IMG/VR virus record: IMGVR_UViG_3300048800_000018
Location: 1 to 31,968 of that record
Source: a virus
DNA: 31,968 nt
Direction: 5' to 3' (one strand)
A program made the translations under genes and the position numbers. Each line of letters opens with the position of its first letter. The first letter of the stretch is position 1. The notes under the pieces were generated by a model. It had not been told where the DNA came from and ran no database searches. It was given only the letters and a program-made list of their open reading frames with translations. Positions 1 through 31,968 of this stretch are shown here, piece after piece.

Positions 1-321
1 TTTATGCCCCACAGGGAGTCCCGATATATTTAATCTTCCTTTGTCCCGACAGTCTCTCATGTTGTCCTTGTGAGTACCTAAAAACAAATGATCAACATTG
101 ACACACGACGGATTGTCGCATTTATGGCAAACCAGCAGACCTTCTGGTACATCCCCATGTTGATATTTCCATGCAAAACGGTGCGCCAGTGTATTTTGGC
201 CTCGTTTACCTAGATGGAACAAACCATATCCTGCTGGGTTTTTTGTGCCAGACCATTCAATGCAATCACCAACTTGTACTGTCTTGGAAATGAATCGAGC
301 AATATCTTTTTCGGGTGTCAT
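1..321 (-). CDS. HNH endonuclease, partial (runs off left edge)
   Basis: The reading frame is open from an ATG at 321 leftward to base 1 (107 codons, no stop), so the C-terminus lies outside the window. Residues 60-83 hold the zinc-finger type HNH signature seen in HNH_3-like phage nucleases: VCHKCDNPSCVNVDHLFLGT, with H66, N75 and H78 as the probable beta-beta-alpha-metal residues and C68/C73 nearby. Upstream (residues 22-52) is the usual GTKNPAGYG...AHRFAW part of that family. An AAGGAG Shine-Dalgarno lies just before the ATG, half buried in a 15-bp inverted repeat (330-380). It is the third gene of a leftward unit behind a strong promoter at 659-687. The likely activity is DNA nicking or cutting, either as a free-standing homing endonuclease or as a phage accessory nuclease; the sequence does not decide which. 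Confidence 0.85.
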   Translation of the reverse strand, partial: MTPEKDIARFISKTVQVGDCIEWSGTKNPAGYGLFHLGKRGQNTLAHRFAWKYQHGDVPEGLLVCHKCDNPSCVNVDHLFLGTHKDNMRDCRDKGRLNISGLPVGHK

Positions 322-329
322 ATCGGCTC

Positions 330-380
330 CTTGTATTATGGGGTATAACAACTATGCCGTAAACAACCCCATAATACAAG
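330..380 (-). repeat. 15-bp perfect inverted repeat before HNH gene
   Basis: Arms 330-344 and 366-380 are perfect reverse complements (CTTGTATTATGGGGT and its partner) separated by 21 bases. In the leftward transcript the 5' arm lies inside the 20-codon ORF and the 3' arm takes up the first three bases (AAG) of the AAGGAG that serves the HNH gene. No T-run follows, so a simple intrinsic terminator is unlikely. A translation-controlling hairpin is the better reading. Confidence 0.7.
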
Positions 381-414
381 CTTTTATTTCGCCCCCGCAG
401 TGTGGACATTTCAT
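352..414 (-). CDS. 20-residue Cys-containing leader-like ORF
   Basis: ATG at 414, stop TAG at 352-354, giving MKCPHCGGEIKACIMGLFTA. A good Shine-Dalgarno (AAGGAA) lies five bases upstream. The CPHCGG start looks like the first half of a zinc ribbon, but no second Cys pair follows. Its codons run through the 5' arm of the 15-bp inverted repeat whose 3' arm reaches into the ribosome binding site of the downstream HNH gene, and its stop codon falls in the loop. That arrangement fits a leader peptide whose translation opens the hairpin. It could instead be the remnant of a longer zinc-ribbon protein. Function is inferred only from position. Confidence 0.45.
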   Translation of the reverse strand: MKCPHCGGEIKACIMGLFTA

Positions 415-437
415 AGTGTTTCCTTATTTATACAGAT

Positions 438-620
438 TTAGCACTGTGCCAATTCAACAGACCAGACAGCCTCGCCGCCGGTCAATTTTACAACGTCCTG
501 CGCTTCATCGTGGCTGTAAAAAAGAAGAGCACGGTCTTTTTCGATTGTAGTTATCGCAACACCGTTTTTGTTGAAAGTCTGGAACAATCTGCCAGCGATA
601 AGAATAATATAAATTTTCAT
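438..620 (-). CDS. 60-residue hypothetical protein
   Basis: The start at 620 (MKIYIILIAGRLFQ...) is chosen because a clear AGGAGGGG Shine-Dalgarno lies 5 bases upstream. A longer frame to 671 would overlap the promoter at 659-687 and has no such site. The protein is small, with a hydrophobic N-terminal strand and a SHDEAQDVVKLTGG segment, and ends in a Cys. This composition resembles small early phage proteins, but I do not recognise the family. It is the first gene of the leftward unit, followed 23 bases later by the 20-residue ORF. Confidence 0.65.
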   Translation of the reverse strand: MKIYIILIAGRLFQTFNKNGVAITTIEKDRALLFYSHDEAQDVVKLTGGEAVWSVELAQC

Positions 621-658
621 AACCCCTCCTGTTTTGGTTTGTCGTTCACCGTGATTCA

Positions 659-687
659 ACAATAAACCCACCGATGGCTTGTGTCAA
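659..687 (-). promoter_or_regulatory. Predicted sigma70 promoter, leftward
   Basis: On the minus strand, TTGACA (682-687, perfect -35 consensus) is followed after exactly 17 bases by TATTGT (659-664, 4 of 6 for -10). Transcription would begin near 650, 30 bases before the ATG at 620. It would drive the 60-residue gene, the leader-like ORF and the HNH gene. Confidence 0.7.
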
Positions 688-817
688 CAGCTATTTTCAA
701 TTTATTTTCAGCCAGTGAAGATTTATTTCAAATCAAGCTATCAAAGGGATTGCTGGTAAACAGATATATGAAAAGTTATATGCCTCCACGGGCGGGATAC
801 CCCAACATAAATAATCA

Positions 818-846
818 TTGCATAAATAAGATTTGAGTTTTATTAT
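818..846 (+). promoter_or_regulatory. Possible sigma70 promoter, rightward late operon
   Basis: TTGCAT (818-823) is followed by 17 bases and TATTAT (841-846, 5 of 6 for -10). It lies about 40 bases before the first rightward gene. The -35 match is weak (3 of 6), so an activator or another sigma factor may be involved. The AT-rich gap 688-884 otherwise shows no gene. Confidence 0.45.
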
Positions 847-884
847 GTGGCGCAAAGAAACTAAATTATGCTAAGAGGTGGCAA

Positions 885-1187
885 ATGCCGACAATTATTG
901 AACTGACGATTAAGGAAGATGGGACAATGACAGTCGGCACCGAAACAGCCGCACAGGAATCCGCAGAGCAACCGGAACAGGGCGGTAATGAGACTCCGGT
1001 CAATTCGCTTGAAGAAGCCCTTGCTGCCGTTAAACATCTTGCGACTCAGGCAATCGCCATGGCAGGACAACAGCAGACAGACCAGACAGCGCAACCCGCT
1101 CAGTTGGCCGGCCCTTCCGATGACGAGCAGCAAGAAACATCAATGCAGGCGGCATACAATGGGCCTGGAAGTAAAGGGGCGATGTAG
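885..1187 (+). CDS. Hypothetical protein, acidic, Gln/Ala/Glu-rich (100 aa)
   Basis: ATG at 885 with AAGAGGTGG just upstream. The first 18 residues read like a short beta-hairpin (TIIELTIKEDGTMTVGTE). The middle (residues 40-60) predicts a helix, SLEEALAAVKHLATQAIAMA, and the C-terminal half is low-complexity and rich in Gln, Pro and Ser. This is the usual look of small phage proteins encoded ahead of the terminase. Family not recognised. It is the first gene of the rightward operon and its stop TAG touches the GTG start of the next gene. Confidence 0.6.
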   Translation: MPTIIELTIKEDGTMTVGTETAAQESAEQPEQGGNETPVNSLEEALAAVKHLATQAIAMAGQQQTDQTAQPAQLAGPSDDEQQETSMQAAYNGPGSKGAM

Positions 1188-1367
1188 GTGGGGTCGTTAA
1201 AACAAACCGCTGACATGCTTGATGAATTATACGCGGATATGTCACGGCGCACAATCCAGACACAGGAACATTTTATAATCGATGGCAAATTCTATGTTGG
1301 CGCGTGGGTCGAATGGCGGCGTGATGGCTGCATTAAAAAGCCATCGGAATATTTAACAAAAAAATAA
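1188..1367 (+). CDS. Hypothetical protein, GTG start (59 aa)
   Basis: A GTG immediately follows the TAG of the previous gene and opens a 59-codon frame ending at TAA 1365-1367. The protein starts MGSLKQTADMLDELYADMSR and continues with a beta-rich stretch, HFIIDGKFYVGAWVEWRRDG, and a lysine-rich end. AAAGGGG about nine bases before the GTG can serve as ribosome binding site, and the stop-start contact suggests coupling. The balanced composition and hydrophobic pattern look like a real small protein. Function unknown. Confidence 0.55.
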   Translation: MGSLKQTADMLDELYADMSRRTIQTQEHFIIDGKFYVGAWVEWRRDGCIKKPSEYLTKK

Positions 1368-1475
1368 AAGGTCGCGCGCGGCGTGGAAGGACACGCTAAA
1401 TACCTGTGAGCCGGCAGGCAAGACCAGGGGAATAAGCCACTGTAACTCATTTGGAAGAGAGATGAATATAAATGT

Positions 1476-1676
1476 GTGAAGTGTGGGAGCAAGAAAAGCA
1501 TAGAGGCCCATCATCGTTTGATGTGGGCTTTTTATCCAGAGGCGAGGCTAATCGTAGATAATGGTGAAACTTTGTGTAAAGAATGCCATAAGCCAATAAC
1601 AGCACAACAAAGAAGAGAAGGACGAGTGGATTATGACCGATGCTTCACCTTTGCAAATACCATGTGTTATAACTAA
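1476..1676 (+). CDS. HNH endonuclease, start unclear or 5'-truncated
   Basis: The frame carries a clear HNH core: CGSKKSIEAHH, then NGETLCKECHKP near residues 29-40. The paired Cys residues (C3, C34, C37) and HH (12-13) fit the classic zinc-bound HNH fold. The fold's first Cys (TGT at 1473-1475) and the conserved WKRDEYKC lead-in (1452-1475) lie upstream of the only usable start, GTG 1476, and the frame is closed by TAA at 1443. The gene therefore either starts at a non-standard ATT (1449), has lost its N-terminus, or carries a frame disruption. A Shine-Dalgarno-like GGAAGAGAG at 1453-1461 leads into a five-codon ORF in another frame. HNH genes next to terminases are common in phages. The 3' end overlaps the next gene by 44 bases. 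Confidence 0.55.
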   Translation: MKCGSKKSIEAHHRLMWAFYPEARLIVDNGETLCKECHKPITAQQRREGRVDYDRCFTFANTMCYN

Positions 1677-1881
1677 AATATCCACTCTGCATGCTGGTGG
1701 GTGGAATATAACGATACACGTCCCAGAAACAGGAGCACAGCAGGTAAAGGCGCTTGTTGGGACAGAGAACCATCAATCATTTATTATGGTGCTTGTGAAG
1801 GACGATGGTAAACAGGCGGTGGCGAAAGAGGCAACAAAAACATGCAAGAAACAGCTAAAGAAACCGATAAGTCAACCTTGA
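1633..1881 (+). CDS. Hypothetical protein upstream of TerS (82 aa)
   Basis: ATG at 1633 inside the end of the HNH frame. The protein begins MTDASPLQIPCVITKISTLH and has an alternating hydrophobic pattern (GGWNITIHVPE, ALVGTENHQSFIMVLVKDDG) that predicts a small beta-sheet domain, then a lysine-rich tail (CKKQLKKP) that overlaps the start of TerS by 40 bases. The lead GGACGAGTGG can act as ribosome binding site. It looks like a conserved small phage protein near the terminase. I cannot assign a function. Confidence 0.65.
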   Translation: MTDASPLQIPCVITKISTLHAGGWNITIHVPETGAQQVKALVGTENHQSFIMVLVKDDGKQAVAKEATKTCKKQLKKPISQP

Positions 1882-2312
1882 AGCTGCAATACCGTTTATT
1901 CATAGACGCGTATCTCAAAGAACCGAATGCAACAAAAGCCGCTATTATAGCAGGATACAGCGAGAAAACAGCAAAACAACAAGGGTCAAGGCTGTTGACT
2001 CAGGTTGACATTGTAGCAGAGATGGAAAGAATTAAGCAAAAAGTGACGGCCAGTTCTGAAATATCCGCAGAATGGATACTCACCAGCCTTAAAAATGTAG
2101 CTGAGAGATGTATGCAGGCGGTGCCAGTTATGGAAAAGACGGATGGCGAATGGAAGGAAACAGGCGAATTCCGATTTGATTCTACGGGTGCCAACAAAGC
2201 ACTAGAGACTCTTGGTAAAAACTTGAACTTGTGGAAAGATGTAGGCAGCAAAGAAAACCCTCTTACTGGTAATGTTACCGTGTCTATGAGCAAAGAGGAC
2301 GCCGCCCTTTGA
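1842..2312 (+). CDS. terS: Terminase small subunit
   Basis: 156 residues of the Terminase_2 type, which binds phage DNA at the packaging site and hands it to the large subunit. Residues 18-62 hold the family's helix-turn-helix signature: the aromatic FIDAYLKEPNATKAAIIAGY, then SEKTAKQQGSRLL and a hydrophobic VDIVAEMERI. The following helices (residues 70-110) would drive ring oligomerisation, and the C-terminal tail would contact TerL. The position directly before TerL, with a 4-base overlap (TTGA), supports the call. Whether packaging is by cos or pac cannot be told from this protein alone. Confidence 0.93.
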   Translation: MQETAKETDKSTLKLQYRLFIDAYLKEPNATKAAIIAGYSEKTAKQQGSRLLTQVDIVAEMERIKQKVTASSEISAEWILTSLKNVAERCMQAVPVMEKTDGEWKETGEFRFDSTGANKALETLGKNLNLWKDVGSKENPLTGNVTVSMSKEDAAL

Positions 2313-3664
2313 CCTGCCAGCTCACGGCAAAGCAGTTAGAAGCGCAAAAGCTCCTTGCGGGGAACGCTACCTATATCCAACTTGAGGGTGGTAGCCGCAG
2401 CGGAAAAACTTTCCTTCTCACTCGTGCCGTTGTAACCAGGGGAGTCAAAGCCCCTCAATCCCGCCATGCCATTCTTCGTCTCAGATTCAACCACGTCAAA
2501 GCGTCCATCGTGTTAGATACATTTCCGAAGGTGATGGACCTGTGTTATCCAGAAATTAAATACACGATGGATAAAACAGACTGGTACGCGACCCTTCACC
2601 ACAATGATTCTCAAATATGGTTCGGAGGATTGGACGATAAGCAGCGAACAGAGAAGATACTTGGGATGGAGTATGCAACCATCTACCTCAATGAAATATC
2701 ACAGATACCGTTCGCGTCTCGTGAATTGGCCGTCACCAGGCTCGCTCAGAAGGTCGATTGCGTCATCAAGGGTATAGACCCCTTCCCTTTGAAATGTCGG
2801 ATGTATCAAGATTGCAATCCTCCGAAGAAAAGTCACTGGTCGTATAAGCTGTTTCACGAGAAGCGCGATCCCGATTCAAAACTCCCTTTAACTAATCCCC
2901 TTGACTACGAGTGGATGCAGATCAATCCGCAAGACAACCTTGCCAATATATCCCCTGAATATCTCAAGACGCTTGAGTCGCTGACTCCCAGAATGCGCCG
3001 GCGCTTTCTCGAAGGGCTCTATACCGACGATGTGACCAACGGCCTCTTCAATTCAGACATCATCGAGACATACCGCAAGGCACAAGGCGCACTCCCTGAC
3101 ATGGTGCGTATAGCAATCGGCGTTGACCCCAGCGGCTCGGGTGATGAAGACAACACAGATAACGACGAGATAGGGATTGTGATAGTTGGGCTCGGAGTTG
3201 ATGGTAACGCCTATCTGTTGGAAGATTGCACCGTAAAGGCTGGCCCTGGTACATGGGGAAAGGTTGTTGGTTCCGCATACGACCGTCATGAAGCTGACGT
3301 GGTTGTCGGAGAGGTGAACTACGGCGGTGCTATGGTTGGCTTTGTTGTCCAGACTGCCAGGCCACGGACTAACTTTAAGGCCGTCACTGCATCAAGAGGG
3401 AAGGTTGTCCGGGCTGAACCGTTCTCAGCGTTGTACGAATCCGGGAAAATTCGGCATGCCGGGTACTTTCCTGAGTTGGAAGACGAGATCGTAGAGTTTA
3501 CGACGAATGGTTATCTGGGTGATAAATCACCGAACAGGGCCGATGCCTTGTTCTGGGCGCTGACTGAGTTGTTTCCCGGTATTGTGAACAACCGCAAAGC
3601 AAACGCAATGGCTCCTGTTGGTTCGTTTGATTTCAAACCACTCAGCGGCAACATGGGCTATTAA
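2309..3664 (+). CDS. terL: Terminase large subunit (ATPase/nuclease)
   Basis: 451 residues forming the packaging motor. The ATPase half has a Walker A GGSRSGKT (27-34), a Walker B-like TIYLNEIS (124-131, E129 catalytic) and a coupling motif QDCNPPKKSHW (167-177). The RNase H-like nuclease half has IGVDPSGSGDED (D273), VVGEVNYGGA (E335) and NRADALFWA (D412), the three expected metal ligands. The start is TTG at 2309, overlapping the TerS stop. AGAGGA lies nine bases upstream and no ATG fits as well, since everything before Walker A would otherwise be lost. Length is normal for short phage terminases. The protein acts at the portal vertex during head filling. Confidence 0.95.
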   Translation: MTCQLTAKQLEAQKLLAGNATYIQLEGGSRSGKTFLLTRAVVTRGVKAPQSRHAILRLRFNHVKASIVLDTFPKVMDLCYPEIKYTMDKTDWYATLHHNDSQIWFGGLDDKQRTEKILGMEYATIYLNEISQIPFASRELAVTRLAQKVDCVIKGIDPFPLKCRMYQDCNPPKKSHWSYKLFHEKRDPDSKLPLTNPLDYEWMQINPQDNLANISPEYLKTLESLTPRMRRRFLEGLYTDDVTNGLFNSDIIETYRKAQGALPDMVRIAIGVDPSGSGDEDNTDNDEIGIVIVGLGVDGNAYLLEDCTVKAGPGTWGKVVGSAYDRHEADVVVGEVNYGGAMVGFVVQTARPRTNFKAVTASRGKVVRAEPFSALYESGKIRHAGYFPELEDEIVEFTTNGYLGDKSPNRADALFWALTELFPGIVNNRKANAMAPVGSFDFKPLSGNMGY

Positions 3665-3687
3665 ACCACAAAACGGGGGGGGGTAGT

Positions 3688-3879
3688 ATGTGGGGTATCC
3701 AAAAAAAAATATCAACAGGTGAATGGAGGTATATGCAAAGTGCAAATGGCGTTTTGATATATTATCCGGCTAAGGCAATGGCCGCCGCGCATGTAGATCA
3801 AATAATTAAAGATGGTACAACGCATTCATTTAGAATCCAAGTGTTTAGAGAGAATGATGTCAGGCAATATAAAGACTAA
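3688..3879 (+). CDS. Hypothetical small protein (63 aa)
   Basis: ATG at 3688, preceded by an unusual run of nine G (3675-3683) that probably acts as its Shine-Dalgarno region. The product is basic and aromatic (MWGIQKKISTGEWRYMQSAN) and predicts a small alpha/beta fold ending in FRENDVRQYKD. It is more AT-rich than the flanking terL and portal genes, as are the other small genes here. Family not recognised. Confidence 0.6.
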   Translation: MWGIQKKISTGEWRYMQSANGVLIYYPAKAMAAAHVDQIIKDGTTHSFRIQVFRENDVRQYKD

Positions 3880-3896
3880 ATAGGGGGATAGTAAGC

Positions 3897-4100
3897 ATGG
3901 CCACAAAACAGAAAGCCGCTCCTGCGGCAAATTTGGAAGCCGAAATATCGGAAGATTCAGTAGAACCGGTATCTGACCCGCGAAAAGAGGCAACTGACGC
4001 TCTGACGCGATTGTTCACATCGAACACAGGGCGTGTGCCTAATCCGGTGGACGTTGAGATATTCGTCAACAGTTTGATTAATGCGAGGGGGGAAGAATGA
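3897..4100 (+). CDS. Hypothetical protein (67 aa)
   Basis: ATG at 3897, eighteen bases after the previous stop, with AGGGGGATAG upstream. The first 30 residues are Ala/Glu-rich and probably disordered; residues 32-65 predict two helices (KEATDALTRLFTSN, VDVEIFVNSLINARG). The stop overlaps the next start as ATGA, so the pair is coupled. Function unknown. Confidence 0.65.
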   Translation: MATKQKAAPAANLEAEISEDSVEPVSDPRKEATDALTRLFTSNTGRVPNPVDVEIFVNSLINARGEE

Positions 4101-4462
4101 ATGGTATTGAATTAAGGTTGCAGGTTGGTCACAGGTGTCTGGCCCATCTCATAACCCAGCAGGCATTGGATGAGGTGGTTAGTGTACGTGATCTAGTGGG
4201 CGAAATTGCCTCAAATCTGTTTGATTCGCTCGGCGGTGAGTCACAGCACGAGAGCCTATTCAACCCGCCCGACCGCATTGGGGACAAGACTGTTAAAGGA
4301 ATGTCGGAGTATGTATCCAATTTCCTTGCCCGTAGGTTCCCCGAAGGTTTGCCGGACCAACTCCGCGCTATACTGGCTGAGATGGTTACTGACTGCTTCC
4401 ATGACGGCGCAAGGTGGAGCGAGTCAACCCGAGAAGACGAAAGCAGAATTATTGTTGACTAA
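4097..4462 (+). CDS. Hypothetical helical protein (121 aa)
   Basis: ATG at 4097 overlaps the previous stop by four bases and is preceded by GAGGGGGGAAG, an excellent ribosome binding site. The protein is mostly alpha-helical with a charged surface (LAHLITQQALDEVVSV, MSEYVSNFLARRFPEG, LRAILAEMVTDCFHDG), has no signal peptide or membrane segment, and contains two His, two Cys and several acidic residues without a recognisable motif. Its place between terL and portal is usual for phage accessory genes. Function unknown. Confidence 0.65.
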   Translation: MNGIELRLQVGHRCLAHLITQQALDEVVSVRDLVGEIASNLFDSLGGESQHESLFNPPDRIGDKTVKGMSEYVSNFLARRFPEGLPDQLRAILAEMVTDCFHDGARWSESTREDESRIIVD

Positions 4463-4516
4463 TACTAATCACTGTGTTATGCAATCACTCAATTAGATTT
4501 AGCCCAGAGGTGGATT

Positions 4517-4882
4517 ATGAAACGTATCCTGCTTGCTCTCGTTATCCTGGCCCTGGCCGCTCCCGCAGGTGCCGTCAACTTCGTAACCAACATAACATTC
4601 TCTATCGCCAGTTCAGCGTCAACCGCAAACACAAACCTTCGCGTATCGCCCATGCAGCAGAAGACGATATACCGGGACGACAATGCAACAGCTCTTCAGA
4701 CTTACGTCCATTACGCCAACTCAGTCGCAAATTACTTCCTTACTAAAAATCAAGTTGTGCCTGTAGGGAATGCCCTCTGCATCTGGGTTGAAGTTGACCA
4801 AGATACCAAAATGTATTTGAACTCTGAAACCGCGTACCTGTTACTGCCGTCCGGTACGCGGGAAGCAAAGTGTTTCAGGTGA
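4517..4882 (+). CDS. Secreted hypothetical protein with signal peptide (121 aa)
   Basis: ATG at 4517 behind AGAGGTGG. Residues 1-19 are a textbook Sec signal peptide: MKR, a hydrophobic core LLALVILALAA and a PAGA cleavage site before VNF. There is no lipobox Cys. The mature part (about 100 residues) is rich in Asn, Thr and Ser with alternating beta-type patterning (TNITFSIASSASTANTNLRV), and reads like a periplasmic or exported beta protein. Export of a phage-coded protein suggests a role at the envelope, such as superinfection exclusion or lysis assistance, but there is no direct evidence. Its stop overlaps the next start (GTGA). Confidence 0.7.
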   Translation: MKRILLALVILALAAPAGAVNFVTNITFSIASSASTANTNLRVSPMQQKTIYRDDNATALQTYVHYANSVANYFLTKNQVVPVGNALCIWVEVDQDTKMYLNSETAYLLLPSGTREAKCFR

Positions 4883-4983
4883 GTGAGTCACGGCTCGCAA
4901 GGATCATCTGGCAAGTTTCGAAGATGTTGACCGCACTGCTCGAAAAAGAGTTCGGATTGAAGAAGGAACAGCCAGCTAAATAA
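4879..4983 (+). CDS. 34-residue hypothetical protein, GTG start
   Basis: GTG at 4879 overlaps the preceding TGA by four bases. The frame runs 34 codons to TAA 4981-4983. The peptide (SESRLARIIWQVSKMLTALL then EKEFGLKKEQ) predicts a single amphipathic helix with a charged tail. The GTGA overlap and the terminator 50 bases downstream fit a last small gene of the first rightward unit. Function unknown; chance ORF not excluded. Confidence 0.45.
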   Translation: MSESRLARIIWQVSKMLTALLEKEFGLKKEQPAK

Positions 4984-5032
4984 CAACTCCGCGCCTCTGG
5001 CCCTGAGTGCAACAACCCAAGTCGTGCTAATC

Positions 5033-5075
5033 GCCCTGCTTGTCTCAATATGAGATAGGCGGGGCTTTTTGTTTT
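5033..5075 (+). terminator. Rho-independent terminator
   Basis: Arms 5033-5047 and 5051-5065 form a 15-bp stem with a three-base ATA loop, all positions paired if G-U pairs are allowed, followed by TTTTTGTTTT (5066-5075). This is the strongest intrinsic terminator in the window. It closes the unit that begins at 885, so the portal and head genes should have their own promoter or rely on antitermination. Confidence 0.9.
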
Positions 5076-5432
5076 AAAGGTTCTGCTCCCGTAACTGTGA
5101 ACACCGGACGGGAGGGCGTGTGATTGACGCATGTGATTTGCGAGACGCTAGGGCTCTTTGTACACAACTCAGGCCAGCCACCCGGAGCCCGATAGATCGC
5201 CAGCCAAGCTAAAACAAATGGCGGTCGAACGGATAAACAGGCAAACGTGATGTAATTTTCAACCGTGTTCATCGAGCGGACAATTCGGTACCTGATATAT
5301 CTAGCGTTAAGTGTGTAGTCTGTTTTGCTTGGCAATACCCTTTCAATCACATCGGGGTGGCTGAGTATGTTATATAGTTACACAGTTGAGTAAAAAGTGA
5401 GTAGAAGAGTTACACAGCTTAAGAGGGCATGA
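5076..5432 (+). other. Gene-free 357-base region with hairpins
   Basis: No convincing coding frame lies here on either strand. Several inverted repeats follow each other: CTCCCGT/ACGGGAG (5086-5114), GCGT/ACGC (5116-5130), GCG/CGC (5140-5148) and CTAGGGCTC paired with GAGCCC-GA-TAG (5148-5195). The right end turns AT-rich and holds a spaced direct repeat (5376-5420). I looked for a tRNA cloverleaf and did not find one. The region may hold a structured RNA or the control sites for the head operon. Confidence 0.5.
5376..5420 (+). repeat. Spaced direct repeat AGTTACACAG, possible operator
   Basis: AGTTACACAGTT (5376-5387) and AGTTACACAGCT (5408-5419) share 11 of 12 bases and start 32 bases apart, close to three helical turns, so both copies face the same side of the DNA. 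The second copy sits just upstream of the ribosome binding site of the gene at 5433. The spacing suggests paired binding sites for a regulator; none is identified. Confidence 0.4.
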
Positions 5433-5789
5433 ATGATTGACCGGATATTCATCAAAATATCAGACGCACTCGGGACCAATGCGGCTATTGTCTGCTTTGC
5501 CCTGATTGCGTTTGTACCTCTATATTTTCAACAGCCTCATACCATTATGGAGTGGACGAGCTGGTTATCGCAGACATGCATCCAGTTGATCGCCTTAGCC
5601 GTCTTGCAAAAAGGAACGCGAATAGAAGGTGAGAAACAGGCTCGGTTGATACTCGAAACTCACGATGCCGCAGTTGCCATGAGGCAGGAAGAAAACACCC
5701 GCGCAGAAGAACGCCACGAAGAATCAATGGCAGAAGCGCATATGCTCAAAGAACTGACAATCGGATGTTGTAAAGGGAAGATGAGATAA
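5433..5789 (+). CDS. Two-helix membrane protein (118 aa)
   Basis: ATG at 5433 with AAGAGGGC upstream; the ATG at 5429 is followed at once by a stop. Two hydrophobic segments (about 16-32, NAAIVCFALIAFVPLYF, and 42-60) are joined by a short loop containing QQPH. A charged helical tail (60-105, KGTRIEGEKQARLILETHDA onward) predicts a coiled coil. The order of two membrane helices then a long charged helix resembles low-affinity Fe/Cu permease-like small proteins and some holins. Since a better holin candidate lies beside the endolysin, I leave the role open. It overlaps the portal start by one base (TAATG). Confidence 0.65.
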   Translation: MIDRIFIKISDALGTNAAIVCFALIAFVPLYFQQPHTIMEWTSWLSQTCIQLIALAVLQKGTRIEGEKQARLILETHDAAVAMRQEENTRAEERHEESMAEAHMLKELTIGCCKGKMR

Positions 5790-8125
5790 TGAACTTCTCG
5801 ACTGACACACAGGGTATGCCCCCCGACTTTGAAGGCAACATCCCTCCTGAGATTAAAGCACTCGCAGAAGAGATGAAAGCCGCTCAGATGATGAAGGTCG
5901 ATCAGATTGGTAAGGAAGTCGCCAAGAAGCGCGACGAAGCTGTCAAGACCCGTAAGCAGTCTGGTATTGAAGACCAGTGGGAAGAGGACGAGGAATACTA
6001 TCAGGGCGTTGACGACACAAACCGCGACTCGCACCCTTGGATAAAGTCAGCCTCCACATCCGGGGGTATCTCACGGCAGCCGCAGAAAGCAAACACTCGC
6101 TGCACATCGTTCTTTAACATCACCGGCCAGTTTGTCGATTCAGCAGCGGCAAGGATGGGCGATATCCTTTTGCCGGCCGGTGATTGGAACTTCTCTGTTA
6201 ATCCAACTCCCCTTCCTGATGATGGCAATCCACAGAGTCAAACGCAACTCGGACAGTTGGCTAATACTCCACAAGCGCAGCAGCAGGTTTCTCAGCAGTC
6301 GCTTGTCATGGACAACAAGGCTGAGAAGGCCGAGACGTGGATCAAAGACAAACTGACCGAGTGCAGCTATCACTCCGAAGTACGCAAGGTTATTGAGGAT
6401 GCTGCCAAGCTGGGCGTCGGAGTTCTCAAGGGTCCGTTTCCTGATAAGGTAACATCCTGCAAATCAAAGCAGGGCGCGAACGGCGTGACGCTGGAGATAG
6501 TGGAATCAGTCGAACCCGTATCCAAGCGCATCGACCCGTGGGACTTCTTCCCTGACCCCGCTTGTGGCGACAACATTCACAAGGGCGGATATACCTGCGA
6601 GCGGGACCGGATATCTCCCAAGCAGTTGAAGGGCATGAAAGACCTTCCTGGATACCTTGCCGACCAGATTGACCATGTTCTACACGAAGGCCCGAACAAG
6701 AAACACCTTGGTGACAACGGCCAGAGGAAATCAGGGAGCGAGATAGACGACAGCGAGATGTTTGAAGTCTGGTACTTCTACGGGCTTATCCCTGTTGACA
6801 GTTTTGCGGCCATTGGCTCAATAGCGAACAAACCGCCTGTGAAAGATGGAGAGCCTACACCTCCTATCCTTGACGATAAAGACCTTTCCAGAGATATGTT
6901 GCCGGCCATCGTTACGATGGTCAACGACACGCCCATCAAAGCCGCTATCAACCCGATGGACACGGGGGATTTCCCTTACGATGTAATGGCGTGGCAGCCC
7001 GTTAAAGGCAGCTGGACCGGCGTAGGAGTGGCGAGGAAGGGCAGAACGCCGCAGGACATGCTCAACGCGTCCGCCCGAAACCTGATGGACAATGCCGGTC
7101 TTTCTGGTGGCCCGATGATTATCATCAAAGACGGTGCCATCATGCCTCAGAATGGGATATGGGAGATATCCCCCAGGAAGGTATGGAGAGCTACAGAGGC
7201 ATACAGTGGTGACCTGAAAGATGCTTTCACGGTTATTGAAATCACTATGGTGCAAGAAGAACTCACGGCCATCATTCAGCTTGCCTACAAGATGATGGAG
7301 GATGCAACAGGCATTGCTTATCTGCTTCAAGGTCAGCAGGGTAGTGCCCCCGATACCGTGGGTGGTATGGAACTCTTGCATCGCAATGCTTCCGCTATTC
7401 TCCGATTTTTGGCAAGGGTATTTGACGAGCGAATCACTGAGCCCCACATCAAACGATATTACGACTGGCTTCTTCTCAATGGTCCCGATGACGCTAAGGG
7501 GGACATGAAGATAGAGGCCATCGGTTCGACCGCCTTGGTTGAGCGTGAGATTCAAGCACAGGATTCAATGACGCTGCTGAACTTGGCTGTCAATCCCATT
7601 TTTGGACTCGACCCGGCCAAGGCTATTATCGAAGTGCTGAAGGCTAAACGGTTTATCCCTGAGAAGTGGACCCGCGACCCCGGCACTCAGGCACCGGCAC
7701 CGGTCATCCCCGCTATTGAAGTCGCCAAAATCCGCGCTGCAAGTGACGAGAAGATTCATGAGCATCAGACTGAACTCGACCAGTGGAAAGCCAAAGTTGA
7801 AACACAGTACGGCCTCAAGGAACATGAGGTTGTCACTGCGAGAGAGCAGATTTACGCTCAGACGCGGCAGATGGAAGTTGTAGACAATGCCAACGCAAGA
7901 GCGCAGGAGCTACAGGTCAAAAAAGAATTGGCGATTATGGACTATGCCAACAAGCGCAACATCTCGCTAGACCAGGTTAAAGCATCTTTGGCCTCTGTCG
8001 CGATGAAACTTCGTACCCAGCGGATTCTATCAGGAGTACCAGACGCGAAATCAGCACCACAGGTTATAACACCCGATGCAGAACCAGTACAGCATGCGCC
8101 AGATGGGATGGCGTTTCAGGAGTAA
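5789..8125 (+). CDS. Portal (head-tail connector) protein
   Basis: 778 residues, the size of large podovirus portals. The N-terminus is acidic and helical, followed by EDQWEEDEEYYQGVDD and SHPWIKSASTSGG, and then by FFNITGQFVDSAAARMGDIL and LLPAGDWNFSV, the mixed alpha/beta wing region. The centre has KRIDPWDFFPDPAC, seen in portal proteins of this type, and the stem/crown region GGPMIIIKDGAI. The long C-terminal part (about 600-740) is helical coiled coil (AEVAKIRAASDEKIHEHQ-like), the barrel that hangs into the head. Twelve copies would form the ring through which TerL moves DNA. The position between terminase and scaffold/capsid supports the call. Assignment rests on length, layout and motifs, not on an alignment. 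Confidence 0.85.
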   Translation: MNFSTDTQGMPPDFEGNIPPEIKALAEEMKAAQMMKVDQIGKEVAKKRDEAVKTRKQSGIEDQWEEDEEYYQGVDDTNRDSHPWIKSASTSGGISRQPQKANTRCTSFFNITGQFVDSAAARMGDILLPAGDWNFSVNPTPLPDDGNPQSQTQLGQLANTPQAQQQVSQQSLVMDNKAEKAETWIKDKLTECSYHSEVRKVIEDAAKLGVGVLKGPFPDKVTSCKSKQGANGVTLEIVESVEPVSKRIDPWDFFPDPACGDNIHKGGYTCERDRISPKQLKGMKDLPGYLADQIDHVLHEGPNKKHLGDNGQRKSGSEIDDSEMFEVWYFYGLIPVDSFAAIGSIANKPPVKDGEPTPPILDDKDLSRDMLPAIVTMVNDTPIKAAINPMDTGDFPYDVMAWQPVKGSWTGVGVARKGRTPQDMLNASARNLMDNAGLSGGPMIIIKDGAIMPQNGIWEISPRKVWRATEAYSGDLKDAFTVIEITMVQEELTAIIQLAYKMMEDATGIAYLLQGQQGSAPDTVGGMELLHRNASAILRFLARVFDERITEPHIKRYYDWLLLNGPDDAKGDMKIEAIGSTALVEREIQAQDSMTLLNLAVNPIFGLDPAKAIIEVLKAKRFIPEKWTRDPGTQAPAPVIPAIEVAKIRAASDEKIHEHQTELDQWKAKVETQYGLKEHEVVTAREQIYAQTRQMEVVDNANARAQELQVKKELAIMDYANKRNISLDQVKASLASVAMKLRTQRILSGVPDAKSAPQVITPDAEPVQHAPDGMAFQE

Positions 8126-8128
8126 AAC

Positions 8129-8500
8129 ATGGCAAAAGACACAGTAACCATCTCAGAACTGGCATCAAGAGTTTTCCAGGCCCGTGATTGCGCCCATCGT
8201 CGGCACTGGCAGACTCGTTCATATTCTGAACATAAGGCGCTCAACGCTTTCTATGATGACGTTGTAGAAGCCATTGACGCAGTAATAGAGAATTTTCAGG
8301 GCATGTTCGGAAATATCGACGACTTTGAAGTCCAGACCGAAAGCGTTAAAGATATGACGGCCTACCTGACTGATGAAATGGACTTCATCGAATCGAATCG
8401 AAATATCCTATCGCAAGGGTCGGACAGCATCGGTGCTCTGATTGATAACCTCGTGTCGGTCTATTCCCGTACCGTCTTCATGTTGGGGCTCTCAAAATGA
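8129..8500 (+). CDS. Ferritin-like (Dps-type) phage protein
   Basis: 123 residues, almost all helix. The segment AHRRHWQTRSYSEHKALNAF, then YDDVVEAIDAVIENFQGMFG, resembles the first two helices of Dps/ferritin-like proteins. H35, D50 and E54 keep the H-x14-D-x3-E spacing of the Dps ferroxidase ligands, and HW (26-27) stands for the conserved HW of Dps. The usual Asp four residues after the second His is Asn (N39) here, and the rest of the four-helix bundle is shortened. Such small ferritin-fold proteins occur in phage head operons, where they may be structural. Metal binding is possible but unproven. The gene lies 3 bases after the portal stop and overlaps the next gene by 4 (ATGA). Confidence 0.65.
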   Translation: MAKDTVTISELASRVFQARDCAHRRHWQTRSYSEHKALNAFYDDVVEAIDAVIENFQGMFGNIDDFEVQTESVKDMTAYLTDEMDFIESNRNILSQGSDSIGALIDNLVSVYSRTVFMLGLSK

Positions 8501-8694
8501 TACTCACCCCCGCAGAAAAAGAATCTGCCATCTGGATGAAGTTATCCGAAGAGATTGAAAAGCGGATTGAAGTATATCGCACCAAGAACGAGGGAGACTT
8601 GACGGCCGAACAGACTGCCAAGCTCCGTGGACAGATAGCATTTGCAAGGGAAATTCTGGGATGGGCAGCCACCCCTAAAACGTTTACCGACTGA
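8497..8694 (+). CDS. Small helical hypothetical protein (65 aa)
   Basis: ATG at 8497 overlaps the stop of the ferritin-like gene (ATGA). The protein predicts two or three helices (TPAEKESAIWMKLSEEIEKR, TAEQTAKLRGQIAFAREILG). Small helical proteins of this kind often sit between portal and scaffold in podoviruses. Function unknown. Confidence 0.65.
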   Translation: MILTPAEKESAIWMKLSEEIEKRIEVYRTKNEGDLTAEQTAKLRGQIAFAREILGWAATPKTFTD

Positions 8695-8713
8695 GAGGCC
8701 GGTAGGAGGCATC

Positions 8714-9559
8714 ATGAGTTTACCAGGATCAGCAGAGTTTATCAAAACCGCAGCAGACGAAGCAGAAGAAGAGGCCGCATTTACAGCCGGATTCAACGCT
8801 ACCGACATCGAGCCGGAGCAAACAGAGATTACGACTGAGGCCAAACCAGTACTCGAAGTGACAACACCAGTAGAACCCGAACCCGTCGTTACTCCTGCAC
8901 CGACCGCTAAAGTGATTACAGAGGATGACTTGAACGCCGTCCGCGAATCCACCAGGCAGGAAATGCAGAAGATACACGACAAGGTATTCGGCAAGGTAGG
9001 AGAGTTAAATCAGCGCATCGAGGCGATGAAGTCAACGGCCGCCGGGATTTCTCCCAAAGCACGGGAAAGGCTGAAGACTGAATTCCCCGAACTGGCCGGC
9101 ATGCTCTTTGACGATGATGGTGAACCAGTAGCGCAGACACCAGCACCATCAGTTGCGCCGGCACCACAGGTACAAGTTGCCCCTGTGATTGTACCGGACC
9201 AGCCCGACCAATCAAAGGTACTGGAAGAACGCCTGCTCACCAGAGATCACAAGGACTGGAAAGCCGTTGTCGGCAGTCCTGAATTCGCCGCATGGAAAGA
9301 AACACTGAAACCGAGCGAGGCGAATGAACTGGATGACAGTTGGGATGCTGATTTCATCTCCGCCAAGATCACTGATTTCAAAGGTTGGAGGGCCGCCACA
9401 GTAGCACAGGCTGCTTCCGCCCGAACATCAACAGACACAACAAGACAGCAGCGCATCGCAGCGGCAGTCACTCCACAGGGAGTGCCAAGGATTAATGCGA
9501 TAAGCGCAAGTGAAGATGACGAGGAGGCGGCTATGGCCGCTGCCTTCAAAAAACGATAA
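8714..9559 (+). CDS. Capsid scaffold-type protein
   Basis: 281 residues starting at ATG 8714, chosen over upstream starts because GTAGGAGGC lies 4 bases before it. Composition is that of phage scaffolds: strongly acidic N-terminus (ADEAEEEAAFTAGFNATD), Pro/Val/Thr-rich linkers (PVEPEPVVTPAPTAKV and PAPSVAPAPQVQVAPVIVP), a central helix (NAVRESTRQEMQKIHDKVFG) and a short basic C-terminus (AAMAAAFKKR) that would touch the capsid protein. The position immediately upstream of the capsid gene is the usual scaffold place. Scaffolds guide assembly inside the procapsid and leave or are cut before packaging. No protease gene is visible here. The call is from position and composition. Confidence 0.75.
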   Translation: MSLPGSAEFIKTAADEAEEEAAFTAGFNATDIEPEQTEITTEAKPVLEVTTPVEPEPVVTPAPTAKVITEDDLNAVRESTRQEMQKIHDKVFGKVGELNQRIEAMKSTAAGISPKARERLKTEFPELAGMLFDDDGEPVAQTPAPSVAPAPQVQVAPVIVPDQPDQSKVLEERLLTRDHKDWKAVVGSPEFAAWKETLKPSEANELDDSWDADFISAKITDFKGWRAATVAQAASARTSTDTTRQQRIAAAVTPQGVPRINAISASEDDEEAAMAAAFKKR

Positions 9560-9571
9560 AACAACTTTCTT

Positions 9572-9588
9572 GCGGGATAACAACCCGC
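9572..9588 (+). other. Hairpin upstream of capsid gene
   Basis: GCGGG (9572-9576) and CCCGC (9584-9588) pair over a 7-base loop just before the AAAGGAG that serves the capsid gene. There is no T-run, so this is more likely a transcript-processing or stabilising hairpin than a terminator. Confidence 0.45.
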
Positions 9589-9604
9589 CCAAAGGAGTAA
9601 CACC

Positions 9605-10681
9605 ATGGCACTGTCCAGCATGCTCACACCCGCACAACGAATCGGGAAGCTCAAAGGTGAGATACTTACCCATGCTATCCCCCGCGAAATACTCGGCCTC
9701 ATTGGCGACACCAAGCCCATGCCGAAAAACGTCGGTGATACCGTCATCTATCGTCGCTGGTTGCCGGTCAACGCAACATCAGCCAGCCCCAACACCTTCT
9801 TTGCATCCACCGACACCGGCGACCGCACAAACGCCCTGGCAAACGCACACCTTGCCAGCGAAGGCGTAACACCCAACGCTGAGACGCTGACCCCGCAGGA
9901 CATCACGGTCACACTGAATGAATACACTGTCCTGTTTGGTTACACCAAGCGAACCGCCGACCTGTACGAAGATGATGTGCCGGCCGCGATGAAACTTCAG
10001 ACCGGTGAGCGCCTTGCACTCGTCCGCGAGCTGGTACGTTTCGGGCAGGCCAAGGCATGCACCAACAAGTATTATGGCGGCACAGGGACTTCCAGGGCCA
10101 CCGTAAACGGCAAACTGTCCCTCAAACTGCTCCGCAAGATCACCAAAGGTCTTGACGCACAGCACACCGACAAGGTTACGGAGATTCTGGACGCCTCCCC
10201 GAAATACGGGACACGGGCAATCGAGGCCGGTTTCTTCGTGTTCATCCATACCGACCTGAAGCCTGATGTCCGCGATATCCCCGGTTTCGTACCGACGGCA
10301 TCTTATGGCACACGTCAGACCGTATCCCCCCATGAAGTCGGTTCGGTCGAAGAGTTCCGTATCATCGCCAGCCCTGAACTGGTCAGCGTCATTGATGCTG
10401 CTACCAGCGTCAACGCAACTACCTCCGGCCTGACTTCCACCGGTGGAACTTATCCCGACGTGTACCAGGTCATCGTTGCCGGTCGTGGCGCATGGGGTGA
10501 CGTGGCTCTTCGCGGCACAAAGTCGATGGATGTTCACGACCTCAAACCCGGCCAAGTCGATAAAAACGACCCCACCGGCCAGCGCGGTTACATGGGCGCA
10601 TCTACCTATTACGCCGCCGTCCTGTTGAACCAGCTTCAGATGGCCGTTGCTGAAGTCGGCGCATCCGTCCTGTCTGACTAA
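9605..10681 (+). CDS. Major capsid protein, N4-gp56 type
   Basis: 358 residues with the features of the N4-gp56 capsid family (HK97 fold). The N-terminal stretch KGEILTHAIPREILGLIGDT is followed by GDTVIYRRWLPV, and by the spine region ITVTLNEYTVLFGYTKRTAD, matching the family's variable-substrate, LNEYG-like strand and helix. The C-terminal half has FFVFIHTDLKPDVRDIPGF, GSVEEFRIIASPE and a final tract (YMGASTYYAAVLLNQLQMAV) typical of the end of these proteins. The AAAGGAG site is close to ideal, and the gene is bracketed by hairpins on both sides, as expected for the most abundant virion protein. Hundreds of copies would form the shell. Confidence 0.9.
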   Translation: MALSSMLTPAQRIGKLKGEILTHAIPREILGLIGDTKPMPKNVGDTVIYRRWLPVNATSASPNTFFASTDTGDRTNALANAHLASEGVTPNAETLTPQDITVTLNEYTVLFGYTKRTADLYEDDVPAAMKLQTGERLALVRELVRFGQAKACTNKYYGGTGTSRATVNGKLSLKLLRKITKGLDAQHTDKVTEILDASPKYGTRAIEAGFFVFIHTDLKPDVRDIPGFVPTASYGTRQTVSPHEVGSVEEFRIIASPELVSVIDAATSVNATTSGLTSTGGTYPDVYQVIVAGRGAWGDVALRGTKSMDVHDLKPGQVDKNDPTGQRGYMGASTYYAAVLLNQLQMAVAEVGASVLSD

Positions 10682-10685
10682 CCGA

Positions 10686-10710
10686 GAGGGGCTTAACGGC
10701 CCCTCATTTT
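10686..10710 (+). terminator. Weak terminator or attenuator after capsid gene
   Basis: GAGGGGC (10686-10692) and GCCCCTC (10699-10705) form a 7-bp GC-rich stem with a TTAACG loop, followed by ATTTTC. The T-run is short, so partial termination or 3'-end protection of the capsid message is likely. Confidence 0.6.
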
Positions 10711-10724
10711 CAAGGAGATAGACC

Positions 10725-11231
10725 ATGCAAAAACTTTCCCAATTGACGGGAGCCATTGCAGATAAGACGGACGGCATCTGGATTTACAAGATGCTTGCCG
10801 GTATCTACGACCGGTTTTCCTCGCAGATATTCAACTCCGGCGGTCTTGCCATCGGCACCGGCTCAAAGAAAAAGGTACTGATTGCCAACACCGTTTACGG
10901 TGTAGCCGGCGGAGTACCGTTTACCAACGCCACCGCAGAGGTCACGCTTGCCGGCACCATTACTAATGCCCTGTTCAACGTATTCTGCATCTTCGTTGAC
11001 AGCGCCGGTGCTGAGACAGCCGCAATGGGTACTGAAGGCGCTGCCCTGATTAACGTCAAGTTCCCGCCTATCCCGACAAAGAAAGCCATGGTTGGATTTG
11101 TCATCGTCAACCCGACCGGTACGGGGAACTTTGTAGGCGCTACAACCGACCTTGACGACGGAACCGTTGTGCCGAATGCAGTCTACGTGAACACGCTGAA
11201 CCCGTTTGATCCGACCGCAACCATCATCTAA
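10725..11231 (+). CDS. Capsid-associated (decoration-type) protein, copy 1
   Basis: 168 residues with CAAGGAG upstream. The N-terminal third is helical (MLAGIYDRFSSQIFNSGGLA); the rest is a beta-rich domain with VFCIFVDSAGAETAAMGTEG, then PPIPTKKAMVGFVIVNPTGT and a terminal AVYVNTLNP. It shares this layout and several positions with the next gene (see 11251), so the two arose by duplication. Its place directly after the capsid gene suggests a shell decoration or head-fibre protein. No further family is recognised. Confidence 0.65.
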   Translation: MQKLSQLTGAIADKTDGIWIYKMLAGIYDRFSSQIFNSGGLAIGTGSKKKVLIANTVYGVAGGVPFTNATAEVTLAGTITNALFNVFCIFVDSAGAETAAMGTEGAALINVKFPPIPTKKAMVGFVIVNPTGTGNFVGATTDLDDGTVVPNAVYVNTLNPFDPTATII

Positions 11232-11250
11232 CGAACAAAGGAGACTGAAT

Positions 11251-11742
11251 ATGGATTCAACAGCACTCAGAGGATTAACCCAGCAGCTCGGTAACGCCAC
11301 CATGCTTGGCGTTGCAGGCACAACCATCAACCTTTCAGTTGCCACGCTCTTCAGCATCGTGGGGCAGCTCTACAACAAGGCAATCTCCAACACTGAAGCA
11401 ACGCCGACCACTGACATCGCTACCGGCCTCGCGTTCAAACCCGTCCCTGCGAACTTCGGCAGCGTGTTCGTCATCTGCCTGGATTCTGCCGGCGCAATCA
11501 AAGTTGTCCAGGGTGAAGTCACTGCTCTTGACGCAGCCGGCGCTTTCATCGTCCGCCCTGAATTCCCCGGCAACATCCCTGACACCGTATGCCCGATTGG
11601 GTATTTGACCATCAAAGCCGGTGCTTCCTACGTCGCGACCACTACCGGTTGGCTGTTGGGTACTCACAACACCACAGGGGTCACAGGCGTGGTCTATACC
11701 TTCGTGAACTCGAACACTTTGCCGGTCCGTCCGCAGGCATAA
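11251..11742 (+). CDS. Capsid-associated (decoration-type) protein, copy 2
   Basis: 163 residues. The start is ATG 11251, with AAAGGAG eight bases upstream; an in-frame start at 11206 would overlap the previous gene. The core VFVICLDSAGAIKVVQGEVT, PEFPGNIPDTVCPIGYLTIK and VVYTFVNSNTLPVRPQ matches the VFCIFVDSAGAE, VKFPPIPTKKAMVGFVIV and AVYVNTLNP core of copy 1, in the same order. The N-terminal helices differ. Likely a second surface or head-fibre protein; a heteromeric partner of copy 1 is possible. Confidence 0.65.
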   Translation: MDSTALRGLTQQLGNATMLGVAGTTINLSVATLFSIVGQLYNKAISNTEATPTTDIATGLAFKPVPANFGSVFVICLDSAGAIKVVQGEVTALDAAGAFIVRPEFPGNIPDTVCPIGYLTIKAGASYVATTTGWLLGTHNTTGVTGVVYTFVNSNTLPVRPQA

Positions 11743-11749
11743 CACAAAG

Positions 11750-11769
11750 CCCCCTGGTTCGCCAGGGGG
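11750..11769 (+). terminator. Stable hairpin with TTCG loop
   Basis: CCCCCTGG (11750-11757) and CCAGGGGG (11762-11769) form an 8-bp stem closed by a TTCG tetraloop. Only a poor T-run follows (TATCATTT), so it is a weak terminator or a message-stabilising element between the capsid-associated genes and the neck genes. Confidence 0.6.
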
Positions 11770-11797
11770 TATCATTTAACATCAAGGAGGATTCACA

Positions 11798-12397
11798 ATG
11801 TCAGAAACACCAGTAGAGGGACGATTTAAGAAGGTAGGTTCACCGGCTAAGCCCAAAGCATCCGCAGAGAAGATTGACTATGACAAGCTCGCAACGATGG
11901 TTGCCGACAAGCTCGGTCCAGTATTCCTGATGAAGTCCGGTCAGAAGGAAATCCACACAGGGGGTATGCTGCTCGGAGCGCCTTCGGATATTCTGCTGAA
12001 TGACGGGGATTTGGCAATCGGGGGGAACACCATCGAGCCTGTTGACCGGCCGTTGAACACCGATTACATGAAGGAACTGGCGTTCATGAATGAGGAGATT
12101 GACATCATCATCGCCGAGACTACCGACGAGAACGCGGAGAACCCTGTGTCAGTCGGCGTTAATGGCGTGTTCAAGCTCTTCTTCAGGGGGCATCTGACTA
12201 GAGCGAGACGGTACTTTGTTGACTGCCTGATTGCCAAAAGCAGCCGTGTCACGACTCCAAAAGTCAAGAACGGCGCGGGAGAAGATACATTTGCTATCCG
12301 GCAGCATCAGTCCCACAAGTACCCGTTCACGGTTGTACGTGACCCGAGCCCTCGTGGCGCACAGTGGCTTCGCACAAGAATGGCTGAATTGATCTGA
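11798..12397 (+). CDS. Conserved phage virion-type protein (199 aa)
   Basis: ATG at 11798 with CAAGGAGGA upstream. A basic N-terminal tail (FKKVGSPAKPKASAEK) is followed by a mixed domain (TGGMLLGAPSDILLNDGDLA), an acidic segment (MNEEIDIIIAETTDENAENP) and VSVGVNGVFKLFFRGHLTRA with RRYFVDCLIAKSS. The VNG...RG...RRY pattern recurs in a protein found at this place in many short-tailed phages with N4-gp56 capsids. A head-neck or DNA-associated role is plausible, but no activity is known to me. It lies 7 bases before the adaptor gene. Confidence 0.6.
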   Translation: MSETPVEGRFKKVGSPAKPKASAEKIDYDKLATMVADKLGPVFLMKSGQKEIHTGGMLLGAPSDILLNDGDLAIGGNTIEPVDRPLNTDYMKELAFMNEEIDIIIAETTDENAENPVSVGVNGVFKLFFRGHLTRARRYFVDCLIAKSSRVTTPKVKNGAGEDTFAIRQHQSHKYPFTVVRDPSPRGAQWLRTRMAELI

Positions 12398-12404
12398 GGT
12401 CATA

Positions 12405-13286
12405 ATGAACTACCTTGATATGGTTAAAAGGGTAAAGCTCGAATGTGGTGTAGCTGGCGTTGACCCTACCACCGTTACCGGTCAGATAAAAGAAATCGGG
12501 CGGATATGCGCGTGGGTTGCTCAGGCATGGGTTGAAATCCAAGAGGAACGACCGGACTATGATTTTCTGCGCAAGCCCTTTTCGTTTCTGACCTCTTTCG
12601 GGACTCCCAACACTGAGGGGGATTCACTGACCATCGGGAGCGTCTACAAGATCGTCACCCGCGCGACACTGGACTTTGAAGCTATTGGAGAGAGGTACGA
12701 GGGTGCCGAGAACCAGTCAGGGACGACGTACAAGATTATTGCACCTGCTACACTAGGGGCAGGAGATTCAACGACACTAGCAGGTAAACAGGCGTACACA
12801 GTAGGTAATGGTACGGCCTTTGACATCAACTTACCCGACTTCGGCCAATGGAAGAACGATTCCTTCCGCGCGTACCTGAAATCAGCCGGAATCGGTACGC
12901 AGATATTTTTGAGCCAGTATTATGACTATTCCATGTTCCGTGACTTCTACCTGTTAGGCTCTCGTCAATTAGTTACTGGCCGGCCAATTTACGTTGCCAT
13001 TGAACCCTCGACCCGTAGCCTTCTCCTTGGATTTACTCCGAATGATGTGTACTGGGTATCGGGCGAATACTACCGGACTCCGCAGGTTCTTACCGTTGAC
13101 GCAGATACCCCTATCATGCCTGAACGTTACCACATGGCCATCGTCTACCGGGCTATGATTAAGTACGGCCTTTACTACGTCGCCAACGAACAGATTGAGG
13201 CTGGCAAGGCGGGGGCGGACATGATTATCAACCGCCTCAAGGGCGACCAGACACCTCAAATACTCATGGGGGCATCCCTGATATGA
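12405..13286 (+). CDS. SU10-type head-tail adaptor protein
   Basis: 293 residues. The N-terminus, MNYLDMVKRVKLECGVAGVD then PTTVTGQIKEIGRICAWVAQ and AWVEIQEERPDYDFLRKPF, is characteristic of the adaptor that docks beneath the portal in SU10-like and related podoviruses. The conserved C-terminal half includes FRDFYLLGSRQLVTGRPIYV, GFTPNDVYWVSGEYYR and the terminal MPERYHMAIVYRAMIKYGLY. Between about residues 65 and 125 is an extra beta segment (GDSLTIGSVYKIVTRATLDF ... GTTYKIIAP), so the protein is longer than typical adaptors. Twelve copies would form a ring between portal and nozzle. It overlaps the next gene by 4 bases (ATGA). Confidence 0.85.
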   Translation: MNYLDMVKRVKLECGVAGVDPTTVTGQIKEIGRICAWVAQAWVEIQEERPDYDFLRKPFSFLTSFGTPNTEGDSLTIGSVYKIVTRATLDFEAIGERYEGAENQSGTTYKIIAPATLGAGDSTTLAGKQAYTVGNGTAFDINLPDFGQWKNDSFRAYLKSAGIGTQIFLSQYYDYSMFRDFYLLGSRQLVTGRPIYVAIEPSTRSLLLGFTPNDVYWVSGEYYRTPQVLTVDADTPIMPERYHMAIVYRAMIKYGLYYVANEQIEAGKAGADMIINRLKGDQTPQILMGASLI

Positions 13287-15367
13287 GGGCTATGGGCCAA
13301 ACACAGCTTGACGTGATGATGCTGCGAGGCGGCCTGGACATTATTACGCCCACACTATCTCTACCAGCGGGGGCGGCCAGACAGTCCCTTAACTTTGAAT
13401 GTGCAGTGTCAGGCGGTTATTCCCATATTATGGGATATGAGAGATTTGACGGCCGGCCTTCGCCTTCAGCTATGGCAAGTGCCGGAACGCATCGTTACAT
13501 ATCCGTCACGGCTTTTATCAGCAAACCCGCCATCGGAGCCACAGTACATTCAAGTGAAGGAGGAACAGGCGTTGTAGCGAGTATCAACGGCCTAACCTTG
13601 GTTCTAACCAAAGTAACACCCGTGTGGAACGTAGGCGACTTGGTAACAACTGGGAGCACATATACTGACGACCTCATATCAATAGGAACGGTGGACAGCA
13701 TTACAGCCGGTCCAATTGACCCAGAAGACGATGCTGTCTCTCGTGCCGCAGTTGCCGACATATGGCGGGCTGATATTCACTCCGCCCCCGGTGCCGGCCC
13801 TATCCGTGGCGTAGCAGGGTACAATGATAATGTTTATGCCTTCCATGATGACATATCGGGTACGAACATCGGCATTTATAAATCATCTTCAACAGGGTGG
13901 ACACTAGTCCCTCTTAACAACACCGTTGCCTTCACGCTTGGAGGAACAGGAGTCCCGGCTGACGGCGATATGCTCACACAGGGGGGCGTTACGGCCACAA
14001 TCAAGAGGGTTGCGGCTTATGGGTCATGGCAGGCTCACACAGCGGCGGGTCAGTTCGTTATCGGGGATACGACGGGCGGGGACTTTGCCGCTGGTGCCGC
14101 GACAGCCGGAGGGATTTCTGTAACACTGTCCGGAGCACAGGTTGCTCAAACCATCACGGCCGGCGGACACTTTGAATTTGTGGTAACAAACTTCGCCGGG
14201 CAAGCCGTTACCAAGCGCCTCTATTTCACAGACGGCGTGAACATGATTTCCGAGTTTGACGGCACAGTACTGGTTCAAATCCCAACAGCGGCAGTCTTAG
14301 ATTCACCAGTACATATTGCAGCACATCAGGAATACCTTTTCTGCTCAATAGCTTCATCCGTCTTTTACTCTACGCCCGGTCTTCCTTACGACTGGACGGC
14401 CATCGGAGGCGCGGGGGAGATTCCGACAGGGGATATTGTGACCGGCATAATCTCCATGCCGAGCGACGCGAACTCAAGAACCCTCGGAATATTGAACCAG
14501 AACAACATTCAACTCCTTTACCAGCGGGCTATGTGGGACGGTGGTTTTTCCAACTGGACACTGGTCAATTACCAGAACGGTGTCGGGGGTATCTCCCATT
14601 CAGCGCAGAATATGGGACAGACGTTCGTAATGGATGACAGGGGGGTTAATTCCCTTCAAACCTCATTGCAGTTCGGCAACTTCACATCTTCGACATTGAC
14701 CAACAACATTTTTCCGTTCATCAACTCAAAGGTGGGGATGCTGTCGGCTTCGACACTCTGCCGGCGCAAGAGCCAGTATCGGTTATTCTTCAATGACGGG
14801 TATGCTCTTTTTATCACCCTTGCCAACAACAAACTACTCGGATGCATGCCGATTTACTTCCCGAATCCCGTAACGTGTGCATTTGAAGGGAAAACGTCAA
14901 CCGGCCAGGATGTTATCTATTTCGGGTCGTCAAATGGGTATGTGTATCAGATGGAGCAAGGGACTTCCTTTGATGGTGCGCCAATTGACTTCTACCTGAT
15001 AACCAATTATTCAAACGCGAAAAGTCCGCGCACTCTCAAGAAATATCAGAAGGCCGTACCGGAGCTTTCTTCCGAGCAAGGGTCGTTCGCTTCGTTTGAC
15101 TTTTCTTATCTTCTGGGCTATAACTCTGGTGAATATGAACAGCCTGCAAGCGACAATTACGGCCAGTATCTCGGGCAGATAAATTGGGACTCGTTCGTAT
15201 GGGACAATTTCTTTTGGGACTCCAATAGGAACGGCTCTGTGGAAATACCATTGGACGGAACGGCCGAGAACATTGCAATAGTTATTTCGGGTTCATCCAA
15301 CTACACCCCGGCCTTTAATCTTAACAGCATCTTGATTCATTATCTCCACCGCCGCATGATGAGGTAA
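13283..15367 (+). CDS. Tail nozzle/hub-type protein
   Basis: 694 residues, almost wholly beta. The start RAMGQTQLDVMMLRGGLDII, then PAGAARQSLNFECAVSGGYS and GYERFDGRPSPS, is the common N-terminus of a large phage tail protein that follows the adaptor. The main body (about 160-620) has repeated strands such as GVAGYNDNVYAFHDDISGTN and YFTDGVNMISEFDG that fit a beta-propeller, as in podovirus nozzle proteins. Two inserted beta segments occur (about 72-140 and 215-290). The C-terminus is rich in Trp/Phe/Asn (GQINWDSFVWDNFFWDSNRN). It would form the hexameric tube end through which DNA leaves. The exact homologue (T7 gp12-like versus SU10 nozzle) cannot be settled by eye. Confidence 0.75.
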   Translation: MRAMGQTQLDVMMLRGGLDIITPTLSLPAGAARQSLNFECAVSGGYSHIMGYERFDGRPSPSAMASAGTHRYISVTAFISKPAIGATVHSSEGGTGVVASINGLTLVLTKVTPVWNVGDLVTTGSTYTDDLISIGTVDSITAGPIDPEDDAVSRAAVADIWRADIHSAPGAGPIRGVAGYNDNVYAFHDDISGTNIGIYKSSSTGWTLVPLNNTVAFTLGGTGVPADGDMLTQGGVTATIKRVAAYGSWQAHTAAGQFVIGDTTGGDFAAGAATAGGISVTLSGAQVAQTITAGGHFEFVVTNFAGQAVTKRLYFTDGVNMISEFDGTVLVQIPTAAVLDSPVHIAAHQEYLFCSIASSVFYSTPGLPYDWTAIGGAGEIPTGDIVTGIISMPSDANSRTLGILNQNNIQLLYQRAMWDGGFSNWTLVNYQNGVGGISHSAQNMGQTFVMDDRGVNSLQTSLQFGNFTSSTLTNNIFPFINSKVGMLSASTLCRRKSQYRLFFNDGYALFITLANNKLLGCMPIYFPNPVTCAFEGKTSTGQDVIYFGSSNGYVYQMEQGTSFDGAPIDFYLITNYSNAKSPRTLKKYQKAVPELSSEQGSFASFDFSYLLGYNSGEYEQPASDNYGQYLGQINWDSFVWDNFFWDSNRNGSVEIPLDGTAENIAIVISGSSNYTPAFNLNSILIHYLHRRMMR

Positions 15368-15371
15368 GCCA

Positions 15372-16436
15372 ATGGCCGGATTAATAGCTACAGCGGGAAA
15401 TGTATACTCATCGGGTAATCCTGTAGTTGACCCAACATCAGGATGGACATCAGGTGTAGCGCAGCCGAAAACGGTGGTCAATCCTACGCCTGATGCAAGC
15501 ACGGGGGCCGGGATTCTTTCGTCATCAACTACTCCATCAACCACGCCCCCGGTATCGGGCTCAACCCCATCGCCAACTACTCAGCCAATTTCAGCACCGG
15601 CTCTGCCGGCCGTAGCTTCTCCGACTGCCAGCACACCCGCAAATGTGGCATCTACACCAGCGCCTACACCTTCAGCTCCGAGAGACATCGGGGCTAAAGA
15701 AACAGTATCCGGTCAGCTCAACGACTTGTTGAAACAAGACAGCCCGTATATGCAATCGGCCAAGAATCAAGCCATGGTGCAGGCGAACGCCCGTGGTCTT
15801 ATCAATTCATCCCTTGCTGTAGGGACGGCCCAGACAGCAGCCATAAACGCGGCTGAACCGATTGCGGCAACCGATGCAGGCATTTATTCACAATCTGCCC
15901 TGTCTGCACAACAGAGTAATCAAGATAAATCCTTGTCAGGATACAACGCATCGCTTGCCTCTGCTCAGAACGCCCAGAACTTCGGATTCACCACTGCCGA
16001 GAACGCCCAAAACATCAAGGGCAACATGGACATCCAGCAGCAGGCGCAGCAGGCGAACCTTGTTATCCAGAATATGCAGATATCCGAACAAGCGAAAGCG
16101 TCTTTGACGAGTGCGGTGAGTCCAATTATCCAACAGGTACAGTCCGAGATATCCAAGATTCAGAGTACGCCCGATTCCGTACTTTCACCGGATGCAAAGA
16201 CTGCGGCAATCAATTACCAGCAACAGTCCCTTCAGACTCAGTTGCAGACCATCTCAACGCTGTACGGGTATAACGTGACATGGAATACGACGAACTCAAC
16301 TACACCAACTACGGCGACGGCGGAACCCGGCACTGTTGCAGCACCAGCAACGCCATTCCCGAACCCGTTGATACCTCCAACACAGTCGGCCGCGGGCCAG
16401 GGTATGATTAATGGCAACGCGGATACGGGCGGTTAA
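15372..16436 (+). CDS. Internal virion (ejection) protein, Pro/Thr-rich
   Basis: 354 residues starting 4 bases after the nozzle gene (GAGGTAAGCC upstream). Residues 1-105 are low-complexity, rich in Pro, Thr, Ser and Ala. The middle holds SPYMQSAKNQAMVQANARGL then INSSLAVGTAQTAAINAAEP and IAATDAGIYSQSA, a pattern I associate with phage internal proteins. The rest is long Gln/Ala-rich helix (to about residue 300) and a Pro-rich end. No enzyme motif. It probably sits in the head core or tail channel and is released with the DNA. Confidence 0.6.
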   Translation: MAGLIATAGNVYSSGNPVVDPTSGWTSGVAQPKTVVNPTPDASTGAGILSSSTTPSTTPPVSGSTPSPTTQPISAPALPAVASPTASTPANVASTPAPTPSAPRDIGAKETVSGQLNDLLKQDSPYMQSAKNQAMVQANARGLINSSLAVGTAQTAAINAAEPIAATDAGIYSQSALSAQQSNQDKSLSGYNASLASAQNAQNFGFTTAENAQNIKGNMDIQQQAQQANLVIQNMQISEQAKASLTSAVSPIIQQVQSEISKIQSTPDSVLSPDAKTAAINYQQQSLQTQLQTISTLYGYNVTWNTTNSTTPTTATAEPGTVAAPATPFPNPLIPPTQSAAGQGMINGNADTGG

Positions 16437-16437
16437 T

Positions 16438-16923
16438 ATGACCCACCTAGCAGTACAGAACGACATCACAACCTTGTTGCCGACAGAAGGCGTCAAGAAC
16501 TTCCGCCACTCTGTTATGGTTCTCCAACGTGAGCATGAACAATTGCCACAGGTAGAATGTCCACTGGTCCATTATTTCGCTAACGGGGCATGTGTCAGAG
16601 AAGCGACCATCCCGGCAGATACAATTGTAATTGGGAAGATTCACCGGCATGAGACCATCAATATTTTACTCAAAGGTGAGATAACCGTAGTCACAGAACA
16701 TGGCACCATGAGGCTGAAAGCACCTTGTACATTCGTATCTCCACCGAATACCAAGAAGGCAGCCTACACCCATTCTGAGGTTATCTGGTCAAACGTATTT
16801 GCCACAGTCTGTACGGACATTAAAGAGATCGAAAGACAGATGGTGTATGACGATTACGAAGATACCGCATTTCTGGACCACGTTACCGAAACTTTGAGAT
16901 TGGAGGATTTATGTCATTCATAG
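16438..16923 (+). CDS. Cupin-fold phage protein
   Basis: 161 residues; the start is ATG 16438 next to the previous stop (16434-16436). The core GKIHRHETINILLKGEITVV, then TEHGTMRLKAPCTFVSPPNT and KKAAYTHSEVIWSNVFATV, is a cupin-type beta-barrel (H-x-H-like RHE, G after strand, PPNTKK turn, final His). The protein recurs in phage structural operons between internal protein genes. Of the usual metal ligands only the HRHE His/Glu and a later His are evident, so catalysis is uncertain. A structural or small-ligand role is as likely. It overlaps the next gene by 13 bases. Confidence 0.7.
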   Translation: MTHLAVQNDITTLLPTEGVKNFRHSVMVLQREHEQLPQVECPLVHYFANGACVREATIPADTIVIGKIHRHETINILLKGEITVVTEHGTMRLKAPCTFVSPPNTKKAAYTHSEVIWSNVFATVCTDIKEIERQMVYDDYEDTAFLDHVTETLRLEDLCHS

Positions 16924-17783
16924 GCACAGCTATAGCAGGGACGGCTTTCGGTGTAGCCATAGGTGCCACGGCATCGGCAGTAGTAGGCGGAGTTATAGCC
17001 GGTGCCGTAGCTGGTGCAATAATAGGCGGTGTCACAGCCGCGATAAAGGGCGGCAACATACTCAAAGGGGTTTTGGTAGGCGGACTCATCGGCGGTATTA
17101 CTGGTGGTTTGACAGCCGGCATAGGAGCAGCATTCGGTCCAGGGGCGACGGCTGCGGCGGCGGGTGGAGATGCCCCAGTGCTGACAGGCGGCGGTGTTGC
17201 AGAAGCAGGCGGTGGGGCAACAATAGAAACAGGCGGCGGTATCGGCGGTGTAGGCCTTGAAGCAGGGGCATCCCACGCGGCTGAAATGGGACTTGCACAA
17301 GGAGGACTTGATACCGCTGTCAATGCCGCGCCTCTTGCCGGGGTAGAGGCAGCAGCACCAGCGGCCGGTGGTATCACCACTCAGCAGATGGCGACTATGG
17401 CCGGACTCTCCGCAGTCGGTGGGGCAGGGAAAGCCATGCTAGAGGGGGATGCTTCCAGCAACCTTGCCAAACTCCAGGAAGAACAGCGCCTCAAAGAAAT
17501 CAAGACTACTCCTGTTGCCGTTGCCCCATCAAGAGGGACATTCTCTCTCGCGGGTGCCGCACCAGGGACAACAGCATCGGCAACGTCGGGGCAGAACGTC
17601 AATCAAGGCAGTACGGTTCTCACGCCAGCACCTAACGCCATGGCATACCGCAACCTTGACCCGACCACAGGGGCAGCCGTAGCGGCTCCCACAGGGGCAG
17701 GGATTCAACCGCTATCATCTGGTATCATCACAAATCCGGCACTTGCAACGACTCAGACCAAAGCACAAGGAGCTACGGCATGA
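16911..17783 (+). CDS. Glycine-zipper internal/ejection protein
   Basis: 290 residues with TTGGAGGATTT upstream. Residues 1-80 are a long Gly/Ala/Val/Ile tract (IAGTAFGVAIGATASAVVGG, GVIAGAVAGAIIGGVTAAIK, GGLIGGITGGLTAGIGAAFG) with small residues every four positions, a glycine zipper that can insert in membranes. The remainder is low-complexity Gly/Ala with one charged helix (NLAKLQEEQRLKEIK, about 183-200) and a Pro/Thr tail. This is the profile of podovirus proteins that build a channel across the host envelope for DNA entry. No enzyme domain is seen. It overlaps the next gene as ATGA. Confidence 0.65.
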   Translation: MSFIGTAIAGTAFGVAIGATASAVVGGVIAGAVAGAIIGGVTAAIKGGNILKGVLVGGLIGGITGGLTAGIGAAFGPGATAAAAGGDAPVLTGGGVAEAGGGATIETGGGIGGVGLEAGASHAAEMGLAQGGLDTAVNAAPLAGVEAAAPAAGGITTQQMATMAGLSAVGGAGKAMLEGDASSNLAKLQEEQRLKEIKTTPVAVAPSRGTFSLAGAAPGTTASATSGQNVNQGSTVLTPAPNAMAYRNLDPTTGAAVAAPTGAGIQPLSSGIITNPALATTQTKAQGATA

Positions 17784-18439
17784 GCGGACTGATAGGAACT
17801 GCACAACCGGACTCGGCTCAAGCACCAACAGACGGGACCGCCACACCTCCGCCGGCAACCCCTGCCGTCCCGGTTCAAGCCAGCCAAGCGGAATACAAGC
17901 ACGATTATGACCGTTATGTCAGCAAGGCCACAATGCTGATTCACTCTCCTGATACCACAGGAGCGATTCAGAACCTCCTGAAAGGACCGGACCCAGTCCA
18001 GAGGGTAGCCAATGCCACGGTGATGATTATGCAGCGCGTGGACACCGCATCGCGTCAGGATGGTACAGAAGTCCAGGATTCAGTCAAGATGTACGCAAGC
18101 CATGCGATAGTTCTGATGATTATCGAACTTGCCGAAGCCGCAGGTATCTTCAAACTGAATGATGACCTTGCATTACTCGCTACTTCCGTTGCTTCACAGG
18201 ATTACATCAAGAGTGAAATCGGCGCAAAGCGGATAAACGCCCAACAGTTAAACGCCAAGATGCAGGCCGATATGCGTCAAGCTCCGCAGAAGTTCCGGCA
18301 AGAAATGATACGAGGCCAGCAGAAGGTTGTGATGATTGCAAGGAAATACCGGAACGGCGCTGGACTTGGGCAGTTCCCCGGTACGCAGATGGGCGCGCAA
18401 CAGCCACAAGCGCCGACAACTCCACCACAGCAGGGGTGA
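17780..18439 (+). CDS. Internal virion-type protein (219 aa)
   Basis: The Pro/Ala-rich N-terminus (about 35 residues) resembles that of its neighbours. Residues 40-165 are helical and amphipathic (YKHDYDRYVSKATMLIHSPD, RVANATVMIMQRVDTASRQD, AIVLMIIELAEAAGIF), followed by a Gln-rich basic helix (LNAKMQADMRQAPQKFRQEM) and a Gln/Pro tail. It has no signal peptide or catalytic motif. Coupling to the glycine-zipper gene by ATGA suggests the two proteins act together in the ejected assembly. This role is inferred from context. Confidence 0.6.
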   Translation: MSGLIGTAQPDSAQAPTDGTATPPPATPAVPVQASQAEYKHDYDRYVSKATMLIHSPDTTGAIQNLLKGPDPVQRVANATVMIMQRVDTASRQDGTEVQDSVKMYASHAIVLMIIELAEAAGIFKLNDDLALLATSVASQDYIKSEIGAKRINAQQLNAKMQADMRQAPQKFRQEMIRGQQKVVMIARKYRNGAGLGQFPGTQMGAQQPQAPTTPPQQG

Positions 18440-18443
18440 TATT

Positions 18444-18662
18444 ATGGGTGAATGCAAACGGTTATACTACTTAATTGCTATTGGAAACGAAGAACATCTT
18501 ACCCCAAAAGATGTGTTGTCAAGTGAAGAAGAAAACGAAGTAATAAACATAGAAAAACTGCCTGGATTTGTGAGATGGTTGACTCCCCAAGATAAAGACG
18601 AAATCGGAACGGCATGGCATGATCATGTAGAAGATTCGTTCAAGTCATTCAAACAGGGGTGA
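18444..18662 (+). CDS. Acidic hypothetical protein (72 aa)
   Basis: The start is ATG 18444, four bases after the previous stop, with CAGGGGTG upstream. The product is acidic (many Glu and Asp) and begins MGECKRLYYLIAIGNEEHLT, followed by a KLPGFVRWLTPQDKDEIG segment. It is more AT-rich than its neighbours, which suggests insertion of a small accessory gene between internal virion genes. Family not recognised. Confidence 0.65.
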   Translation: MGECKRLYYLIAIGNEEHLTPKDVLSSEEENEVINIEKLPGFVRWLTPQDKDEIGTAWHDHVEDSFKSFKQG

Positions 18663-18670
18663 TATCGCAA

Positions 18671-18723
18671 ATGTGCGTCTAGGGTAGCTCCCGAACGGTC
18701 CAAGCCTCGGACTTGGCGCACAT
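18671..18723 (+). ncRNA. Candidate three-way-junction RNA element
   Basis: ATGTGCG (18671-18677) pairs with CGCACAT (18717-18723). Inside lie GGG/CCC (18682-18684 with 18690-18692) and CCAAG/CTTGG (18700-18704 with 18712-18716). The last stem stacks directly on the outer one. The element fills the gap before the gene at 18753 and ends 30 bases before its start. It could be a leader structure or processing site. This is a prediction by eye without energy calculation. Confidence 0.35.
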
Positions 18724-18752
18724 CAATTTGAGGCAGATAACAGGAGGCAGTT

Positions 18753-19139
18753 ATGGGATGGTTACGTGATAGCATAAGGTCGTGGCTTGGTGTAGAATCA
18801 CTGGTGCGCCGGATTAACAAACTGGAAAGAGAATCCGGAAACATAAGGGCTGAAAAAACAGATTTCAAAAACACACTATATCGCATTGACGATTTGCATA
18901 GTAAGTTTGAAGCATTAATGGAAGCGCTTGGGGTGGTTATTGTAACCGATATTTCAAGCGGTAATCCAGTCCCAATTATTACAAAAGACAGAGAAGATGG
19001 CTTAATGGGAAATGCACAAGAATACTTAAATGCCGTAATAGCCGGAGACAAAATGATGGGATTGCTTTATCGATATAACGAAGAAGTGGCAAAATTATTC
19101 CAGCAATTAAACAGAGACAAAAAGTATAAAGTTCAGTAA
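18753..19139 (+). CDS. Coiled-coil hypothetical protein (128 aa)
   Basis: ATG at 18753 with CAGGAGGCA upstream. The N-terminus MGWLRDSIRSWLGVESL is amphipathic, then a Leu/Glu/Lys-rich coiled coil (RRINKLERESGNIRAEKTDF to about 68) runs into a short hydrophobic strand (LGVVIVTDISSGNPVPII) and a second helical part. It is AT-rich compared with flanking genes, like the gene at 18444. The pair may be a small accessory insertion within the internal-protein block. Function unknown. Confidence 0.65.
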   Translation: MGWLRDSIRSWLGVESLVRRINKLERESGNIRAEKTDFKNTLYRIDDLHSKFEALMEALGVVIVTDISSGNPVPIITKDREDGLMGNAQEYLNAVIAGDKMMGLLYRYNEEVAKLFQQLNRDKKYKVQ

Positions 19140-19151
19140 CGAGGTGACGCC

Positions 19152-20357
19152 ATGGGATTAGCATTTCAGGGGTTAATGGGTGCCTTAGCCGGGGCAGGTA
19201 ATTCAGCAGCAGGCGCGATGCAGATGAACATGGCCGCTCAACTCCAACAGGAGCGCGACGCTGCTAATGCTGTTCGAGAACAGAACCTCGCCAAACTGAG
19301 AGGTTCTATCGAACTGTCGAACGCACAGACAGTCCACGGGATGCAGCCCTCAACATCCTACGACCCCGCGACAGGTCGGCAACTCACCTATGACGAAGCG
19401 GCACAGGCTGACCCTGCATCCGTTACAGGGCAAAAGACAGCCGAACAGAACGCCACAATCAGCCCATACACGGTCAACGGCTTGCCGGCAACATATTCAC
19501 AGGTCGGCGCAGCAGGGGCAGCGAATAACACAACCACAGGGCTTATACAGAAATACACCGCCGCCGGCGATGCTATGGACCATGCAGCCAACAACGACCC
19601 GAACATGGTAGGGCCGCAAGTTTTCCCCAATACCCCCGGTGCGCGTTCAGGCAATTTGACTCCTGAAGAACAGGCACAACTCGACACGGCGCAGAGCAAA
19701 GGCGGATTAATTAAGTACACGCCAGAAGCTATGCTTGAAATGAAGTTGGAAAACCAGAAGGCGTTGAGTGAAAACAAGCTCGAATCATGGAAACAAGTCG
19801 CTGATATCAGAGCGCAAGCGGTCATGCAATCTGCTGATACACGGCTACAGGCCGCCATTGCTGTTGCCAACATCCATGCAACAAGCAAAAATTCAGATGA
19901 ATACAGGCAAGCTCAGATAGAGGTTAAGAAAGCCGAAGAGGAGCGCAAGAACGCCAACGCCGCCGGACTCTTGATTTCAGGGGGTGCAGATTTCACCAAG
20001 CCCGAAGTTGTATCACTCTACAACAAATACATGACAGGGGCGGGGATGCCGGAAGTCACCAAGCCGCCGCCAGACGCACCAAAACCGAAAGACGACGGGC
20101 CTGGACCGGTTAAAAAGTTCATATCCGGTTTTGTTGGCCAAGGGGATTATTCCGGTCAAAGTACTACTGCACCAACTGCGCCAGACTTGACAGGGACAAA
20201 CCCAAGTGGCAAAAAGTCACCAAACCCGACACTGGATTCTCAAGCGCAAGATGCTATATCAGCGATTATGTCAAACAATTCCCTTACAGGTCCGCAGAAA
20301 AGCGCGAAGGTGGCACAGGTAGCGACTCGTCTTAACGCTATCAAGGCAGGGAAGTAA
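19152..20357 (+). CDS. Internal virion-type helical protein (401 aa)
   Basis: ATG at 19152 with ACGAGGTGA upstream. The hydrophobic Gly/Ala start (FQGLMGALAGAGNSAAGAMQ) is followed by Gln/Ala helices (MNMAAQLQQERDAANAVREQ), a spacer and a long charged helix (about 195-285, MLEMKLENQKALSENKLESW and IEVKKAEEERKNANAAG). The tail is Pro/Lys-rich. It has no catalytic motif. Its composition and its place directly before the giant protein make it a probable ejected core protein. The last base of its stop overlaps the ATG of the giant gene (TAATG). Confidence 0.6.
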   Translation: MGLAFQGLMGALAGAGNSAAGAMQMNMAAQLQQERDAANAVREQNLAKLRGSIELSNAQTVHGMQPSTSYDPATGRQLTYDEAAQADPASVTGQKTAEQNATISPYTVNGLPATYSQVGAAGAANNTTTGLIQKYTAAGDAMDHAANNDPNMVGPQVFPNTPGARSGNLTPEEQAQLDTAQSKGGLIKYTPEAMLEMKLENQKALSENKLESWKQVADIRAQAVMQSADTRLQAAIAVANIHATSKNSDEYRQAQIEVKKAEEERKNANAAGLLISGGADFTKPEVVSLYNKYMTGAGMPEVTKPPPDAPKPKDDGPGPVKKFISGFVGQGDYSGQSTTAPTAPDLTGTNPSGKKSPNPTLDSQAQDAISAIMSNNSLTGPQKSAKVAQVATRLNAIKAGK

Positions 20358-23300
20358 TGCCCGGCCCTTTTGATGATATTGTAGGAGCACCTCAGCCATC
20401 GGGCAAATCGAATCCCTTTGCGGATATTGTAGAGGGATCGTCGGTCGATTTTGCCAAGCAAGGGCTTACCCGTAAGGGCTTAATTGGCTCGGCATCTGGA
20501 CAAGTTGCCAATGCAGTATATGATGCTGATATCCAGCCCTTATACCCCGGCGGGATGAAAGACGCGTCAACACAAGATATACAGAATATCGCGGCGTCGC
20601 CACATCGGCCAGTTCCAACCATGGCGGTTCAAGCGGAGCAAGTTGCACCTGACCTTGTATCTGCTTTCGAGAATGCCCCTAAAGACAAACTTGGTACTGC
20701 TACCAGCGGGTATTTGAATGAAGCCGTCAACGTCAAGTCGACCGAGAAGATGGGGGATTACCTCAAGCCCGGTCCGTCCACTCTTACACAACGGGCAACA
20801 ACCGCCGTTGCGACATCCATCCGAAACATAATCAATAGCACCGGTAAATTAGGACTCGGAGTTATCGGGGCAGTAGCGCCTTCACTTCTCGGTGGAGATG
20901 ATGAAATAGCCCAGACATATCAAGAAGGTCTTAAACTCGACCAACAGTTTGACGCAGAAACCCACGGCATAACCCCTGCCAACTCTATTGCAGACCACTT
21001 TGTAGATATCGCTGGGAACATAGCGCCTTATATTGCTCTTGGACCAATGGCGTCTGCCGGGATGGTTTCTCATGGTATTGTTGCCGGCGGTGAGCAATCG
21101 CTTAATCAGGGGCAGGATGCAACCACAGCCGCCGTGAAGGGGACAATAGGCGGCATTGCATCATACATGCTCACTAAAATCCCAATGACCGCTAAAGGCA
21201 TTGCAGCGGCACCTCTTGTCGGAATTGGGGAACGGTGGGAAAGCAACCACTTTTCACCCGACGACCAGAAGCAACAGGTGCTCGACCCGAAAGCAATCGC
21301 AACGGATTATGGTACGTTCCTGGCTTTTAACCTTGTCCACAATAGTGGTTTACTTCGCCCAGCTTATGAAGCGGCAAACGGCGCAACGGTAGGCATAAAG
21401 GCTTCTGGACAAGACTATGAAGGGCTCCGGCAGGCTTATATGTTTGCCAGAGGCGTACAGGACGGCACCCCAGAAGCTGATATAGCAGAGGCGTTTTTAT
21501 CACGGGGTATTGCAAACAGCGGCGGAATGAGTAAGGCAGAAGTCCGACAGGCTGTTGACCAACTCAGAAGAGTAGGTGCCGACAGGGTACTTGCCGAAGG
21601 CGAACCAGCAGAACCCACACCATCAGGACCAGAATCACAGATAGGCGCTACCACTACTGAGCCTGTTACTACAGCGCCAGAAGCGCCGGCAGTAACCCCA
21701 GATGCCAGCGCCCCCGAAGTAAATCAGACACCTGCCCCCGGCCTCACTGTTGACAAAGTATCCGCCATCCGCGCCAAACTGGAAGCCATGCGGAAGCCTG
21801 CCGAGCATATCCCTGATATCGGTATAGGCAATCCTGATATCACCGTTGACGATGCGATCAAGGCTGCAAGTGCAGAAGTGGATAGCGCAACCGTCCCCGA
21901 CAACATTGATTACGATACTGGCTTGCCGGTAGCTCAGACCGCCGCTATTCCTCCCGCATCTCCCATGGCCGCCCCCACCGTTGATACCGCCATTCAATCA
22001 GCAAACGAATTGGCCGGAACTCCCGAAACGTCCCTCCCCGTTCCGGTAGAAGATTCGGCTAATCCTCCGGCGGGGGTGTACCCTCCTGCATCCCTGCCGG
22101 GGGTAACACCTTCGGACGTGCCAAGCGTACAACCCGCAACAGTACCAGAGCCGGTACCAGTCAAACAGCCGTGGGAAATGACACATCAAGAATATTGGAA
22201 TACTAAACATACAGGAAACAATGGGGATGACGTTACACGGGGCCACTACAAAGCAGTAAAAGCGGCTGTTGGCGCTGGTAAGCCAGTACCCGCCGAAGTA
22301 CTGGCAGACTATCCAGACCTGAAGCCCGTTTCCCCCATGGCGCATAAAGCGCAGGCACTTGGAAATGAGGCACAACCACTTGACCACGGAGTATTGAACC
22401 TGCCGTTAGGCTCTCGCGCAAGAGGCGGCAGTATAGATATCCCTGTTGACCACAACGGAAACGCCGATGTTCAAGCCTTTGCCGACATGGTGAAATCCCA
22501 CGCCACGGGTACGCCGGCCGTTCATCCCGACGATGTAGAGGCAATGCTTGATAAATTCCCCGAATTAGAGCAAACTGATATTGAGGGAGATTTGCAGGCC
22601 ATTGACAATGAGGCCGATAATTTCTCGGAACATGAACTTGAACCGCTTACACAGGAGGCACTAGATGAAGCTTTCAACCGCATTGACGACCCGTTTGCAG
22701 AGCACGGTGGCGAGGTTGCCCCACGACAAGCGAATGATGTACCTACAGGCGATGAAAAACAGGTTCAAGTCGCAGGTGATGGCAAACATAGCATCGAGTC
22801 CAACGGAGCCACAGGAACCGAGCGAACCGCAAGAACCGTAGAACAGCCATCGTTACTCACCGGCCAGCGCAAGTTTGGTGTGACCGCTGAAAAGAAAGGT
22901 GGTCAGTCCGTCGGCACAAGTGATTTCATGGACGGTTTCACCCATGACTGGACACCGGACTTGTTTGCGGAAGAGCCAGCACATAATTACTCCCCCACAT
23001 TGACACTCCCCGAAAACGCGGCTATAGTTGAGCAAGCAAAGAGCAATGCCAAAGAACAGCTTTCGTTCGACTTCAGGGAGGGTACAAGCGATGTCCAGAA
23101 AATCAGAACGCAAAAACTCGTTAGAGACTTGGTGCGTGGACGGCAAGGAGTCAGACCCTCCCTACTCGGCAACGCCATCAATACCGCCTTCGTCAAAAAA
23201 GGCGTCTTCAACTTCGTCGGTCAAAAAATAACCTCACCACTCGACCTTGCTTCACTGGCACAGGTCTACCGCAATCCCTCGTTTGAAACACTCCGCTACT

Positions 23301-26300
23301 TCTTTGTCAAAGACGGTGTAATCGTCGGACAAACCGGCGTATCATCCCGGCTTCCGTCTGTATCCTATGCTTTCCCCGGCGCATCAGGATATGCCGAAGA
23401 ATCAGGTTTACCATGGTTGAAAGACCAAATGGCGGCTGTTGATGCTGATGGTTACTGGCTACTTCACAATCACCCCAGCGGGAATGTCAGCGAGTCCCAT
23501 GCGGATATAAGCTTGACGCAGAGAATATCCGAAGAGGTACCGGGATTCAAAGGGCATGTGATTATCAACCACAACAAATATGGTATACTGACCCAAGAAG
23601 CTGGAAATCCCGAATGGGTAAAAGAGATTAAAGGGAAAACAGAGTACCACGTTTTTGACATGGCACCCGACGACATGCACACAGCCAGCGTCGATAACCC
23701 GTATTTAGGGCGTGTAGTCCAGAAACCCGATGATATTGTATCTATCGGTAAAGAGATGCAGCAACCCGGTCATACCCTGCTAATCGTGCAAGGTGGCAGA
23801 GGTGCAGGTATCCGTGGCATTATGGACATCCCCCCCGGATTATCGCAAACCCGCCTTGCCGCCATTACAAGGAAACTTGCGTTAGATTCCGGCGGCGGAC
23901 AGGTCTTCGCGGTTCTTCCTGATTCAACTTCCGAGTACAACCTATTTGCTCAACGCGGTATCCGAGAAGGGTATTTGCTGGATGCTGTTGACCCGTCTGG
24001 TAAGTCGATGCGGACGATGGGTATTACTCCCAGCAAGAACAAGTATTTTGGCAAGCCAATATCGGGGCAGGTGGTAATGGAGGATACCCCGGATTACAAC
24101 CCCGGCAACTTTGTCAGTAATACAACCCGCTCTTTTATCGACAAGGACGTAAAGAGGATAGTCGGCGACGGTGGCAAAGGTTTTGTAGAATCCCTCCAAA
24201 TGATCCGCCACGCACTCACTCCCACGTCAGGAGTGAAAGCCAAGTACCTTGACGCGGTAATGAGGATGAAGGGTGATCAGGACAAGACAGAGTACATGAG
24301 GGAGGTCGTCGGCAAAGAGATTAAGGATATGTTCGAGAAGATGCCACAATCCGGACAGGTGGCGTTTATTGACAAGGTAAAGACCGGACACCCGCAATCA
24401 ACTCCAGAACTTCAAGCCATAGCCGATATGATGCGTGATATCGATACAGCGACATGGAACGAGGCGAAGGAATTTAAACCTACCCTCGCATGGAAAGAGA
24501 ACCATTACCGCGTGCTCTGGAAAGTAATACCGGGCCAGGACTCCGCCGGCGATGCGGTCAAGCGGTTCTTTGGCGGTCGCAGGCCTCTACAGGGTTCCAA
24601 AGGCTTTATGAAGCAGGCAACCCTTGAGGACATGAGCCAAGGGCTTGACATGGGTGGAGAGCCACAGTCATACAATCCATGGACGATGTTTTCTATGGCG
24701 CAAGCTGATATCGAAAAGTTTGTCACCGCTCAACGGATGTGGAAAGAAATCGGAGAACTGGGTGGCCGGAAGTTTGTCAGACAGGGACAGACGGCACCGG
24801 AAGGATTCACCAAGCTCAATGACCGTCTAGCAAAGGTCTTTTTCCCGATTGAGCATTACGGTAAATGGATAGAATCCGAGGAGATCAAGGATCTTCGAAA
24901 CAACATTTCTGAGACGATTAACACTTCAAAAGCCGCAGGTGAAAAGACACCGGCCGATAAGGTTGAGAACACACTGACAGAAGCACTAGAAGCGCGTGGA
25001 TGGAGCAAGGGCGAAGCGGCGCAGATCATCAGCCGTGTAAAGTCGGCACCGGCCACAGAGAACGAAACAACCACGATTGAGAGGACCATCGAGCATATCA
25101 TTTCAGTTGAGAAAACAAAGGAATTCAAACCGGGCAAAGGCTTTGTTGAACTTGGTGAATGGTGGGTAGACGAGGGTGCCGGCCGGATACTCAACAATCA
25201 TCTTTCAAGGGATTACGTCCGTGAGGCGGCTTTAGGGCGCGGACTTCTTGCAGTCAAGAACAACACAACCGCCATGGAACTTGCCCTGTCGCTGTTTCAC
25301 TTCACCTTTGAGACTGTCGAAACGGCAAGTTCTCAAGTTGCTCAAGCGGCAAGGAAGATTTACAACGTCGGCATATTACAGCGCAACGTAAGGATGATCG
25401 GCGAAGGTTTGAAGGACTTGACTGCTGCCCCGGTTTCCCCGGCTTCTACGGCGCGATTAGGCGGCTCTGTTATCAAATACATTGCCAGTCCTGAAGAGTT
25501 TTTGGCTACTGGGCGGGGACAGAGTTTCGTTAAGGCGCACCCCGAAGCTACGGAAATGGTCAACGCTCTTTTCCATGGCGGCGGCAAACTTGCTATGCAC
25601 CAGGACTACAAAATCAAGTCACTTGAGACCATGAAGGAGAACGCGAAAGAGGGAAATTACATCGGGGCCGCAGTAAGGGCAATCCCCGCGTTGAATGAAG
25701 TCCTGATGAAACCACTCTTTGAAACCTACATTCCCCGATTGAAGATCGGGATGTTCTTCAAGGAATACCCCCTCAGACTTCAGGAGAGGGCGCAGGACAT
25801 CGCCGACGGTAAGGTATCGAAGGAAACCCTAGCCCGTGAGACATGGGCCTTTGTAGAGGACCGTTTAGGAGAGATGAACTTTGATAATCTTTTCTGGAAT
25901 CGGACTTTCAAGTCTTCCATGCAGCTCATGTTCAGGTCGGTTACATGGAAACTCGGTAATATACGGGCTATGGGCGGGGCAGGACCAGAGCAGATGAAGG
26001 ATTTTTATCAAGCATATAAAGATAAACGTGCTCCGAGGCTTGAACCTAAAATGGGGTGGTTGCTTGGAATGGCCGCATTGACAGCGGCAATGAGTTCGAT
26101 TATCCAGAAGATGTTTACTGGCGACGACCCGCAAAGCGTCAAGGACTTGGTTTATCCGAGGGTGGGTAAGACAGATAGGGTAACAACGCCTACATACATC
26201 AAGGACGCTTATCATCTCTTTCACAATCCCACGGGTTACGTGACTTCCTCCCTTGCCGGCGTATGGGGAAGGGTAGCAGACAACTGGCAGAACAGGGATT

Positions 26301-26881
26301 TCTACGGACAAGAGGTCTATGGTCTGGACGACAATTCATTCGAGAAGTACGCGAAAGAGTTTTTCCATACTGTACCGAAACCGTTTTCAATTACGAACGC
26401 CCTCGCGCAGAAAAACTCCGGCATGCCGACCGCGCAACGAGCACTTGCTTTTGTGGGTATCAGCAAGGCACCGGCCTATATCAATTATTCACCGGCAGAG
26501 AACAGAGCTTTTGAAATCATGGAACGTCACCCGCGAGGGACTAGAACCGAGGAAGAAGTAGGGCGGTCCAAGGCAGCCAAGCAATTTCTTAATGCCCTCC
26601 GCGAGAAGGCACAAGACCCGCAAGAGGTCATATCCAACATGCATGAGGCACAGAGGGGAGGAAAGATTACCTCAAAGCAGATTGCATACATAATGAAGAA
26701 CCAGAATACCCCCTTGCTTGTTTCAGCAACACGGGCTTTTACGGCACAGGAGATGGCCGAAGTCATCAAGAAGGCTACACCGGAAGAGATACAGGAACTT
26801 AAAGTTCCGTTCTTGCGCAAAATCAATAATGCCCAGATTGAACCAGGCGAGAAATCAGCGTACAGGGAATTGTTGCAATAA
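20357..26881 (+). CDS. Giant polyvalent internal virion protein with RadC-like JAB domain
   Basis: 2174 residues, the largest gene here. Residues 1-330 have Gly/Ala hydrophobic stretches (near 165-180, 221-245 and 259-275) that may touch membrane. After a Pro/Ala/Thr linker, residues 605-660 hold GKPVPAEVLADYPDLKP, a motif of polyvalent proteins carried by phages and conjugative elements. Residues 970-1095 form a RadC-like JAB/MPN domain: HNHPSGNVSESHAD gives H1037-x-H1039-x7-S1047-x2-D1050, the JAMM zinc-binding pattern. A further alpha/beta domain lies near 1115-1235. The rest (1250-2174) is helical, with FDNLFWNRTFKSSMQLMFRS and a hydrophobic helix near 1899-1920, like the large C-terminal domains of such proteins. 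It is probably packed in the head and injected. Zinc protease or deubiquitinase-like activity is possible but unproven. Confidence 0.75.
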   Translation: MPGPFDDIVGAPQPSGKSNPFADIVEGSSVDFAKQGLTRKGLIGSASGQVANAVYDADIQPLYPGGMKDASTQDIQNIAASPHRPVPTMAVQAEQVAPDLVSAFENAPKDKLGTATSGYLNEAVNVKSTEKMGDYLKPGPSTLTQRATTAVATSIRNIINSTGKLGLGVIGAVAPSLLGGDDEIAQTYQEGLKLDQQFDAETHGITPANSIADHFVDIAGNIAPYIALGPMASAGMVSHGIVAGGEQSLNQGQDATTAAVKGTIGGIASYMLTKIPMTAKGIAAAPLVGIGERWESNHFSPDDQKQQVLDPKAIATDYGTFLAFNLVHNSGLLRPAYEAANGATVGIKASGQDYEGLRQAYMFARGVQDGTPEADIAEAFLSRGIANSGGMSKAEVRQAVDQLRRVGADRVLAEGEPAEPTPSGPESQIGATTTEPVTTAPEAPAVTPDASAPEVNQTPAPGLTVDKVSAIRAKLEAMRKPAEHIPDIGIGNPDITVDDAIKAASAEVDSATVPDNIDYDTGLPVAQTAAIPPASPMAAPTVDTAIQSANELAGTPETSLPVPVEDSANPPAGVYPPASLPGVTPSDVPSVQPATVPEPVPVKQPWEMTHQEYWNTKHTGNNGDDVTRGHYKAVKAAVGAGKPVPAEVLADYPDLKPVSPMAHKAQALGNEAQPLDHGVLNLPLGSRARGGSIDIPVDHNGNADVQAFADMVKSHATGTPAVHPDDVEAMLDKFPELEQTDIEGDLQAIDNEADNFSEHELEPLTQEALDEAFNRIDDPFAEHGGEVAPRQANDVPTGDEKQVQVAGDGKHSIESNGATGTERTARTVEQPSLLTGQRKFGVTAEKKGGQSVGTSDFMDGFTHDWTPDLFAEEPAHNYSPTLTLPENAAIVEQAKSNAKEQLSFDFREGTSDVQKIRTQKLVRDLVRGRQGVRPSLLGNAINTAFVKKGVFNFVGQKITSPLDLASLAQVYRNPSFETLRYFFVKDGVIVGQTGVSSRLPSVSYAFPGASGYAEESGLPWLKDQMAAVDADGYWLLHNHPSGNVSESHADISLTQRISEEVPGFKGHVIINHNKYGILTQEAGNPEWVKEIKGKTEYHVFDMAPDDMHTASVDNPYLGRVVQKPDDIVSIGKEMQQPGHTLLIVQGGRGAGIRGIMDIPPGLSQTRLAAITRKLALDSGGGQVFAVLPDSTSEYNLFAQRGIREGYLLDAVDPSGKSMRTMGITPSKNKYFGKPISGQVVMEDTPDYNPGNFVSNTTRSFIDKDVKRIVGDGGKGFVESLQMIRHALTPTSGVKAKYLDAVMRMKGDQDKTEYMREVVGKEIKDMFEKMPQSGQVAFIDKVKTGHPQSTPELQAIADMMRDIDTATWNEAKEFKPTLAWKENHYRVLWKVIPGQDSAGDAVKRFFGGRRPLQGSKGFMKQATLEDMSQGLDMGGEPQSYNPWTMFSMAQADIEKFVTAQRMWKEIGELGGRKFVRQGQTAPEGFTKLNDRLAKVFFPIEHYGKWIESEEIKDLRNNISETINTSKAAGEKTPADKVENTLTEALEARGWSKGEAAQIISRVKSAPATENETTTIERTIEHIISVEKTKEFKPGKGFVELGEWWVDEGAGRILNNHLSRDYVREAALGRGLLAVKNNTTAMELALSLFHFTFETVETASSQVAQAARKIYNVGILQRNVRMIGEGLKDLTAAPVSPASTARLGGSVIKYIASPEEFLATGRGQSFVKAHPEATEMVNALFHGGGKLAMHQDYKIKSLETMKENAKEGNYIGAAVRAIPALNEVLMKPLFETYIPRLKIGMFFKEYPLRLQERAQDIADGKVSKETLARETWAFVEDRLGEMNFDNLFWNRTFKSSMQLMFRSVTWKLGNIRAMGGAGPEQMKDFYQAYKDKRAPRLEPKMGWLLGMAALTAAMSSIIQKMFTGDDPQSVKDLVYPRVGKTDRVTTPTYIKDAYHLFHNPTGYVTSSLAGVWGRVADNWQNRDFYGQEVYGLDDNSFEKYAKEFFHTVPKPFSITNALAQKNSGMPTAQRALAFVGISKAPAYINYSPAENRAFEIMERHPRGTRTEEEVGRSKAAKQFLNALREKAQDPQEVISNMHEAQRGGKITSKQIAYIMKNQNTPLLVSATRAFTAQEMAEVIKKATPEEIQELKVPFLRKINNAQIEPGEKSAYRELLQ

Positions 26882-26963
26882 TCTTAGAAACGTGCTATGT
26901 GAAACCTGAAAATATGCGCCGTCGATGACTGCGTGAAACACCTAAAAGCCGTGCACTAAAAAT

Positions 26964-27003
26964 GCCCTGCTCACATCAATCCGATGGAGCCGGGCTTTCT
27001 TTT
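26964..27003 (+). terminator. Rho-independent terminator after giant gene
   Basis: GCCC-GCTC-CATC on the left arm pairs with GATG-GAGC-GGGC on the right, with one mismatch, one bulged A and an AATCC loop. TTTCTTTT follows. It separates the internal-protein block from the tail-appendage genes. No clear promoter is visible in 26882-26963. Confidence 0.8.
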
Positions 27004-27014
27004 AGGAGTTTACC

Positions 27015-27719
27015 ATGTCTACCAACAGATCATATAACCCGACAGGACAGCCCGCATTCAATTCTCTCGGAGCTTCCGGACAGATACGCAACGAATTCCT
27101 AAAGGTTGGTGCAGGATTCACGGAGATCGAATCCGAGATAAACCGGCTGGGTTCTGGAAATGTAGTGGTATCCGCAGAGTGGGTAAACCAAGGAAGGACG
27201 GCCGCTTTTTACAGTTCGACTCAACTCGTGATTGCCGGCGTTGACTTGACTAATGTTATGGTTCAATATCGCCGGCTTCGGCTGACTATTGGCGGAGTTT
27301 ATGTCTATACTGAAGTTGTATCCTCACTCTATGCCGATGGCGGCACAACCGTCACTGTCCTTGATGCAATAATCACCACAGATTTAACTCTCGCGGAATA
27401 CTCCGCTATTACTCCATATCAAGCCGATTCGTCCTCGCTGTCATATAACCAGCTCTTATTGATTGTCGGCGCATCGTCTTTAGCACCTCCTACCCTCATA
27501 GACACAACGGCCGGCAACGTGGTCAAGACCATGCCGGCAACCGGAAATCATTTCTCGTACATCAAGAAAACCGCCGATGCAAATCAGGTATCATTCATAA
27601 CATCAGATGGTAGTACCTTTGCAGAGAACTCCGGTTCCCCTACAACGTGCGCCATAGTCCTTGATGTCCAGAACAAGCGTATCACATTCGATAAAGTCGG
27701 CACGGTTTGGTATCGGTAA
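27015..27719 (+). CDS. Tail appendage protein (234 aa)
   Basis: ATG at 27015 with TAGGAG upstream. The N-terminus MSTNRSYNPTGQPAFNSLGA then GQIRNEFLKVGAGFTEIESE is a helix-forming head common to proteins that connect fibres to short tails. The rest is beta-rich (TQLVIAGVDLTNVMVQYRRL, GGVYVYTEVVSSLYADGG, NAGNVVKTM-like) and ends in CAIVLDVQNKRITFDKVGTV. It has no signal peptide and no catalytic signature. It is likely a fibre or spike adaptor at the tail tip. It overlaps the next gene by one base (TAATG). Confidence 0.6.
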   Translation: MSTNRSYNPTGQPAFNSLGASGQIRNEFLKVGAGFTEIESEINRLGSGNVVVSAEWVNQGRTAAFYSSTQLVIAGVDLTNVMVQYRRLRLTIGGVYVYTEVVSSLYADGGTTVTVLDAIITTDLTLAEYSAITPYQADSSSLSYNQLLLIVGASSLAPPTLIDTTAGNVVKTMPATGNHFSYIKKTADANQVSFITSDGSTFAENSGSPTTCAIVLDVQNKRITFDKVGTVWYR

Positions 27720-28072
27720 TGCCAGTCCCCGTCCCCATCATATCAGGCGTTGTCCTTGGAAGTTCGGCTACTGAGTTTTACCGCCTTGCCAATAATGACC
27801 CCAAAATTCGGCAGGTGGTCATCACGAGTATGAGTTTTGTGAACAATGACACCGCCGATAGATTTGTCACGGTTTACATCATTCCGACGGGCGGCACGGC
27901 ATCATTGGCGACGACTAAGATACTGGTAATGCTAGTGCCACAAAAGGCAATCGGAGTTCCACCTGTTGACATACGAATGAATGAAACCATTTTGCCGGGA
28001 TATTCAATACAGGCTTTCGCAGATGCAGGGGCCGTAGTTGCTTTCCGCGCCAATGGGACAGCCTATCCATAA
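27719..28072 (+). CDS. Small beta-rich tail-associated protein (117 aa)
   Basis: The start is ATG 27719, overlapping the previous stop; a TTG at 27707 is possible but less likely. The sequence alternates hydrophobic strands (PVPIISGVVLGSSATEFYRL, VVITSMSFVNNDTADRFVTV, YIIPTGGTASLATTKILVML) and resembles small receptor-tip or baseplate-type beta-sandwich proteins found beside fibre genes. Function is inferred from context. There is no strong Shine-Dalgarno, so its translation probably depends on the upstream gene. Confidence 0.6.
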   Translation: MPVPVPIISGVVLGSSATEFYRLANNDPKIRQVVITSMSFVNNDTADRFVTVYIIPTGGTASLATTKILVMLVPQKAIGVPPVDIRMNETILPGYSIQAFADAGAVVAFRANGTAYP

Positions 28073-28081
28073 GGAGCTTTT

Positions 28082-29704
28082 ATGAAATGCCTCATCACCG
28101 CAGTTATGTTTCTGTTCGCTGTAGTCAGTCAATCACATGCCGCTGTCCTGATTGAGTCGTCTGACGGTTCTCTTGTAGTTGGGCCTACCTCAATGACGGC
28201 GGCATGCACTCAGTCAAAGCCTATTCACATTACTTCCGCTCTCGGTTCGGCATTCAGCAATATCAGTTCCAATTCTGTTCATTCCTGCGGGGCTCCTGTG
28301 GTTTTCCATCCAGGTGGGAGTTTGGGGAATACGACTAAATTTGCCTTTTCTATCCCCCCTGTGATCACGGATAACAATCAGGTCTTTGCCGGGAGCGGGA
28401 CGGTCACAGGGCTGAAAGAGTCCCGCCCTGAATGGTTCGGTACTGGCACCAATGCAATCCAGCTTGCCATAAACTCCATCAACGGAGCAGGAACGGTTCG
28501 CCTCGGCCCGAACACGTATATCTCCGACAAGCTGACTTTGCCGGGGCTTATTTCTTTGATTGGTGTAGGGGAAAAATCAACAGTAATCCAGCTCATGAAT
28601 AGCGCGACAGGACATTTAATAAATGTGCCTAGTACTTCCAGGGACGTAACAATAGAGAAAATATCATTGCGTGGCAATAGTGCAAATCAAAGCGTCGCCT
28701 ATGACGGGATACACCTTGACGCGACAACGCCATCAACAGATGCACGACTGACTGCGCGTGATGTATTTGTAGAGGATTTCAAGGGTAACGGAATTTACAT
28801 TGGCACCAACAGGCAGGCATCGCATTTCTACAATGTCAGGAGTTGGAGCAACTTACTGGACGGATTTTCTATAAATGCTCCAGATAATGCCTTTATTACC
28901 TGTTCTGCCGGGCATAATGGCGGTAATGGATTTTCAATACTTGAATCCGTGACATCAGTGGTAGGAGGGGAATCATTCAACAACGGTGCTGTCGGTTATT
29001 ATTTTGGCTCGTTAGGTTTTAACAGCCATGTAATGAGTGCTTCCGCTGACAGGAATGACGAGGAGGGAATTAGACTGACTGGTTTTAGTAACCAGATTAT
29101 AGGGAATACCATACATAGCAACTCTCAGTCTTCACACGGCACGTATTCAGATGTTTATGATTCGGCAGGGCGTAATATAATAGAGCATAATAGTTTTAGA
29201 GATGGAAGCGGCACCAGCGTTTTACCACAGTACCATATTAAAATAACTGCTGCCGGGACTTATTCATCAAGAAACACTTATGGAACAACTAACAACAGAA
29301 CAACTGCGGACGTATCTGATAGTTCTCGGCTACTTTATACAAACAGCGTTCAAGGTACTACTACAGCGGGAACTTGCACGTACAGCGGAAATGTCATAAG
29401 TTATCAAATAAATGGCAGGTTTATCACTTTCACCTTAAATATTAATTATACTGGGCACACTGGAACTGGCAATATCCAAATAGTACCCGCATTACCGTTC
29501 CCCCCGGTAGGGATTTTTGCAGGAATAGTGCCTCTAACTATATATCCCGTAAGCGGTATAGCATACACAGGGCCATCATTATCCGCATATCTGGATACAA
29601 GCGGGAATATATCAATCCGCCAAACAACAACTGGCGGTGTGAGTAGTGGCGTTCCTATACCTGCCGACGCGAATGTTGTTATTTCTGGCACTTATGAATA
29701 CTAA
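28082..29704 (+). CDS. Pectate-lyase-like tailspike with signal peptide
   Basis: 540 residues with AAGGAGC upstream. Residues 1-20 (MKCLITAVMFLFAVVSQSHA) are a Sec signal peptide, unusual for a tailspike. Residues 21-115 form a Ser/Gly-rich beta domain ending in RPEWFGTGTNAIQLAINSIN, the junction used by phage and secreted pectate-lyase-type spikes. From about 125 to 370 the sequence is a right-handed beta-helix (VRLGPNTYISDKLTLPGLIS, then GNGIYIGTNRQASHFYNVRS). The C-terminal 140 residues hold the trimer-type end domain GRFITFTLNINYTGHTGTGN then IQIVPALPFPPVG. It would bind or cut capsular or O-antigen polysaccharide. Catalytic acids cannot be picked by eye. The start is clear and no upstream start in frame is better. 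Confidence 0.75.
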   Translation: MKCLITAVMFLFAVVSQSHAAVLIESSDGSLVVGPTSMTAACTQSKPIHITSALGSAFSNISSNSVHSCGAPVVFHPGGSLGNTTKFAFSIPPVITDNNQVFAGSGTVTGLKESRPEWFGTGTNAIQLAINSINGAGTVRLGPNTYISDKLTLPGLISLIGVGEKSTVIQLMNSATGHLINVPSTSRDVTIEKISLRGNSANQSVAYDGIHLDATTPSTDARLTARDVFVEDFKGNGIYIGTNRQASHFYNVRSWSNLLDGFSINAPDNAFITCSAGHNGGNGFSILESVTSVVGGESFNNGAVGYYFGSLGFNSHVMSASADRNDEEGIRLTGFSNQIIGNTIHSNSQSSHGTYSDVYDSAGRNIIEHNSFRDGSGTSVLPQYHIKITAAGTYSSRNTYGTTNNRTTADVSDSSRLLYTNSVQGTTTAGTCTYSGNVISYQINGRFITFTLNINYTGHTGTGNIQIVPALPFPPVGIFAGIVPLTIYPVSGIAYTGPSLSAYLDTSGNISIRQTTTGGVSSGVPIPADANVVISGTYEY

Positions 29705-29780
29705 GCTCACTGTCTACAATCCGACTTCCGACGTGATAACCCTTGCGGCTGGTATGTGGAGAGCAAGAGTTTCTAAATAA
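29694..29780 (+). CDS. 28-residue hypothetical peptide
   Basis: ATG at 29694 overlaps the end of the tailspike gene by 11 bases. The product is MNTKLTVYNPTSDVITLAAG then MWRARVSK. The VYNPTSDVITL strand is reminiscent of short C-terminal segments of tail proteins. No strong ribosome binding site is visible, so coupling would be needed. It could be a chance frame. Confidence 0.35.
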   Translation: MNTKLTVYNPTSDVITLAAGMWRARVSK

Positions 29781-29803
29781 CCTTCAACAACCGGGAGAAG
29801 CAA

Positions 29804-30148
29804 ATGACACAGACCCAAGAGACAGAAGTAGACCGCCTCCAAGACATAATGGAGTCATTGCCGGACTCGCTTGCTGACCACGCTGGACCGGAACGGAGGG
29901 AATACTCTCTGACCAAGGGTGACGTTCTCCTGATATATCGGATCGCCAAAGTTGCCAACCTTCCGCACAATTGCCCGTTTAAAGGTGAGGAACAAGAGAC
30001 TTTACAATCTGTAGCCAAAAACATTAACAGGACTCAGAAGATTGCAAGCTGGGTCATTATCACCTCACTTGTGACCGGAATGCTGACCGGAATTGGTTAC
30101 GCAATCAGGGCGGCTGTTACGCAGTTTTTAAGTCACGCCACAAAGTAA
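29804..30148 (+). CDS. Putative holin-like membrane protein (114 aa)
   Basis: ATG at 29804 with CCGGGAGAAG upstream. Residues 1-78 are soluble and charged (KGDVLLIYRIAKVANLPHNC, then PFKGEEQETLQSVAKNINRT). Residues 80-104 form one membrane helix (IASWVIITSLVTGMLTGIGY), followed by a short basic end. One C-terminal helix plus a charged cytoplasmic part, located directly before the endolysin, fits a holin or regulator of lysis. The family is not recognised; a spanin-like or host-interaction role is possible. Its stop overlaps the next ATG (TAATG). Confidence 0.55.
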   Translation: MTQTQETEVDRLQDIMESLPDSLADHAGPERREYSLTKGDVLLIYRIAKVANLPHNCPFKGEEQETLQSVAKNINRTQKIASWVIITSLVTGMLTGIGYAIRAAVTQFLSHATK

Positions 30149-30246
30149 TGTGGTTCTGCGTATACCTTCAACGGTGCGCAGTACATGGTAAACATAGAGT
30201 GTGTAAGCAGTGCCGCTGGAATCCAGCAAATAGGGTTAAGAAATGA
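30148..30246 (+). CDS. 32-residue Cys-rich microprotein
   Basis: ATG at 30148 overlaps the stop of the holin-like gene (TAATG). The product is MWFCVYLQRCAVHGKHRVCK then QCRWNPANRVKK. The C-x5-C-x8-C-x2-C spacing plus two His and basic residues fits a small zinc-binding knuckle. The next 17-codon ORF begins at its stop (ATGA). The strict stop-start chain argues against chance, but the peptide is very short. Confidence 0.45.
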   Translation: MWFCVYLQRCAVHGKHRVCKQCRWNPANRVKK

Positions 30247-30296
30247 CACTTGACATTAGCGAGTTTTTATCTGTATATCAGGTAGGCGGAGGGTGA
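30243..30296 (+). CDS. 17-residue leader-like ORF before endolysin
   Basis: ATG at 30243 overlaps the TGA of the Cys-rich ORF; the product is MTLDISEFLSVYQVGGG. Its last codons contain the GGCGGAGGG that serves the endolysin and its TGA ends one base before the endolysin ATG. It may be a translational coupler and not a functional peptide. Confidence 0.3.
   Translation: MTLDISEFLSVYQVGGG
30250..30279 (+). promoter_or_regulatory. Possible sigma70 promoter before endolysin
   Basis: TTGACA (30250-30255, perfect -35) is followed after 18 bases by TATATC (30274-30279, 4 of 6 for -10). Transcription would start near 30286, giving a short leader before the endolysin ATG at 30298. It may be a chance match, since upstream genes read through. 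Confidence 0.4.
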
Positions 30297-30297
30297 G

Positions 30298-30816
30298 ATG
30301 AACGAGCTACTCCAAAAATTAGTAGGCATTGCCATGAAAGAGGTTGGCATCCGTGAAGAAGGCGGCAACAACTGCGGTAAGGAAGTCCGAGAGTTCCAAG
30401 CGGCAACATGGCTTGCTCCCGGCCCGTGGGCGTGGTGCGCCGCCCTTCAGTGCTGGATTCAGCGGGAGTGGCTGAAAGACCCCGAAGTTTTGTTCGCCCT
30501 TGGTGTGCCGCCTGATGATGCTGATAAGTGGCGTTGCCAAGATGCTTCCGCTTTCGGGTGGGAGAAGTGGGCGCGGCAGAAGGGATTGAAAGTCCTACCG
30601 GATACCGCTACAGCAAAGGCCGGAGATATTGTTATCTTCGAGTTCAGTCATATAGGACTCGTGAAGGCCGACCAGTACAGCGCCATGATAGAAACAATAG
30701 AAGGCAACACTACAGGGAAAGACACCACGGACCGCGACAGCACCGCCGGTGATGGAGTATGGAAAAAGACCCGATCCCCTTCTTTGGTGAAGTGTTATAT
30801 CCGCCTGTTGTCATGA
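30298..30816 (+). CDS. Endolysin, CHAP/NlpC-type peptidoglycan amidase or peptidase
   Basis: 172 residues, with GGCGGAGGG just upstream. The N-terminus holds AMKEVGIREEGGNNCGKEVR and then PGPWAWCAALQCW with C47 as the probable nucleophile. SHIGLV follows, with H118 as the probable base, and ETIEGNTTG (N137 region) as third member. This order (Cys in a WC motif, SHIG His, EGNT) is that of small CHAP/NlpC-P60-like lysins. There is no signal peptide, so release would need the holin. It cuts the peptidoglycan stem or amide bond; which one is not resolvable. A single domain without a separate cell-wall-binding part is usual for hosts with an outer membrane. Confidence 0.85.
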   Translation: MNELLQKLVGIAMKEVGIREEGGNNCGKEVREFQAATWLAPGPWAWCAALQCWIQREWLKDPEVLFALGVPPDDADKWRCQDASAFGWEKWARQKGLKVLPDTATAKAGDIVIFEFSHIGLVKADQYSAMIETIEGNTTGKDTTDRDSTAGDGVWKKTRSPSLVKCYIRLLS

Positions 30817-30886
30817 CATGGAACACTTACGGGCAAAGGTTCGGGTACTCAACCTCTACTACTATTTGACGCTTTACGGAGCTGAC

Positions 30887-30973
30887 ATGAACCAGCCATT
30901 TTTCTGCTACGAGTTGAACGGATATTGCCTACAGAACAATGATTGCTCAGGGTGTGGCAAATGCAAAAAATGA
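30887..30973 (+). CDS. 28-residue Cys-rich microprotein after endolysin
   Basis: ATG at 30887, preceded five bases earlier by CGGAG, is the best start. The peptide is MNQPFFCYELNGYCLQNNDC then SGCGKCKK, with five Cys in C-x6-C-x5-C-x2-C-x2-C spacing, fit for metal binding or disulfides. The frame can be extended to an ATG at 30818 (51 residues) but with no ribosome site. The stop overlaps the start region of the next gene. It looks real by its start signal and Cys pattern; role unknown. Confidence 0.5.
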   Translation: MNQPFFCYELNGYCLQNNDCSGCGKCKK

Positions 30974-31968
30974 CCCGCCTGATAACCATACTGCTTGCGC
31001 TCACGATGGCGACTCCCTGCCACGCCTCTTTCAGTAGCTGGAATTGGAACTGGTCGTGGAGTCAGGGTAGCGGCAGCAAGCAAGCGGCCCCTCCAGGCGT
31101 TATTAGCGGCAAAGGTGCGATAGGCGGTTACGGTTTAATAACGGCCATCAGCTCAACGACTTCGAGTATATCGTATCTTATTGGTCAAGGTGCGGCAGGT
31201 GGAGTATCTGCATCATTAACACTGACCCAGAATATAAACATATCTGGACTTACGCAAGGTGGCACGACGGGCAGCGGTACGTTACTGGCGGCTGCTTTGT
31301 TAAACGGTGCCGCTTCACTGGATGGCCAAGGTGGTGCGTCAGGTAGTGGCACCATCAATATTACTGCTGGCGGCAATGTAGCAATTGCATTGTCGGGTCA
31401 AGGTGGAGCAGGTAGTTTTACTGATTTTTCAGTATCAACCATATCTATTGTGACACTAAACGGTCAGGGTTCTGCAGGTGGATCGGCAACCGTCTTAGCA
31501 AGTGGTGGAATGAATGTTTCAGCGGCTGTGGTGGGTCAGGGCGGTGTGGGAGGAATTGGCACAATAACTGCCTCTGGTTTGATTTTTGCTAACAGTTCAT
31601 TGTCAGGCCGGGGCGGTACAGGAGGCAGTGGCACTATTACAGCAGCGAGTGGTAGCGGCACTTCCACCTACGCCTTCACCTACAACGCAGGAAACAGCAC
31701 AATTGACCTGTCAATCAATGGTGGGACAGCCTCACATCTCACTACCACAGTTGCATCAGGAATTGGCTGGTATGCTGATTGGACGGCCCCTGTCGGGACT
31801 GCGACTGTAGCGGCTAGCGGTGCTGGTGGTGGCGGGGTTTCTAGTGATGATGGGTTTTTCGACGCTACTTACTATGGGGGATCAGGGGGATATTCCAGAT
31901 TAGCTCTGACGGCCACCCCCACGATTGCTATTGTAGAAGCAGCCGGGGGAGCTGGCGGCACCGCCAGC
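30961..31968 (+). CDS. Secreted Gly-rich repeat protein, partial (runs off right edge)
   Basis: The frame is open from ATG 30961 to the last base (336 codons, no stop). A second start at 30970 overlaps the previous stop as ATGA. Residues 1-23 (MQKMTRLITILLALTMATPC then HAS) are a Sec signal peptide, followed by a Trp/Asn/Ser segment (SSWNWNWSWSQGSG). Residues 74-235 are about seven repeats of 22-24 residues with a GQGGxGGxGT core, each followed by a beta-strand-like hydrophobic half. After them comes a Thr/Ala beta domain and more Gly-rich loops. The repeat style resembles beta-solenoid or poly-Gly adhesin tips. It might be an exported phage-coded adhesin or a host-surface protein. Confidence 0.7.
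   Translation, partial: MQKMTRLITILLALTMATPCHASFSSWNWNWSWSQGSGSKQAAPPGVISGKGAIGGYGLITAISSTTSSISYLIGQGAAGGVSASLTLTQNINISGLTQGGTTGSGTLLAAALLNGAASLDGQGGASGSGTINITAGGNVAIALSGQGGAGSFTDFSVSTISIVTLNGQGSAGGSATVLASGGMNVSAAVVGQGGVGGIGTITASGLIFANSSLSGRGGTGGSGTITAASGSGTSTYAFTYNAGNSTIDLSINGGTASHLTTTVASGIGWYADWTAPVGTATVAASGAGGGGVSSDDGFFDATYYGGSGGYSRLALTATPTIAIVEAAGGAGGTAS
31180..31660 (+). repeat. Coding tandem repeat of 66-72 bp units
   Basis: About seven tandem units in the partial gene at 30961, each beginning with a codon set for (I/S/N/V)GQGG or close variant (positions 31180, 31258, 31324 and onward) and spanning 22-24 codons. Units are similar in protein but not identical in DNA, so the array is old or under diversifying change. 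Confidence 0.6.

Follow-up and report, generated by a model that had tools for sequence, protein, structure and literature searches.

The giant protein encoded in the window, a 31,968-base IMG/VR virus record that we analysed over its whole length, carries a RadC-type JAB domain with a complete set of active-site residues. According to structure prediction and profile comparison, this domain is followed by a second RadC fold without metal ligands, which had been overlooked when the sequence was first read. RadC is not confined to the polyvalent proteins of conjugative elements, and the view of Iyer et al. (2017) that it occurs only there is corrected and extended. We consider it probable that the giant belongs to the phage polyvalent ('payload') proteins and that its central JAB metallohydrolase, with a degenerate RadC partner in cis, would be delivered by the virion and cleave a target. 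Its fold, its complete and conserved active-site residues, the tandem, the phage late-gene context and the swapping of modules are established by computation.

The gene is a single ORF with an ATG start and is part of a cluster comprising TerS, TerL, the portal protein, the major capsid protein (phrog_1357), tail genes and an endolysin for lysis (Table 1). A giant among virion genes, here one of 2174 aa in a TerS-TerL-portal-MCP-tail-lysis cluster, is what Iyer et al. (2017) describe for phage polyvalent proteins. The earlier note had taken the virus for an N4-gp56-type phage, which is borne out by the phrog_1357 match and by the identity of the capsid protein to those of MW202426 (47.8%) and Pseudoalteromonas phage vB_Pun_Y3 (34%), the latter annotated as an N4-gp56 family capsid. 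The 401-aa upstream gene matched no family, and a PADLOC search gave no match. By eye, positions 1-200 of the window appear to encode on the - strand part of an HNH endonuclease truncated by the window edge. Searches of 50,697 phage records and of viral contigs with the whole giant yielded nothing and the corresponding PDB sequence search only chance-level matches; relatives emerged only once the JAB segment alone was used as query.

Table 1. Positions in the window of the giant gene, its parts and selected neighbouring genes
Feature	Position	Strand	Basis or remark
Terminase large subunit	2309..3664	+	phrog_979 1.8e-69
Portal / head-tail adaptor	5789..8125	+	phrog_332 7.2e-40; SU10_portal
Major capsid protein, N4-gp56 type	9605..10681	+	phrog_1357 2.8e-55; 47.8% to MW202426 MCP
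401-aa gene directly upstream of giant	19152..20357	+	possible internal virion protein by position alone
Giant protein, 2174 aa	20357..26881	+	ORF; inside late structural gene cluster; polyvalent-like, probable internal virion/ejection protein
Short module, residues 593-671, including GKPVPAEVLADYPDLKP (641-657)	22133..22369	+	phmmer matches in giants L051, L054
Catalytic RadC-type JAB domain, residues ~945-1091	23189..23629	+	Pfam RadC; AF2 vs 2qlc; hhalign to RadC
E977, predicted catalytic glutamate, in RNPSFETLRYFF	23285..23287	+	kept in viral relatives; aligns with chromosomal RadC Glu
H1037-N-H1039-PSGNVSE-S1047-HA-D1050, predicted metal-site motif	23465..23506	+	conservation among viral relatives
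Second, degenerate RadC fold lacking metal ligands, residues ~1118-1223 (1105-1269 in the profile match)	23708..24025	+	hhalign; AF2
C-terminal region, residues ~1263-2115	24143..26701	+	common to viral giant L174, which is without the JAB module

The assignment of the first domain is based on several lines of evidence. The exact H-x-H-x7-S-x2-D motif reported earlier at residues 1037-1050 (HNHPSGNVSESHAD) is indeed present and is the sole match in the six frames of the window; with an expected count of about 0.003 in the shuffled protein, a chance motif is ruled out. The Pfam RadC model PF04002 matches with 26 bits (E 9.6e-6), above its cut-off of 22.1, and hhalign aligns the module with 27 chromosomal RadCs at a probability of 99.5 (E 2.9e-23). 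In this profile alignment E977 falls on the conserved glutamate of the chromosomal proteins. The statement that the catalytic glutamate of JAMM enzymes is not evident was therefore wrong, E977 also being kept in the viral relatives. Structure prediction and a fold search, as the earlier note had suggested, gave a confident JAB fold for residues 902-1287 (AlphaFold2, pLDDT 81.9), with RadC 2qlc as the best solved match (Foldseek probability 1.00, E 9.9e-7; VIA Z 13.9, rmsd 2.1 over 116 residues) and P. furiosus JAMM1 (PfJAMM1) in second place (Z 9.2). The Pfam score, the JAB fold and the JAMM residues E977, H1037, H1039, S1047 and D1050 together make this a RadC-type JAB domain. The giant is not an orthologue of chromosomal RadC, a protein of ~230 aa with an N-terminal UPF0758/HhH part, since it is 2174 aa long and scores only 23 and 21 bits with the full-length RadC models, whose cut-offs are 180 and 134.

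The active site is retained in relatives that have diverged considerably. Eleven positions (R972, E977, T978, R980, H1037, N1038, H1039, P1040, S1041, S1047 and D1050) are invariant in 72 aligned viral modules with about 26-40% identity to the window; these rows were chosen by the string H-x-H-P-S-x5-S-x2-D, so the invariance of those letters is partly due to selection, from which R972, E977, T978 and R980 are exempt. Nine more loci without the exact string all retain E977, both histidines and D1050, and eight of them differ at S1041 (HNHPT, HNHPA or HNHPG). The ninth, L042 (L042:6639-7373), is a natural active-site variant in its own right, a viral module with every JAMM residue except S1047, which is replaced by Gly (NHPSGSVNPGRSD). 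The viral scan produced 188 relatives, and in the best 80, which were retained, E977, H1037, H1039 and D1050 occur in 80/80 and S1047 in 79/80, each of these loci having been picked up via an E-containing or HNHPS pattern. Apart from S1047 in L042, the four motif residues accordingly do not vary among these homologues, a possibility that had been raised as an objection to the JAB assignment. That the whole active site is conserved speaks for catalysis.

The second domain, as modelled, has the same fold and a different fate. Residues 1112-1262 align by hhalign with the first domain (score 43.3, probability 93) and with chromosomal RadC (39.5, probability 83); no reversed or column-shuffled profile scored above 19.2, and none of eight other regions above 12.3. 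Folded alone by AlphaFold2 (pLDDT 84), it again matches 2qlc (Z 11.6, rmsd 2.3, 105 residues); the runner-up structure reaches Z 5.3. Its metal ligands are missing: HxH is found in one of 64 members and the full motif in none. The tandem was present in all 87 viral ORFs examined, mostly giants of 1,800-6,400 aa, a count that includes near-duplicates and is biased because the viral matches were ranked by alignment spanning both domains. Bacterial genomes yielded about 31 loci with the tandem; none of the 27 chromosomal proteins of RadC length has it, and tblastn with several module versions located it nowhere in 50,697 phage records, a set from which records close to the window may be missing. 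Four named bacterial genomes encode a tandem-bearing giant as well as separate RadC-sized proteins. Module-bearing loci that may be prophages occur in Quisquiliibacterium transsilvanicum DSM 29781, Aromatoleum buckelii U120 and Acidovorax soli. A literature search limited to open-licence papers found no described phage RadC giant or tandem.

Most ORFs among the best 80 of the 188 viral relatives encode 1,800-6,400 aa, and outside the module at ~905-1250 they have almost nothing in common with the window giant. In 50 viral records with JAB giants, a TerL match was found in 33, a phrog_1357 match in 14 and VirB4 in none. The TerL match of the L007 record (G002:32900-34456) spans in-frame stop codons (one TGA, three TAA), possibly reflecting a pseudogene, an intron or a frame problem. 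Among 33 giants scanned, Pfam RadC was present in 32 (20/20 and 12/13) and LPD38 in 16 (10/20 and 6/13), followed by ART-PolyVal (9), ddrB-ParB (7) and InPase (4); PBECR5, MuF_C and Acb1 were each found once. Since giants bearing the module carry LPD38, ddrB-ParB, ART and InPase, it seems to belong to the payloads of phage polyvalent proteins. An extended example is the 4698-aa giant L059:2906-16999, in which the tandem JAB is accompanied by an SLT transglycosylase, LPD1 and an anti-CBASS domain of the 2H/Acb1 type, with a weak match to a phosphoribosyltransferase as well. Phages with capsid and portal genes of the window type carry giants with other payloads, namely LPD23 and LPD38 in MW202426 and ddrB-ParB, ART, LPD5 and LPD1 in vB_Pun_Y3. 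A tree built by the quick method sets the chromosomal RadCs apart on a fully supported branch and places the window module among viral giants, while Nitrosomonas proteins of ~375 aa group with four viral ones with moderate support.

The C-terminal half of the window giant reappears in the 1905-aa protein of L174 at 36-44% identity (43.7% over 1598-2115 and 36% over 1263-1516). The L174 protein has no match to the JAB or the second domain, and the presence of this half in a JAB-less giant fits payload swapping. In the N-terminal part of L174:6100-11817 a GNAT acetyltransferase-like stretch (DKGKGYGKQIYRELNKQAE) can be seen by eye and is without a Pfam match. Assignment of the window C-terminus to LPD38, a C-terminal domain that marks the phage type of polyvalent protein without being obligatory, was dropped because a mere 19-residue likeness at the expected place scored no better than shuffled columns. 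Polyvalent proteins as described by Iyer et al. (2017) unite at least two disparate functional domains, and the relatives with the module have several. In Pfam, RadC is the sole payload domain of the window giant, to which the degenerate RadC fold is added; the label 'polyvalent' rests on relatives and context because a second Pfam payload domain is lacking. Further upstream, residues 593-656 match the viral giant L051 (2.5e-8) and residues 603-671 the giant L054 (2.2e-7) by phmmer, a near-exact GKPVPAEVLADYPDLKP motif occurring in L051 only. A module of this kind had been described as preceding the JAB domain; it does exist, but ~300 residues ahead of it and not adjoining. The supposed membrane-like N-terminal tracts are doubtful, the best 19-mer mean hydropathies in the giant being 1.27 at 226 and 1.37 at 1902.

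Several known systems can be compared with this arrangement. RadC in polyvalent proteins of conjugative elements, such as WP_107787995 of a Nitrosomonas plasmid and an SNF2-related protein of a Treponema plasmid, is likewise a RadC-type JAB with ETLR/ETFR and HNHPSG motifs and 28-45% identity, and WP_107787995 even has the second domain. In contrast to these, the window module resides in a giant of a phage late-gene cluster and its relatives are joined to phage-only domains. Chromosomal RadC (UPF0758; 2qlc) shares fold and active-site residues with the window module but lacks the added second fold and branches separately. The active/inactive MPN pairs Rpn11-Rpn8, CSN5-CSN6 and BRCC36-KIAA0157 likewise pair a working JAB with an inactive partner of the same broad fold, whereas both window copies belong to the RadC type and form a single polypeptide. 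Automatic 'RadC-like JAB' names exist in UniProt for uncultured phages; one such protein, A0A6J5M0M8 (UniProt/BFVD 'RadC-like JAB domain containing protein', uncultured Caudovirales, 1429 aa), aligns with the two-domain model across some 330-366 columns, its name being automatic annotation only.

With respect to delivery, a precedent is gp69 of JC1, a 4515-aa DarB-like giant of Bcep22-like podoviruses that is encoded, like the window giant, in a virion module and that mass spectrometry has shown to be part of purified virions (PMC9144972). It is annotated as DarB-like, and the JAB module was not found by tblastn in sequenced phage records. Delivery along with the genome is presumed for polyvalent proteins (PMC5512222), and by analogy with both we infer that the window giant would be located in the virion and enter a new host together with the DNA. 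There the JAB domain would bind zinc and act as a hydrolase on a host target or one related to defence, possibly in counter-defence or takeover, and the degenerate copy may serve as a docking or regulatory surface, as in the MPN pairs. The earlier proposal of an injected giant acting at entry holds in its likeness to injected polyvalent proteins, through the domains of its relatives, and in its late-gene context; the remainder is inferred. In a bolder and rather unlikely version, a phage two-domain RadC family would be delivered from the virions of many uncultured phages and would unmark or cut a defence target such as a ubiquitin-like conjugate.

As for the bond that would be cleaved, JAMM chemistry on peptide and isopeptide bonds is established for other JAB families, and because of this analogy we lean slightly towards such a bond rather than one in nucleic acid; we know of no RadC-family enzyme with an established substrate. 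That the module might instead be a nuclease or another nucleic-acid- or nucleotide-processing enzyme, acting at entry on host or phage DNA or on signalling nucleotides, is a serious possibility to which we give somewhat less than an even chance. It is suggested by Iyer et al. (2017 and 2012), who argue from domain context and from the missing ubiquitin-tail groove in RadC. Helicase, methylase, ddrB-ParB or Acb1-type domains in some JAB giants would be compatible with it. However, the residues E-HxH-S-D are those found in JAMM enzymes that cleave peptides, and the literature searched gave no report of RadC nuclease activity.

The JAB domain could also be a protease that processes its own giant, in place of the zincin MPTase of other polyvalent proteins, which would agree with the scarcity of MPTase-PolyVal in JAB-giant records (1/50, as a separate 295-aa ORF) and in the giants scanned (0/33). 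Yet LPD38-bearing ORFs of 300 Burkholderiales genomes are equally without MPTase (0/8) and four of those genomes have stand-alone tandem JAB genes beside an MPTase gene; JAB and MPTase are therefore not alternatives, and replacement of the MPTase by the JAB was reduced to a weak rival that we regard as improbable. It seems similarly improbable that the giant acts solely in the producing cell during assembly: its late-gene position would suit assembly as well as packaging, but those polyvalent giants that have been examined, namely N4 vRNAP, the P1 Dar proteins and JC1 gp69, belong to the virion. A JAB that is no longer an enzyme but a structural or binding surface in the virion is very unlikely, because active-site residues kept across divergent modules are unexpected without catalysis, even though the ligand-less copy behind it indicates that non-catalytic use exists in the RadC-fold family.

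RadC is without an agreed biochemical function, and this phage family, which is diverse, keeps its active site, brings its own inactive partner and is probably delivered by the virion, provides a natural setting for finding the substrate of RadC. It also contributes a candidate activity for early infection or counter-defence, here in a module seen only in uncultured phages and in bacterial-genome loci that may be prophages. The tandem is also found outside giants, in L011:2883-6906 and four Burkholderiales genomes, where a stand-alone tandem JAB gene of ~370-430 aa adjoins a zincin MPTase gene, the two forming a recurrent two-gene unit in conjugative or similar elements.
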